IMG/VR virus record: IMGVR_UViG_3300009176_000014
Span: 1 to 50,355 of that record
Strand: one strand, 5' to 3'
From: a virus
Length of the DNA: 50,355 bases
Part shown: positions 1-50,355 of the stretch, one piece after another
Layout: the number at the start of each line of letters is the position of its first letter
Position numbering within the stretch: position 1 is the stretch's first letter
Made by a program: the position numbers and the translations under genes
The notes under the pieces: model-generated
What the model saw: the letters and a program-made list of their open reading frames with translations, nothing else
The model's database searches: none
What the model was told of the DNA's origin: nothing

Positions 1-123
1 AATAAATTTATTATGGCGGCTTTCGGAGCATCACATTTGCTTTGGTTCAATAAGAACAACAGCATTAACATTGATACTGCAACAAACAAACATATTGTTA
101 TTCCTGATCCAGTTTATCCACGC
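1..123. repeat. Direct terminal repeat, left copy
   Basis: These 123 bases recur without change at 50233-50355. The repeat lies inside the major capsid gene and keeps its frame, which is what a circular genome or a circularly permuted phage looks like when assembled as a line. It is probably an assembly overlap, not a biological terminal repeat. Confidence 0.95.
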
Positions 124-321
124 CTTTCATGGGATTTGGATTTCAAATGGGATGAGTGTAATGAGGTTTGGGTATATCAAATTTCTGCTTTCTACGATAC
201 ATTCAACGTATTCCAAGGTGATTCTTTTGCTACTCAATCAGGCGGTGCAGTTTCTCCAGATTGTACAGATGAATTGTGGGGCGTTACAGGTCTTTGGGGA
301 TATAGAGCAACTAGCGCTTAA
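1..321 (+). CDS. Major capsid protein, C-terminal part
   Basis: This is the 3' part of the gene that starts at 49435. Codon 267 falls exactly on base 1 when the 123-base overlap is merged, giving a joined protein of 372 aa. The fragment ends with a tryptophan-rich segment and a TAA stop two bases before the next ATG. The call rests on position (directly after a scaffold-like protein, and following portal and MuF-like genes) and on size, not on a recognised fold motif. An apparent ATG at 13 is internal to the gene. Confidence 0.8.
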   Translation, partial: NKFIMAAFGASHLLWFNKNNSINIDTATNKHIVIPDPVYPRLSWDLDFKWDECNEVWVYQISAFYDTFNVFQGDSFATQSGGAVSPDCTDELWGVTGLWGYRATSA

Positions 322-323
322 TT

Positions 324-854
324 ATGGCTGATACCTCGTTTTGCGACGCAAATGTACCCGATTATATTTCCCGTGATTGCGGGATAGACTATGCGGGTAT
401 AGTTGGGATAGGACTCATCAAGGATGACCAAAGCCCAAGTGATGCCGATTTAGAAGATCCAACATGGTGGGAGGATGAAATTATAGCCTCCCCACAATCG
501 GTCTATGTTATTCCTAATACGCGCGGTGAATATAATGGCGGCACTGCTACTGAGCAAGATGGTTTCGGCCTACAGGCAACGGTAGTAACCGGTGCTGATC
601 ATACCGCAAACATTGAGGTAGAGGGACTGATTGAAAACCGTGATTTCTGGGAAGGGGTCAATAGACGTAAATGGAAAGTAGCTTTGATTACAGCAGGTGG
701 GCTTTTGTATTTCATTGATGTATCAAGCTCTGTTTATGCGAAGATCAACAATGCTAAGTCCACCAAGGCAATGGCATTCTGGTCAGTAGATATTAAATGG
801 CAATCATTCTCAAATCCAAAGGTGCTAATTGCTCCTGACGGAATATTCGTTTAA
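324..854 (+). CDS. Virion-associated protein, paralogue A
   Basis: A 176-aa protein directly after the capsid gene. It begins with a cysteine-containing segment (DCGIDYAGIVGIGLI) and holds the motif IPNTRGEYNGG near residue 70. Both recur in the product of 3132-3734, as does the block around KWKVALITAGGLLYFID, so the two genes are ancient duplicates. The family is unknown to me. The position between capsid and tail-fibre genes suggests a structural or head-decorating role, which is inference. Confidence 0.75.
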   Translation: MADTSFCDANVPDYISRDCGIDYAGIVGIGLIKDDQSPSDADLEDPTWWEDEIIASPQSVYVIPNTRGEYNGGTATEQDGFGLQATVVTGADHTANIEVEGLIENRDFWEGVNRRKWKVALITAGGLLYFIDVSSSVYAKINNAKSTKAMAFWSVDIKWQSFSNPKVLIAPDGIFV

Positions 855-858
855 AATC

Positions 859-1803
859 ATGTTAGAAGGATACATAACACCTTCAAAAGATACGCCAAGC
901 AGGTCCGGTTTGTACGCAAACGGACTGCCTGGCGTTACTTTACAATTACTAGATGATCTTACGAAAGATGAAGAGGAAGACTTTAACGAGTTTTGGACTG
1001 ACATATATCAAAGATCAATAGTAAACTTTACCTCACTCATTCAATCAAAGCTTACCGACAAATTCCATATTGATTTAAGCCTTATTTCACGTGAAACATC
1101 AAAGTTTGGTGATGACGTGAATCAATCTGGTTTAATGTCAGGCATTACGCTTTATTACCGATTACCGCGCTACGGTAAGACGCAAATTGTTTCAGTTGTT
1201 GTTAATTCAAATCTGGCGCAGGACATAGATTTTGAATTTTACATTTTTGATAAAGACGAAAACGGTAAGATTCTAAAAACAGTTAACGCGACACTAACAG
1301 AAGGCGAAAACACAATCAATATTGATACTTACTTTTCGAATGATCAGATATTCATCGGCTATGATGCTACTGCATATCCTGATTTGTTCGGCACTACTAA
1401 CCGTTACTACAGCGATTATTACGGACTATGGGATGACTTTAGTTGCTGGTATCCATGTTATGGCGGTGGGCGCGCGCATGTCACCCAGGTAAACGGTGGA
1501 GGTTTTAACGTGGTATTTAACTCAGTTTGCAGCGTTGAGAAAGTTGTTGAGCAAAACATCAATATTTTCAAAGATGCATTTTGGTATTTTATAGGCCTTG
1601 AATTAATGTTCGAAAGAATCCATTCCGATAAATTTAATCGATGGACTACGCTTTCATCAGATCGCGCGAAAGAATTAATAGGAAACTATCAGGCATGGGC
1701 AGAAGAAAAATCAGATAATGCTATTCGCGGCATCAGAATGAAAGAAGATCATATTTGTTTTTCATGTAAATCACTTGTTACTCACTCTTACGAATTACCA
1801 TAA
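859..1803 (+). CDS. Hypothetical virion-region protein
   Basis: A 314-aa protein. I take the ATG at 859, four bases after the upstream stop. An upstream in-frame TTG at 829 would overlap the previous gene by 26 bases and looks less likely. The middle is rich in Asp, Tyr and Gly, and there is a cysteine pair in CWYPCYGGG near residue 200. No signal peptide or membrane segment is visible. It lies in the head/connector gene row. Function is not recognised. Confidence 0.75.
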   Translation: MLEGYITPSKDTPSRSGLYANGLPGVTLQLLDDLTKDEEEDFNEFWTDIYQRSIVNFTSLIQSKLTDKFHIDLSLISRETSKFGDDVNQSGLMSGITLYYRLPRYGKTQIVSVVVNSNLAQDIDFEFYIFDKDENGKILKTVNATLTEGENTINIDTYFSNDQIFIGYDATAYPDLFGTTNRYYSDYYGLWDDFSCWYPCYGGGRAHVTQVNGGGFNVVFNSVCSVEKVVEQNINIFKDAFWYFIGLELMFERIHSDKFNRWTTLSSDRAKELIGNYQAWAEEKSDNAIRGIRMKEDHICFSCKSLVTHSYELP

Positions 1804-1839
1804 TGGCAAAATCAAGACCAAAGGGAGGCAAAAAAGGTT

Positions 1840-2325
1840 GTGGCTGCTAATGGCTGGGACATAGTATTGAAGAAAATGCAAGACCCGAACACGTTTAATC
1901 GGGCCGTTAAAGTTGCCGTGCAAACAGTTTTAGTTGAACAGAAGAACCGGATATTCTTACAAGGTGAGGCAGTTGAGGGCAAGATTGGAATATACGGCAC
2001 TAACCCTATTTCGATCAGCAAAAAGAATCAGGCACGAAATACCGGCAAGACTTATTTCAAAGGCGGTTACGCTGAATATAAAACAGACATCGGTAAGAAT
2101 CCAGGTTACGTTAATTTAAGGAATACTGATCAAATGTATTTTGATTATGCATTCTTCGATTTAGGGCCAGGATCTTACGGAATCGGATTTAACAACAACT
2201 TGAACTTTGATAAATCGCAATGGATGGAGGCTAAGTATAAAAAGCCTATATTCAATCAAAATACCAAAGAGGGAAATATTCTTGAATCAGTAATTAATTT
2301 TGAAATTGGAAAAGATTTGCCTTGA
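1840..2325 (+). CDS. Putative head-tail connector or tail-completion protein
   Basis: The frame is open from 1804 but has no ATG; GTG at 1840 is the first usual start and gives 161 aa. An ATG at 1803 in another frame reads MAKSRPKGGKKGCGC and stops. Removing one A from the six at 1830-1835 would join it to this frame as MAKSRPKGGKKVVAANGWD, a natural-looking N-terminus. The C-terminal half (YGIGFNN, KSQWMEAKYKKPIF) resembles HK97-gp10/gpS-like neck proteins, which seal the head-tail joint. The similarity is judged by eye and moderate. Confidence 0.6.
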   Translation: MAANGWDIVLKKMQDPNTFNRAVKVAVQTVLVEQKNRIFLQGEAVEGKIGIYGTNPISISKKNQARNTGKTYFKGGYAEYKTDIGKNPGYVNLRNTDQMYFDYAFFDLGPGSYGIGFNNNLNFDKSQWMEAKYKKPIFNQNTKEGNILESVINFEIGKDLP

Positions 2326-2812
2326 ATATGATAAATGCATTTTGGCAGCATTACCAACTGCTGGATTAAAAGCGTATGGACTTTGTGAGCTTATTAAAAA
2401 ATCGGATCAGCAGGAACCAGTTTCAGTTGACATAAGGAGAAAGCCAGCGGCATTTGTTGATAGCATGAATGGTCATTTTTATTGGAGGTTCATAAGCGGA
2501 TCAGAAGCACAAGACGAGGATTTTAGTTTCGGTATTGACATAGCCAATAGAATAGTACCTAGAATGCGAATATTTTTAGCGCATAAAATACAGTTAGGGG
2601 AAGAGTTCATTTTTGAATTTATAAAAACTATACCTAGTAAGTTAGCTTTGGATGGTTATAAGTTTATTCATCGTGGTTCGTCAATTGATTTGATAACAGA
2701 TCATGAAGGAGTTTACAACCAAGAATATAATGACAAAACAGCTTATGAACGCCATCGCACAACGCACAATATTTATGCAATTGAATTTAACTTGGAGTTT
2801 ATAAAATGTTAG
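2300..2812 (+). CDS. Putative neck or tail-terminator-region protein
   Basis: The open frame gives up to 170 aa from a TTG at 2300 and overlaps the previous gene. A nearby ATG at 2329 is out of frame and stops after 13 codons. If the four Ts at 2340-2343 were five, it would read MINAFLAALPTAGLKAYGL and continue in this frame, so the true start is probably 2329 with a frame break. The protein is soluble, with mixed alpha/beta composition. The position fits a neck or tail-terminator protein, but no family was recognised. Confidence 0.6.
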   Translation: MKLEKICLEYDKCILAALPTAGLKAYGLCELIKKSDQQEPVSVDIRRKPAAFVDSMNGHFYWRFISGSEAQDEDFSFGIDIANRIVPRMRIFLAHKIQLGEEFIFEFIKTIPSKLALDGYKFIHRGSSIDLITDHEGVYNQEYNDKTAYERHRTTHNIYAIEFNLEFIKC

Positions 2813-3135
2813 CCTCGAAATCATACATCGGGAAACGGTTAGATATGGAGCATTACAAAAATGTTCAGTTCGATCGTTCTATTACTTTATTCGATGAAGA
2901 TGATTCAGAATTTAATTTAGGCAGCGAATCGGTGATATTTGAGTTTTTCGCAAAGGCACATGGTAAAAGCTTAGAAGTTTTTGATTTAGGGCCACAGACA
3001 GGAAATGAAATAGTTCTTCAGGGCCAGGTATTAGATTACAGGCCATCACATTACTTTCATGAATGCTATCAGATGACTGAAACTAGCCCGAGCGAAAAGA
3101 TACTTTTGTTTTATGGAGTGAGTGAGGTAATATGA
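2806..3135 (+). CDS. Hypothetical virion-region protein
   Basis: A 109-aa acidic protein whose ATG overlaps the stop of the previous gene by seven bases, and whose own stop overlaps the next ATG. This tight coupling places it in the connector/tail operon. No membrane segment or known motif is visible. Confidence 0.7.
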   Translation: MLASKSYIGKRLDMEHYKNVQFDRSITLFDEDDSEFNLGSESVIFEFFAKAHGKSLEVFDLGPQTGNEIVLQGQVLDYRPSHYFHECYQMTETSPSEKILLFYGVSEVI

Positions 3136-3734
3136 ATTTTTGTGAAGTTGATATTGATGATTATACGAATAGAGGATGTGGGATTGATTTCGCTGGAATT
3201 GTTGGACTTGGTTTAATAGATCAGTTTGAAACACCGGCTAATGAAGAATTACAGGACATTCAATTTTGGTTTGATAATTTGTCATCAGGAAAATATTTTG
3301 TAATTAGAAATACGAGAGGTGAATATAACGGAAGTGAAGTAATTGAAGAGGAAGATTTGATAGGCACTCGCGTAGTAGGCGCGAACCATAACGCGGTAAT
3401 TGATAGTACGGCATTGCTTGAAAATTGTGATTTTTGGAATGAGGTAATCAAAAAACAATGGAAATTTGTTATGATTACATCAGGCGGATTGATGTACTAT
3501 GTTGACAAGCCAACAAGCATTTACACGAAAGTAAATAACGCGAGAAGCACAAAAGCACAGGCTTATTATCAATCAGATTTAAAATGGCATGACTTTTCAA
3601 ATCCTATTATCTTACAAGCTCCTGAAGGATTGTTTTTCGGAGACAATCCAACAATTGAAGGATTAAGGATAACTGATTTAGGGTTTAGAACTATTTATAC
3701 TGGTGATTCAAGAAGTGTAGAAGTATTTTTATGA
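3132..3734 (+). CDS. Virion-associated protein, paralogue B
   Basis: A 200-aa protein clearly related along its length to the product of 324-854: GCGIDFAGIVGLGLID near the start, RNTRGEYNG in the middle, and KWKFVMITSGGLMYYVD followed by STKAQAY. It has an extra C-terminal tail of about 25 residues (GLRITDLGFRTIYTGDSRSV) missing from paralogue A. That tail recurs at the end of the next small gene. It is likely a structural protein by position; its fold was not recognised. Confidence 0.75.
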   Translation: MNFCEVDIDDYTNRGCGIDFAGIVGLGLIDQFETPANEELQDIQFWFDNLSSGKYFVIRNTRGEYNGSEVIEEEDLIGTRVVGANHNAVIDSTALLENCDFWNEVIKKQWKFVMITSGGLMYYVDKPTSIYTKVNNARSTKAQAYYQSDLKWHDFSNPIILQAPEGLFFGDNPTIEGLRITDLGFRTIYTGDSRSVEVFL

Positions 3735-3916
3735 GAACGAAATTTAACAATAGGCCGTGCACTCAAGCTGATATTACTATTAGTGTAGGAACGGCTACGG
3801 TTAAAATAAATCTCAATACAATAAATCCGGTGACTGATGAAGGTTTAAGAATTACGAACTTAGGATTTAGAACAATATTTACAGGTGAATCGCGTAGCGT
3901 TTTAGTAAACGTTTAA
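3731..3916 (+). CDS. Small protein sharing the tail module of paralogue B
   Basis: A 61-aa protein that starts in the stop of the previous gene (ATGA overlap). Its last 24 residues (GLRITNLGFRTIFTGESRSV and on) nearly repeat the C-terminus of the 200-aa neighbour. The first 35 residues are different, with the motif ITISVGTATVKINLNTI. It may be a beta-rich module that binds the same partner as paralogue B. Function is unknown. Confidence 0.7.
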   Translation: MRTKFNNRPCTQADITISVGTATVKINLNTINPVTDEGLRITNLGFRTIFTGESRSVLVNV

Positions 3917-3920
3917 AAAT

Positions 3921-4268
3921 ATGGCAAATTATAACATCAGTGATCTATCTGCAATTCCATCAATAAGCGATACTGACTTAATAGAAGTATTGTCTGGCGG
4001 AGTAAATTATAAAGGCACTATTGCTCAATTAAAAACTGCATTAGGAATCCTTGGTTCAGGTGCTATAATTGCATTACAATCACCTGTGAGTTTAGCAACT
4101 CAATTTCCAGCTAATTCTAAGAGAGGTTATCTTTATCCGGTTAGTGTTGGCGGAATGACTGCTCAGGGAGATAGTGGCCCTATAGTTGCAAATGCATTAA
4201 TATTATCTTTGGTTAATAATGCTAGCACAAGTTCAAATTTAGATTGGTACGTAATAAATACACAATAA
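3921..4268 (+). CDS. Small fibre or baseplate-like structural protein
   Basis: A 115-aa protein that opens with ISDLSAIPSISDTDLIEV, a type of opening common in small phage tail-fibre or head-fibre proteins (a short repeat of 'DL..i..i.dtDlieV' followed by a threonine-rich KGTIAQLKTAL). The rest is rich in Ala, Ser and Val, as expected for a beta-structured surface protein. It ends one base before the next gene. The fibre call is a family impression, not a proven match. Confidence 0.6.
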   Translation: MANYNISDLSAIPSISDTDLIEVLSGGVNYKGTIAQLKTALGILGSGAIIALQSPVSLATQFPANSKRGYLYPVSVGGMTAQGDSGPIVANALILSLVNNASTSSNLDWYVINTQ

Positions 4269-4269
4269 T

Positions 4270-4617
4270 ATGAATTTCTTTATAAGTCTTGCTGGTTGGT
4301 TTTTGTGGAATTTAGCTGAACTATACATTGAAAAGTCAGAGAAAGAAAATGATAAAGACCCAGAAACAAAATGGGAAATCAAGTCCTATGCAGTTAGTCA
4401 CTGGCCATTATGGTTTGGATCTCTTGTTTGTGTACCTGTAATACTTTGGATGGGTTACAGGAACTTTAACATAGATCCATTAGGATCACTATTAAGCACT
4501 GAGTTAAAAGCATGGCATGACATTTACATACTTGCGGCCGGTGCAGCATTCGAAGGGTTTATTTATGCGGTTAAAAAAATAAAATCATTCTTTAAAAAGA
4601 AGGAAGCAGAATTATGA
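4270..4617 (+). CDS. Membrane protein, holin candidate
   Basis: A 115-aa protein with an N-terminal hydrophobic helix (residues 1-17), a second around 47-66 and a third around 85-104, followed by a strongly basic tail (KKIKSFFKKKEAEL). Such small membrane proteins with a charged tail are typical of phage holins, which permeabilise the inner membrane. Its stop overlaps the tail-fibre start, so it is co-translated with surface proteins. Other membrane proteins at 9388-11448 are rival holin candidates. Confidence 0.6.
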   Translation: MNFFISLAGWFLWNLAELYIEKSEKENDKDPETKWEIKSYAVSHWPLWFGSLVCVPVILWMGYRNFNIDPLGSLLSTELKAWHDIYILAAGAAFEGFIYAVKKIKSFFKKKEAEL

Positions 4618-6515
4618 AAAAACTATTAATATTAACCTTAACTATTTGCTCATTATCAGGATTTGGGCAAATATTAATTGACCCTACGGTATCATCGATA
4701 TCAACAACTAAATATAACACTGCTGTTCAAGGTGCTGTTGTTATGTCTGGCCCCGATACATATACAGCATCGTATTTACCTAGTACAATAACTTCATATA
4801 CTGGACTAGCTATAACAGTTCAATTTGCAAATGCAAATACAGGAACATCTACATTTGAACTCAATGGACTAGGCGCTAAGACCATTAAAAAGCAATCTGG
4901 CGGAGCACTTGTAAATCTTTCAGCTAATGACATTGGCCCAAATGAACGAAAAGATATTTACTATGATGGCACTTATATTGTAATTAAAGGAGGCACGGGT
5001 TCAGGAAGCGCAGGTGCATTACTTGCAGCTAATAACCTTTCAGATCTGGCTAGTGCATCAACAGCACGTACAAACTTAGGCCTTGGCACACTCGCAACAC
5101 AATCAGGTACATTCAGCGGAACAAGTTCAGGGACTAATACAGGTGATCAGACAATAACGTTAACTGGTGCAGTGACAGGATCAGGCACTGGGAGCTTTGC
5201 TACAACAATAGCAACGCCCGGAACGCTCACAGTGAGTTCAACAAACAGCACTGCAACCGCACACACTCACGCTATTACAAGTTCTTCGGCGCCAGGCGCA
5301 TCGGCTTCTTTGCTTGCTACAGATGCAAGCGGAATAATCGGAAGTACAGGAACACGTATAACAAAAGGATGGTTTACTGATTTAACAGTGACTAATGCTA
5401 TAGCTGGTTCGGTTACTGGAAACGCAGCTACGGTTACAACAAACGCAAATCTAACAGGAGATGTATCAAGCTCAGGAAACACCACAACACTAGCGACTGT
5501 AAATTCAAACGTTGGATCGTTTGGATCAACAACCACAGCTCCATCATTTACTGTGAATGGGAAGGGTCTTATAACAGCGGCAGGAAGTAATACAATAACC
5601 CCGGCAGTAGGCTCGATTACCGGTCTTGGTTCAAATGTTAGTACATATTTAGCAACTCCGACAACTGCCAATTTATCGGCAACAATAGGGACACAAACAG
5701 CAAACACAATATTTGCGGGGCCGTCATCTGGGAGTGCTGCAAATGCCACATTTAGAGCGCAAGTTACAGCCGATTTGCCTTTCGACACTTACACCACCCA
5801 ATCAGGAACGACATACACTTTAGTAGCCGCCGATAAAAATACTTGTATTCGATTCACAAGTTCAAGCGCGGTAACAATCACACTACCAAATGGAATCACT
5901 TCCGGTTTTTCTTGTGTAATAATTAAAGCAGGAACAGGGGATTTAACACTTTCGGCCGCAACAACTTTAGAAGGATCAACTACAATTACAGGAACGGCGC
6001 CAAGCTTTGCAGTTGTTAAAAATAGAGGTTCTGACATTTGGGTTACTAATGGCAGCTATGCTTCAGTTACGACAATAGGTGCTTTGGATGGACAAACGGT
6101 TTCATCGCTCGGCGCAACTATAGCAGGCAATAGCATTTACATGCAATCTGCTGATCTTACACATGCAGGATTGATTAACACAACTACTCAGACAATAGCT
6201 GGTAATAAAACTTTAGACGGTAGCCTTACTTTAAAATCAGTTGGTCAGGGCTTTGCAATCAAAGAAGGAACAAATGGAATGATGGGTCAGGTTGCTTTAG
6301 TGAGTGGAACAAAAGCTATTACTATTTCAGGTATTACAACAAGTTCACGAGCTTTTATAACGTTAGTTTCGCCAGGAGGCACAACATTAACTACAACTTA
6401 CCAAGCTGTTTGTACAGCCAATACGTTAACGTTACAGGCTAATGTAGCAGCAGGAACCATCAACACATCTGATACAAGTACTATTAATTATTTTGTAATT
6501 AATCAAGCTCCTTAA
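4614..6515 (+). CDS. Tail-fibre-like protein with signal peptide
   Basis: A 633-aa, Ser/Thr/Gly-rich protein. Residues 1-19 form a typical Sec signal peptide ending SGFGQ. Next comes a fibre domain (FANANTGTSTFELNGLGAKT, then DIYYDGTYIVI) found in many phage tail fibres, and then repeat motifs such as NNLSDLASASTARTNLGLG and TNTGDQTITLTGAVTGSG. The C-terminal third is again beta-rich. It would bind the host surface. A cleavable signal peptide on a tail fibre is odd because tails assemble in the cytoplasm. The long minus-strand frames beneath it are shadows of its regular codon pattern. Confidence 0.85.
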   Translation: MKKLLILTLTICSLSGFGQILIDPTVSSISTTKYNTAVQGAVVMSGPDTYTASYLPSTITSYTGLAITVQFANANTGTSTFELNGLGAKTIKKQSGGALVNLSANDIGPNERKDIYYDGTYIVIKGGTGSGSAGALLAANNLSDLASASTARTNLGLGTLATQSGTFSGTSSGTNTGDQTITLTGAVTGSGTGSFATTIATPGTLTVSSTNSTATAHTHAITSSSAPGASASLLATDASGIIGSTGTRITKGWFTDLTVTNAIAGSVTGNAATVTTNANLTGDVSSSGNTTTLATVNSNVGSFGSTTTAPSFTVNGKGLITAAGSNTITPAVGSITGLGSNVSTYLATPTTANLSATIGTQTANTIFAGPSSGSAANATFRAQVTADLPFDTYTTQSGTTYTLVAADKNTCIRFTSSSAVTITLPNGITSGFSCVIIKAGTGDLTLSAATTLEGSTTITGTAPSFAVVKNRGSDIWVTNGSYASVTTIGALDGQTVSSLGATIAGNSIYMQSADLTHAGLINTTTQTIAGNKTLDGSLTLKSVGQGFAIKEGTNGMMGQVALVSGTKAITISGITTSSRAFITLVSPGGTTLTTTYQAVCTANTLTLQANVAAGTINTSDTSTINYFVINQAP

Positions 6516-6526
6516 ATTAACTACTT

Positions 6527-6907
6527 ATGAAACATCTAATATCAATTCTGCTAATCATTTACTCTGTACAGACTTATGCACAAACAGAAGTAATTCAAAT
6601 ATCATCGAAGTTATTCAATGAGTTAAAAGAAAAGCCATCTACAAAAGTTTATAACAATACTAAAGAAGTGTATGAATTAAAACACTCAAAGGATAGCGTA
6701 TGGATTGTTATTAACACTAAAACTGGTGAATTAGGAAATGTTCCTATTGCGCAAGTAGATAGTATGAGTGTTATATTCTTACCATTTGTAGCGAGGGATT
6801 TTGAAAATAATGGTGTTATATACCATACTTGTTCTTGTGGTGGTAGCGGACAATCGATTATTATTCCAGATAGATTAAAAATAACGTTTCAAAAAATAAA
6901 TCTATAA
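6527..6907 (+). CDS. Small exported protein with a GG-Q-S-P-RLK module
   Basis: A 126-aa protein with a signal peptide (residues 1-18, ending QTYAQ). Its C-terminal module, GVIYHTCSCGGSGQS followed by IIIPDRLKITF, closely matches GVIYHGSSNCGGQS and TLPNRLKVSL inside the 549-aa neighbour. The middle contains SKDSVWIVINTKTGELGN. It is likely exported and part of the same surface system as its neighbours. No enzyme motif is visible. Confidence 0.7.
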   Translation: MKHLISILLIIYSVQTYAQTEVIQISSKLFNELKEKPSTKVYNNTKEVYELKHSKDSVWIVINTKTGELGNVPIAQVDSMSVIFLPFVARDFENNGVIYHTCSCGGSGQSIIIPDRLKITFQKINL

Positions 6908-6909
6908 TC

Positions 6910-7050
6910 ATGCACAATGTAACTGAGATGAAAAAATTTAATCCTGTACAATTAGTATCAGAATTAAAATTCTGGTTTGAAAATGATAGAAAAGACTTGT
7001 TAAATATCAGGAAAAACAAAACCATAAAATCCCAAAAGTCATGCGGATAA
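6910..7050 (+). CDS. Short protein duplicating the FWF segment of its neighbour
   Basis: A 46-aa frame starting two bases after the preceding stop and overlapping the next start. Its segment FNPVQLVSELKFWFENDRK parallels FTPKELGSKLEFWFDNNHI near residue 43 of the following protein. It appears to be a partial duplication of the start of the LamG-like domain, or the remnant of a once longer copy. It lacks a signal peptide. Coding status is supported mainly by that similarity. Confidence 0.55.
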   Translation: MHNVTEMKKFNPVQLVSELKFWFENDRKDLLNIRKNKTIKSQKSCG

Positions 7051-8690
7051 TAAAAGTATTTTTACTTGCCATTTTAGCGTTGAATGGGATTCAGACCATT
7101 CAATCTTGTGCCCAATTCCCGCAGGACATATTAATAGCTGAAAGTAAATCTACGGTACATAAGAATTTCACGCCTAAGGAACTTGGTTCTAAGCTGGAAT
7201 TCTGGTTTGATAACAACCATATTGAAAATATGACTTCATCAGCTGGAAGACTTTATAGTCAAACTGATGAAACAGGTAATTATATTCGTCGCCATGCTAA
7301 TCAAGGAAAGCCATATATAAATCATTCTGGTATTGATGGTGATAAAGGTCATATAAGCTATGAGGGTGCAGAGGGGCTACGCTTAACAGGAGTTACAAAA
7401 TTTACTCATTCACAGGGAGAAATTTTTGTAGTAATGCGTAGGTTTTGTAATGCAACTGTAGGACTTACTAACAATCAATTTCTATTAGCTCAGACGGATT
7501 CAACGGCAGCAACGAACTACCTTATATTTTCTGATTTTGCTAATTCAAGTTCACAAAATAATTCTATCGGCATTAATAGTACCGTTGCAGGAACTTCAAA
7601 TATTGGGTATTGTTCAACAAAATCACTAAGTGATAAAAAGATAATTGTTAATATCCATTCTTCAGGCACTGCTTACACAATGGGGTTTGATGGTATACTA
7701 GGGCAGTCAATGACATGGAGCACATCAAATAATGGTGATTGGTTCAATGATATGACGGCTTCAAATCTATTCACTTTTGGATATAGAACATTATCTTCAG
7801 GAACATCTTATAGCGCTCATTATGAGTATGAAGTAATCTATTGCAATACTGAGCTTACCAGTGGCGAGCGTACGAAGGTAATGAACTACCTTAATACAAA
7901 ACATAATTGTTACACTACAATTAGTTATGCATTGGGAGTTATTTATCACGGCTCATCAAACTGTGGAGGTCAAAGCGTGACACTTCCTAACCGATTAAAA
8001 GTATCTTTACCAAAAGGATATATTCAAACTGGAACTAATGTTTTCTCAAATCTTCTTTTCGGAACAAATAATGAAGGTGATGGTGGAAGCTCTTCACAGT
8101 TTGGTTCAGAGTTATCTTTTACAGCAGCTCTATCAGAATATCTTAATCAAGATATTTACATGGAAAAACATGGGGTCGGAGGTTCCCGATTCTGTATCAT
8201 AGATGGATCTAACCCAGCTACATCTTCAACAAATTCATGGAATATCGGGGCTGGTGATCTATATCCGGTAATTCAAGGACACGCCGGAAATCTTCAAACA
8301 CGCCTTACATCAGTAAACGCAAGCAATAAATGCATTTATTTTATGATTGGAGGTGAGAATGATACTTTTTATACAGGGGATGCAAATGGATTTCAAACAA
8401 ATCTTGAAGCTGTAATAACTGGACTTAGCGCGCAAATGACTTCAATGTCAATGATGGTAATAACACAAATAAAAACCCTGCTTGGTGGATCTGGCAGCGG
8501 AACGCCTTTGCGGGTACCTGATGGAATTGTGACAGTTAGAGCTGCTGCGGTTAGTGTTGTGGCTAATCATCAACCGGGGGCTGTTCTATTGAACATGGCG
8601 ACTTATTCAGCAAATCCTGTACATTACGTAGATTTTCAACATGTATCAATCGGGCGAGATGCCTTTGAAGCTATAAGACCAAAACTATGA
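7041..8690 (+). CDS. Exported LamG-like and SGNH-like protein
   Basis: A 549-aa protein. Residues 1-23 form a signal peptide ending at a cysteine (IQSC), a weak lipobox. Residues 45-290 look like a concanavalin/LamG fold (KLEFWFDNN, then a GY-R-S beta series). Residues 335-549 resemble SASA/SGNH carbohydrate esterases: block II G380-G381, block III GGEND at 437-441 and the D531-x-x-H534 pair. The expected nucleophile motif G-Q-S-N is GTNN at 341-344, so the serine seems lost. It probably binds or trims a host surface glycan. Its stop overlaps the esterase start. Confidence 0.75.
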   Translation: MRIIKVFLLAILALNGIQTIQSCAQFPQDILIAESKSTVHKNFTPKELGSKLEFWFDNNHIENMTSSAGRLYSQTDETGNYIRRHANQGKPYINHSGIDGDKGHISYEGAEGLRLTGVTKFTHSQGEIFVVMRRFCNATVGLTNNQFLLAQTDSTAATNYLIFSDFANSSSQNNSIGINSTVAGTSNIGYCSTKSLSDKKIIVNIHSSGTAYTMGFDGILGQSMTWSTSNNGDWFNDMTASNLFTFGYRTLSSGTSYSAHYEYEVIYCNTELTSGERTKVMNYLNTKHNCYTTISYALGVIYHGSSNCGGQSVTLPNRLKVSLPKGYIQTGTNVFSNLLFGTNNEGDGGSSSQFGSELSFTAALSEYLNQDIYMEKHGVGGSRFCIIDGSNPATSSTNSWNIGAGDLYPVIQGHAGNLQTRLTSVNASNKCIYFMIGGENDTFYTGDANGFQTNLEAVITGLSAQMTSMSMMVITQIKTLLGGSGSGTPLRVPDGIVTVRAAAVSVVANHQPGAVLLNMATYSANPVHYVDFQHVSIGRDAFEAIRPKL

Positions 8691-9391
8691 AAAAACTACT
8701 CTTCTTACTCTTATTTCCTGTTCTCGCTTTCGGGCAGAGATATACTGAGCATCCATTACCGTCAAGTAAGCCATATACGCAAGTATTCGCATATACTGAT
8801 CATGTCCCAAATGGATTGTGTAAAATGCCTTTACTCATTGCGCTAACGGGTTTTGGTGAGAATCATCCAGGCGCACAGCTTTACGAAGTATTGAACCCCG
8901 GCATTGGCTCGCTTCTTAAACACAACATTTTACCGGTAGATAGCTTTGTCATTTTATTGCCTCAGAACACAAACTACAGTCATTTATACGATGTTGAAAG
9001 CCTTCACAAATTCGTTGAGTTCGCTAAGAAAAATTATAATGTGGATACCACACGGATTTACATAACGGGACTTTCAGGTGGGGCTATTTCACTTTATAAT
9101 TACCTTAGAAAATATTCATGTACCGCAGCTATCACTTGTGCCGGTAGCGGAACCGCAAAGAACATTTGCTATAACGCCACAACAAAAACGCCAATATGGG
9201 TATTCCATGGTGACGCAGATATGCGAGTTTTACCAGGGCATGATATAATTTTTGTTCGAGAATACAATAAATGCAACGTTAAGGAAAAAGCAGAATTGAC
9301 TATTTACCCTGGCATGGGGCATGATTGTTGGACGATTACATATTCCAACGACATGATTTACAGATGGCTATTATTTCACAAAGGAAAATGA
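8687..9391 (+). CDS. Exported alpha/beta-hydrolase (esterase type)
   Basis: A 234-aa protein with a clean signal peptide (residues 1-17, ending LAFGQ). It has an oxyanion-type segment (ALTGFGENHPG), the nucleophile elbow GLSGG with S130, an acid in HGDAD (D176 or D178) and a late histidine in GHDCW (H212). This triad order fits the LpqC/feruloyl-esterase-like family of polyesterases and deacylases. It is likely active on an O-acyl group of surface polysaccharide or on a lipid ester, in the periplasm or outside the cell. It is coupled to its neighbours by ATGA overlaps. Confidence 0.85.
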   Translation: MKKLLFLLLFPVLAFGQRYTEHPLPSSKPYTQVFAYTDHVPNGLCKMPLLIALTGFGENHPGAQLYEVLNPGIGSLLKHNILPVDSFVILLPQNTNYSHLYDVESLHKFVEFAKKNYNVDTTRIYITGLSGGAISLYNYLRKYSCTAAITCAGSGTAKNICYNATTKTPIWVFHGDADMRVLPGHDIIFVREYNKCNVKEKAELTIYPGMGHDCWTITYSNDMIYRWLLFHKGK

Positions 9392-9573
9392 CAGACAAAG
9401 CTACGGTTCGGCTTTTAGAAGATTTGGCTAAATCGGTCGATGTGCTTAAAATTGACAATGCAAAGAACAGTTTAAAGATTTCATTAGTAATTTGGATTAT
9501 GGGAGCAATACTTTTGGCGATTCTCCCGGCGTTTGGGTTTTTAATAGCTTTTTGGGTACAAAATGGAAAATGA
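9388..9573 (+). CDS. Small single-span membrane protein
   Basis: A 61-aa protein with a charged N-terminal helix followed by one long hydrophobic helix (about residues 32-57: VIWIMGAILLAILPAFGFLI). The ATG at 9388 overlaps the upstream TGA; a longer frame from 9325 would be internal to the esterase. It could be a holin, pinholin or anchor. It overlaps the PAS gene by 11 bases. Confidence 0.7.
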   Translation: MTDKATVRLLEDLAKSVDVLKIDNAKNSLKISLVIWIMGAILLAILPAFGFLIAFWVQNGK

Positions 9574-9973
9574 CATAAAGAACCGTCTGGCCGATTTGAA
9601 ATTAAAACTCGTAAACGGTGATCGTAATGTCTTCAAAGAAAAGATACTAGACCGAGCACCATGCATTATCACAGAGATGAAAACTGGCCTTATCCTATTT
9701 GCGTCAAACAAAGTGAATCACATTTTCGGTTATATTTACAATGAAATTGAGGGGTTGAATGTTAAAGACCTAATGCCTGAAACGTATCGTAAAAGGCACG
9801 ATGATAACTTGAAAGGTTACTCAGGATCGCCAAAGGTTAGGAACATGGGAACAACCGGAATGCCGCTTAAGGGCTTGAAGAAAGATGGAACTGAGTTTGA
9901 CATAAAGATAAGTCTCGAGCCATTCTTTGAAGATCAGACAGGATTTGTTTTGGCTACGTTGATGGAGATTTGA
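9563..9973 (+). CDS. PAS-domain protein
   Basis: A 136-aa protein, essentially one PAS domain after a 25-residue lead helix. The pattern is textbook: APCIITEMKTGLILFASNKV, then FGYIYNEIEGLNVKDLMPE, TYRKRHDDNLKGY, MGTTGMPLKGLKKDGTEFDI and a final strand TGFVLATLMEI. PAS folds sense redox state, light or small ligands and mediate protein contact. No kinase or DNA-binding domain is attached, so it must act through a partner. It sits among small membrane proteins upstream of the endolysin. Such stand-alone PAS proteins are not standard phage genes. Confidence 0.85.
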   Translation: MENDIKNRLADLKLKLVNGDRNVFKEKILDRAPCIITEMKTGLILFASNKVNHIFGYIYNEIEGLNVKDLMPETYRKRHDDNLKGYSGSPKVRNMGTTGMPLKGLKKDGTEFDIKISLEPFFEDQTGFVLATLMEI

Positions 9974-10000
9974 AACCTAAAAATAAGGTTTTGTAAAACC
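9973..10000 (+). terminator. Two overlapping short hairpins (weak terminator or attenuator)
   Basis: Directly after the PAS stop, AAACCT (9973-9978) can pair with AGGTTT (9986-9991). The same 3' arm, GGTTTT (9987-9992), can instead pair with AAAACC (9995-10000). The two folds are exclusive. The U-run is short, so full termination is unlikely. Confidence 0.35.
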
Positions 10001-10043
10001 AAGTAAAGGATTGCTTAAATTAGTGTATGATTAATACGCTATT

Positions 10044-10232
10044 TTGAGAGAGTCCATATTAACTTTAGGTATGTTGTTAGTAGCTTATCTGATAACTGTA
10101 AATGAGAATCAGAAAAGAACCATCAACAGATTAAAAGAAAGAAATGACTTTTTAGAACAAATAGCAAATGGAAGAGAACAAAATAAAGGAGGCAATGAAA
10201 CTCCTGGATTACCTGAGAAAGGAATCGAATAA
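10044..10232 (+). CDS. Small membrane protein with basic coiled tail
   Basis: Up to 62 aa from a TTG at 10044. It has one hydrophobic segment (TLGMLLVAYLITV) followed by a charged helical tail. An ATG at 10027 in another frame reads MINTLF and stops; a fifth T after 10042-10045 would join it as MINTLFLRESILTLG, so the real start may be 10027. An ATG at 10071 is a shorter alternative. Topology resembles an inner-membrane spanin or holin accessory, which is inference. Confidence 0.55.
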   Translation: MRESILTLGMLLVAYLITVNENQKRTINRLKERNDFLEQIANGREQNKGGNETPGLPEKGIE

Positions 10233-10368
10233 TGAGCATACAGAATTCAGAATAGTTGCTCATCCAGATGGCAAATGTTATATTCATGTATTAGGCAGAG
10301 ATTCAGAAACACTTGAATTCTATTCTGTACCCGAGAATCCGCCACAACCGCCTCCGGTTAAGCCATGA
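10168..10368 (+). CDS. Hypothetical small protein with proline tail
   Basis: A 66-aa protein starting inside the previous gene (65-base overlap in another frame) and preceded by an AGAACA-type weak leader. It is soluble, with a beta-rich centre (RIVAHPDGKCYIHVLGRD) and a proline-rich end (PENPPQPPPVKP). Its stop overlaps the next ATG. No family recognised. Confidence 0.6.
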   Translation: MEENKIKEAMKLLDYLRKESNNEHTEFRIVAHPDGKCYIHVLGRDSETLEFYSVPENPPQPPPVKP

Positions 10369-10772
10369 GAAAATGGGGAATATGGACAATAATGTTAGCT
10401 GTTTTTATAAATCGCTTTTGCACTATTTTGCCAAAAGGTATTTATATACATCCGTTTCCATTATTCGATAATTTCTACGTAAAGATTGAAGGTAAGCTTG
10501 TAGATATAGGGATAAATCTACAATCATATGCTTACTTCATGCTAAATCATATATCACTAATACTGATTTGGATATTTTGTATGTTCGAAATTCCAAAGTT
10601 CAGCTTATTATTTCGTGCTTTTTTGATTCTCGAAGTTCTTTCATTATTAGATTTTCTTATTAGATATGAACAACCAATTTTCAATTTCTGGTTATGGCCT
10701 GTAGAATTCACAGACATTAAGCTATTTTTATATGCAACTCTAATCATTTTATGGAAACGACAAACGCTTTAA
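10365..10772 (+). CDS. Polytopic membrane protein
   Basis: A 135-aa, very hydrophobic protein with likely helices near residues 5-25, 55-73, 78-95 and 113-130. It has no recognised family. It belongs to the row of small membrane proteins before the endolysin and is coupled to both neighbours by overlaps. It may contribute to lysis or membrane remodelling. Confidence 0.65.
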   Translation: MRKWGIWTIMLAVFINRFCTILPKGIYIHPFPLFDNFYVKIEGKLVDIGINLQSYAYFMLNHISLILIWIFCMFEIPKFSLLFRAFLILEVLSLLDFLIRYEQPIFNFWLWPVEFTDIKLFLYATLIILWKRQTL

Positions 10773-11008
10773 TCGGTCTGTTATGTATGATTGTTTTTGG
10801 AGTAGCTGCATGGTTGCTGCTTAAAGTTCATCGTCATGATAAACAAATTGAGATGCAGAATAATAGATTCGAATCATTATCAGCAACAATTATAGCTCAG
10901 AATGTGGAAATGAAAGCCAGTATTCTATTACTATCACAGAGATTTGATTTATTCGCTAAGACTGAAATTGATTCTATGAAGGAATTAATTCGTAACTTTA
11001 ATAAATGA
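10751..11008 (+). CDS. Membrane-anchored coiled-coil protein
   Basis: An 85-aa protein with one N-terminal hydrophobic helix (residues 6-25) followed by about 55 residues of amphipathic helix (HDKQIEMQNNRFESLSATII). This topology matches XhlA-like haemolysin or inner-membrane spanin subunits. It starts 22 bases inside the previous gene and ends in an ATGA overlap. Confidence 0.6.
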   Translation: METTNALIGLLCMIVFGVAAWLLLKVHRHDKQIEMQNNRFESLSATIIAQNVEMKASILLLSQRFDLFAKTEIDSMKELIRNFNK

Positions 11009-11448
11009 TAACAGCACTTATTTTAATCTGGATATTTATTGTAATCCCTGCATTCAACTATTACGATTACAAAACAACTTATAAAGGAGGCAAGCCAAAC
11101 TACCTGCTCTATTTCACAATACGCGGCATGCTGGCTATCATTCATGGTATCTTCATGTTAATGGTCAATCAGGATTCAAAAACCAATTACAGCGATTTAA
11201 CAGCATGGGAATTAACTGTAGTATGGGCACCATATCTTATTTTTCAGGTTACATCGTTCTGGCTTATTTACGAGCTCATTAGAAACGCTTGGACACATAG
11301 ATCATTATTTTACTATGATCATAAAGAACACGATTCTGGATTACTCGATCGGTTCTCAGCATGGGTCGGTCCGAACTTACATATTGTAATGAAGGCCTTA
11401 GCTTTAGCACTTTGTATTTTATCAGTTATTGTAATCTATCAACGATGA
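11005..11448 (+). CDS. Polytopic membrane protein
   Basis: A 147-aa protein with about four hydrophobic helices: residues 2-18, 33-52, 72-92 and 125-145. The loop between helices 3 and 4 is histidine and aspartate rich (YYDHKEHDSGLLDR). It is a candidate holin or exclusion protein by location only. No family recognised. Confidence 0.6.
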   Translation: MITALILIWIFIVIPAFNYYDYKTTYKGGKPNYLLYFTIRGMLAIIHGIFMLMVNQDSKTNYSDLTAWELTVVWAPYLIFQVTSFWLIYELIRNAWTHRSLFYYDHKEHDSGLLDRFSAWVGPNLHIVMKALALALCILSVIVIYQR

Positions 11449-11594
11449 AAATAACAGAGTTGGATAGAATCTATTATAAATGGCTATTGACTTTAAAAGG
11501 AAAAAATTTATTGCATGATTTTAATGCCGATATATGCGCTTATGCGTTGACTAAAATAATATGCGATAATCCTAATTACTATGATTATAACTAG
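11445..11594 (+). CDS. Hypothetical 49-aa protein
   Basis: The ATG at 11445 overlaps the upstream TGA. A longer frame from 11361 would be internal to the membrane protein. The product is soluble, begins MKITELDRIYYKWLLTLKG and ends in tyrosines and asparagines. It overlaps the endolysin start by 14 bases and so is probably translated with it. Confidence 0.6.
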   Translation: MKITELDRIYYKWLLTLKGKNLLHDFNADICAYALTKIICDNPNYYDYN

Positions 11595-12213
11595 GAAACT
11601 ATTCGGTGATTGCTTTCCACATGCCAGACCTTCGGGTGTTGATAAATACTATCCGTTTGTTCAAGAGTTATTCGATAAATATCAGATCAGCACGCCGCGA
11701 AGAATAGCGGCATTTACAAGCCAAATCGCGCATGAGTCAATGTCTCTGAGTAAAAACAAAGAGAATCTTAATTACACAAGCGCAGAAAGATTATTGAAAG
11801 TATTTCCGAAAGATTTTAAAGACTTGGCTGACGCACAAAATTATGTTCGTAATCCTGAAAAGATAGCGAATAGAGTTTATCAAAATACTGGTGGTAATGG
11901 CCCTGAATCGTCTGGCGATGGATGGAGATATTCCGGCAAAGGCCCTTTACAAATTACGTTAAAGGATAACTACATATGGATGGGCGGCATCATCAAACAA
12001 GATCTTTTAAATCATCCTGAGCTATTAGAAACACCTCAATACGGATTAGAGGCAGCTTGTGCCTATTGGCGCGAATGTGGCTTAAATAGACTTGCTGATA
12101 TTGATTATTTTGCGAAGATTACCAAAAAGATAAACACAGCTTCAGAAGGCGCACAACAAAGGATACAACGATGGGAAGAAAGTAAGAAGGCATTAGGAGT
12201 TGTGACAACATAA
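11581..12213 (+). CDS. Endolysin, glycoside hydrolase family 19 type
   Basis: A 210-aa lysozyme/chitinase-like protein that cuts the glycan strand of peptidoglycan at lysis. The catalytic pair is seen as H51-E52-S53 in QIAHES and E61 in ENLNYT. Then come the family blocks LLKVFPKDF, NRVYQNTGGNGPESSGDGW, YSGKGPLQITLKDNY and a C-terminal AYWRECGLN segment. There is no signal peptide, so release needs a holin. It lies after a row of membrane proteins and before a spanin-like gene, completing a lysis module. Confidence 0.92.
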   Translation: MIITRKLFGDCFPHARPSGVDKYYPFVQELFDKYQISTPRRIAAFTSQIAHESMSLSKNKENLNYTSAERLLKVFPKDFKDLADAQNYVRNPEKIANRVYQNTGGNGPESSGDGWRYSGKGPLQITLKDNYIWMGGIIKQDLLNHPELLETPQYGLEAACAYWRECGLNRLADIDYFAKITKKINTASEGAQQRIQRWEESKKALGVVTT

Positions 12214-12214
12214 A

Positions 12215-12257
12215 AAAGACCTGAAGTTAACGACTATTAATCGAACGACAGGCCTTT
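12215..12257. terminator. Hairpin at the endolysin end
   Basis: AAAGACCTG (12215-12223) pairs with CAGGCCTTT (12249-12257) with one A/C mismatch and a 25-base loop. On the minus strand it is followed by a six-base T run, and on + by TTTCT. It may end transcription from both sides of this convergent gene pair. Confidence 0.5.
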
Positions 12258-12303
12258 CTACTTAAACCATCCATCATTATGAAACCTCTCTGAAACAAAG
12301 ATA

Positions 12304-12338
12304 TAAAAAAAGCTTGATAGTTTTAGAGACCATCAAGC
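12304..12338 (-). terminator. Rho-independent terminator for the minus-strand gene
   Basis: Read on the minus strand, GCTTGAT (12338-12332) and ATCAAGC (12318-12312) form a stem followed at once by a run of Ts (complement of the As at 12305-12311). The stop codon of the minus-strand frame lies in the loop at 12323-12325. This supports a genuine leftward transcript here. Confidence 0.65.
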
Positions 12339-12591
12339 CAAAATGTTCTTTTATAGGCTAATTCCTTTAATTTTTTTGATGAAAATTGAAGATTCACTTC
12401 ATCAAAATAGATAGACCTGTCAGCCACTGCCAGATGTCCATCATAAACAAGATCAACTAAAGTAACGAATGAGTCGTAACCGTTGAAATTGCTGCGGATT
12501 GCTCCGTTTTTTCCTTCACAAATCCCAATGGCTGGTTAAGACCAATTGAGAAACTGAAGAGGATTGCGATAACATAAATTGTTTTCTTCAT
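12323..12591 (-). pseudogene. Small exported protein with a frame break
   Basis: On the minus strand the ATG at 12591 opens a clear signal peptide (MKKTIYVIAILFSFSIGLNQ), but this frame ends at 12457 after 44 residues. From 12535 the next frame stays open for 70 codons to 12323 (including GYDSFVTLVDLVYDGHLAVA) and ends in a terminator hairpin. One extra A near 12536 would fuse them into an 89-aa exported protein. It is either a recent frameshift or a sequencing error. The gene is convergent to the endolysin. Function is unknown. Confidence 0.55.
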
Positions 12592-12626
12592 AATTTTAAT
12601 TTTGTTTAAACAGAGACTAAAATACT

Positions 12627-13211
12627 ATGAAATACTGGAAAGAAATAGTAATCCTGATTTTAATTCTCTTAATCGGAGCATTTTATCTACTAAACACAGA
12701 GAAGTCAAACAGCGCTGAGCTAAAGATAATAGGCCTCGAATCAGACATTAAAATATTAACAGCCTCAGCGACACATTATAAGCTCATTACAGACAGCCTA
12801 AAAAACATCATACCAACTATCAAAGAAAAGCACATTGTTAACGAGGCGAAGGCAGACAAGCCAATTTTAAAGCTTAAAGAGCGAATTGCCGAAACAAGGC
12901 CTAAAGTCATGCTGGAAATTGATTCAATGGCAGTCGTTAAGGCTTTCGTTGGCGATCTTGATTCATTAAATCTGGCTCAGGAAAATAAGATCGAAGTTTT
13001 GAAAACAGATCACCTGGAAGATTTAAACGTGCTCAATGCCATTATAGAAAGCCAGGATTCAACCATATCAAAACAGGATTCTATAATCGTTAAGCAGGAT
13101 GAAGTAATCAAGGTTCAGGATAAGACTTTAAAGAAACGCAAGTTCGTTGGCAAGTTAAAGATTATCGGAATAGGAGTAGCTTTTATTGTGGGGCTGGCTA
13201 TTGGTCTATAA
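12627..13211 (+). CDS. Spanin-like membrane coiled-coil protein
   Basis: A 194-aa protein with an N-terminal membrane helix (residues 7-23) and a long charged helical middle rich in K, E, D and Q. Around residues 140-160 there is a short repeat (SQDSTISKQDSIIVKQDEVI). A second hydrophobic helix occupies the extreme C-terminus (KIIGIGVAFIVGLAIGL). It could bridge inner and outer membrane at the last step of lysis, as spanins do. The C-terminal helix is unusual for an inner-membrane spanin. It is convergent with, and overlaps, the leftward operon end by 14 bases. Confidence 0.65.
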   Translation: MKYWKEIVILILILLIGAFYLLNTEKSNSAELKIIGLESDIKILTASATHYKLITDSLKNIIPTIKEKHIVNEAKADKPILKLKERIAETRPKVMLEIDSMAVVKAFVGDLDSLNLAQENKIEVLKTDHLEDLNVLNAIIESQDSTISKQDSIIVKQDEVIKVQDKTLKKRKFVGKLKIIGIGVAFIVGLAIGL

Positions 13212-13455
13212 ATGGATTTTCTACTTCCAAACTTACCGGCGGCATTCCGCTTCCAGTAATTCGTAAATACATGCATCCAGTTTCTTGAATCATTTTTAGC
13301 TCATCTGCATTAAGAATCCATTTAGAAATAATTACTGGCATTCCTTCAGTGTCTATGCCTTTGAACACTTGCAAAGCATAGCATTGCTCGTCGGTCATAT
13401 CGGCAGGCTTACCAAATGTAAAATTTGCTTCTTTAAATTCAATTGCTGGCATCAT
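13198..13455 (-). CDS. Hypothetical protein, last gene of the leftward operon
   Basis: An 85-aa soluble protein with balanced composition (MPAIEFKEANFTFGKPADMT) and a C-terminal GSGMPPVSLEVENPF. It starts 17 bases inside the gene upstream of it. No family recognised. Confidence 0.7.
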   Translation of the reverse strand: MMPAIEFKEANFTFGKPADMTDEQCYALQVFKGIDTEGMPVIISKWILNADELKMIQETGCMYLRITGSGMPPVSLEVENPFIDQ

Positions 13456-13594
13456 AATCAGTAAGTTTAGGAAAAATTAATTTACCGCGTTCAATAAGTT
13501 CTGATCTTTTTTTAAGCAATCTTTTTGATGCCGGCTCACAGATGTATTCTAATGCCTCTCTTAAAAGCTCATAGATTTCTTTATCCTTTTTCAT
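13439..13594 (-). CDS. Hypothetical 51-aa basic protein
   Basis: A small frame with ATG at 13594 and TGA at 13439, product MKKDKEIYELLREALEYICE and on, mostly helical with a basic centre (SKRLLKKRSELIERGK). It overlaps the start of the following gene by 17 bases. The amphipathic and regular composition supports a real gene. Confidence 0.65.
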   Translation of the reverse strand: MKKDKEIYELLREALEYICEPASKRLLKKRSELIERGKLIFPKLTDYDASN

Positions 13595-13678
13595 TGCTAG
13601 TTTGTTGATTGGTCTTTAACTCTTTTTATTAGTTCAAATAGGTCACAGACTTTTCAACTAGACCGCTGAGGACAAGGT

Positions 13679-14215
13679 TTAGTTCTTTAACTTCTCTATT
13701 TCTTCAATCAAAGTTTGTCTTATGCTAAAATTAGAAGGGAGTTGCTTAACAATATCCAGACATTTAATAATTGTATCTTTGCAACCCAAGTAATATGCGT
13801 TATCAATTGCATTAAAATCCTCATCGATAAGCCTTTTCAATTGTTCTTTCGGTTCCTCTTCTTTAGCAAGCTTTACAATGCAGGTATTTGGTGATTTGAA
13901 AAACTTATTCTTATAGAAATAGTCCTCGCTTTCATCTGAGTATTCATAACAATGTCCATTTATGTGATCCTTTTCAAGCCATCCACAAAATGAGCATTTT
14001 TTATTCACTTCATATTCAAATCCCTCTACCTGGAATATGTCACCTCCTTGAAGAAATTGATCACAGTCGCTTCCTGTTTTAACTTTATAGAAATCACCCA
14101 TTATAGAATATACAATTCCTTTCAGTATTTCAGGATTACGAATTTCTACATTAATGCCATCAATAACAGCACTGAACACATTAGGTTCGGAGAATAGGAT
14201 AGATAGAGTTTTCAT
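13679..14215 (-). CDS. Hypothetical protein with a cysteine/histidine site
   Basis: A 178-aa protein. Residues near 73-90 hold C-x2-C and nearby H-x3-H-C (CSFCGWLEKDHINGHCYEY), a plausible zinc-binding knuckle. The C-terminus is helical and may be a dimerisation element. It sits in a row of small cysteine-rich proteins. Function unknown. Confidence 0.7.
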   Translation of the reverse strand: MKTLSILFSEPNVFSAVIDGINVEIRNPEILKGIVYSIMGDFYKVKTGSDCDQFLQGGDIFQVEGFEYEVNKKCSFCGWLEKDHINGHCYEYSDESEDYFYKNKFFKSPNTCIVKLAKEEEPKEQLKRLIDEDFNAIDNAYYLGCKDTIIKCLDIVKQLPSNFSIRQTLIEEIEKLKN

Positions 14216-14218
14216 TTC

Positions 14219-14425
14219 TTAAGATTTAAGTTTTGCGGCTTTCTTTGCCCATGTAAGCATATCTTTGCATTGTGGGCATGTTATGGGCTTATTTGTTGGC
14301 TTAGATTCAAAATCTTCATCTGCCAATCCACAAGCAGCGGTATCATAAGCTCCTTCAAGATGTACTTTACCAATTTCACTTTGATCCGCCCATTTACCGT
14401 TTGTTTTTGTTATCTCGTATTTCAT
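14219..14425 (-). CDS. Small zinc-knuckle protein
   Basis: A 68-aa protein with a C-terminal CPQC motif and one more cysteine upstream (TAACGLADEDF). It lies three bases before the next gene of the operon. The pattern, including ITCPQCKDMLTW, resembles short zinc proteins frequent in Bacteroidetes phages. Role unknown. Confidence 0.7.
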   Translation of the reverse strand: MKYEITKTNGKWADQSEIGKVHLEGAYDTAACGLADEDFESKPTNKPITCPQCKDMLTWAKKAAKLKS

Positions 14426-14427
14426 GG

Positions 14428-14664
14428 TTAAACTGTGTTAAGTAGTTCAAGAAATCTTTTGCATTCTGTTATTTTTGCTTTAATGTCATCCTGTTCAGGT
14501 ATGTACATTTTTAATTCACGTTCAAGTTCTTCTATTCGTTTTTCAATCTCTCTTTTAAGGGATGATTTGAAGTCTGAGATACCTGTTAAATAATCACCAT
14601 CGTTTAAAGCTCGTTCAACAGCCTGAAATTCCCATGCCTGTTCGGCTTTCTGTTCTTGTGTCAT
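14428..14664 (-). CDS. Hypothetical coiled-coil protein
   Basis: A 78-aa protein with a long charged helix (about residues 33-75, KREIEKRIEELERELKMYI). It follows the TnpB gene by 12 bases. That short gap means the right boundary of any TnpB element must fall almost at its start codon. Confidence 0.7.
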   Translation of the reverse strand: MTQEQKAEQAWEFQAVERALNDGDYLTGISDFKSSLKREIEKRIEELERELKMYIPEQDDIKAKITECKRFLELLNTV

Positions 14665-14676
14665 GGCTTAAATATC

Positions 14677-14820
14677 TTATGTGTTTAATGGACTACTATG
14701 TGCTTCAGAAGTCATCACTCCGACCATTGTCGGCAGTTCGTTCTGATTTTTAAGTCTGCGTCCCACAGACAGATAATTTCTTAAAGCAAAATTTTTAATG
14801 TTAATAGCGGCATTAATATC
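14677..14820 (-). ncRNA. Candidate TnpB guide (omega) RNA region
   Basis: TnpB guide RNAs usually arise from the 3' end of the gene and end at the right element boundary. Here the last codons hold a perfect hairpin, CCGAC-AATG-GTCGG on the minus strand (14733-14720). It is followed by a second possible pairing (GACT with AGTC) before the stop. The guide would then read into the start of the 14664 gene. Limits are guessed; only the hairpin is visible directly. Confidence 0.3.
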
Positions 14821-15843
14821 TCTATCATGATTAGTACCACAGATACAAGTCCATTCTCTATCCTTTAGAGTAAGTTCTTTATTAACTCTACCACATGCTG
14901 AGCACATTTTTGATGATGGTTCAAATCGGCCTATCTTGATTATGTTTCGACCGTACCATTCAGATTTATATTCAAGCATTCGAATGAACTCAGACCAACT
15001 TACATCTGCTATTGCTTGGGCTAAATTATGATTCTTAATCATGCCAGATATATTCAGATATTCAATTGCGATAGATTGGTTATCTCGTATCATAATTGAA
15101 GATATTTTATGTAAAAAATCTTTGCGTTGGTTGGCTATTTTCTCATGTAGTAGAGCCAACTTTTGCTTTGTTCTTTTGCCTTTGAATCTTGCGTATTTAC
15201 TTTGAATGTATTTAAGTTTAGACTGAGCCTTGCGCAAATATTTTTGATTATCGAAACGCTGCCCATTCGATGAGACTAAAAATGTTTTTATCCCCAAGTC
15301 AATTCCTATAGTGGTTGATTCCTTTACTTTCGGCTTTGCTTTTTGTTTTACATTAGTTTCACACAATATTGATACAAAATATTTACCAGTGCTTGTGCAT
15401 TTTATATTTGCATTTCTTATCGTACCAATTAAATTACGATGTAAAACAAATCTTATTCCCTCAGTGAATTTAGGTATCTTAATAAGATCACCATATATTT
15501 TTATATTCTGCGGCACATTAAATCCATTGTATGCACTTTTCTTTTTGAATATAGGATATGCAGATTGTCCTTTAAAGAATCTCGTAAATGCGTTATCTAA
15601 ATTAAATATCGACTGCTGTAATGTTTGACTATTTATTTCTCTTAACCATTCACAATCATTTTTTAGATCTGGCAATTGCTTAGTTAAGTCGAAACATGAC
15701 AGATTAATTTTGTTACCAGACCATGCCATTTGCTTAGTCTCAAGGGCTAGATTATAGATAAACCTTGATGCTCCAATATGCTTATTAAGCAATATCTTCT
15801 GATCATCAGTCGGGTACATTCTATATCTAAAAGCCTTTAACAT
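14677..15843 (-). CDS. tnpB: TnpB RNA-guided endonuclease (IS200/IS605 family)
   Basis: A full-length 388-aa TnpB with all RuvC residues: D182 in GIDLGIKTF, E261 in IAIEYLNI and D342 in HDRDINAAINI. The zinc ribbon is C314-x2-C317 and C333-x-C335. The N-terminus MLKAFRYRMYPTDDQKILLN is the usual helix-turn-helix start. TnpB is a guide-RNA-directed nuclease that favours the spread of its element. There is no TnpA here, so it cannot transpose alone; it sits inside a phage operon between cysteine-rich genes. A TATATTTG box lies four bases upstream of its ATG. Confidence 0.95.
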   Translation of the reverse strand: MLKAFRYRMYPTDDQKILLNKHIGASRFIYNLALETKQMAWSGNKINLSCFDLTKQLPDLKNDCEWLREINSQTLQQSIFNLDNAFTRFFKGQSAYPIFKKKSAYNGFNVPQNIKIYGDLIKIPKFTEGIRFVLHRNLIGTIRNANIKCTSTGKYFVSILCETNVKQKAKPKVKESTTIGIDLGIKTFLVSSNGQRFDNQKYLRKAQSKLKYIQSKYARFKGKRTKQKLALLHEKIANQRKDFLHKISSIMIRDNQSIAIEYLNISGMIKNHNLAQAIADVSWSEFIRMLEYKSEWYGRNIIKIGRFEPSSKMCSACGRVNKELTLKDREWTCICGTNHDRDINAAINIKNFALRNYLSVGRRLKNQNELPTMVGVMTSEAHSSPLNT

Positions 15844-15847
15844 AAAA

Positions 15848-15855
15848 CAAATATA
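15848..15855 (-). promoter_or_regulatory. -7 box of a probable TnpB promoter
   Basis: On the minus strand TATATTTG matches the Bacteroidetes -7 consensus TAnnTTTG exactly and lies four bases before the TnpB ATG. No clear TTG sits 19 bases upstream. Transcription would start at or near the ATG, giving a leaderless message. Confidence 0.45.
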
Positions 15856-15911
15856 TAAAATTTAAAGAAAATTAATAATGTCTTTAAAATAAAATTTTGT
15901 GTTTAGTAAGG

Positions 15912-16127
15912 TTAACTTTTGTTCCATCTTGCTTTGTACCTCTGAATGAAATCTTCAGGAAATTTAGATTTCCACCCACATTTAGGACAAACGAATTGAC
16001 TACCGTTAAAAATTGTTCTTGGATTATCACATCCTTTCGGTAAACTTCGTGAAATATCATTACCACAATACCCTGTGTAACCTTCAATTGTCATCAGATT
16101 CTCTCGAACTATTGTTGATTCAGTCAT
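15912..16127 (-). CDS. Small zinc-ribbon protein
   Basis: A 71-aa protein with CPKCGW near residue 47 and further cysteines (YCGND, KGCDN) that could complete a four-cysteine site. A different frame at 15884-16087 over the same bases is a shadow. The stop TAA is followed within three bases by TTAC, a known target tetranucleotide for IS608-type elements, just upstream of TnpB. Confidence 0.7.
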   Translation of the reverse strand: MTESTIVRENLMTIEGYTGYCGNDISRSLPKGCDNPRTIFNGSQFVCPKCGWKSKFPEDFIQRYKARWNKS

Positions 16128-16139
16128 TTAAAGTTAATT

Positions 16140-16532
16140 TTAATCCACTCTTTTATATCGAATCACAAAATATAACTTTCCTGGCTCTGCACCCCATTCT
16201 GGATTGCCTTGATGTATTACTATTTCATTAATCTCACGAAGCAACTGGGGTGCATCAGTTGAGTATCCGAGCCTTATATAGCAATGAGTATAGCGTTTAA
16301 TTTTTGAGAAATATGATTTTAAAACATCTTCCCAATAATGACCCTGTTCAATATCGTAGCAAATATTTTCTTTGATATATTTATGGTCATCTTTTGATTC
16401 TTTTGGGTACTCTGACCAATCAATTAATCGACTGATCCAATAGGGTTTTATTTCTCGATATTCCTCTGGCTTTTCACCTGATGCAGTCATGTCAAACCAT
16501 TTCTTTTTTAAAGTTAAGTGCAGCGGTTTCAT
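16140..16532 (-). CDS. ASCH-like domain protein
   Basis: A 130-aa protein opening with LHLTLKKKWFDMTASGEKPE and then EYREIKPYW. This is a pattern seen in ASCH/PUA-like proteins of Bacteroidetes phages, which are thought to bind RNA or modified nucleotides. A late strand (KLYFVIRYKRVD) closes the fold. Function in phage is not established; it could act on RNA during infection. Confidence 0.65.
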   Translation of the reverse strand: MKPLHLTLKKKWFDMTASGEKPEEYREIKPYWISRLIDWSEYPKESKDDHKYIKENICYDIEQGHYWEDVLKSYFSKIKRYTHCYIRLGYSTDAPQLLREINEIVIHQGNPEWGAEPGKLYFVIRYKRVD

Positions 16533-16535
16533 TAT

Positions 16536-16844
16536 TTATAATTTTGTTGTAACCATAACTTTAGATTCCCAAACCGGACACATCATTGCTATATGTTCAG
16601 CATGCTCATGTACAGGCCTAAACATTTTATCAAAATCGAATTTTGGATTTGTACAATCATTGTTTGTCCAAGTTTGAACGCCATCAGAATCTCTTACAAA
16701 ATTCTTAAACTTACAAGATAGGCATGTTTTGAATTTAGGATTCTTCCAACACTTGCAATTTTCCTCATGGTTTATCGCTGCCTTTTTTGACCAGTATCCA
16801 CGGCCACAAGAAGCATAATAACGTAAAACTTTTTTAGATATCAT
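16536..16844 (-). CDS. Cysteine-rich zinc-binding protein
   Basis: A 102-aa protein with nine cysteines, including HEENCKCWKN and CLSCKF, plus a C-terminal histidine group (RPVHEHAEHIAMMCP). Several metal sites are likely. It overlaps the next gene by four bases. No known family; DNA or RNA binding is a guess. Confidence 0.65.
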   Translation of the reverse strand: MISKKVLRYYASCGRGYWSKKAAINHEENCKCWKNPKFKTCLSCKFKNFVRDSDGVQTWTNNDCTNPKFDFDKMFRPVHEHAEHIAMMCPVWESKVMVTTKL

Positions 16845-17470
16845 TTGAAATTTAGTTTAATCCACTCTTTTTCTGGAACATAGCCCGGTAGCTTATCACC
16901 TGTGCGCCAATCGAAGTTAGCTTGAATCCATGCATGATGTTTTTCACGTGCTTCTATTTCTGCAAGTGAAGGTGGCCTGTATCGTTCTTTAGTTTCAGGA
17001 ATATCAGATATTTGACTGAACTTACTTTTCAATTTACTTCCTGTATGCTCCATTTTTTCAGGCGACCCGATCTTATTTACGACTTGCTGCCATTCTTTAA
17101 TAGCTTTTTCACGCGCCTCACCTGTAAGAGGTTCTGCATTCACTTTTTCATTTTGTTCTTTCTTTGATTGTTCATCAATATATCGAGAATAGTAAGGCCC
17201 CTTAACGCTATCAAACCAGTTGAATAAAATCTTTCCGTTTAACCCGATGAATTTAGGATCTGAATATATTTTATCTCGGATTATATTCTGCATGTCAGGT
17301 TCTGGTATGTAGCTGAACATTCCACAAACCTTACACAATTCATCCAGAAGAGCGTTTATCTCGCGTGTATGATCTTTCTTATCTGGGAACTCTTCGTATA
17401 TCTTTTCTAGTTGGCGTAGACCGGCCATCTTGTAAAGGTTGTTAAGTAAGTCAAAAAAGAACTGTCTCAT
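16841..17470 (-). CDS. Hypothetical protein, possible replication role
   Basis: A 209-aa helical protein with a conserved-looking centre (IPEPDMQNIIRDKIYSDP, then LNGKILFNWFDSVKGPYY) and a charged, proline-rich C-terminus. Similar proteins occur near replication genes in Bacteroidetes mobile elements, as far as I recall, but I cannot name the family. It is the largest leftward gene without a name, so a replication-initiation or loading role is possible. Confidence 0.65.
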   Translation of the reverse strand: MRQFFFDLLNNLYKMAGLRQLEKIYEEFPDKKDHTREINALLDELCKVCGMFSYIPEPDMQNIIRDKIYSDPKFIGLNGKILFNWFDSVKGPYYSRYIDEQSKKEQNEKVNAEPLTGEAREKAIKEWQQVVNKIGSPEKMEHTGSKLKSKFSQISDIPETKERYRPPSLAEIEAREKHHAWIQANFDWRTGDKLPGYVPEKEWIKLNFK

Positions 17471-17724
17471 GGATTTACAATTGGAAGTCCTAACTTTTTT
17501 CTAGCCTCTTGGATCTCATTTATTTGAGGTCTTAATGATTTAGCCTTTTCGAATAATCCGATTAGATCTTTTTCAAATGGCTCAAGGTAATGTTTACCCA
17601 TGTGTGTATAGAAGCAGGTCAAAAATTCTTTTGTTCCATATCCTGCCAAAGCATCAAGTGCTCTTAACTCACCTTCAGATAAATCAATATTGACTGTGAA
17701 TGATACTTGTGGTTTTATTTTCAT
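17467..17724 (-). CDS. Hypothetical 85-aa protein
   Basis: A soluble protein with N-terminal strands (QVSFTVNIDLSEGELRALDA) and a C-terminal helix. It is joined to both neighbours by ATGA overlaps, so it is translated as part of a coupled string. No family recognised. Confidence 0.7.
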   Translation of the reverse strand: MKIKPQVSFTVNIDLSEGELRALDALAGYGTKEFLTCFYTHMGKHYLEPFEKDLIGLFEKAKSLRPQINEIQEARKKLGLPIVNP

Positions 17725-17837
17725 AGCTCAATAGATTTAAAACCTAATTTTAGCATTCTAATTTCTTTGTCTTTTTGTTCTAAAACAATCCTAACTAATT
17801 CAGATGGAGGAGTTCCAAGTGGGCCGTGTTTATCCAT
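17721..17837 (-). CDS. Hypothetical 38-aa protein
   Basis: ATG at 17837 and TGA at 17721-17723, coupled by overlap to genes on both sides. The product MDKHGPLGTPPSELVRIVLE and on is mostly helical. The overlaps and composition suggest a real microprotein. Confidence 0.6.
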   Translation of the reverse strand: MDKHGPLGTPPSELVRIVLEQKDKEIRMLKLGFKSIEL

Positions 17838-17919
17838 AATAGCTTCTGATAAATAAGTTGAGTTCATCAACAACATCAAACAGCATTTGTTCAAGTTGTT
17901 CCTTTGTCCAACAGCTCAT
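17830..17919 (-). CDS. Hypothetical 29-aa protein
   Basis: A very short frame, ATG at 17919 inside the previous stop (ATGA) and TAA at 17830-17832 overlapping the next start. The product is an acidic helix (MSCWTKEQLEQMLFDVVDEL). It is probably translated because of the tight coupling; its role is unknown. Confidence 0.5.
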   Translation of the reverse strand: MSCWTKEQLEQMLFDVVDELNLFIRSYYG

Positions 17920-18167
17920 AAATCATCAAAATTTAACTTCTGTGCTACTTTTTTAGGTCGTGGCATATTTGCCAACCATGTGTTAACAAGCTTCTTAAAA
18001 TCACTTGCTGTACTGTTTTCAAGCCTATCAGGATTAGCAAGTATATGACCAAAGCTTCCGGTAACTGCATCTTCAATGCTCTTACCTTTGTGAATTATTG
18101 ACATGGTTTCAAGCCATTTCTCATCAAGCTGAGATTTCCAATAATCAAGATTCATTTTCTCTTCCAT
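17916..18167 (-). CDS. Hypothetical 83-aa protein
   Basis: A soluble helical protein (MNLDYWKSQLDEKWLETMSI from residue 5). An internal ATG four codons in is an alternative start. It overlaps the HTH gene by 23 bases. The C-terminus ends PRPKKVAQKLNFDDL. No family recognised. Confidence 0.65.
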   Translation of the reverse strand: MEEKMNLDYWKSQLDEKWLETMSIIHKGKSIEDAVTGSFGHILANPDRLENSTASDFKKLVNTWLANMPRPKKVAQKLNFDDL

Positions 18168-18459
18168 GATTCAATAGGTGTGAAATTGAACGAACTGATT
18201 TGTAACCTAGTGCCCGTTGTATTTGCCTGTATGAATAACCTTTTGATCTAAGATCATGAGCAATTACTTTCTTGACTTCAAATTGATCTATCTCAATTTT
18301 CTTAGGAGCCTCTGACACTTTAATTATTATAAATCCAGCGTCTTCAAGTGAAGGCAAAAACAGATCTCTAACAAAATGTCGTGTGCTACCACCGGTTAAT
18401 AAAAACTTATTATCGCATTCACGATAAATTTCTGTAATCTCTTTTACTGTTGCTATCAT
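18145..18459 (-). CDS. Helix-turn-helix DNA-binding protein
   Basis: A 104-aa protein whose C-terminus carries a clear helix-turn-helix (VIAHDLRSKGYSYRQIQRAL followed by GYKSVRSISHLL). The N-terminal half is a mixed fold. It heads the leftward gene string after the structured RNA region, and a TATATTTG box lies four bases upstream of the ATG. It may control the leftward operon or serve in origin recognition. Confidence 0.7.
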   Translation of the reverse strand: MIATVKEITEIYRECDNKFLLTGGSTRHFVRDLFLPSLEDAGFIIIKVSEAPKKIEIDQFEVKKVIAHDLRSKGYSYRQIQRALGYKSVRSISHLLNHGRENES

Positions 18460-18463
18460 GATT

Positions 18464-18471
18464 CAAATATA
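18464..18471 (-). promoter_or_regulatory. -7 box upstream of the HTH gene
   Basis: TATATTTG on the minus strand is an exact TAnnTTTG match four bases before the ATG at 18459, the same spacing as at the TnpB gene. The -33 TTG is not clear. A leaderless transcript is predicted. Confidence 0.45.
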
Positions 18472-18519
18472 CAATATGTATAATAACTTGTATATTAATT
18501 ATAATATTTATTTTTAAGT

Positions 18520-18896
18520 GACATTGCAGAACGAAGATTCCGAATGAGCAGGGTACAGAAAAACAAGTTGCCTCCCCTCCCAAAGAAGCAACTTATCTTC
18601 TGACTCATTGCGTCACGTTAGTTCGTCATTCGCTTTTGGCTGATACCGGGAAACAAGTTACACACCCTCGTATCATTTAACAGATGTAATAGTTTAAGAA
18701 GCTATTAGCCGCCCTTCAGTACGCTTTAAATCGTTGGTTGTCGAAGTGAGGACTTTAACCCTTTAGTCGGGCATGCGGTCGGCAGAAGTCGAAATAGGGC
18801 TGTTAGCGCGAAACCCTAATAAAAAAGGAATCCCCGATAAAATCGAAAGGCGCTAACTCTTTCTCATTCATCAGGGATTCATAAAAATCTTTAGAT
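18520..18896 (-). ncRNA. Candidate large structured non-coding RNA
   Basis: No gene fits this stretch, yet it is dense in perfect stems. Pairs (plus-strand positions): AATGAG 18543/CTCATT 18604, AAGTTGC 18565/GCAACTT 18588, GATAC 18642/GTATC 18670, TAATAG 18687/CTATTA 18702, TAGGG 18795/CCCTA 18814, GTTAGCGC 18802/GCGCTAAC 18850 and GAATCCC 18828/GGGATTC 18874. The last three interleave as a chain of pseudoknots. A consensus promoter ends at 18902 on the minus strand, so the RNA would run leftward for about 380 nt. No known RNA family was recognised. The left limit is uncertain, with no terminator seen. Confidence 0.65.
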
Positions 18897-18901
18897 TCAC
18901 A

Positions 18902-18932
18902 CAAATTTAGCGCAGGCGAATCAATAATGCAA
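18902..18932 (-). promoter_or_regulatory. Bacteroidetes-type promoter of the structured RNA
   Basis: On the minus strand TTG (18932-18930), a 20-base spacer and TAAATTTG (18909-18902) match the -33/-7 consensus closely. The start of transcription would fall near 18896, right at the edge of the paired region. Confidence 0.65.
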
Positions 18933-18982
18933 GTTTCGTCATTCTTCTCCTATAGTCAAAACTTATTCCCAACTTTTTATTG

Positions 18983-19105
18983 TCAGGTCTCCCGAATATG
19001 ACACATATTTTCAGAGATAGACCTATCGAAAATAGCCTCAACTATAACCGCAAAATCAAGTTCCGGCAACTTTTTTATCTCTTCAATTAATTGCTCATTA
19101 GACAT
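18983..19105 (-). CDS. Hypothetical 40-aa protein
   Basis: ATG at 19105 and TGA at 18983-18985. The product (MSNEQLIEEIKKLPELDFAV, then IVEAIFDRS) is a compact acidic helical protein with natural composition. It follows the HNH remnant by five bases. Confidence 0.6.
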   Translation of the reverse strand: MSNEQLIEEIKKLPELDFAVIVEAIFDRSISENMCHIRET

Positions 19106-19110
19106 AGTTT

Positions 19111-19393
19111 TTATTTTTTAGATAGTCTACTTTCTGAAAAACCTAATCTTATTGCCTCTTCGGGATTTAATGTTATCCATTGGTGACAATCAAAACAAAC
19201 TGCCAGCCAGGTTTTAACATTCAAAAGATTTTCACCGCGACCAATTTTGTGATGGATCTGATCTGCTTTACCTAAGTAAATTTCTCATGGCTATTAACCT
19301 GTAATATATATCCAAAGGCTTATTGTTTGGTCTACTATTATGAATAATATCATTATTTAATACTTGCGGAAATTTGGGCGCGTATGTTGTCAT
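19111..19393 (-). pseudogene. HNH endonuclease, frame-broken
   Basis: The 3' part (19284-19111) encodes a convincing HNH end: KADQIHHKIGRGENLLNVKT, WLAVCFDCHQW and EEAIRLGFSESRLSKK. It has no start codon. The ATG at 19393 opens MTTYAPKFPQVLNNDIIHNS in another frame and stops at 19268. Losing one A from the AAA near 19280 would join them as RLIAMRIYLGKADQIHH. It is either a decayed free-standing endonuclease or a sequencing indel. The usual N-terminal cysteine pair is missing. Confidence 0.6.
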
Positions 19394-19536
19394 ACTGCAC
19401 ATTTTATAATAGTTTCAGTAATCATTATCCTTTCCTGAAGTAACTTTACTAAGGCTGATTTAGTGCTTTCCTGTGCAATAGCTATTAACATTTGCATGAT
19501 TACCTTTTGATTTTCTAAAATTTCTTTTTCGGCCAT
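19390..19536 (-). CDS. Hypothetical 48-aa helical protein
   Basis: ATG at 19536, stop overlapping the next start (ATGA). The product MAEKEILENQKVIMQMLIAI and on is a single long amphipathic helix, like a coiled-coil or small regulator. A TATTTTTG promoter box lies about 20 bases upstream. Confidence 0.6.
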   Translation of the reverse strand: MAEKEILENQKVIMQMLIAIAQESTKSALVKLLQERIMITETIIKCAV

Positions 19537-19556
19537 AAGACTTTCTATGTTAGTTT

Positions 19557-19564
19557 CAAAAATA
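19557..19564 (-). promoter_or_regulatory. -7 box upstream of the 48-aa gene
   Basis: TATTTTTG on the minus strand fits TAnnTTTG exactly. A TTG lies 15 bases further up, shorter than the usual 19-21, so strength is uncertain. Transcription would start near 19550. Confidence 0.4.
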
Positions 19565-19615
19565 AAACGAAATGGGTATCAAAGACCTACGGGGATTCTC
19601 TAGCGCATGCTTTGG

Positions 19616-19813
19616 CTATCTTTCGGCATCGACCACACACCCAGAAAACTTCTTTTTCAAACGGATTGTATTGTCGGTGAACAATGCAAGTTCCGAAAAC
19701 TTTTTACGACCGAGTTTCAACGTAATCCCACCGGTTGCATCCTGATGACTCATGATACCACGTTTTCTACGTTTTCTAGCCTTTCGTTCGCGTTTTCCTA
19801 AATGTTGACTCAT
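19616..19813 (-). CDS. Hypothetical basic protein
   Basis: A 65-aa strongly basic protein (MSQHLGKRERKARKRRKRGI at the start, later KLGRKKFSEL). It could bind nucleic acid. The overlapping + frame at 19607-19801 has less natural composition. Coding status is moderate. Confidence 0.5.
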   Translation of the reverse strand: MSQHLGKRERKARKRRKRGIMSHQDATGGITLKLGRKKFSELALFTDNTIRLKKKFSGCVVDAER

Positions 19814-19834
19814 TTGATTTGTAAGCTACCTGCG

Positions 19835-19933
19835 TTATCTCATTTGCCTACTTTTGATGCTCCCACTTCGTTTTAAAATCTTAAATTTCTTTTCAAATAA
19901 GGGAGCGATACAATTTACCGCCCCCGACTTCAT
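19835..19933 (-). CDS. Hypothetical 32-aa basic protein
   Basis: ATG at 19933 and TAA at 19835-19837. The product MKSGAVNCIAPLFEKKFKIL and on is basic. It lies in line with other leftward small genes. The supporting evidence is only composition and orientation. Confidence 0.4.
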   Translation of the reverse strand: MKSGAVNCIAPLFEKKFKILKRSGSIKSRQMR

Positions 19934-20101
19934 CTTTTGCCAATCACTGGTTGGCCTGTCATGCCTTCAAATCTGTTTATCCATTGGACTTATCCCGTTT
20001 TTCCGGGGCCACTGGCAGAAGTTCTTGAGGGGATTCTGTCAGGCTTACTCCCCATGCACACACACAACCTCATGGCTTCTCTATTTGGGCGTGTATTTTC
20101 T
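19934..20101. other. Stretch without a confident gene
   Basis: These 168 bases hold only a 27-codon minus frame (20073-19990) and long + frames that look like shadows. Base composition is richer in C and G than the surroundings. I see no strong hairpin or promoter here. Confidence 0.5.
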
Positions 20102-20296
20102 TTAATCAATTACTTTTTCGTAATTACTAAGTTGCTCAAAGTATTCACTTGTTTTTGTAACATCAATCATTTTAGTGCTACCAAGTGTTTTTTTGTGCTT
20201 AATACCTTCTGGCATCTTGTTGCGATATATCCAAGAATAAACCGTATGCCGACTCACCCCTGTAATACGCTCAAAGTCTGTAACTGTAATAGTCAT
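20102..20296 (-). CDS. Excisionase-like or MerR-like DNA-binding protein
   Basis: A 64-aa protein whose first half is a typical winged helix-turn-helix reader: TVTDFERITGVSRHTVYSWI followed by YRNKMPEGIKHKKT. Such proteins act as excisionases or small repressors. It is the first protein gene of the leftward transcript, just behind the tRNA-like gene, so it could control the divergent promoter. No integrase is present, so an excision role is unlikely. Confidence 0.75.
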   Translation of the reverse strand: MTITVTDFERITGVSRHTVYSWIYRNKMPEGIKHKKTLGSTKMIDVTKTSEYFEQLSNYEKVID

Positions 20297-20309
20297 AATT
20301 TCTTTATAA

Positions 20310-20398
20310 GGAGGAATAGAAAGATTCGAACTTCCGTAAACTCACACAATGCTTATAAGTCCATCGTGCGCTAACCTGGCCACTCAGCTATATTCCCC
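20310..20398 (-). tRNA. tRNA-like gene with abnormal anticodon arm
   Basis: On the minus strand an acceptor stem (GGGAATA with TATTCCT), T8-A9, a D arm with GTGG and AGG, and a perfect T arm (GGAAG-TTCGAAT-CTTTC) define a tRNA of 89 nt. The anticodon arm does not fit the 17-nt rule. Instead CACGATG (residues 31-37) pairs with CATTGTG over a 10-nt loop GACTTATAAG. The anticodon cannot be assigned; TAT would be the reading if CTTATAA were the loop. No CCA is encoded. It lies just behind a promoter, at the head of the leftward transcript. Confidence 0.65.
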
Positions 20399-20408
20399 GT
20401 TTGGTTCC

Positions 20409-20440
20409 CAAAGGTAAATCATAATTCATTATATATGCAA
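20409..20440 (-). promoter_or_regulatory. Leftward promoter of the divergent pair
   Basis: On the minus strand TTG (20440-20438), 21 bases and TACCTTTG (20416-20409). The -7 box is a perfect TAnnTTTG. Transcription would start within a few bases of the tRNA 5' end at 20398. Its -33 box lies inside the left arm of the inverted repeat. Confidence 0.6.
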
Positions 20441-20488
20441 ACTTTAGTTGAAAATAAATATTTAATCTTTTTCAAATAAAAGTTTGCA
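20436..20488. repeat. Concentric inverted repeat between divergent promoters
   Basis: TGCAAACTTT (20436-20445) is the exact reverse complement of AAAGTTTGCA (20479-20488). Inside it TTGAAAA (20448-20454) mirrors TTTTCAA (20469-20475). Both pairs share nearly the same centre near 20462. The outer arms contain the -33 boxes of the two divergent promoters. A dimeric regulator binding here could control both operons. Confidence 0.8.
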
Positions 20489-20513
20489 AGTGATTTAAAA
20501 CTTTATACCTTTA
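20484..20513 (+). promoter_or_regulatory. Rightward early promoter
   Basis: TTG (20484-20486), exactly 19 bases, and TACCTTTA (20506-20513) give a near-perfect Bacteroidetes promoter (last base A for G). The start should be near 20520, 27 bases before the first rightward gene. Confidence 0.7.
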
Positions 20514-20546
20514 CATTCATAACGCAGACAATTAAACGAAACGGAT

Positions 20547-20717
20547 ATGAAAAGCTACTCAGTAATATCATTTAAAAATCAGGGAGTTTATAAGAAGAAT
20601 GAAATAATTTCTATCCTTAAAAATATTGATTTAAATGAATATTTTGGATTCAAGGCTAACCATGTGAATGAGAAAAGATACATAAATTCTTACGAAGTAA
20701 CTTTAAAAGAAATATGA
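20547..20717 (+). CDS. Hypothetical 56-aa protein, first rightward early gene
   Basis: ATG at 20547, TGA overlapping the next ATG. The product (MKSYSVISFKNQGVYKKNEI and on) is a small mixed alpha/beta protein without membrane segments. Its place immediately after the early promoter marks it as a candidate host-takeover or regulatory protein. Confidence 0.65.
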   Translation: MKSYSVISFKNQGVYKKNEIISILKNIDLNEYFGFKANHVNEKRYINSYEVTLKEI

Positions 20718-20890
20718 TTAAAATAACTATTGAATTAATAGACTTTCAAATCCATCCTATTCATGCTGAGTGGTGGATTGATATTTTAGGAATAACTATT
20801 GGATCGCATACTAGAAGTCTTTTTTACATTAATAGAGACGGAAATAAATTTCAATTTAATATTTTTTTCTTTAAAATAGATTGGTTATGA
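20714..20890 (+). CDS. Hypothetical 58-aa protein
   Basis: ATGA-coupled to both neighbours. It is rich in Ile and Phe (IELIDFQIHPIHAEWWIDIL) with one weakly hydrophobic region, probably a beta protein. No family recognised. Confidence 0.6.
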   Translation: MIKITIELIDFQIHPIHAEWWIDILGITIGSHTRSLFYINRDGNKFQFNIFFFKIDWL

Positions 20891-21096
20891 CCATAACCAC
20901 CACCATATACAACACAACCGGGGAGCCTTTCACGTTCACTTTTGAATATGAGATTGAATACTACACATTTCAACCTATTAAAGTAATTGTTAAGGAGCCA
21001 TTGTTATTAACCAATTTCGGAGACGGCTGGCAGGATGACCTAGTAAAAGCATTGTATGAAGAATTAATGTTTGACTTTGAACTGAAAATTATATGA
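20887..21096 (+). CDS. Hypothetical 69-aa protein
   Basis: I use the ATG at 20887, which overlaps the upstream stop, over the TTG at 20881. The N-terminus is threonine-rich (MTITTTIYNTTGEPFTFTFE) and the C-terminus acidic. Likely a small beta-sheet protein of unknown role. Confidence 0.65.
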   Translation: MTITTTIYNTTGEPFTFTFEYEIEYYTFQPIKVIVKEPLLLTNFGDGWQDDLVKALYEELMFDFELKII

Positions 21097-21377
21097 AACT
21101 GAATTTAGAATTACTGGATAAAATAAAAGAAGAGGTTGGGCGTGATTTCTATAAAAAAGAAAAACCCAAAGTTTCTGAAATTAATTGGAAATGGGATAAT
21201 TTGATGATCTCTGAAAAAGTATTTCTTTTTCCTGAAGTATGCCGCCGCTATTCAGAACAAATAATCAAATGTGATATGTGTGACGGTAATGGTGAAAAGG
21301 AAGGCCACCATGATACATTAGGTGACTGTCTTGTAATTTGTTCTTTCTGTGAAGGTGAAGGTTATTTAAAAGATTAA
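21093..21377 (+). CDS. DnaJ-type zinc-finger protein
   Basis: A 94-aa protein. After a helical N-terminus, two C-x2-C-x-G-x-G motifs (CDMCDGNGEKEG, then CSFCEGEGYLKD) form one DnaJ-like zinc centre. There is no J domain. Such stand-alone centres bind protein or RNA partners. It belongs to the early operon, coupled to its neighbours. Confidence 0.7.
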   Translation: MKLNLELLDKIKEEVGRDFYKKEKPKVSEINWKWDNLMISEKVFLFPEVCRRYSEQIIKCDMCDGNGEKEGHHDTLGDCLVICSFCEGEGYLKD

Positions 21378-21380
21378 AAA

Positions 21381-21542
21381 ATGGAAAAGCTTAATTTCTT
21401 TAATCTGAACGCATTCCCTATTGCTTGCTTATTTGCGGCTTGCTGGCTTCAATATAACAATTCAAATTATTGGTTTTGGCTTATAGTTTTGGCCGCATTA
21501 ACTTCTGTATTTCCATCCACTAACGATAATAAAAAGAAATGA
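21381..21542 (+). CDS. Small two-helix membrane protein
   Basis: A 53-aa protein with two hydrophobic segments (FPIACLFAACWLQY and YWFWLIVLAALTSVF) and a lysine tail. Early phage membrane peptides often block superinfection or lysis; no specific family is seen. ATGA overlap with the next gene. Confidence 0.6.
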   Translation: MEKLNFFNLNAFPIACLFAACWLQYNNSNYWFWLIVLAALTSVFPSTNDNKKK

Positions 21543-21658
21543 AACTAACCATCACCGACCGCAAGATATTACACTCCATGGCTACTACTCCTATGAGTGA
21601 GAGAATTAAAATTGCTTTAACTAAACTTAAAAATAATGATAACCTCAAAATTAATTGA
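21539..21658 (+). CDS. Hypothetical 39-aa protein
   Basis: ATG at 21539 in the stop of the previous gene, TGA at 21656-21658, overlapping the next gene by 23 bases. The product MKLTITDRKILHSMATTPMS and on is basic and helical. Real by coupling and composition. Confidence 0.55.
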   Translation: MKLTITDRKILHSMATTPMSERIKIALTKLKNNDNLKIN

Positions 21659-22163
21659 ACTAGGCGCTTGCTCAGATGCAAAAGAATGGGCAAAAGGCAA
21701 ATCATGGCAAGAAATATTCACCACATGTCACCGCGGTGATTGGTTATTATGGCTATTCCGAAAAGTCAATCCAGATGATCTTCAAAAATTAACATTGGCA
21801 AAGGCGCATTGCGCTAATACTGTTCGTCATCTAATGAAAGATGATAGATCAAAAAATGCAATTGATGTTGCAATTAAATTTGGCAACGGGGTGGCAACGC
21901 GAGATGAATTGAATGCTGCTGCTGTTGCTGCTTATGCTTATGCTGCTTATGCTGCTGCTGATGCTGCTGCTGATGCTGCTGCTGATGCTGCTGATGCTGC
22001 TGCTGCTTATGCTGCTGCTGCTGATGCTGCTGCTGATGCTGCTGCTGCTGATGCTGCTGATGTTGATCGAAAAAAGGCGCGCGAAGAAAACAGAATGCTA
22101 ACGGCAAACATATGCAGACAATATCTTCCTATTGAGATCTGGAATATTGTTGATGAGAATTAA
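21636..22163 (+). CDS. Alanine-rich protein, Imm5-like putative immunity protein
   Basis: A 175-aa protein. The N-terminus (KEWAKGKSWQEIFTTCHRGD, WLLWLFRKV) and the segment DDRSKNAIDVAIKFGNGVAT fit the Imm5-like 'putative immunity protein' family, known for alanine-rich helical repeats. Residues 93-143 are almost only Ala, Asp and Tyr, built by GCTGCTGAT-type repeats. The C-terminus IWNIVDEN is normal. In bacteria such proteins neutralise toxins. The role in a phage is unknown; counter-defence is an inference. Confidence 0.65.
   Translation: MITSKLIELGACSDAKEWAKGKSWQEIFTTCHRGDWLLWLFRKVNPDDLQKLTLAKAHCANTVRHLMKDDRSKNAIDVAIKFGNGVATRDELNAAAVAAYAYAAYAAADAAADAAADAADAAAAYAAAADAAADAAAADAADVDRKKAREENRMLTANICRQYLPIEIWNIVDEN
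21914..22066 (+). repeat. Trinucleotide/nonanucleotide repeat coding for Ala/Asp/Tyr
   Basis: About 150 bases made of GCT triplets interrupted by GAT or TAT, often as GCTGCTGAT units. It lies in frame in the Imm5-like gene. All three frames on both strands are open across it, which explains the long shadow frames there. It is prone to slippage. Confidence 0.85.
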
Positions 22164-22187
22164 GAAACAACTTTTAAAGCTGAAGAA

Positions 22188-22370
22188 ATGAAAACTGATC
22201 GAATACCTCGTAAGACAAAAAAGAAATTTAAGCTCATGATTCGCAATGCCTCGACAATGGAATGGAGATCAGACGAAATAAAACTTATTAAAGTTCAGAA
22301 GGCTTACCGTCATTGGGATAAGGTCCCAACGATTAAAGGATGGAGTTTAATGTCTCACCATTTAGGATAA
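22188..22370 (+). CDS. Hypothetical 60-aa basic protein
   Basis: A very basic small protein (MKTDRIPRKTKKKFKLMIRN) that may bind nucleic acid. It starts 24 bases after the previous stop with the weak leader GAAGAA. No family recognised. Confidence 0.6.
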   Translation: MKTDRIPRKTKKKFKLMIRNASTMEWRSDEIKLIKVQKAYRHWDKVPTIKGWSLMSHHLG

Positions 22371-22374
22371 CGGT

Positions 22375-22527
22375 ATGTACCACGAACCCGACCATTTACA
22401 TCACAATGAAGATGAAGACGCGGACGATTACATATCTGATGCTATTCATGGAAATAGGTTAATGATCTGGGTTCTGGTAGCTTTTTTTATATTTTTAACT
22501 ACACTTATAACCTGTATTTTATTATGA
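22375..22527 (+). CDS. Small single-span membrane protein with His/Asp-rich head
   Basis: A 50-aa protein: the first 28 residues are rich in His, Asp and Glu (MYHEPDHLHHNEDEDADDYI), followed by one membrane helix (IWVLVAFFIFLTTLITCILL). The acidic, histidine-rich head could bind metal. Its stop overlaps the next ATG. Early membrane protein of unknown role. Confidence 0.6.
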   Translation: MYHEPDHLHHNEDEDADDYISDAIHGNRLMIWVLVAFFIFLTTLITCILL

Positions 22528-22937
22528 CAAATCAAAAGAAATTCGAACACTCAGTAAATGTATTGCTGAAGGCATTATTGAATAATACGCTAGTTCACGG
22601 AAGATGCAAGGCATGTGCAGTTGGGAATTTAATAGCTGCATCATTGGGAATTAACATTTATTTAGAAGAACATGATTGGCCAAAATGGAGAACAAATTTA
22701 TATACGGGGCATGAATGGCTTCATCCAGAATTTGATGAAATTGAAACTGCTAACTTCTTTTATAGATCAGTAGGTTATACTCAGGATCAAATATATAAAA
22801 TTGAACATGCTTTTGAAGCTGCGCCAATGTATGATGATTGGGTACTTAACGGCTTAATGGCAGTAGTTGATGTTCTCGCAGAAATACACGAAATAGACCT
22901 AACCACAGTTAAAGAAACTAAAGAGCTATTTGTATGA
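22524..22937 (+). CDS. Hypothetical early protein
   Basis: A 137-aa protein with HGRCKACAVGNLIAASLGIN near residue 25 and many aromatic residues later (HEWLHPEFDEIETANFFYRS). Comparable proteins occur in many Bacteroidetes phages, but I know no function. Coupled to the next gene by an ATGA overlap. Confidence 0.65.
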   Translation: MTNQKKFEHSVNVLLKALLNNTLVHGRCKACAVGNLIAASLGINIYLEEHDWPKWRTNLYTGHEWLHPEFDEIETANFFYRSVGYTQDQIYKIEHAFEAAPMYDDWVLNGLMAVVDVLAEIHEIDLTTVKETKELFV

Positions 22938-23233
22938 CAAACTCACCTCTAAACTCAATCACTGAAGATCAAATGTTGCAAACCATGCACACCAAACAGG
23001 AAGCAGACTTTGCGAAAGCTATTTTGTTACTTCATGAATATGTGAAATCATACGAACAAAATTTCATGAAGGCACGCAAAAGGACAAACCAGGAAATGAA
23101 ACTTTACCTTGAAGCGGCTAAAGTTATCAACGAACACTTTGAACCGGATAACCTTTCATTAGGAATAATGGATAGTACTGAAAAAGAACTGTTGGCTTAT
23201 CCTGTTTGGGCTACTTATAAATCTAAAGTATAA
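22934..23233 (+). CDS. Hypothetical helical early protein
   Basis: A 99-aa, mostly helical protein (KQEADFAKAILLLHEYVKSY). No motif recognised. Its stop overlaps the ATG of the next gene by one base. Confidence 0.6.
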   Translation: MTNSPLNSITEDQMLQTMHTKQEADFAKAILLLHEYVKSYEQNFMKARKRTNQEMKLYLEAAKVINEHFEPDNLSLGIMDSTEKELLAYPVWATYKSKV

Positions 23234-23406
23234 TGGAATACATCATTGTTTACAATCCGGGACAAAGAAACTTTTTCATTCAATCAAGTTTTCAGGGTTT
23301 CATTGAGACGTTTGCCACATTTGAAGAGGCTGAAGAAGTTGCAAAAGAAAATATTGATGACGATGAAATACGGTCTTACGAAATTTATGAACTTTCTAAA
23401 AGTTAG
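23233..23406 (+). CDS. Hypothetical 57-aa protein
   Basis: A small acidic alpha/beta protein (MEYIIVYNPGQRNFFIQSSF, then EEAEEVAKENIDDDE), located four bases before the recombination genes. The strand-helix pattern suggests a compact fold. Function unknown. Confidence 0.6.
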   Translation: MEYIIVYNPGQRNFFIQSSFQGFIETFATFEEAEEVAKENIDDDEIRSYEIYELSKS

Positions 23407-23409
23407 AAC

Positions 23410-24036
23410 ATGACAGAAACACGACAACTAAACCCGAAGGAAAGAAAAACGCCAAATGTTGGTGAACTTCAGCAGAAAGTTAATTCAATGGTTCCAGCTA
23501 AAGAGCCAAATAAACTTCCAACACTCGCAGAGCTTTTTAATGATAGCATTGAATTAATTGGAAAGACTGAGGGGTTAAATACAATACTAAATACTCCACC
23601 GCCTGATAGTTGGGTTAAAACCCATCCTTATATAAAGGATCATAAGTATTTGCCAATTGATAAAGTTGAATACCTTTTGAGGAAAATATTCAAAAAATAT
23701 TCAATTGAAATCACCGGTCAGGGAACAGCATTTAACGGTGTATGGGTTACAGTCCGTGTTGGCTATAGAAACCCGGTGGACGGTGAAATGGAATATCAAG
23801 ACGGTATTGGAGCGATACAATTGCAAACTGCAAAGGGGGCAAGTCCCGCAGATCTTGCAAATATCAATAACGGTGCATTATCAATGGCATTTCCATTAGC
23901 AAAAACATTAGCGGTAAAGGATGCTTGCGATATGATCGGTAATATTTTCGGAGCTAATCTAAATAGAAGGGATGCAATACAATTCACTCCTGATGTTGTG
24001 ATTGCCGAAAAGTACCATAAAGCTTTTGAATCATGA
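23410..24036 (+). CDS. Single-strand annealing protein (Rad52-like)
   Basis: A 208-aa protein. The core, from HKYLPIDKVEYLLRKIFKKY through GVWVTVRVGYRNPVDGEME to KTLAVKDACDMIGNIFG and NLNRRD, follows the Rad52/Sak pattern of phage annealing proteins. It pairs complementary single strands during recombination and replication. The following gene is an exonuclease, and the overlap of the two matches the classic phage recombination pair. Confidence 0.8.
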   Translation: MTETRQLNPKERKTPNVGELQQKVNSMVPAKEPNKLPTLAELFNDSIELIGKTEGLNTILNTPPPDSWVKTHPYIKDHKYLPIDKVEYLLRKIFKKYSIEITGQGTAFNGVWVTVRVGYRNPVDGEMEYQDGIGAIQLQTAKGASPADLANINNGALSMAFPLAKTLAVKDACDMIGNIFGANLNRRDAIQFTPDVVIAEKYHKAFES

Positions 24037-24932
24037 GAGTAATCGAAGATGGCATTCACACCGATATTTCAATTCAGGAGTACCACGAAAATAAGACTCA
24101 CTTATCAGCGACTCAATTGAAGCTATCCAGACGATCGCTAAAAGAATTTCATTGGTACGTCAATGGAAAGATACCTAAGTCAGAAGGATTGCACCTGGGC
24201 TTTGGTAATGCATTCGAATTGGCATTACTTGATAAGACAGGATTTACAAATGAAGTTGCTATAATGCAGACTGAGGCATGGGTAGCGGGTGCATTGGAAG
24301 AAAAGCCAAGCCTTCAAAAACCTAAGAACTCGGCTTACTATCAGGCTAAAAAAGAGCAATTCGAAATTGAATCGAAAGGAAAGTATATCATTCCGGACGT
24401 GGGAGCTCAAAGCTTTTCAGATATTGAACAAATGTTAACTTCGTGCTATCAGGATTCAGTCATACAGAAGCTTATAAGCAACACTGAATATCAGCTTAGT
24501 TTGTTCTGGACTGATCCTGAAACAGGTCTTAAAATGAAAACCAGACCTGATATTTGCAAGCGTAAAAAGAACTCAGTTGTTAACTTGAAGACAATTGAAG
24601 ATGGTTCGCCAAAAGCATTTAGCCGCGATATGGCTAACTACGATTACCCTCTACAGGCTTGTATTGAAATTATGGGTTGCCTTGAAACTGGATTGATGGA
24701 AACAGTTGATAATTACTTTTGGCTTGTGGTTGAAAAGAATCCACCTTTCAATGCTACGATTTACGAATTCGCGCAGGAAGATATTTCATGGTGTATGGAT
24801 AACCTACGCTACGTAATTAACAAAACTAAAAAGGCTATCGATGAACAGTTGTTCCCTGGTTATTCAGATCAGGCAGATAACGAGTATGGTATACTAAAAG
24901 CTCAAATTCCACTTTACTACAGATCATTATGA
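24033..24932 (+). CDS. RecE/RecB-like PD-(D/E)xK exonuclease
   Basis: A 299-aa protein. Motifs: HLSATQLKLSRRSLKEFHW, then GFGNAFELALLD (residues 57-67), GLKMKTRPDI with D173, and VVNLKT with K186. A later QA-type helix (DYPLQACIEIMG) completes the fold. It should resect double-strand ends for the annealing partner upstream. Oddity: residue 184 is Asn where most relatives have Asp (vvDlKT), so metal binding or activity may be altered. Confidence 0.8.
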   Translation: MRVIEDGIHTDISIQEYHENKTHLSATQLKLSRRSLKEFHWYVNGKIPKSEGLHLGFGNAFELALLDKTGFTNEVAIMQTEAWVAGALEEKPSLQKPKNSAYYQAKKEQFEIESKGKYIIPDVGAQSFSDIEQMLTSCYQDSVIQKLISNTEYQLSLFWTDPETGLKMKTRPDICKRKKNSVVNLKTIEDGSPKAFSRDMANYDYPLQACIEIMGCLETGLMETVDNYFWLVVEKNPPFNATIYEFAQEDISWCMDNLRYVINKTKKAIDEQLFPGYSDQADNEYGILKAQIPLYYRSL

Positions 24933-25099
24933 AAAACCGCTACTACCGTCCCAACAATTTACCATCCAGAATTGTCTACCACACTCAAAAGGAGTTCAAA
25001 CTAGACATGCTGTTTTTAGCGGTCATTATCTTAATCGGAGTTGTTACCGCTATTACTGGATTGATTGCTATTCTTATTCAAATTGAACCTGAGCTATGA
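24929..25099 (+). CDS. Small membrane protein
   Basis: A 56-aa protein with a basic N-terminal half (MKNRYYRPNNLPSRIVYHTQ) and one long or two short membrane helices (MLFLAVIILIGVVTAITGLI). ATGA-coupled to the exonuclease and to the next gene. Role unknown. Confidence 0.6.
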   Translation: MKNRYYRPNNLPSRIVYHTQKEFKLDMLFLAVIILIGVVTAITGLIAILIQIEPEL

Positions 25100-25527
25100 A
25101 AACAGATAATGAATTGATTGCTGATTTTATGGGCATGCCAAAAATGAAAGACAGTAAAGGTGATCTATTTGACTTTCAAGGATCAGGAAGAGAAATATTT
25201 TGTATTAGAGAACATGAATTAAAATATAGAACTTCTTGGGATTGGTTGATGCCGGTGGTTGAGAAGATACATTCATCTATGTCTTATAAAAGATACAACA
25301 GAAATATTGGTGTAGAGATTACAATAAAACCTCAACACTGTTCTATCTACCTTCCTGATGTATCTGAAGGATATGATTATACTAGCGACTGCTGGTATGC
25401 TGACCCGCTTTTTAGTACTACAAATGGTAATTATGGCACTACACTACAATGTGTTTATGATTCAGTAATATACTATATCAAATGGTACAATGAAAATGAA
25501 AAACATCAAGGAAAGACTAAAAGTTAG
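25096..25527 (+). CDS. Hypothetical protein with YRTSWDWLMPVVEKI motif
   Basis: A 143-aa protein. The central motif YRTSWDWLMPVVEKI and the C-terminal VYDSVIYYIKWYNEN are frequent in Bacteroidetes phage and prophage early regions, in a family without known function. An N-terminal helix (NELIADFMGM) precedes it. The next gene starts inside its end. Confidence 0.7.
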   Translation: MKTDNELIADFMGMPKMKDSKGDLFDFQGSGREIFCIREHELKYRTSWDWLMPVVEKIHSSMSYKRYNRNIGVEITIKPQHCSIYLPDVSEGYDYTSDCWYADPLFSTTNGNYGTTLQCVYDSVIYYIKWYNENEKHQGKTKS

Positions 25528-25705
25528 GCTCCTTCTAGGCAGCACCGTAACACAAGCTCAGTGCTTGAAGTGGTGGAATCATTGGCGATTGGCAGTTTTA
25601 GTCAATCGATTACGCGGAGAAGGATATAATATTCAGAAGGAAATGATTACTTCGAAGTCCACTCATAAGACGTATGCAAAATATTTTATACCTAAAGAGA
25701 AATAA
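25490..25705 (+). CDS. HTH_39-like winged-helix protein
   Basis: A 71-aa protein: LLLGSTVTQAQCLKWWNHWR, then LAVLVNRLRGEGYNIQKEM, a pattern of the small winged-helix family often called HTH_39 in phages. It likely binds DNA and may regulate the switch to later genes. It overlaps the gene upstream by 38 bases. Confidence 0.7.
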   Translation: MKMKNIKERLKVRLLLGSTVTQAQCLKWWNHWRLAVLVNRLRGEGYNIQKEMITSKSTHKTYAKYFIPKEK

Positions 25706-25707
25706 AA

Positions 25708-26124
25708 ATGCGTGAAATAAAATTCAGGGCTTATAAAAAAGCGACAAAATTCAGTAAGGCTGAAATGTTTGATATTGGAGTATTGGAATTAGATGACTTA
25801 AAAGCTCATGATTACTATAATTTTTGGGACAACTACGCCGGCACAACGGCTCACTTTGATGAAGATAGTGGAGACATTATTATGCAATATACTGGCCTTA
25901 AAGATAGGAACGGAAAAGAAATTTACGAAGGTGATATTATATCCTGGAAATTTGATTACGATGCAGATTATGATGGTGATATGCCTATAGTTAAAACTTC
26001 AGAAGGAAAGTCTTTAATAAAAGATATTTTCGATACTTATAATATTCGAAGGGCAGCGCAGGAAGGTAATGGATGCGAGATTATAGGAAACATACACGAA
26101 TCACCTGAACTTTTAAATAAATAA
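25708..26124 (+). CDS. YopX family protein
   Basis: A 138-aa protein with the standard YopX marks: MREIKFRAY at the start, IMQYTGLKDRNGKEIYEGDI in the middle, and NIHESPELL at the end. The family is widespread in phages of Firmicutes and Bacteroidetes and forms large oligomers; its role is not known. Confidence 0.9.
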   Translation: MREIKFRAYKKATKFSKAEMFDIGVLELDDLKAHDYYNFWDNYAGTTAHFDEDSGDIIMQYTGLKDRNGKEIYEGDIISWKFDYDADYDGDMPIVKTSEGKSLIKDIFDTYNIRRAAQEGNGCEIIGNIHESPELLNK

Positions 26125-26126
26125 CC

Positions 26127-26357
26127 ATGGCAAAGAAAACTGCAAAACGTGACAGTGTCGGAGGTCATCAAAACAAACACACCGCTAAAGCATACAGAAA
26201 TAATGGTGACGTTGTATTTAGAACTCAGGCAGAAAAAGACGAAATTGAACGTGGTGAAGTTGATCGACTTGTTTCAGGAATTGTGGAGGTGGTTGACTTT
26301 AAATCATTCAAAAGGCACGAAAACAATATCAAAGCCTTTAAACATAAACATGGTTAG
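26127..26357 (+). CDS. Hypothetical basic protein
   Basis: A 76-aa protein with a basic N-terminus (MAKKTAKRDSVGGHQNKHTA) and a C-terminus rich in Lys and His. It is short and may bind nucleic acid. A longer frame at 26149-26364 on the same strand is a shadow. Confidence 0.6.
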   Translation: MAKKTAKRDSVGGHQNKHTAKAYRNNGDVVFRTQAEKDEIERGEVDRLVSGIVEVVDFKSFKRHENNIKAFKHKHG

Positions 26358-26360
26358 GAT

Positions 26361-26828
26361 ATGAGCATTATAAAATTTCTATGTGGAGAATCTGAATTCA
26401 GAGGTTATTGGTTTGGTGATAAGCCAGGTAATGAAGGTGCATTCTGGTGGAGAAAGCATTTACGTGAATACGATGATGCGCGAACTAAAGAAATCGCCAC
26501 CTTAAAAAAGGTTTACAACGATCTTGCAGAAAGTCATGCTAAGCAGGTGATTGAGATAGGAGAACTTAAAAAAGAATCTCGCGAATGGCAATTACTTTCT
26601 GATCATTTTAAAGCAGCTAATCAAGTTGAAATTTTGGAGAAAGAGATTGAGCGCCTAGATGCTTCTGAGATTATATGGTTTGAAAGGAATGCATCATTGG
26701 AATCAGAGCTATTAAAAGCAAAGGAGCGTTTCTGCCAGTGTAATGAGAATGACAAAACTGGATCAACATCGGCAATGCACTGTAATCACTGTGGTAAAAT
26801 TGAACAATCTGAAACCTGGTTGAAATGA
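26361..26828 (+). CDS. Coiled-coil protein with C-terminal cysteine site
   Basis: A 155-aa protein. The N-terminus is tryptophan-rich (GNEGAFWWRKHLREYDDART), the middle about 90 residues of charged coiled coil, and the C-terminus has C-x-C and C-x2-C (FCQCNEN, CNHCGKI), a possible zinc clasp. The ATGA overlap leads into a 21-codon frame. Function unknown. Confidence 0.65.
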   Translation: MSIIKFLCGESEFRGYWFGDKPGNEGAFWWRKHLREYDDARTKEIATLKKVYNDLAESHAKQVIEIGELKKESREWQLLSDHFKAANQVEILEKEIERLDASEIIWFERNASLESELLKAKERFCQCNENDKTGSTSAMHCNHCGKIEQSETWLK

Positions 26829-26890
26829 ACTGCCTAATACCAGAATGCGATAACCTAGCTGAAAGAAACGGATACTGTGCCAGTCACTAA
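26825..26890 (+). CDS. Zinc-finger microprotein (possible stub)
   Basis: A 21-aa frame (MNCLIPECDNLAERNGYCAS and a final His). Spacing of the three cysteines and histidine matches the start of small phage HNH or zinc-finger proteins, which normally go on. It is either a natural minimal zinc knuckle or a truncated copy. It is coupled to the previous gene by ATGA. Confidence 0.45.
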   Translation: MNCLIPECDNLAERNGYCASH

Positions 26891-26900
26891 CCATAAATTT

Positions 26901-27179
26901 ATGAGAGCATCAAAACTACTTCTTATCATCCTTTTATCATTTGTTGCGTTGGCACTCTTTTCTTGCACTGAGAATCAAAGAGCAAGGCAATTCGGAGGTA
27001 AAACCGAAATACACTTGGAGTCCGGTAAAAGATTGATAACCGCAACTTGGAAACAGGATGATCTTTGGTACTTAACTGAGCCTATGCCATCTGGATATCT
27101 TCCCCAAACTAAAACATTTTACGAAGATTCAAGCTTCGGAATTTATGAAGGTTCAGTAACTTTTATAGAAAGTAAATAG
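26901..27179 (+). CDS. Early lipoprotein, superinfection-exclusion candidate
   Basis: A 92-aa protein. I chose the ATG at 26901 because it directly opens a lipoprotein signal (KLLLIILLSFVALALFSC) with lipobox L-F-S-C and C22. The mature part is small and soluble (TENQRARQFGGKTEIHLESG). Early phage lipoproteins in other systems block adsorption or DNA entry of related phages; that role here is inferred from class and location only. Confidence 0.7.
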   Translation: MRASKLLLIILLSFVALALFSCTENQRARQFGGKTEIHLESGKRLITATWKQDDLWYLTEPMPSGYLPQTKTFYEDSSFGIYEGSVTFIESK

Positions 27180-27187
27180 AAAATGGT

Positions 27188-27260
27188 AACTCGATTAGCT
27201 CAGCCCGGTAGAGCACATGTAAAAAGTGGAGGTCCTCAGTTCGAATCTGAGATCGAGTTC
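27188..27260 (+). tRNA. tRNA-like gene with short anticodon arm
   Basis: Acceptor stem ACTCGAT with ATCGAGT, T8-A9, D stem GCTC/GAGC with GG in the loop, and a perfect T arm (CTCAG-TTCGAAT-CTGAG) are all present. Only 19 nt separate position 26 from the T stem; 21-22 are normal. The best anticodon arm is three base pairs (CAT/GTG) around GTAAAAA, which would read AAA. No CCA is encoded. It may be degenerate or have an unusual function. Confidence 0.65.
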
Positions 27261-27279
27261 AGAAATAAAACTTTAAAAA

Positions 27280-27480
27280 ATGGCAAACATTATTGAAGGA
27301 ATTCAATCAGAATTAGCAAGAGTTAGAGAGGTTCTAAAGTATTACGAAGAGATACCGCAAGGTCAATTCGGTGCGCTTATGATAAAACGAACTATCGCTG
27401 AGGCTGAAAGCGCAGTTGCTCATGGCGATGTGGTTGAAATGATAAGAACACATCAAGATCTTAAGGAAATTACTGGTTAG
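27280..27480 (+). CDS. Hypothetical helical protein
   Basis: A 66-aa protein (MANIIEGIQSELARVREVLK, then FGALMIKRTIAEAESAVAHG). It is composed of two or three helices and of a type often seen in Bacteroidetes phages. It starts 20 bases after the tRNA-like gene. Function unknown. Confidence 0.7.
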   Translation: MANIIEGIQSELARVREVLKYYEEIPQGQFGALMIKRTIAEAESAVAHGDVVEMIRTHQDLKEITG

Positions 27481-27499
27481 TTTCAAAACATTAAAGAGA

Positions 27500-27664
27500 A
27501 TGAGAGAACAGGGATTCTATTGGGTAAGGCCTTTAAATTCAGATCCGGATTACTGGATAATTGCTTTTTGGTTTAAAGATGGTTGGGCAAGATTGGGATT
27601 TGAAAATAAATTATGCCAAGACTCAGTTTTTGAGGAAATAGACGAAAGACAAATTAAAAGGTGA
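27500..27664 (+). CDS. Hypothetical 54-aa protein
   Basis: ATG at 27500, TGA overlapping the GTG start of the next gene. Tryptophan-rich beta-like start (MREQGFYWVRPLNSDPDYWI), acidic end. Small, soluble, of unknown role. Confidence 0.6.
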   Translation: MREQGFYWVRPLNSDPDYWIIAFWFKDGWARLGFENKLCQDSVFEEIDERQIKR

Positions 27665-27951
27665 ATCACGGAGAAAAAATATTAATAGAGAAAGACCCAT
27701 TCATTCGTGAGATATGGGTCGCTGGATTTACTCACATGCGTGAAGACCCTATAAATATGGCTTATATCTTCTTTAATGAAGAGAAAAGCCTTAAAATAAC
27801 CCAGCATGATATTGTATATTCGTCATACACAATAAAATCAGGCATATTACTCAATGGAGAAACTCATTTATGGATAGCTGAAGCTGATGGATCATGTGAA
27901 AGATTTCGAAAATTTATCTTGGAAAATACAAAAATGCTTAAATTTGAATGA
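27661..27951 (+). CDS. Hypothetical 96-aa protein (GTG start)
   Basis: The GTG at 27661 overlaps the upstream TGA and no ATG lies nearby, so GTG is the likely start. The product is an alpha/beta protein (KDPFIREIWVAGFTHMREDP). It precedes the terminase genes and overlaps the small subunit by four bases. Function unknown. Confidence 0.6.
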   Translation: MNHGEKILIEKDPFIREIWVAGFTHMREDPINMAYIFFNEEKSLKITQHDIVYSSYTIKSGILLNGETHLWIAEADGSCERFRKFILENTKMLKFE

Positions 27952-28424
27952 TGGCTAAGAGAGCACCTAAAGTTATTCAGGAAGGAAATAAAGATGGACG
28001 ACCAACTAAATTTAAGGATGAATATTGCATCCAGGTTGAAAAATTATGCAAATTAGGAGCTACTGATAAGGAAATAGCTGATTTCTTCGAGGTAACAGTT
28101 TCAACAATTAGCGAATGGAAGTTAGAGCACTATAACTTTTCGGATTCCATAAAGGCCGGAAAGGATTTAGCTGATGCAAATGTAGCTGAAAGGCTATATC
28201 AACGAGCTTTAGGCTTCGAGCATCCAAGCGAAGAAATAAAGGTAGTTTCGATGGGTAAGGAAGGTTCAGTAATTGAACGAGTGCCTATAACCAAGATATA
28301 CCCACCAGACCCAACTGCAGCAATATTCTGGTTAAAGAACCGGCAACCAGGTAAATGGCGCGATAAGCAAGAAATTGCAATTGAGCCACTTTCAATAAAT
28401 GTCACCAGAAAGGTCATTAAATGA
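27948..28424 (+). CDS. terS: Terminase small subunit
   Basis: A 158-aa protein with a basic N-terminus, an HTH (KLGATDKEIADFFEVTVSTI) and the segment ADANVAERLYQRALGFEHPS. It ends with the proline/tryptophan block PPDPTAAIFWLKNRQPGKWR, typical of phage small terminases of this type. It recognises the packaging site and recruits the large subunit, encoded immediately downstream with an ATGA overlap. Confidence 0.85.
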   Translation: MMAKRAPKVIQEGNKDGRPTKFKDEYCIQVEKLCKLGATDKEIADFFEVTVSTISEWKLEHYNFSDSIKAGKDLADANVAERLYQRALGFEHPSEEIKVVSMGKEGSVIERVPITKIYPPDPTAAIFWLKNRQPGKWRDKQEIAIEPLSINVTRKVIK

Positions 28425-29734
28425 CCGAATTAGAATTTCAATTAGAGTTCAGCGATCCACAGAACGAACTATTCTTCCCTGAAGGACCATTCCCCAAATT
28501 TACAATAGTTAGAAAGGGCAGACGCGGAGGCCTTACAAAAGGTGCTGCAAATGCCTTTATTGAATATGGACTTTGCGAAGACTATCACTTTTTCCCAAAA
28601 GGTGAATTGCTTTTTCTTTGGGGTGATACTATTTCGGCTAACATCGACAAGTATGTTGAACGCTATTTCATGCCAGAACTCAAAAAACTGCCTCAATCAG
28701 TTTGGAAATGGCGCACTCAGGAACGCGTTTTAAAGATCGGTAGAGCAACGATAGATTTTCGTAGTGCTGATAGGCCAGAAAATTGGGAAGGCTTTGGATA
28801 TCACCTTATATTCCTTAATGAGGCCGGAATTATCCTGGCAGATAATTATCTATATACCAATGCGGTTCTACCGATGCTTATTGATTTTCCAAATGCAAAG
28901 ATTATTGTTGCAGGTGCTCCAAAAGGAAAGCGCAATAAAACCGGAATTCATAAATTTTACGAATTATTCTTGAAAGCTAAGGAAGATCCAATCAGGTATC
29001 GAACAATGCACTTTACTGGTTATGATAATCCATTCATTGCCAGGGATGAAATAAAGCTCATTGAAGAGGCTATGGACTCCGAAACCAAAAAACAGGAGAT
29101 TGACGGTGAATTCATTGATTTGAATGAAAAAGTCTATTTATACGCATTCAGCGAAGAGGTACATGTTTCAAAAGAAAAATATATCCCTAATCCACATTTA
29201 AATATCATAGTGAGTTTTGATTTTAATAAGGATCCTATGACCTGTTCTATCGGACAGCAACCGAACATAAGAAAGCTTATTATTTTTGATTGTATGGAAA
29301 TTGCTAACGGCTCAACACCTGAGCTTTGTGATAGGATTATATCAAAATATCCAGAATTCAGATTTAAAATAGATGTTACAGGAGATGCTACTGGTAAGAA
29401 CAGAAGTCCTTTGCTTGAAGGTGATGTGAATCATTACATTCTGATCAGGCGCAAATTAGCCCTGAAAGATCATAATTTGAAAGTCAGGCAAAGCAACATG
29501 GAACTAAGCGCTAGCCGGATACTTTGTAACTCTATACTGCAAAATGCTGAAGTAATGATAACTGACAATTGTACATTATTAATCAACGATTTAGGCGCTT
29601 CTGTAGATGGATTTGGTGATCTGATTAAGAATAAAGCTAACCCGTTGCACTTCTTTGATGGATTCAGGTATATGCTAGAGGCTTGCTGGCCTGATTTCAT
29701 TACGCACTTTCATAAATATAAAAAAGTTGGCTAA
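28421..29734 (+). CDS. terL: Terminase large subunit
   Basis: A 437-aa packaging motor. ATPase: Walker-A-like GRRGGLTKG (33-41), Walker B HLIFLNEAG with E134 (an Asn stands before it instead of Asp), coupling motif AGAPKG (164-169). Nuclease: D267 in VSFDFNKD, D322 in VTGDATG and D413 in HFFDGFRYMLEA. All three acidic residues are present, so cleavage should be functional. The head genes lie about 15 kb away, beyond the glycan and tail genes. Confidence 0.95.
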   Translation: MTELEFQLEFSDPQNELFFPEGPFPKFTIVRKGRRGGLTKGAANAFIEYGLCEDYHFFPKGELLFLWGDTISANIDKYVERYFMPELKKLPQSVWKWRTQERVLKIGRATIDFRSADRPENWEGFGYHLIFLNEAGIILADNYLYTNAVLPMLIDFPNAKIIVAGAPKGKRNKTGIHKFYELFLKAKEDPIRYRTMHFTGYDNPFIARDEIKLIEEAMDSETKKQEIDGEFIDLNEKVYLYAFSEEVHVSKEKYIPNPHLNIIVSFDFNKDPMTCSIGQQPNIRKLIIFDCMEIANGSTPELCDRIISKYPEFRFKIDVTGDATGKNRSPLLEGDVNHYILIRRKLALKDHNLKVRQSNMELSASRILCNSILQNAEVMITDNCTLLINDLGASVDGFGDLIKNKANPLHFFDGFRYMLEACWPDFITHFHKYKKVG

Positions 29735-29752
29735 ACCCGGTATTTTACGATA

Positions 29753-29774
29753 GTTATACTATATTTGTTATAAC
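29753..29774 (+). promoter_or_regulatory. Promoter with tandem GTTATA operator-like sites
   Basis: TATATTTG (29760-29767) is a perfect -7 box eight bases before the RHH gene. It is flanked exactly by GTTATAC (29753-29759) and GTTATAAC (29767-29774), direct repeats 14 bases apart. Two sites around a -7 box next to an RHH gene suggest autoregulation. Confidence 0.45.
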
Positions 29775-29775
29775 G

Positions 29776-29916
29776 ATGGCAAGTAATCAGGATTGTTTCA
29801 AGATTGAAAAGAAGCTGAAGGAAGAGGCGAAAGAGTTGGCTAAGGCTAAAGGCATGTCTAGGTCAACTCTTTATAGGCTTGCGATTATTGAATTCATTGA
29901 ACGAAATAAAAAATAA
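29776..29916 (+). CDS. Ribbon-helix-helix protein
   Basis: A 46-aa protein with a CopG-like pattern: a short N-terminal strand (CFKIEKKLKEEAKELAKAKG), then MSRSTLYRLAIIEFIERN. Such proteins bind DNA as dimers. It has its own promoter with repeated sites, between the terminase and an HNH gene. Confidence 0.7.
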   Translation: MASNQDCFKIEKKLKEEAKELAKAKGMSRSTLYRLAIIEFIERNKK

Positions 29917-29918
29917 AA

Positions 29919-30452
29919 TTGGAACAAGAATTCACAAAAAATTATACAATTTCTATTATTGGTGTCGTTAAAAGACATCAACACTATATTATTGGAATCG
30001 ATGCCAAAAAATATAATAGGCGTGAATTAATATTAAGGCCTACAATAAACAATACTGGATACTATGCAGTAAAAATTAAATCAAAACATTATTTAGTTCA
30101 TCGATTAATTGCTAAAGCATTTATACCAAACCCAGAAAATAAATCTTTCATTAATCACAAGAATGGCATAAAAACAGATAACAGGATTGAAAATCTTGAA
30201 TGGTCTACGCCTTCTGAAAACAATAAACATGCCTATGATACAGGATTAAAAATAGGCTATTTCACAGGTAAGATTGGGCGATTACACCATAGATCAAAGC
30301 CAATTTCAAAAAACACATTAGATGGTGAATTTATAGAATCATTTGAATCAGCAAGGCAAGCAGCTTTAATTAATGGATATGACCCATCTATTATTGCTAA
30401 CTATGCGAAGCGGAATAAACCATATAAAGGATTTAAATGGTTTTATTTATGA
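29919..30452 (+). CDS. HNH homing endonuclease (NUMOD type)
   Basis: A 177-aa protein. The HNH core is YLVHRLIAKAFIPNPENK, then NHKNGIKTDNRIENLEWST and ENNKHAYDTG. The C-terminus (SKNTLDGEFIESFESARQAA and KGFKWFYL) is a NUMOD1-like DNA-binding part. It starts with TTG at 29919, two bases after the RHH stop; no ATG is available. Free-standing HNH genes next to terminase genes are common, some needed for packaging, others selfish. Confidence 0.85.
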   Translation: MEQEFTKNYTISIIGVVKRHQHYIIGIDAKKYNRRELILRPTINNTGYYAVKIKSKHYLVHRLIAKAFIPNPENKSFINHKNGIKTDNRIENLEWSTPSENNKHAYDTGLKIGYFTGKIGRLHHRSKPISKNTLDGEFIESFESARQAALINGYDPSIIANYAKRNKPYKGFKWFYL

Positions 30453-31012
30453 CAATGAATATTATTGCGCTTGGTGAATCAGCAAAGCATTGGGACGGCT
30501 CAGGACCATCAATTGGTGTAAATGATGCCGGAATGTGGGGGCATCCATTAAACTATCTGCTAATACTTAATACTCCTAATCAATTCAATCCAGAACGTTT
30601 GGAGCATATTAAGAATACTAAGTGCGATAAACTTTATACGGATCATGCCAGCCAATGGGAAAAATATATTCCAGCAGGAGTTCATGTTCACGGCTTCAAT
30701 TCCAGACAATGGTCGCCATCAAACAAGCTCGAAAAGATCAGCAAGAATTATCTTTATCATTCCAAGACAAGTACTTTTGCAGCGATTAGTTTGGCATTCT
30801 CATGGGGATTCACAAACATCATTCTTTGGGGCGTTGACTTCAAAGATCATAAGATTTACAAACCTGGTAATGATAGCTTTATAAACGAGTTCACAGCTTA
30901 TAAAACTTTCTGGCAAGCTCTTCAAAAAGCAGGGGTTAATTTATATTTAGGGCACGAAGGAAGTAATTTAAATTTCTTACCGATATGGCAACAGCAAATT
31001 CACAAGCAGTAG
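30449..31012 (+). CDS. Rossmann-like protein, MptE/DUF115-like
   Basis: A 187-aa protein from the ATG overlapping the upstream stop (another ATG follows two codons later). It opens NIIALGESAKHWDGSGPSIG and contains TSTFAAISLAFSWGFTNIIL followed by WGVDF. That pattern resembles proteins related to MptE-like or glycan-synthesis accessory enzymes. It starts the sugar-modification island. The family assignment is tentative. Confidence 0.55.
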   Translation: MTMNIIALGESAKHWDGSGPSIGVNDAGMWGHPLNYLLILNTPNQFNPERLEHIKNTKCDKLYTDHASQWEKYIPAGVHVHGFNSRQWSPSNKLEKISKNYLYHSKTSTFAAISLAFSWGFTNIILWGVDFKDHKIYKPGNDSFINEFTAYKTFWQALQKAGVNLYLGHEGSNLNFLPIWQQQIHKQ

Positions 31013-31221
31013 CATTTGTAAAGCAGCGTGTTGAGCAAAGGTTCACGCACTGGCATAATAAGGTTGAAACAGAAACAGTTGCTAAGGCTATTGAAAATCT
31101 GAAAGCTTGCAAATGGTGGGAATTTAAAAAGAAGCGCAATTTGAAACAGGAATTGTTTGGAGCTTATCTAATTAAGCAGACTATTAAAGGTGCTATTGCT
31201 GAAATAAGACTTTTGAAGTAA
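30985..31221 (+). CDS. Hypothetical basic helical protein
   Basis: A 78-aa protein rich in Lys, Ala and Glu (QAVAFVKQRVEQRFTHWHNK). It overlaps both neighbours, the first by 28 bases and the next by one. No family recognised. Confidence 0.6.
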   Translation: MATANSQAVAFVKQRVEQRFTHWHNKVETETVAKAIENLKACKWWEFKKKRNLKQELFGAYLIKQTIKGAIAEIRLLK

Positions 31222-31862
31222 TGGAGCCTTACGCAATTATAACACCAACACGCGACAGGCCAAATATGCTTGAGTTTTGTAAGTATCAAGTAAGCCAGTT
31301 TACTATTCAGCCATCGAAGCATTACATTATTGACTTTGAACCATTGAGCGACAAAGTAGATATTGCAGCGCGATTGCAGCTCGGAATTGAAATGGCTAAG
31401 AGTGATGGAATAGATGTTTGCTTTGTTGTGGAAGATGATGATTTTTATGATGCTACATATATTTCACGATTCGGAGACTTCAAAGGAATTGACTTTTTCG
31501 GTACTGAATACTCTATTTATTACAACATTAAAACCAAGCAATGGCAATACCTTTACCATGACGGAAGATCTTCGCTTTACTCTACAGGGTTCAGAGTTTC
31601 GGCAATGGAACGATTTAATTGGCATACTCAAGAGCATACGCCATTTGTTGATATCGCTATGTGGAAGTATTCAGAGTTAAAATATTTTAAGCGTAAATTC
31701 ATTTTGAATAGTGGAGCGATTGGAATTAAAGGTCATGGCGAAGGCGCAACAGGCGGCAAAGGTCACATAATTAACCTGAAGAACCATGATAAAGAAATGG
31801 TTTGGCTGCAGTCAAACACAGCATCGGAAGCATTTGAGTTTTATAAAAACTTTCAAGCATGA
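31221..31862 (+). CDS. Glycosyltransferase (GT-A fold)
   Basis: A 213-aa protein. It begins YAIITPTRDRPNMLEFC and has an acidic metal site VEDDDFYD near residue 72. A later acidic residue in FVDIAMWKYS and a C-terminal GHGEGATGGKGH loop complete the pattern. It should transfer a sugar from a nucleotide donor in the cytoplasm. It has no membrane segment. It is part of a co-translated island of sugar enzymes. Confidence 0.7.
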   Translation: MEPYAIITPTRDRPNMLEFCKYQVSQFTIQPSKHYIIDFEPLSDKVDIAARLQLGIEMAKSDGIDVCFVVEDDDFYDATYISRFGDFKGIDFFGTEYSIYYNIKTKQWQYLYHDGRSSLYSTGFRVSAMERFNWHTQEHTPFVDIAMWKYSELKYFKRKFILNSGAIGIKGHGEGATGGKGHIINLKNHDKEMVWLQSNTASEAFEFYKNFQA

Positions 31863-32113
31863 GGAATAAAATAGTATCATGTAATGTATGGTGTGTTGAT
31901 AATGAAAGATCATTAATTGAAATGGGAATGCCAGAAGGTGATAGATGGATGCCAATAGTTATAGATTTTTCAATTGTCGAAGCTATAAAATTGGCCGGAG
32001 AATCTGAATTTATTGGTGATGATAAGGCTACTGTTTATTTCAATAACAATTATTTAACACTTGATCTAACATATAAAGAAGCTGTCCAAATTTGGATGGA
32101 GATAAAGCAATGA
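31859..32113 (+). CDS. Hypothetical 84-aa protein
   Basis: A small acidic beta-type protein (RSLIEMGMPEGDRWMPIVID). It is coupled by ATGA overlaps to glycosyltransferase genes on both sides. It might be a regulatory partner; there is no direct evidence. Confidence 0.6.
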   Translation: MRNKIVSCNVWCVDNERSLIEMGMPEGDRWMPIVIDFSIVEAIKLAGESEFIGDDKATVYFNNNYLTLDLTYKEAVQIWMEIKQ

Positions 32114-32817
32114 AAATAGAAGCCTTCATAATAATGTTCAATGAATCGGAAATACTTCCGTTAGTAATTCGTCATTACAAGAAATTCTGTGATCATATAA
32201 CTTTCTTCGACAACTACTCAACAGACTCAAGCCAGTTAATAGCCGAATCAATGGACTGTGATGTTAAGAAGTTCGGCAAACCTGGCGTGCTTGATGATCA
32301 GGCTTATTTAGATGTTAAGAACCATTGTTGGAAAGGTATCGATGCTGATTGGGTAATCATAGTTGATTGTGATGAGATTGTGGCTACTAATAGAGGTGAT
32401 CTTTATGGAGAAATTGGAAGATCAACCATATTTGAAACAATAGGATGGAATGTATATTCAAATGAAATGCCGAAAGAATCACTTTCAGAGATAACGACTG
32501 GTTATCAATTTGATAATTATTCTAAGACTGTTATTTTCAATCCAAAAGAAATTAAAGAGATCAACTACAAACCCGGGGCGCATGATTGTAACCCAATAGG
32601 TAATATTATTTACGCTAACGAATCTGATATACCATATCTTCTCCACTACAAACACATAGGAGGCGTTGAGCGTCTTTTAAAACGGAATAGAGAGTACATG
32701 AAGCGCATGAGCGCAAACAATAAGCGTAAAGGTTGGGGTTGTCACTACTGGCAGCCTGAAGCACAGACAAGGCGTGAATTCGCAGAACGATTGGCAATTA
32801 GTAAACCATTGATATAA
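32110..32817 (+). CDS. Glycosyltransferase family 2-like
   Basis: A 235-aa protein. The ATG at 32110 is preferred over TTG at 32092 because it overlaps the upstream stop. Motifs: FIIMFNESEILPLVIRHYKK, FFDNYSTDSS and the acidic site WVIIVDCDEIV (D-C-D). This is the pattern of the Glyco_tranf_2_4 group. The C-terminus is basic and aromatic (KRKGWGCHYWQPEAQTRREF). Cytosolic sugar transfer is likely; the acceptor is unknown. Confidence 0.8.
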   Translation: MKIEAFIIMFNESEILPLVIRHYKKFCDHITFFDNYSTDSSQLIAESMDCDVKKFGKPGVLDDQAYLDVKNHCWKGIDADWVIIVDCDEIVATNRGDLYGEIGRSTIFETIGWNVYSNEMPKESLSEITTGYQFDNYSKTVIFNPKEIKEINYKPGAHDCNPIGNIIYANESDIPYLLHYKHIGGVERLLKRNREYMKRMSANNKRKGWGCHYWQPEAQTRREFAERLAISKPLI

Positions 32818-32960
32818 TGTTTAAGGTATATGTAAAAGGCATGATTTCAGCTTCAATATGCATTGACTACATTAATTTGCATTTTGATTTCAAAGGAGCC
32901 ACAAATAATGATGGATATTGGACAATAAGATTTGCGCCATTAACATCTAAAATTGTATGA
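32817..32960 (+). CDS. Hypothetical 47-aa protein
   Basis: ATG at 32817 overlapping the stop of the GT gene by one base; the stop overlaps the next ATG. Product MFKVYVKGMISASICIDYIN and on, small and beta-like. Supported by perfect coupling on both sides. Confidence 0.55.
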   Translation: MFKVYVKGMISASICIDYINLHFDFKGATNNDGYWTIRFAPLTSKIV

Positions 32961-33703
32961 ACGTAACGTGTGACTTTCTCGGGCGACTTTCCAACAATAT
33001 CTTTCAGGTGGCGGCCATGATCGGCTACACTTCAAAACATGGAGGTACTTGGGGAATACCAGCAACGTATAGACATAAGACTATTTATGATTACTGGCCC
33101 CATCTACCGAAATACAAAGGACGTTCATTGCCAGTATGGAGAGAACCAGATTTTAATTTCACTGAAATACCAGAACATAAAGGAGGCGTTAAACTTCATG
33201 GCTTCTTTCAGTCATTGAAATACTTTGAGCATTGCCAGGATGAAGTGAGGCACTGGATACGATTGAAAGAAACTCCTATTGAGCGCGTGGGGATACACAT
33301 TCGTAGAGGCGACTATCTTCAATATGCTGATAGGTTTCCGACATTGACCACGCCTTATATTCAAAATGCAATAGGATATTTCATAAATAAGGGATATTAT
33401 AAATTCATAATATTCAGTGATGATATGGAATGGTGCAGGCAATATTTTGGAATCAAACAGGATGATATGATAATTTATTCTGAAGGCCGAAACGAATTCG
33501 AAGACATGTCTTTACTAGCTTCATGTGAGCATCAGATCATTGCAAATAGTACTTTCTCATGGATGGCAGCATGGTATAATACAAACAAAAACAAGATTGT
33601 AGTATGTCCGTCCGCTGAAACATGGTTTGGCCCCGCTAATAATTTAAAGGATAAAACTTTTGACCTAATTCCGACACAATGGCATCAAATACCGAACCTT
33701 TAA
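32957..33703 (+). CDS. GT11-type fucosyltransferase-like protein
   Basis: A 248-aa protein with the GT11 marks: GRLSNNIFQVAAMIGYTSKH at the start, VGIHIRRGDYLQY near residue 111, FIIFSDDMEWCRQYF, and the IANSTFSWMAAWYN block near residue 193. GT11 enzymes transfer fucose from GDP-fucose in alpha-1,2 linkage. The phage carries no GDP-fucose genes, so the donor must come from the host. Cytosolic. Confidence 0.85.
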   Translation: MNVTCDFLGRLSNNIFQVAAMIGYTSKHGGTWGIPATYRHKTIYDYWPHLPKYKGRSLPVWREPDFNFTEIPEHKGGVKLHGFFQSLKYFEHCQDEVRHWIRLKETPIERVGIHIRRGDYLQYADRFPTLTTPYIQNAIGYFINKGYYKFIIFSDDMEWCRQYFGIKQDDMIIYSEGRNEFEDMSLLASCEHQIIANSTFSWMAAWYNTNKNKIVVCPSAETWFGPANNLKDKTFDLIPTQWHQIPNL

Positions 33704-33876
33704 TATTTGGAGTTGAGTATAACTTGTGGCGCGAAGGTGAATATATTGGCCGCTCTATTTGGACTGATGATAAAAACATAGGCCCATCATTCATAGGTAA
33801 ATCAGATGATGATGAAGGAAATATTGTTAATGAAGTTTACATAGCTGACAAATGGGAATTGACGAAAGAAAAATAA
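33679..33876 (+). CDS. Hypothetical 65-aa acidic protein
   Basis: A small protein (EPLIFGVEYNLWREGEYIGR) starting 25 bases inside the fucosyltransferase gene and overlapping the next by 25 bases. Composition looks natural. Role unknown. Confidence 0.55.
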   Translation: MASNTEPLIFGVEYNLWREGEYIGRSIWTDDKNIGPSFIGKSDDDEGNIVNEVYIADKWELTKEK

Positions 33877-34568
33877 GCATATGCATTACTACGTATAATC
33901 GTGGTGACATGACAGTGAATTCATTTCAAAGAGTTTTGAATGATCCGCGCGTCAGTGAAATAGTTATCATTGATGATTGCAGTAATTCGGATGAATGGAA
34001 TAAGCTTTGCAACAACATCGGAGCATTAAACAACTTCAAAATTAAGCTTCATCGTAACGAACAAAATTTAGGATGCTTCAGGAATAAGCGCGAGGCAATT
34101 TCGAAGGCTGAAAATGAATTCGTTATTATACTTGATTCTGATAACTCACTTGATACTGATTACATTGACCATATTTACGCTTATGGACTATGGGGTAAAA
34201 ATGTAGTTTATGCTCCCGACTTCGCAAAGCCAAAATTTGATTACAGCGGATTTGCATCAAAAGTAATTACAAAGAAAAATGTCAGGCATTTTGTTAATCA
34301 GCAAAACTTTGATGCTTTAATCAATACTATGAATTACTTTGTTAATCGAGATGAGTATCTTAGAGTTTGGAATGATAAAGAAGAACCTCACGCTATTGAT
34401 AGCCTTTATCAGAATGTGCAATGGCTTGAAGCAGGGAATATGATCTTAATTGTTAAAGGACTTCAGTATGAACATAGTGTGCATAGGGGAAGCCTTTATA
34501 TGCAAATGGGGCATAGAACAGATGTTCTATTTAAATTTTTAAAGAACAGACTTAAAGCAATGAAATGA
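33852..34568 (+). CDS. Glycosyltransferase family 2
   Basis: A 238-aa GT2 protein. It starts with ISICITTYNRGDMTVNSFQR, then IVIIDDCSNSDEW and the metal site FVIILDSDNSLD (D-S-D) around residue 95. The C-terminal region has HSVHRGSLYMQMGHR. The ATG overlaps the previous frame. Inverting transfer of a hexose or related sugar is expected; the acceptor is unknown. Confidence 0.85.
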   Translation: MGIDERKISICITTYNRGDMTVNSFQRVLNDPRVSEIVIIDDCSNSDEWNKLCNNIGALNNFKIKLHRNEQNLGCFRNKREAISKAENEFVIILDSDNSLDTDYIDHIYAYGLWGKNVVYAPDFAKPKFDYSGFASKVITKKNVRHFVNQQNFDALINTMNYFVNRDEYLRVWNDKEEPHAIDSLYQNVQWLEAGNMILIVKGLQYEHSVHRGSLYMQMGHRTDVLFKFLKNRLKAMK

Positions 34569-34795
34569 AAAAGCCAATAGCAATATTAGATCAGTTTATT
34601 GAAAAAGGTAGAACAATTACCTATATGACTACCTTCGGAAAACAAAATGATGGTAGAATGCCTAATAGTATAGCTATATTTAAAATTTACCTTAAATCAG
34701 AAAAAAGTTTTATTGAAAAATTATTACCATTCATATATCGCAAAAGATTGTTTAATTGGTCAAATAAACATTTAATCGCTAATCAATCATGCTAA
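34565..34795 (+). CDS. Hypothetical basic protein
   Basis: A 76-aa protein (MKKPIAILDQFIEKGRTITY) with a basic C-terminal half. It is coupled to the GT2 gene by ATGA and overlaps the methyltransferase start by seven bases. No family recognised. Confidence 0.55.
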   Translation: MKKPIAILDQFIEKGRTITYMTTFGKQNDGRMPNSIAIFKIYLKSEKSFIEKLLPFIYRKRLFNWSNKHLIANQSC

Positions 34796-35430
34796 TTGAT
34801 TTCAACAAACTTTGGCCAAAATACGGAATCATACCGAAAGGTGTTTTGCATATTGGCAGCAGCACCGGACAAGAAACTGAGCACTACATTAACTTAGGCG
34901 TTCGTGATATTTGTTACATTGAAGCTTTGCCAGATGTTTACAAAGGACTAAAAGAACATGTTAAAAAGTTTCCTGGCAAGTTTACATGTATCAATGCATG
35001 CATTTCAGAGTTAGACGGTGCTGAGGTAATTTTCAACAAGACAAATAACGAAGGGCAGAGTAGTTCTATGTTAGAATTTGGAACCCACTCGAAAGAACAC
35101 CCAGGCGTTAAGGTAATTGAAAAGATGAGGTTGAAAACTTCGCGAGTTGAAACACTTTACCGAACTCAAGGAATTGAAATTAATAGATTTGATTTCCTTA
35201 ATATTGATCTACAAGGCGCTGAGTTGATAGCATTGAAGAGCATGAGTTATTTGCTTGAATATTTTCATTGGGCATACATTGAGGTGAATAAAAAACAGCT
35301 ATATGAGGGATGTCCATTGGTTGGCGAAATAGATTCATTCATGCATTCACATGGATTTATCGGAGTTGAAGAAAAATATACTCGGCACGGATGGGGTGAC
35401 AAACTTTATGAAAAAGACTATTCAATATGA
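34789..35430 (+). CDS. FkbM-type methyltransferase
   Basis: A 213-aa SAM-dependent methyltransferase. The SAM site is HIGSSTGQETEHYINLG; the FkbM marks CYIEALPDVYKGLKEH and FDFLNIDLQGAELIALKSM are clear. Relatives O-methylate sugars of glycans and polyketides. In this island it probably caps a sugar added by the neighbouring transferases. Confidence 0.85.
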   Translation: MLIDFNKLWPKYGIIPKGVLHIGSSTGQETEHYINLGVRDICYIEALPDVYKGLKEHVKKFPGKFTCINACISELDGAEVIFNKTNNEGQSSSMLEFGTHSKEHPGVKVIEKMRLKTSRVETLYRTQGIEINRFDFLNIDLQGAELIALKSMSYLLEYFHWAYIEVNKKQLYEGCPLVGEIDSFMHSHGFIGVEEKYTRHGWGDKLYEKDYSI

Positions 35431-35966
35431 CACTCGACGAACTAGCAATAAAATACGGAACTGATAAGAGTAGTTTAGATCATAACTACACTGAGTTCTA
35501 TGAAAGATACTTACCCAAGAATCCTAAGAAGATTTTAGAGATCGGAGTGCTTACCGGGGCCAGTATTCGAATGTGGAAAGAATATTTTCCTGAGGCTGAG
35601 ATTCACGGTCTTGATTTGTTTGAAGAACATTCTGAGCCTGATATTGAAGGGGTGAAGTGGTGGAAAGGAAGTCAGACAGATCCTAACATTTTGCATTTGT
35701 TGAGAAAGGAAAACTTTGACCTAATAATTGATGACGGTAGCCATGTATCAATTCATCAATTAATAAGTTTCTTTTCTCTATATCAAAGAGGTTGTTATTA
35801 CTTCATAGAAGATGTTCACGCAAATTTGGAAGAATTCTATAGACAAGGATTACCAGAACCATTAGTTATTCAAAATATACTTTCCAGATTAAGCGGATAT
35901 AGATTTGATTGCTTGACTCAAAAAATAATGCTTTGCCATATTCCAGCTATTCCAAAAGTATTATGA
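35427..35966 (+). CDS. Class I SAM methyltransferase
   Basis: A 179-aa protein. It opens with LAIKYGTDKSSLDHNYTEFY, has the SAM motif ILEIGVLTGASIRMWKEYFP, an acidic loop GLDLFEEHSEPD and IDDGSHVSIHQL, typical of methyltransferases found in sugar and macrolide clusters. It is somewhat short at the C-terminus. ATGA overlaps link it to both neighbours. Confidence 0.85.
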   Translation: MTLDELAIKYGTDKSSLDHNYTEFYERYLPKNPKKILEIGVLTGASIRMWKEYFPEAEIHGLDLFEEHSEPDIEGVKWWKGSQTDPNILHLLRKENFDLIIDDGSHVSIHQLISFFSLYQRGCYYFIEDVHANLEEFYRQGLPEPLVIQNILSRLSGYRFDCLTQKIMLCHIPAIPKVL

Positions 35967-36757
35967 TCAACGTACCGATAGAATTCCGTCCTCATCATCC
36001 TTTTCCATATCCCCCTAATAACGTGCAGACGTTTGAGGAATGGTTATCTACTCAACACATACCAGAATCAGAACGTACCTACTTGCCAGTTTTTTGGACT
36101 AGCTACTATTGCAAACATAAGTACGGGAAAGACGCAAGGAAGATGCGTGATCTTCAGGCATACATAAACTGCCTTGATAAAAACAAAAAGTATTTCACGG
36201 TTTGTCAGTATGACGACAGCATTATAAACAGCCTTAATCATATTGATATTAAAATTTACGGCATGGGCGGAGGCCGGATTGATTCACCATTACCATTGAT
36301 ATGCCAGCCTCACCCATACGAATTTAATGTCGGTAGGACTGTCTTTGCTTCATTCCTGGGAGCAAATAACCATCCGATCAGACGCGAAGTACTTGCTCTA
36401 AAAAGTAATGACTATCAAGTATCATCGGCAAAGGTTGATATAAAACAATATTGTGAGTTAATGGCAAAGTCTATTTTCTCACTTTGCCCTCGCGGTTATG
36501 GTGCTAGTTCATTCCGTATTTGTGAAGCATTGCAATACGGGAGTATACCAATCTATATTTCAGATCAATTCATTATACCATTCGGATTAGATTTTAACGA
36601 ATTTGGCGTTTTAATCAAGCAAGGTGAAGACATTAACAAAGTATTGCGCGATATACCACTTTGTGAGATAAAGAAGAAACAAGAGGCAGGAAAGCGCATC
36701 TATCAGGAGTATTACACGTATGAAGGTTGCTACAAAAACTTAATTAAAAGCTTATGA
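35963..36757 (+). CDS. Exostosin-like glycosyltransferase (GT47 type)
   Basis: A 264-aa protein from the ATG at 35963; an upstream start at 35909 would lie inside the previous gene. The exostosin mark FSLCPRGYGASSFRICEALQ, then YGSIPIYISD, sits near residues 170-200. Upstream is FASFLGANNHPIRREVL. This is the C-terminal domain type of GT47 enzymes, which here would add a sugar in the cytosol. The third transferase fold in one island. Confidence 0.8.
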   Translation: MINVPIEFRPHHPFPYPPNNVQTFEEWLSTQHIPESERTYLPVFWTSYYCKHKYGKDARKMRDLQAYINCLDKNKKYFTVCQYDDSIINSLNHIDIKIYGMGGGRIDSPLPLICQPHPYEFNVGRTVFASFLGANNHPIRREVLALKSNDYQVSSAKVDIKQYCELMAKSIFSLCPRGYGASSFRICEALQYGSIPIYISDQFIIPFGLDFNEFGVLIKQGEDINKVLRDIPLCEIKKKQEAGKRIYQEYYTYEGCYKNLIKSL

Positions 36758-36966
36758 GTTGTTCCAATAATATTCCTCCCGAAAATTTAGGAGAATGTCG
36801 TGAAATTTGGAGATCGGAATTTATTAAATGTAATCTATGCACTCATGCATGGATAGGTGTTTTCGAGGCATCTTGTATTGAGCTAGAATGCCCAAATTGT
36901 CATAATATGACTGAATTTGAATTAATTACTCAGGAAGAGTATGTAAACAATAAATCAAAACCATGA
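36754..36966 (+). CDS. Small zinc-ribbon protein
   Basis: A 70-aa protein with C-x2-C (KCNLCTHAW) and a second C-x2-C (LECPNCHNMTEF), a classical zinc ribbon. It follows the glycan genes with ATGA coupling. Role unknown. Confidence 0.7.
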   Translation: MSCSNNIPPENLGECREIWRSEFIKCNLCTHAWIGVFEASCIELECPNCHNMTEFELITQEEYVNNKSKP

Positions 36967-37253
36967 TCGAACTATTAATTTATACTTGTTTTTGGATATG
37001 GGGCGTTGCATTTGCATTTAAACATGGTCAAATATTGGGCCGAATTGGTGATGGGATAGATTTAAGGTTACCAAGATGGTTTTATAAAATTTCAGTTGGT
37101 TGCTGCCCTTGCATGTCAAGTTTTCACGGGGTAATATCATTCATGATTTTTAGTCCAATGTTTTCGCTATCAATTTGGCTAATGCCTATTTTTGTAATCT
37201 GCCTGATCGGACTCAACCACATAATAACAGCTTTCATCTATGATTTGGACTAA
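36963..37253 (+). CDS. Small polytopic membrane protein
   Basis: A 96-aa protein with hydrophobic segments at residues 3-20 and 55-92 and cysteines in GCCPCMSSFHG near 45. It is the only membrane protein of the glycan island, and might anchor part of it, but the position before tail genes is equally compatible with another role. Confidence 0.6.
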   Translation: MIELLIYTCFWIWGVAFAFKHGQILGRIGDGIDLRLPRWFYKISVGCCPCMSSFHGVISFMIFSPMFSLSIWLMPIFVICLIGLNHIITAFIYDLD

Positions 37254-37848
37254 TCTATTTAAGCGAAAACCAAAACAAGACCTTACCAGAACTAATATTT
37301 ATCATCCCGATTTTATTGACAGAATAGAGATTGCGAAGCGTGAAAATGGGACAATACTACAAGTAAACGGCATTATTTACCATCGTTTCAACAAAGAAAC
37401 TTCAATGCCATGGGGACGGTATATGTATTTACAAACCTTCCTGAAGTCCGCTGAACTACGCATGAATCTTGAAGATCTTACGGAGTATATGAAACGATTA
37501 CGTAAGGCATCGACCATTCAGAAAGGCTCAATTAACCTTGAAGAAATATATAAGATCATTTCACAGATAGAATCTCGCTGCGAACTTGAATTCGAAACAG
37601 AAACAACATATAAACTAGCTTCAGTGCTTTATTTCGATGATACTGAAGATTTATATAGCTATGATTTGGCCTATAATCAAAAGAAGATTGCAGCCTGGAA
37701 GGAGGCCAGAACGACCGATTTTTTTTACATGATGCCCATGGAAGAGTTCTTAAACTTGAACGGTTCCTCACCGCAAGATTTACTGACCTTTATGGACGTT
37801 CAAAAAAAGATATTAGAAGGCCTGACCTCCGAGATGCTCGCGTCTTAA
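37240..37848 (+). CDS. Tail assembly chaperone, short product
   Basis: A 202-aa protein directly upstream of the tape measure gene. The usual feature of this position, a -1 slippery heptamer A-AAA-AAG in the right frame, lies at 37803-37809 near its 3' end. It is largely alpha-helical after residue 60. It should coat the tape measure during tail assembly, with a minority product extended by frameshift. Identity rests on location and frameshift; sequence similarity was not judged. Confidence 0.8.
   Translation: MIWTNLFKRKPKQDLTRTNIYHPDFIDRIEIAKRENGTILQVNGIIYHRFNKETSMPWGRYMYLQTFLKSAELRMNLEDLTEYMKRLRKASTIQKGSINLEEIYKIISQIESRCELEFETETTYKLASVLYFDDTEDLYSYDLAYNQKKIAAWKEARTTDFFYMMPMEEFLNLNGSSPQDLLTFMDVQKKILEGLTSEMLAS
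37803..37809 (+). other. -1 ribosomal frameshift site (A AAA AAG)
   Basis: Codons CAA AAA AAG place the heptamer A|AAA|AAG exactly in register. After a -1 slip, the frame reads on from 37809 without a stop for 65 codons to 38006. The zero frame stops at 37846. This is the standard device of long-tailed phages. Confidence 0.85.
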
Positions 37849-38006
37849 TGCAAGAATTTCACGACTCCCAGGAAAGACAATTGAAAAAATTGTGTAATTT
37901 CGAATTGGGAAAAGAATCCGAATTCAAGAAACTTTCTATTTATGATTTCCTTTCTCACTTGAATGAGCTAAATAACCATAATAAGGAAATTGAGTCAAAA
38001 CATTAA
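37809..38006 (+). CDS. Tail assembly chaperone, frameshift extension
   Basis: The -1 frame from the slippery site gives 65 residues (first KDIRRPDLRDARVL, counting the slipped Lys), making a fused product of about 255 aa with the first 190 codons of the upstream gene. An ATG at 37848 would allow a separate 52-aa protein, but the open frame back to the slippery site favours fusion. The tape measure TTG start lies inside it. Confidence 0.75.
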   Translation, partial: DIRRPDLRDARVLMQEFHDSQERQLKKLCNFELGKESEFKKLSIYDFLSHLNELNNHNKEIESKH

Positions 38007-40530
38007 CATAGTTTATAAAGTAGATTCAAGCCAGGTTACTGCCTCGACTGCTCAAGTCAATGCCGCAAAGGCAGCAACAGATAAACTCACAGATTCAGCA
38101 ACAAAATTAGGCCAAACAGGAAGTAAAAATAGCATCCAGTTTGGCAACACAATCGAAGGCGTTAGGCTGAAGGTTCAGCAGTTAAAGGCGCAAATTGATC
38201 TTACTGACCGTTCAGACGTAAAACGTCTTACCTCCTTAAATGCCCAATACATACAAGTTCAGAAGCAACTTGATTCATATACCGGAAAGTTAAAACAGAA
38301 TCGGCAAGCCGCTGAACAAGCCACAACGGCAACCACCGGAACCGCTTCAGCATTTTCAAAGCTGACAAATATTATTGCCATTGGCGCAATAGTGGCCGCT
38401 ACAAAACAAATGGGAGAAGCTATTATTAACGCCACTGAATTAACTGGAAAAATAGATGGCGTTTCGCGTGCTTTTGATAATGCATTTCCAAACTCAGTAA
38501 AAACACTTAATGATTTACGGGCAGCTACTCACGGAACGGTTACTGACTTTGAGTTAATGCAGCGCACTTTGCAAGCCTCTAATCTTGGTGTTGATGTGAG
38601 TAAATTAGGAATTCTATTTGAATTCGCAGCGGCCAGGGCACAACAAACAGGTGAATCGGTTGATTACCTTGTGGACTCAATTGTACGAGGCGTAGGGCGT
38701 AAGTCTGTGCTAGTTTTGGATAACTTGGGCATCTCAGCTACCAGATTAAAAGAACAGTTTAATGGGGCTTCTATTGCTTCTCAAAGCGTTGCCGATGTAA
38801 CCGCAGGAGTTGCTGCTATAGCCAAAGTTGAGCTTGAAAAAATGGGCGGTTATGTTGAAACTGGCGCTACTAAAGTAGGAGTGCTTAAAGCTCAATGGGA
38901 AACACTCATACAAACATTATCTCGTAAAATATCTAGTTCAGCAATAGTTGATTTCTTTGCTCAAGCTATTTCTGATGTTGATGATCTTCTGAAAGGCGAA
39001 AAAGCATTATCTGAAGAAAGGGCAAAAGCGCGAGCGGCTGAAGATGCTGATCAGGTTATACAAAGCCAAGCTTATCAAAATGCTAAAGGCAATATTGAAG
39101 AGCAGATCAAAATACTTTCATTGGAAATAGTAAAACGTGTTGAGTCTATTAATTCTCGCAAGGAAGAAATAAAACTAGATGAGCAACTAAAGGCAGCACA
39201 AAACCAAGGATATTTAGGAGCAGGGGCACGGGAACGAATTCAAAAGGATATTGATAATCGCGAATTATTCAACAAGTCAACACAGGAAAGTATTGATATT
39301 CTTAAAAAGTATCTGATTGAACTTCGTAATCTTGAAAATGTAACTACAGGGCCAGCCGACACGCTTGATGTACTTGAACAAAAAGTTAAAGACCTTAATG
39401 AAGAAATTCAGAATACCGACAAAATAAGCACACCAGCAGGCATAAACAGAGCGCGTGAATTAAAGTTTGAGGTTCAAGCAACACAAGAAAAGATTGATCT
39501 TATTAAACATCAAATTAATCTTGAAGAGGACTTGAGAGACAGAAGGGCACGCGCAAAAGATTCTGATAAGGTAACTGATATAGGGGCATCAACAGATATT
39601 TCAAAACGCACAAATGCACAGGGTCAACAGGAGGTAAATGTTAGAACAACATTCGATAAAAATAAAGCAACAAAAGATTTTGAAGGATTGGTAAGTGATC
39701 TGAATACACATTCAGAAAGTCTTACTATTACTCTTCCAACCCCAACAGTTCCTGAATCAGAATGGGATAAACTGAAAGATTCGTTTGAAAAGCATATCGG
39801 TGATATAGCGCAAGCCGGAAGCAACATAATTGAAAACCAAGCTAATGCTTCATTCCAGAATAGAGTCTCCGAAATAGATGCTGAAATAAAATACACAAAA
39901 GGATTTTATGATCAACAGATTTTACTTGCTGGCGACAACGAGAAAGCTAAGCAGCAATTAAGATTACAGGAAGACAGAAAGATTAAAGCCCTTGAAAAAG
40001 AGCGTGCAGACCGGGAAAAGAAAGCCGCTGAAGCAGGTATTTTGGTTAATACAGCATTGGGTATAATTAAAGCTATTGCCACCGCTGCGACTATTTACGA
40101 TGGTCTTGTAGAGGCTGCGGCAGTCGCCGCTGAGGGGGCAAGTCAATATTCAATAGCCGCTAATGCGCGTTACTATGCCAAAGGCGATATTAATATAAAG
40201 GGTGGCACTCGCGGTAAAGATTCTATTCCAGCAATGTTAATGCCTGGGGAATCAATCATGACAACTCAAGAAACGGCTTCAAGCGAAAAAACATTGCGCA
40301 TGATCAGGGCCAAAAAGCTGAATGATGAAGTACTAGATAGAATCATGTCGAAAGCGGGTTCAAATGGTGGAGTGATTGGCTTTGATGATTCAAGGTTATT
40401 GGCAGCTACCAAAAGAGTAGAGAAAGCAGCGGCCGGTAATGATATTGTTCGTAAAGGGGCGCACATTTATGAAGCCAAAAAACAAGGCGACAATCTGAAG
40501 GTTTATGTCAGGTCTAAATATTTAAGCTGA
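37990..40530 (+). CDS. Tail tape measure protein
   Basis: An 846-aa protein from a TTG start (no ATG nearby) overlapping the chaperone extension by 17 bases. Features: Gln/Ala/Thr-rich coiled N-terminus, hydrophobic stretch near 127-145 (FSKLTNIIAIGAIVAATKQM), the conserved FEFAAARAQQTGESVDYLVD region (about 210-230), long coiled coil (340-620) and a second hydrophobic segment near 685-715 (GILVNTALGIIKAIATAATI). Length near 850 suggests a tail around 120-130 nm by the usual 0.15 nm per residue rule. It sets tail length and acts at DNA ejection. Confidence 0.9.
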   Translation: MSQNINIVYKVDSSQVTASTAQVNAAKAATDKLTDSATKLGQTGSKNSIQFGNTIEGVRLKVQQLKAQIDLTDRSDVKRLTSLNAQYIQVQKQLDSYTGKLKQNRQAAEQATTATTGTASAFSKLTNIIAIGAIVAATKQMGEAIINATELTGKIDGVSRAFDNAFPNSVKTLNDLRAATHGTVTDFELMQRTLQASNLGVDVSKLGILFEFAAARAQQTGESVDYLVDSIVRGVGRKSVLVLDNLGISATRLKEQFNGASIASQSVADVTAGVAAIAKVELEKMGGYVETGATKVGVLKAQWETLIQTLSRKISSSAIVDFFAQAISDVDDLLKGEKALSEERAKARAAEDADQVIQSQAYQNAKGNIEEQIKILSLEIVKRVESINSRKEEIKLDEQLKAAQNQGYLGAGARERIQKDIDNRELFNKSTQESIDILKKYLIELRNLENVTTGPADTLDVLEQKVKDLNEEIQNTDKISTPAGINRARELKFEVQATQEKIDLIKHQINLEEDLRDRRARAKDSDKVTDIGASTDISKRTNAQGQQEVNVRTTFDKNKATKDFEGLVSDLNTHSESLTITLPTPTVPESEWDKLKDSFEKHIGDIAQAGSNIIENQANASFQNRVSEIDAEIKYTKGFYDQQILLAGDNEKAKQQLRLQEDRKIKALEKERADREKKAAEAGILVNTALGIIKAIATAATIYDGLVEAAAVAAEGASQYSIAANARYYAKGDINIKGGTRGKDSIPAMLMPGESIMTTQETASSEKTLRMIRAKKLNDEVLDRIMSKAGSNGGVIGFDDSRLLAATKRVEKAAAGNDIVRKGAHIYEAKKQGDNLKVYVRSKYLS

Positions 40531-43022
40531 TGGGCCAAAATGTATTTAGATTTACACTTGACAATCCTATAGCTGGTAGCAAGCAAATTTCTGAGCCAGA
40601 TGGATGGAATAAAATAAAGATCATTTTAGAGCGCGATAAAGAGTATCACTCAGTAATCGAAATGATTGAAACACCTTTCATTTTCTATGGCTCAAATCGC
40701 GTACATGACGGCGGCATGGATTATCTTGATCAGTTCAAGTTAAATGATCAAGTAACAATTACAATCGAGATTTCGCAGGACAATTCAATAACATGGGAAA
40801 CTATGTTTGTCGGACTTATAGATATTCAGTCTAAGCAGAGAATTGATTCACGAAAGGTTCAGTATGTGATTACCAGGAATAGCACATGGACAAAGTTCAA
40901 AAACCATCTTGAGACTCCTGTAAATATTCAATCTGCTAATGATCTATATGGAAATGCAGTAAATATTATTGATCCTGTAAATCTTGAATTGCCAAGCCAA
41001 AAAATACGATACAATGGCAATTATAATCAAGTTGATAGTACGTTTACCTATGTTAGTGATGGAATTCAACCGCTTGGTTGTAGTCTTGATTGGGACAACA
41101 TAATACTTGATGATGTTAAAAAATTCACATTGCCAAGAGCAACATTTGTTTTAGGTGCTGATGATTATTTGGCAGTCGGAAACTTTGAGGCTCCTTATGC
41201 CGGTAGATATATAATTGATGTTAGATTAGTTAGCGCAGTCTTTACCATCGGCGTGCCTAATACATGGCAATCAAACGGATCTGATTTTATTTTACGACTT
41301 CGTATTGTTGGGGCGACTGTATTTGTTGATGCAGACCAAGCTATTCAAACAGTTGGATCAGATACATATTTGATTTCTACATTGAATGAAACGTTAAATC
41401 TAAACCGAGGTGATCAGGTGGCAATTTATGGCATCATTGCCGTAGGTTCAGACAGAACGGTATTTGGTAGCCGTAGATTGGATTGGATTTCAATGGTAGA
41501 TTTAGCGACTACAAGATCTTATACATTAGTTGGCGAACAGGTTGTTGATGGAGTATTGACAAGTGCTTCTGATGTTTTAGTACGCATGCAAGCCAATCAG
41601 GAAGACAATGGAATATACACTACTTCAGCAGGTGCATGGACAAGACGATCAGACACTAACACAGCAGCAGAATTAAACGGAATTGCTGTTCGTGTAAACG
41701 CTTCAGGAGGTGGCACAACAACAGCAAATAGTAATTGGAGACAAGAAAATGTCATAAATACTTTAGGCGTTGATCCTGTTTCATGGGTTTATGTGATGAA
41801 TGGCATTGAGGCGATTTTACCATACACTGGCGCAGCAGTTGATACGCATCTAAAAATAACAGCCGATACATTATATTTTGATTCTGTTTGTGAGTCATTA
41901 TTCTTGCATGATGTTGCAGGCTCAATATCTGATAGAATCATAGGTGGTGATAATAAATTCTATTCTGAATATTTAGGATCTACACAAACAAATTATCGTG
42001 CTTATGATTTAGATGGCTGCGGATGGGCTTTTATCTTGGCGCAAGGTCTTCAAATCAGACAATATACGTTAGCTCAAAAACAATTTTCATTATCATTTAA
42101 AAATTGGTGGGATGGCATAAATCCTATTGAAAATTTAGGTCTTGGATATGATACTATTGATGGACAGGAAGTAATACGGGTTGAAGAAAAGCAATTCTTT
42201 TACGACACTACGCCAATAATTTATTTTAATTGGGCAAACAACATAATCGAATCGTATGATAAGGATTATATTTTTAGCACAATCAAAACAGGTTATAAAG
42301 AATGGCAAAGCTTAGATATTTCTGGAATAGATGATCCACAGACTAATCATGATTACTCGACTTTATTTCAAACAGTTGGACAGCCGATAGATATAACCAG
42401 TAGTTTTGTAGCGGCTGGTTTGGCTATTGAAAGTACGCGTAGAACATTTAAGGACAAGGCAAATGATAATAGATTTGATGATAAAATATTCATTATTGCT
42501 ATTAATCCAGATCAATTAAGCAGCCCGGCTAATACCTATAAGCCTGAACTTAATGAAAACTTCAATTCAATCACAAACCTTTTAAACCCAGAAACTCGCT
42601 ATAACTCAACGCTTACCCCCGCCAGGAACTTAGTAAGATGGGGTAATTTATTATTCGGTTGTCTTCAGGATTACTTAACATCTGTTATTAAATTCAATAA
42701 AGGCGAAGGTAATTACGCAATGATTGGGGACTATTCAGGATCGGCACCAGGTATTTGCTTTAACATTATTTCCGATGCGTTAAGTGAAAAACAAGATATT
42801 AGCCTAGCTGCTTATGGCGCTGGAATCAGTCACCTTTTCCAGCCTATAATTTTAGAGTTTAAATACCCATTAAGCTACACCAATTACAAGCTAATCAGGG
42901 ATAACAGAAAGAATGCAATAGCCGTTAGCGAAAGTGATTCAGATCATTCAATATGCTTCATTAAACGCATGGAATATGATGTTATCAACTCTTTGGCTAG
43001 CTTTACAGTATGGAAAAAATAA
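40530..43022 (+). CDS. Large tail protein (distal tail or baseplate type)
   Basis: An 830-aa protein that starts one base into the tape measure stop. The N-terminus (RFTLDNPIAGSKQISEPDGW, KIILERDKEYHSVIEM) is typical of the tail protein following the tape measure in Bacteroidetes phages. Residues 323-420 form an inserted beta domain (QVVDGVLTSASDVLVRMQAN, DNGIYTTSAGAWTRRSDT) shared with phage fibres. It probably forms the tail tip and its carbohydrate-binding modules. Confidence 0.75.
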   Translation: MGQNVFRFTLDNPIAGSKQISEPDGWNKIKIILERDKEYHSVIEMIETPFIFYGSNRVHDGGMDYLDQFKLNDQVTITIEISQDNSITWETMFVGLIDIQSKQRIDSRKVQYVITRNSTWTKFKNHLETPVNIQSANDLYGNAVNIIDPVNLELPSQKIRYNGNYNQVDSTFTYVSDGIQPLGCSLDWDNIILDDVKKFTLPRATFVLGADDYLAVGNFEAPYAGRYIIDVRLVSAVFTIGVPNTWQSNGSDFILRLRIVGATVFVDADQAIQTVGSDTYLISTLNETLNLNRGDQVAIYGIIAVGSDRTVFGSRRLDWISMVDLATTRSYTLVGEQVVDGVLTSASDVLVRMQANQEDNGIYTTSAGAWTRRSDTNTAAELNGIAVRVNASGGGTTTANSNWRQENVINTLGVDPVSWVYVMNGIEAILPYTGAAVDTHLKITADTLYFDSVCESLFLHDVAGSISDRIIGGDNKFYSEYLGSTQTNYRAYDLDGCGWAFILAQGLQIRQYTLAQKQFSLSFKNWWDGINPIENLGLGYDTIDGQEVIRVEEKQFFYDTTPIIYFNWANNIIESYDKDYIFSTIKTGYKEWQSLDISGIDDPQTNHDYSTLFQTVGQPIDITSSFVAAGLAIESTRRTFKDKANDNRFDDKIFIIAINPDQLSSPANTYKPELNENFNSITNLLNPETRYNSTLTPARNLVRWGNLLFGCLQDYLTSVIKFNKGEGNYAMIGDYSGSAPGICFNIISDALSEKQDISLAAYGAGISHLFQPIILEFKYPLSYTNYKLIRDNRKNAIAVSESDSDHSICFIKRMEYDVINSLASFTVWKK

Positions 43023-44305
43023 GATTATTCGTTATTTTAGCATGTTTATTGTCATGCTCTGAACAAAAAATTGATATGAACACGAGCCACGCTTTACCGA
43101 TTGAATTTTGGGATATTGACGAAGAAACTTACAATGAAAAGCAAGTTTGTGGTATTACTCCTGTTTGTTTTTGTCAGCCACGTAATTGCTCAGACGATAT
43201 TACATTAACTATTCCTTCTGAAGTAAATTCTAATAATGAATATTCACTTTTGGTAAAAGATTCGTCAGGAGCTACAATTGATGCATTGTCTTACGAAAAG
43301 ACAACATCAACTCCTATTGTAACTCGTGCTGATATGGTATTCACAGCAACCAATTACAATCCAAGCTCATATCAAACATGGAATACAACTACAAAATATA
43401 TACGATTAACAAATACTGATTTACATAGCGGCTGGATAATGTTTCCTATTTCAAATGGACTTATAAATAGAGACATAACTATACAGGCATTTGTACAATT
43501 AGTTATGAGTGTTGGCAATAATCCAGATATTAATCCTCAATATAGTATTTGGAATTCAGATCTATCAATGTCAATGGTTCAATCAGGACCAACACACAGC
43601 ACAACAACGCCAAGTAGTGTTACACTAGCTGACATTACAACATTTGTTAATCCTAGTTTTATACCTTCTTTTTTCGGAATAAGATTTGATTATGTGTTCG
43701 TTGGAAGTGGTGCGCTTGCTGATTTTACAGTTTTAAATAATAATGTTGTGAATGATTACTTCAGCATAAGTATATCCAAATTTACATTAACATTTAACCC
43801 TGAAGATTTAGGATTTTGCAATCAGCAATTAAGATTTTACATAGTAAATGATGATTCGCCAGGAACGCTATTAAAAAAATCTGACTGCATTTCATTTAAA
43901 ACTTCACATCCATGCACTACATTAATTGAATATCGAAACGCAACAGACTTTGATGGCATTGAAAACTCATCAAGTCCAATGACAACATTTAATCTTTTAA
44001 TACCTGCAATCTTCTTCGAAGAGCAAAACACAAAAGAAGGTGAAGATATTGAATTGAGCAATGATGAAATAGTCAGACTTTACGACAAGATTGAAGAAAA
44101 GAGATTGCTTCAAATTGGATTCATGCCTCACTACATGCACCGAAAATTATTACTTGCATTATCATTTGACTTTGTAACCATTGATGGCAAAGAATGGATT
44201 GCTAGGGATGAATATAAAAAGAATGATGGTGATAGACATTATCCTTTAAAGACTGCCAGTATATTATTGACAGACAAAAACTTTATTAAAGAAAATCAGT
44301 TATGA
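43010..44305 (+). CDS. Tail-region protein with lipoprotein signal
   Basis: A 431-aa protein. Residues 1-16 form a lipoprotein signal (RLFVILACLLSC, lipobox L-L-S-C, C16). The mature part has a cysteine-rich start (VCGITPVCFCQPRNCSDD), a beta-rich body and a helical C-terminus (EEKRLLQIGFMPHYMHRKLL). It lies between a large tail protein and the portal gene, so it is probably structural. A lipobox would send it to the membrane, which is odd. It overlaps the upstream gene by 13 bases. Confidence 0.7.
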   Translation: MEKIRLFVILACLLSCSEQKIDMNTSHALPIEFWDIDEETYNEKQVCGITPVCFCQPRNCSDDITLTIPSEVNSNNEYSLLVKDSSGATIDALSYEKTTSTPIVTRADMVFTATNYNPSSYQTWNTTTKYIRLTNTDLHSGWIMFPISNGLINRDITIQAFVQLVMSVGNNPDINPQYSIWNSDLSMSMVQSGPTHSTTTPSSVTLADITTFVNPSFIPSFFGIRFDYVFVGSGALADFTVLNNNVVNDYFSISISKFTLTFNPEDLGFCNQQLRFYIVNDDSPGTLLKKSDCISFKTSHPCTTLIEYRNATDFDGIENSSSPMTTFNLLIPAIFFEEQNTKEGEDIELSNDEIVRLYDKIEEKRLLQIGFMPHYMHRKLLLALSFDFVTIDGKEWIARDEYKKNDGDRHYPLKTASILLTDKNFIKENQL

Positions 44306-44349
44306 ACTTTTGGTATAACGAATTCTGGAATCCACCAGTAGGCCCATGA
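44302..44349 (+). CDS. 15-codon coupling peptide before the portal gene
   Basis: ATG at 44302 overlaps the stop of the lipoprotein gene and its TGA overlaps the portal ATG at 44346. The peptide MNFWYNEFWNPPVGP has four aromatics. Its likely use is to carry ribosomes across the gap to the portal gene. Confidence 0.4.
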   Translation: MNFWYNEFWNPPVGP

Positions 44350-46139
44350 TATACGGAACGCCTGAATTTAATGCGTTGATAATGGATATGATTCAGCGTA
44401 AAAAGAGACATGACATGTATCAAACATGCTGTGACTGCGCTGATGCTATGGCCATTCATATCTATGGTGACAAGCCTATAAAATTACTTGAAAGGACACG
44501 CCCACGCGAGCCAGAAGAGGTAATGAGATATCGTATTGAAAATTATGAGCCTACTACTAAGGCAACGGCTACAAAAGGGATCAGCATACTCAATAAGATT
44601 TTCAACCCTTGGCTATATGAAATTAAGTGGAAAGAACAAACCACCAATGGCAAGAAACTTCAGGATTACACTTTAGAATATTATCCTGACTTCAATTCAA
44701 TTGTTAAGTTCATGTCTGAAGCTGGCATGAAACGAATGATTGCAGATCCTAATGGAGTAATTGCAATTCGTCCTGATGAATTACCAGAAACAGAAATGCA
44801 AATGGTAGAACCTGAGATTTATCTCTATGGTAGTAAATCAATTTGGTGGAAAGATGAAGATAGCTACATTATTTTTCTGAAGAGCGATAAACCAAGTGGG
44901 GCAAACGGAGCAAAGAAAGGCGAGGTTTTTTACTTCACATATTACGATGCTGATTTCGTAATTGACTTCACCGCCCAGGCAGTAACACAAAAGAATTTAG
45001 AAACCATCGTTTTAAGTTCTTATAGTCACTCCTTTAGTGAAATTCCAGTTTGGGCTTTACAAGGCGAAGCGCAAAGCACTGATTCAGGGAATAACTATTT
45101 CGTTTCATTCTTTGAAGCAGCATTGCCTTTCTGGAATATGGCTATTACTCACGAAAGTGATTTAACGGCCTCTTATATAAATCATCTATTCCCTCAGAAA
45201 ATTGAAATAACATCTGAGTGTGATTATGTTTTTGAAGATCAAAGATGTAATAACGGAAAAATACCTAATGCAGAAGGCAAGCCAAAAACCTGCCCATCAT
45301 GCCAAGGAACCGGATTAAAAAGGGTTACTGGCCCGTTTGGAGTTTACCAAGTTTCATCTGATAAGCTACAGGGTAGCGATCTTAAAGGCATGGTTCCGGT
45401 ACAATATGCTACGGTTCCGGTTGAGCCTACAAAAATGCTTGAGGTTCGTGTTGATAGACTTCATGAACGAGGCTTAGAAGCATTAAACATGGATATCGTT
45501 AACGACATTGGGGAAAATCAATCAGGAGTTGCCAAGGTTATAGATCGTGGGGAGCTATACGACTTTCTTTATAAAGTTGCATCAGTTGTATTTGATACTC
45601 ACCTAACGAATATTTACTACTTCATGAACAAATACATGTTCGGAGTAGTTGATTCAAATCCAGGACGTGACATTGAAAAGAATCTACCCGAAATCAGCAA
45701 GCCGGTTAAGTTCGATATATCTTCAACGCCTGAATTGACTGCAGAATACAAGATGGCGAAAGATGCTGAGGTTAATCCGGAGTATTTAAGACAGAAACAA
45801 ATTGCATTAATTTCAAAAGAGTTCGCAAACAATCCTGATTTGAAACGTAAATTGATTTTGATTGTTGAATTGGACCCACTTCCAGGGTTAACCGTGGAAG
45901 AGGCTGACCAATTGTTCACAACAGGAGTAATCAGCAAAGAAGATGCAACACTACATTTTCAAATGAGCAAGTTTATTAATCAGGCACTTATCGAAGATCC
46001 TAATTTTTACAACTTAGATCAGAAAGCAAAGCTTGATGTCTTAAACAAATACGCTTCTGATTTTGTAATAGCCAACAAACCAAAGGTTGATACTGCAGCT
46101 TTATACGCAAACAATCCTCCTGTAAATGCCAACGCCTAA
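44346..46139 (+). CDS. Portal protein
   Basis: A 597-aa protein placed before a MuF-like gene and scaffold and capsid genes, as portals are. It forms the dodecameric gate of the head. The segment FFEAALPFWNMAITHESDLT and the long helical C-terminus fit portal proteins of the DUF4055-like group. Residues 291-326 hold an inserted cysteine motif (CDYVFEDQRCNNGK, then CPSCQGTGLK) like a DnaJ-type zinc finger. It overlaps the next gene by 14 bases. Confidence 0.8.
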   Translation: MIYGTPEFNALIMDMIQRKKRHDMYQTCCDCADAMAIHIYGDKPIKLLERTRPREPEEVMRYRIENYEPTTKATATKGISILNKIFNPWLYEIKWKEQTTNGKKLQDYTLEYYPDFNSIVKFMSEAGMKRMIADPNGVIAIRPDELPETEMQMVEPEIYLYGSKSIWWKDEDSYIIFLKSDKPSGANGAKKGEVFYFTYYDADFVIDFTAQAVTQKNLETIVLSSYSHSFSEIPVWALQGEAQSTDSGNNYFVSFFEAALPFWNMAITHESDLTASYINHLFPQKIEITSECDYVFEDQRCNNGKIPNAEGKPKTCPSCQGTGLKRVTGPFGVYQVSSDKLQGSDLKGMVPVQYATVPVEPTKMLEVRVDRLHERGLEALNMDIVNDIGENQSGVAKVIDRGELYDFLYKVASVVFDTHLTNIYYFMNKYMFGVVDSNPGRDIEKNLPEISKPVKFDISSTPELTAEYKMAKDAEVNPEYLRQKQIALISKEFANNPDLKRKLILIVELDPLPGLTVEEADQLFTTGVISKEDATLHFQMSKFINQALIEDPNFYNLDQKAKLDVLNKYASDFVIANKPKVDTAALYANNPPVNANA

Positions 46140-47019
46140 AGATGTTGCCATTCAAATTGAGGCCACGATTGAAGAGGCTAATTTGCTTTTTAGTAAGATT
46201 GTTGATAACACCCAGAATTCAATCTATAATCTCGCTGTTTCAAAGCTTCGTGAATTAGATGTTGATCCGGATGGGTACGTTCGGCAAACGGCAAGCAATC
46301 GTAAGATAATACGTGGCGTTTATAAGGCTTTTGACGAAGGCTTAACAAAGGGCGGATATTATCAAGGCCTTAGTGACTTCGTTGCCACAATGAAAACATT
46401 AGACGCAATCAATGCCGGTTATTTCAGCGATTTAGGGTTAGCTGCATTCAATGATAGTTCAACTTTAATCACCTCACTTCAGAAGCAAAGTATTTCAACT
46501 GTGGAAGGACTTTTATTAAACGATGGTTTGCAGACTCAGATAAAGGAACCACTTTATAACTTATTACTTCAAAACGTAAACACCGGCGGCTCATACTCAG
46601 GTATGATAGACCAGATGCGTAACTATGTTAAAGGCACGTATGATGCTGATGGAAAGCTATTACGCTATACAAAGCAGATTACACAGGACGTATTGAACAA
46701 TTATTCCAGGTCTTACCAAGCGGCTATAGGTGCTAAATTAGGATTAGAGTTCTTTCAGTATGTTGGTGGTCTTATACCGGAATCACGCGAGTTCTGCCGT
46801 GATCGTGCAGGGGACTATTTTCATTACAAAGAGATTGAAAGTTGGGCAAGTTTGGATTGGAAAGGTAAACGGTCAGACACTACAGAGAGCAGTATTTTTG
46901 TGTATGCAGGCGGACACCAATGTAAACATTTGATAATGCCAGTTAGCATTTCAGTGGTTCCTAAAGCAGCCATTCAGCGGGCTATTGATATGGGTTTTTA
47001 TGTGCCGAAGATAGTTTAA
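46126..47019 (+). CDS. MuF-like minor head protein
   Basis: A 297-aa protein. The N-terminal 200 residues are helical; the C-terminus holds the MuF-like block YVGGLIPESREFCRDRAGDY, ending with FVYAGGHQCKHLIMPVS (conserved Cys and His). MuF proteins sit at the portal inside the head and are often injected. The end overlaps a minus-strand gene by 38 bases. Confidence 0.85.
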   Translation: MPTPKDVAIQIEATIEEANLLFSKIVDNTQNSIYNLAVSKLRELDVDPDGYVRQTASNRKIIRGVYKAFDEGLTKGGYYQGLSDFVATMKTLDAINAGYFSDLGLAAFNDSSTLITSLQKQSISTVEGLLLNDGLQTQIKEPLYNLLLQNVNTGGSYSGMIDQMRNYVKGTYDADGKLLRYTKQITQDVLNNYSRSYQAAIGAKLGLEFFQYVGGLIPESREFCRDRAGDYFHYKEIESWASLDWKGKRSDTTESSIFVYAGGHQCKHLIMPVSISVVPKAAIQRAIDMGFYVPKIV

Positions 47020-47212
47020 TTTTTGATCGTTTTCTATGCTTTATTGATTGACCACCAGATGCTAAAAGGTTATAAAATTCAATTGTCTTTCCTACCGCTT
47101 TATGATTCAGTAAACTGGCTCTGAATTCTTTCCAATCCTCATTCTTTTCAAATAATATTCGTCTCTTTTCTACCAATAAGATAGCCTTGCGATTGACTCT
47201 ATTATTTTTCAT
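46982..47212 (-). CDS. Hypothetical basic protein of the antisense cassette
   Basis: A 76-aa protein, strongly basic (MKNNRVNRKAILLVEKRRIL, then QSIKHRKRSKIKLSS). It is the last gene of a minus-strand cassette and converges with the MuF-like gene. It may bind nucleic acid. The next gene upstream overlaps it by ATGA. Confidence 0.6.
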   Translation of the reverse strand: MKNNRVNRKAILLVEKRRILFEKNEDWKEFRASLLNHKAVGKTIEFYNLLASGGQSIKHRKRSKIKLSSAHKNPYQ

Positions 47213-47373
47213 TTCAAAGCATTTTCAATTTCTTCCAACTTAATATAAACCTTACCGCCTTCAATTAACCTCCTGAACTTTATCTTTTTCTTAGCCTCAA
47301 GGTTGTAAATAGTAGACCTGCATAATCCGGTCTTTTCTGTGATCTGCTTTATTGTGTAGCAACCATCAATCAT
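47209..47373 (-). CDS. Small HTH (excisionase-like) protein
   Basis: A 54-aa protein: YTIKQITEKTGLCRSTIYNL followed by EAKKKIKFRRLIEGGKVYIK, a typical single winged HTH of the excisionase/MerR type. It is flanked by ATGA overlaps. It probably regulates the small cassette or a promoter near it. Confidence 0.75.
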   Translation of the reverse strand: MIDGCYTIKQITEKTGLCRSTIYNLEAKKKIKFRRLIEGGKVYIKLEEIENALK

Positions 47374-47702
47374 ACCTCACCTATATTTTTAGTGGTGATT
47401 GATTTAGCACAAAATGGGCAAAATTTTATTGGCGTTTCATTGTAACATGTTCCTTCTGGCCATGGTGAGCATTTTATTATATTAACGTTTGTATTAGTGT
47501 TATGGAAATTATCATATTCACCAAATACAATAGTCCGGTCTTTAAATGTCTCTTCCATTTCATCACAACAAAAACAAATGTCTTTAATTATTTGATGACT
47601 TGGATTTCCTTTTCCACAAGCTTTACAATTTATATCCTTATGTTCATCAAAATAGCGTTTTCCGCATGTGCACCAAAAACGTGTTTTATAGGTTAATTCC
47701 AT
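47370..47702 (-). CDS. Cysteine-rich zinc-binding protein
   Basis: A 110-aa protein with twelve cysteines arranged as C-x-C, C-x2-C, C-x-C-C and C-x2-C pairs (FWCTCGKRYFDEHKDINCKA, CFCCDEMEE, FCPFCAK). It probably binds two or more zinc ions. A similar style of protein is frequent in the leftward operon. Function unknown. Confidence 0.65.
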   Translation of the reverse strand: MELTYKTRFWCTCGKRYFDEHKDINCKACGKGNPSHQIIKDICFCCDEMEETFKDRTIVFGEYDNFHNTNTNVNIIKCSPWPEGTCYNETPIKFCPFCAKSITTKNIGEV

Positions 47703-47857
47703 TATAATTTACCCTCAAAATATAGTTTCAATTCTGATTCTCTAACTCCTTTGGAGGATATGCAACCATTGCACGCACATTTTGAGGCTTTACATATTCG
47801 CCTATTTTCTGTGGCTGTTTGTTCAATTATTTTCTTTGCCCATTCGTATCTAGTCAT
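47702..47857 (-). CDS. Small cysteine-rich protein
   Basis: A 51-aa protein starting at 47857 with a cluster of four cysteines (ICKASKCACNGCISSKGVRE). The stop overlaps the next start by one base. It is the first gene of the minus-strand cassette. A metal site is likely. Confidence 0.6.
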   Translation of the reverse strand: MTRYEWAKKIIEQTATENRRICKASKCACNGCISSKGVRESELKLYFEGKL

Positions 47858-47867
47858 AAAATAAAAG

Positions 47868-47892
47868 TGCCAGCATCACACTGGCAGGTCTT
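47868..47892. terminator. Hairpin between the antisense cassette and head genes
   Basis: TGCCAG (47868-47873), loop CATCACA, CTGGCA (47881-47886), followed on + by GGTCTTTTT. On the minus strand the stem is followed by CTTTTATTTT. It may end transcription from either side; here it probably prevents rightward readthrough before the scaffold operon. Confidence 0.5.
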
Positions 47893-48056
47893 TTTAGCCC
47901 GTGACTCGGGGTTAAACTTAAAATATTTCTTTCCTTTAACATCGATTCAAAACTACAACTTTGTACAGTATCAAACAAGGATAAACAGATAAAAGTAATT
48001 ATGTATAATTTTTCTTGCTTTGGGAAAGTTTCTCACTTAAATTCGAAATAAAAACT

Positions 48057-48404
48057 ATGGACGTAAGAGTCAGAAATAAAAATACTGGCGTAGAAAAAAC
48101 GGTAAATGATAAGGTTGCCGATGCGCTAAAACATATATGGGTTAGAATTGGTGACGCTGAGCCGGTTGAGGAAATAAAAAAAAAGGAAGTGGAAAAAGAA
48201 AGTGTTCCGCTTGTGGACGCTGAACCTTCAGTAGTAATTGAAAACGGAGTTGAAACACAAATACAGCTTGACAATTCTATCGCTGTTTCGAATGATGTTT
48301 CAGAATATGAGGCCTTATCAGGTAAAAAACCAGATGGCCGGTGGTCACCCGCCAAACTTGCAGAAAAGATTCAGGAACTAAAAACCGCAACAAATGAAGC
48401 TTAA
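48057..48404 (+). CDS. Hypothetical head-region protein
   Basis: A 115-aa protein from the ATG at 48057 (a frame extended to 48015 has no better support). The first half is basic/beta (MDVRVRNKNTGVEKTVNDKV), then an acidic linker rich in E and V, and a C-terminal motif YEALSGKKPDGRWSPAKLAE. It precedes the scaffold gene and overlaps it by 11 bases. Possibly a head accessory protein. Confidence 0.65.
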   Translation: MDVRVRNKNTGVEKTVNDKVADALKHIWVRIGDAEPVEEIKKKEVEKESVPLVDAEPSVVIENGVETQIQLDNSIAVSNDVSEYEALSGKKPDGRWSPAKLAEKIQELKTATNEA

Positions 48405-49215
48405 CGAATTTCTAAAACCAATTGCGGTAGCCATGGGCATACCGCTTACTGAGGACATTACAAAACTTGATATTGAACTACCGGCCGAATTTGATATCAA
48501 GTTCAGCCAAAGTTATCTTACCCGGGACCGGGCAAAAAGTGATGACGAAATTATTACCGAAATCACAAAGAAGGCCAACAAATCAAAGTTCACTGCCATC
48601 GATGACAATATCAAAGAGTTTTTGCCATTGGTGAGCGAAGAACACAAAAAGAAGATTGAAAGTGTTTTCGATACGCCTGAAAAGATTAAGCTTCTGAAAA
48701 TTGCCATGGATGAAAAGCTTAAAGATGCTAAGGGCAAGCTTACACCGGATGACATTCGCAAGGTAGAGGATGAATGGTCAGGAAAATACAAAGCTCTTCA
48801 GGACCAAGCTAAAGCCGAAAAAGAAACACTCGCGCGTCAGATGGAAGAGAAGAACTTCGATTTCTATGTGACTCAGAAGCTTGCAGGTTATAATGTAGCT
48901 AAGGAATTCCAGGCGACACGCGAATCATTGAACGCCATGGGCGTGCTTATGCTGAAGCAAAAAGGCTATAAATACGAATTTGAAAATGGCTCAATCCGTG
49001 TCATGCAGGAAAAGGACGGTGTCCCACGCGAAGTATTTGAAGGTGACAAAAAGGTTACTTTCGAATCATTGATTGACAAATTCATGGATCCATTTATTGC
49101 TAAAAGCAATGGAGGTGACGATAAAAGATTGCCGGATGTGCGTAAAAAAGTTGAAGTAGATGGCAAAGAATCTCTACATGAGCAAATGTGGAAAACTCAA
49201 GTATCACTACCATAG
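48394..49215 (+). CDS. Scaffolding protein
   Basis: A 273-aa, highly charged helical protein (DDIRKVEDEWSGKYKALQDQ, then AKAEKETLARQMEEKN) immediately before the capsid gene. Charge, coiled-coil content and place are typical of phage scaffolds, which direct capsid assembly. The C-terminus is basic, as scaffolds need to contact the capsid protein. It is followed by a terminator. Confidence 0.8.
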   Translation: MKLNEFLKPIAVAMGIPLTEDITKLDIELPAEFDIKFSQSYLTRDRAKSDDEIITEITKKANKSKFTAIDDNIKEFLPLVSEEHKKKIESVFDTPEKIKLLKIAMDEKLKDAKGKLTPDDIRKVEDEWSGKYKALQDQAKAEKETLARQMEEKNFDFYVTQKLAGYNVAKEFQATRESLNAMGVLMLKQKGYKYEFENGSIRVMQEKDGVPREVFEGDKKVTFESLIDKFMDPFIAKSNGGDDKRLPDVRKKVEVDGKESLHEQMWKTQVSLP

Positions 49216-49238
49216 ATTAAAATAATTCTCATTTTAAG

Positions 49239-49270
49239 AAAGCCTCTATTTTATGGAGGCTTTTTGTTTT
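49239..49270 (+). terminator. Strong rho-independent terminator after the scaffold gene
   Basis: AAAGCCTC (49239-49246) and GAGGCTTT (49256-49263) form a perfect eight-base-pair stem with a nine-base loop and then TTGTTTTTG. It separates scaffold from capsid transcription. Confidence 0.85.
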
Positions 49271-49291
49271 TGAAATAAATTCCTATATTCG
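49264..49291 (+). promoter_or_regulatory. Probable promoter of the major capsid gene
   Basis: TTG (49264-49266), 17 bases and TATATTCG (49284-49291), one mismatch from TAnnTTTG. The spacer is two bases short. Its position right after a strong terminator makes a promoter necessary for the capsid gene. Confidence 0.5.
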
Positions 49292-49297
49292 TATTGT

Positions 49298-49434
49298 TAA
49301 TCAGTTCTGAAGTGGATTTCATCCCGCTGATTATTTATCAAAATTTCGTTTTGCCTGATTAGGAAAGCAGCGTCGAGGCGCTCAACAGTCAAACATCAAT
49401 TAATCTTTTTGTTTCACTTTAAATTCTAACGTCA
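49298..49434 (+). promoter_or_regulatory. Structured 5' leader of the capsid mRNA
   Basis: About 135 untranslated bases with several stems: AATCAG...CTGATT (49301 to 49336 region) enclosing GGAT-TTC-ATCC, then CAAAA-TTTCG-TTTTG, then AGCG-TCGAGG-CGCT, and an unpaired AT-rich stretch before the ATG. Such leaders stabilise highly expressed phage messages. The stems are visible; the role is inferred. Confidence 0.5.
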
Positions 49435-50355
49435 ATGGCAAGATATGACTTTGCACAAGCATTGGCCGGACTATGTGAAAAGACTCTGCGATCCGCTGAG
49501 GACTTAGCCGGTAAAAATTACGCTTTCCTTTTAGGCCGTCAGACAGGCGCGCTTGATTTCATCCTTTCTCCCGATAATGGAGGTTTAAAGGCTGAATATG
49601 TTCAAAAACCTGGTTCAGGTGGTAAAAAAATAATTCAGACACGTCTTACTTATAAGCGTAGAGTTAAGCCCTGCGAGATTCTAACGGGTACTGTGGCGCT
49701 TGAAACTGGCATTTGCGATACAGCATATGAACCAGAAGAAAAGGAGGTAACTGTACTATTAAATGATCGGATTGCAACTAATCCAATCATGTTCACGAAC
49801 GATAAAATGATGCAGATTTGTGAAAACACAGATCAGTTCATTAATGAATTCGTAATGTCAAACATTCGCGCCTTGCGTGAAAAGTTGGACGAAGTTATTC
49901 TAGCCCGTATGTCGGTAGATATTGGCTATAAGGTTCGTCAAAATGGTGGCATTGTTGCCAATGACGTTTACACCGATGTTCAGTTGCTCGGCACAATCAA
50001 CGGCCAGCCTCACCCTTTAATGGGTAATTATCAGGCAAATTTGATTCAGGATTACTATAATATGCAGTTCAATGGGGTTCCGGCTATCATAGGGCAAGGT
50101 AACTTACAAACATTTTTTGCACTGGCAAATATGGCATGTTGCAATAGCTCAAATGTTTCTTACGAAGCATCGAAGGCAGCAGCAGGTGCAGCGTATTTCG
50201 TAGATCAGGCAGCAAATAACATCCTGGGGGCCAATAAATTTATTATGGCGGCTTTCGGAGCATCACATTTGCTTTGGTTCAATAAGAACAACAGCATTAA
50301 CATTGATACTGCAACAAACAAACATATTGTTATTCCTGATCCAGTTTATCCACGC
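49435..50355 (+). CDS. Major capsid protein, N-terminal part
   Basis: The gene starts at ATG 49435 and stays open to the contig end; it continues at base 1 for a total of 372 aa. The N-terminus is MARYDFAQALAGLCEKTLRS and the middle contains NDRIATNPIMFTNDKMMQIC. The order portal, MuF-like, scaffold, terminator, leader, capsid is the main evidence. It is expected to be the most abundant virion protein. Confidence 0.8.
   Translation, partial: MARYDFAQALAGLCEKTLRSAEDLAGKNYAFLLGRQTGALDFILSPDNGGLKAEYVQKPGSGGKKIIQTRLTYKRRVKPCEILTGTVALETGICDTAYEPEEKEVTVLLNDRIATNPIMFTNDKMMQICENTDQFINEFVMSNIRALREKLDEVILARMSVDIGYKVRQNGGIVANDVYTDVQLLGTINGQPHPLMGNYQANLIQDYYNMQFNGVPAIIGQGNLQTFFALANMACCNSSNVSYEASKAAAGAAYFVDQAANNILGANKFIMAAFGASHLLWFNKNNSINIDTATNKHIVIPDPVYPR
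50233..50355. repeat. Direct terminal repeat, right copy
   Basis: An exact copy of bases 1-123. Joining the copies gives a circle of 50,232 bp and restores one uninterrupted capsid gene. Confidence 0.95.

Follow-up and report, generated by a model that had tools for sequence, protein, structure and literature searches.

A predicted structured RNA ahead of an HTH gene on the minus strand of a phage of Bacteroidota-type bacteria

The minus strand of the window (the whole virus record analysed here, 50,355 bases) very probably carries, from 18897 to 18555, an element that is structured at the level of RNA. Comparison with one related phage shows a discrete conserved block, its strand, and base pairing that is kept by compensation in hairpins B and D and in helix C. 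We lean towards reading it as a structured RNA, non-coding and stand-alone, about 343 nt long, with a separately promoted HTH gene after it, which accounts for the sequence better than a leader of that gene does. The element, of some 340 letters, matches no catalogued family and was seen in one other virus only; a new and small family of RNA is therefore probable. A sequence-only reading of the region had proposed a promoter-driven, minus-strand structured RNA of a possibly new class, with chained pseudoknots and reminiscent of GOLLD or ROOL; the promoter, the strand, the structure and the lack of an Rfam family are supported, kinship with GOLLD and ROOL is not, and the chained pseudoknots are weakened.

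Results

Genomic setting

Genes for a terminase, an exonuclease, a chitinase-type lysis protein and a glycosyltransferase were found in the record, and the host of the virus is a Bacteroidota-type bacterium. On the minus strand, genes run leftward between about 20.4 kb and 13 kb, and rightward genes begin at 20.5 kb. The stretch 18520-18932 lies between a 104-aa HTH-like gene and the next leftward ORFs and holds no credible gene, as had been proposed. The tRNA-like gene that had been reported in the region is present at 20311-20397 (minus strand), albeit with a score of 33 bits and an anticodon loop that is too large, and ARAGORN does not accept it. Just upstream of this gene (20441-20409) stands a promoter-like TTTG-N-TANNTTTG. 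The features discussed below are collected in Table 1.

Table 1. Features of the predicted RNA and its surroundings (MFE, minimum free energy fold)
Feature	Position	Strand	Basis
Promoter-like site TTG-N20-TAAATTTG, Bacteroidota -33/-7 type	18902..18932	-	Conserved in the relative
Predicted structured RNA, ~343 nt	18555..18897	-	Identity with the relative, compensated pairs
Hairpin A: GAATCCC/GGGATTC stem, inner GAAAG/CTTTC, 9-nt loop AGTTAGCGC	18828..18880	-	Single-sequence MFE
U6 tract after hairpin A, terminator-like	18822..18827	-	Bacteroidota terminators matched by A+B model
Hairpin B (TAGGG/CCCTA), loop GCGCTAAC	18795..18818	-	Single-sequence MFE and G-C to A-U compensation
Helix GACUU/AAGUC enclosing hairpin GCCC/GGGU	18751..18790	-	RNAalifold; invariant
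Possible H-type pseudoknot CUGCC (18785-18781) / GGCGG (18713-18709)	18709..18785	-	Complementarity only; invariant
Helix C CUUCG/UGAAG	18714..18746	-	U-A to C-G compensation
Hairpin D GAUAC..GGG/CCC..GUAUC	18641..18675	-	Single-sequence MFE; G-C to A-U compensation
Hairpin T, U-rich 3' arm (GTTTTTC), terminator-like 3' end	18555..18601	-	Identity drop to 71% after it
Dyad AATATACAA-N13-TTGTATATT overlapping -7 box TATATTTG (18475-18468)	18466..18496	-	96% conserved in the relative
Downstream gene, 104 aa, weak HTH (LexA_DNA_bind below cut-off)	18145..18459	-	
Arms TAGGG / CCCTA	18795 / 18814		Named in the sequence-only reading
Arms GTTAGCGC / GCGCTAAC	18802 / 18850		Named in the sequence-only reading
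Arms GAATCCC / GGGATTC	18828 / 18874		Named in the sequence-only reading

Stems and folding energy against chance

All of the arms named beforehand lie at their positions and cross as described. The number of long stems does not exceed what shuffled sequence gives: six Watson-Crick stems of at least 7 pairs were observed, against 4.7 in dinucleotide shuffles. When the span was limited to 100 nt the counts were five and 1.8, and the observed value was equalled or exceeded in 9 of 200 shuffles. Two of the long stems, CGAATGA/TCATTCG and GAATGAG/CTCATTC, are both broken in the relative. Folding energy is only moderately low for 441 nt of the minus strand (z -2.3) and unexceptional for the predicted transcript alone (z -1.4); for the plus strand z is -0.6. 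With stem number at chance and energy only moderately low, it is the comparison with the related phage that carries the case for an RNA.

A conserved block with sharp edges

This relative, the contig IMGVR_UViG_3300003323_000274 (G001), was found by scanning with the HTH protein. The two phages are 92.1% identical over the 343 nt of the minus-strand block, with 25 substitutions and 2 gaps; the HTH gene is 84.6% identical (67% at third codon positions) and the gene after it 73%. Identity is 50% upstream of 18937 and 97% over the promoter (18932-18898). It then stands at 96% over hairpin A, whose 53 nt including the loop hold no substitution, at 94% from B to E, at 86% over hairpin D and the stretch that follows, and at 92% over hairpin T, before falling to 71% in the 21 nt past hairpin T and returning to 96% where the HTH gene has its operator and promoter. 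The edges of conservation, at the -33 box and just past the terminator-like hairpin, would outline a unit running from 18932 to 18555, with a start near 18897 and a length of about 343 nt. The genes upstream differ between the two phages, so that the mosaic edge falls at the promoter, and in both phages the RNA block travels together with the HTH gene.

Promoter, ends and downstream operator

The minus-strand promoter proposed in the earlier reading is borne out as a promoter-like site that the relative conserves, and it is one of seven TTG-N18..21-TAnnTTTG sites on the two strands of the 50 kb. The Bacteroidota box has the consensus TAHHTTTG and stands 4-5 nt before the start of transcription (PMC6847099); since the box here ends at 18902, the predicted +1 lies near 18897, the base at which a short hairpin AAUC/GAUU would also start. 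A third copy of GCGCTAA is found in the promoter spacer (18907-18913). In G001 two overlapping promoter-like boxes stand in tandem ahead of the RNA (positions 2427-2485 of locus L001). On the far side of hairpin T, the HTH gene has a -7 box of its own, and the dyad over that box is a probable autoregulatory operator.

Pairing kept between the two phages

In a curated fold of 90 pairs, three pairs are compensated, four have one-sided changes that keep the pair, and none is broken. The TAGGG/CCCTA stem, which was named before any relative had been seen, reads UAAGG/CCUUA in the relative. A G-C to A-U exchange is seen in hairpin D, which the single-sequence fold already contains, and a U-A to C-G exchange in helix C, which came up only with the alignment. 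Ten substitutions fall within pairs of the curated fold without a break, against 7.9 breaks on average when they are placed at random, albeit in a fold that was partly chosen with G001 in view. The window's own MFE, made without the relative, holds two compensations (0.19 expected, p 0.014) and six broken pairs (7.9 expected), with a joint probability of 0.006. When the same substitutions were placed at random, 200 times for each strand, the RNAalifold energy was matched or beaten once on the minus strand and 32 times on the plus strand, and the wobble changes agree with the minus strand. Control (a), which has little power with two rows, gave 65 of 500, and sliding the partners leaves no double change. 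The outer helix closing the 5' and 3' ends has its 5' arm inside the promoter and was for that reason dropped from the fold.

The earlier reading was to be given up if homologues showed no covarying pairs. Compensatory changes of the kind expected from a structured RNA appear in TAGGG/CCCTA and in two further pairs, in a comparison of two close sequences, too few for statistics of the R-scape type.

Loop-loop contact and possible pseudoknot

The crossing of the named arms stands, but the chain of pseudoknots reduces to one loop-loop contact and one possible H-type pseudoknot. The loop of hairpin A (AGUUAGCGC, 9 nt) and that of hairpin B (UUUCGCGCUAACAG, 14 nt) contain a perfect 8-bp complement, and the CUGCC/GGCGG pairing would span the GACUU/AAGUC helix. 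Both are possible contacts that we put forward as proposals; they are invariant in the two phages and thus without covariation.

Hairpin A as a possible terminator

Together with its U6 tract, hairpin A looks like a Bacteroidota transcription terminator, a form that the sequence-only reading missed. When a model of A plus B (R2) was run on Bacteroidia genomes, its matches were terminators directly after genes, with the same stem and U tract as hairpin A (GAAUCCC..GGGAUUC, U6), for instance AAATCCCCGATATC..GGTATCGGGGATTTTTT at locus L151. Hairpin A differs from these in being unchanged between the phages and in that compensated structure continues past it. Its terminator-like form makes a 75-nt product possible, alone or beside the long RNA.

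Search for further homologues

The Infernal search of Rfam that had been suggested matched no family, at the gathering threshold or at E<=10, and returned only unrelated chance matches far below threshold. When IMG/VR was scanned for four patterns taken from the RNA, only G001 was recovered, the other matches being chance ones, mostly in coding DNA; the kissing-loop pattern gave 19 matches in genome contigs, all by chance. A protein-led search with the HTH gene yielded only G001 and a distant HTH fragment, and MW202476 was dismissed as a carrier since no RNA lies beside its HTH match. The RNA is absent from the phage relatives reached through the terminase (79 loci, most of them fragments), and models run on about 50 related phage records, many fragmentary, gave no further homologue. 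With blastn, INPHARED and PLSDB returned AT-rich scraps or nothing, and a sample of 395 Bacteroidia genomes returned chance matches only. In the same 395 genomes the covariance model R1 reached 22-25 bits, but inside protein genes, and these matches were rejected; good-looking partial alignments to R1 evidently arise by chance.

A second non-coding gap in the window (19814-20101, minus strand) reads ACTTCTGCC-N-hairpin-AAGTCC...GGGCGG and resembles the RNA at 18897-18555. The block 20100-19830 and the RNA both hold CTTCTGCC-N-AAGTCC. Within the window, R1 scores nowhere better outside the RNA itself than in this gap (9.6 bits, E=1.1); in an unbiased plain alignment it ranks nowhere and is not significant, and a pattern built from the 20100-19830 block found chance matches only. 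It is possibly a diverged paralogue of the RNA, which is unproven.

Comparison with known RNA systems

The sequence-only reading had not recognised the RNA as GOLLD or ROOL, and this stands; the kinship it was reminded of does not, and membership was rejected on sequence grounds. There is no Rfam match at any threshold. With these RNAs the element shares its phage origin, a structured and non-protein-coding nature, a tRNA-like gene in the region and loop-loop contacts, the contact being a proposed one here. GOLLD exceeds 800 nt (PMC12286853) whereas the present RNA has about 343 nt, and in place of a tRNA island there is one degenerate tRNA-like gene, 1.4 kb away. A normal 66-bit tRNA is present elsewhere in G001.

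A tmRNA was discarded, ARAGORN and Rfam finding no tRNA-like domain or tag frame, as were group I and II introns and RNase P, whose Rfam models up to E=10 give no core match. The order of promoter, pseudoknotted RNA (the pseudoknot here being putative), terminator and small gene is shared with type III toxin-antitoxin RNAs of the ToxI type. However, tandem repeats are absent, the gene resembles an HTH regulator and not the ToxN nuclease, and PADLOC, NCBIfam and Pfam detect no adjoining toxin, so this system was rejected. The phage has an IS605-type TnpB (Cas12f1-like) gene at 14677-15843 on the minus strand, with no relative found in G001. An omega RNA was rejected since the RNA neither overlaps nor follows the 3' end of tnpB; it lies 2.7 kb away, and the RNA also occurs in G001, where no TnpB could be recognised. 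Elsewhere in the window, the protein at 21636-22163 contains a long Ala/Asp-rich repeat run (AADAAADAAAD...), and its counterpart in G001 is 75% identical.

Discussion

As a stand-alone RNA, the element would have a Bacteroidota-type promoter of its own on the minus strand, with transcription starting near 18897 and ending near 18555 at the terminator-like hairpin; both ends are predicted positions. The HTH gene, with its separate promoter, comes after it. The loops of A and B may touch in cis or between molecules, and partial termination at hairpin A may provide a 75-nt form that accompanies the long RNA. Expressed with the leftward early genes, the folded RNA would act in trans, with a protein or another RNA as its probable binding partner. 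Against a stand-alone RNA count the finding of the element in only two close sequences, the choice of helix C with the homologue in view, the MFE z of -1.4, and hairpin A with its U6 tract, at which transcription would be expected to terminate after about 75 nt.

The last point leads to the rival that we take most seriously, though we think it unlikely: a cis-acting leader (attenuator), in which transcripts begun at 18897 or in the upstream operon run into hairpin A and then hairpin T, and folding between the two sets the read-through into the HTH operon. Both hairpins have the form of terminators, genuine-looking Bacteroidota terminators after genes are what the A+B model finds, and the HTH gene starts 95 nt past T on the same strand and accompanies the block in both phages. 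However, that gene has a conserved -7 box and dyad operator of its own between T and its start codon, conservation drops to 71% between T and the HTH promoter, and hairpin B, being downstream of A, cannot act in cis on termination there. That the stems are coincidental features of a conserved DNA control region, with no RNA function, would fit the chance-level stem number, and with two sequences the three compensations could be luck; we give this very little credence since the conserved edges coincide with promoter and terminator, the curated fold has no broken pair, and the wobble changes fit the minus strand.

The same pairing evidence, which favours RNA over DNA structure, bears on a replication or recombination element with a locally acting transcript, such as a structured RNA that primes an origin near the divergent operons. 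The junction of the leftward and rightward operons is near, and a very AT-rich stretch (18520-18466) follows the structured RNA, but neither iterons nor a replication initiator gene were recognised beside it, and we regard this as only slightly less improbable than coincidental stems. ROOL and GOLLD are held together by kissing loops (PMC12286853), and the 8-bp complement between the loops of A and B, perfect and invariant in both phages, might form such a bridge here. A cage-forming or self-assembling RNA of that style, built through the A-B contact, is nevertheless the least credible of the alternatives: the RNA is smaller, it matches no Rfam family and has no tRNA island, and the contact is without covariation and may be intramolecular. 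The broader proposal is a phage RNA of a new class, folded through a loop-loop contact, that during infection assembles with itself or binds a host factor, and of which this phage may have a second, diverged copy at about 20055-19900; we consider it improbable, albeit less so than the three readings just weighed.

Large structured phage RNAs are few and mostly without a known function. The stand-alone RNA favoured here would add an example from a Bacteroidota phage, a claim whose weight is limited by the two sequences. Being compact, with a defined promoter, a terminator and a testable loop-loop contact, such an RNA would lend itself readily to deletion, probing and imaging.
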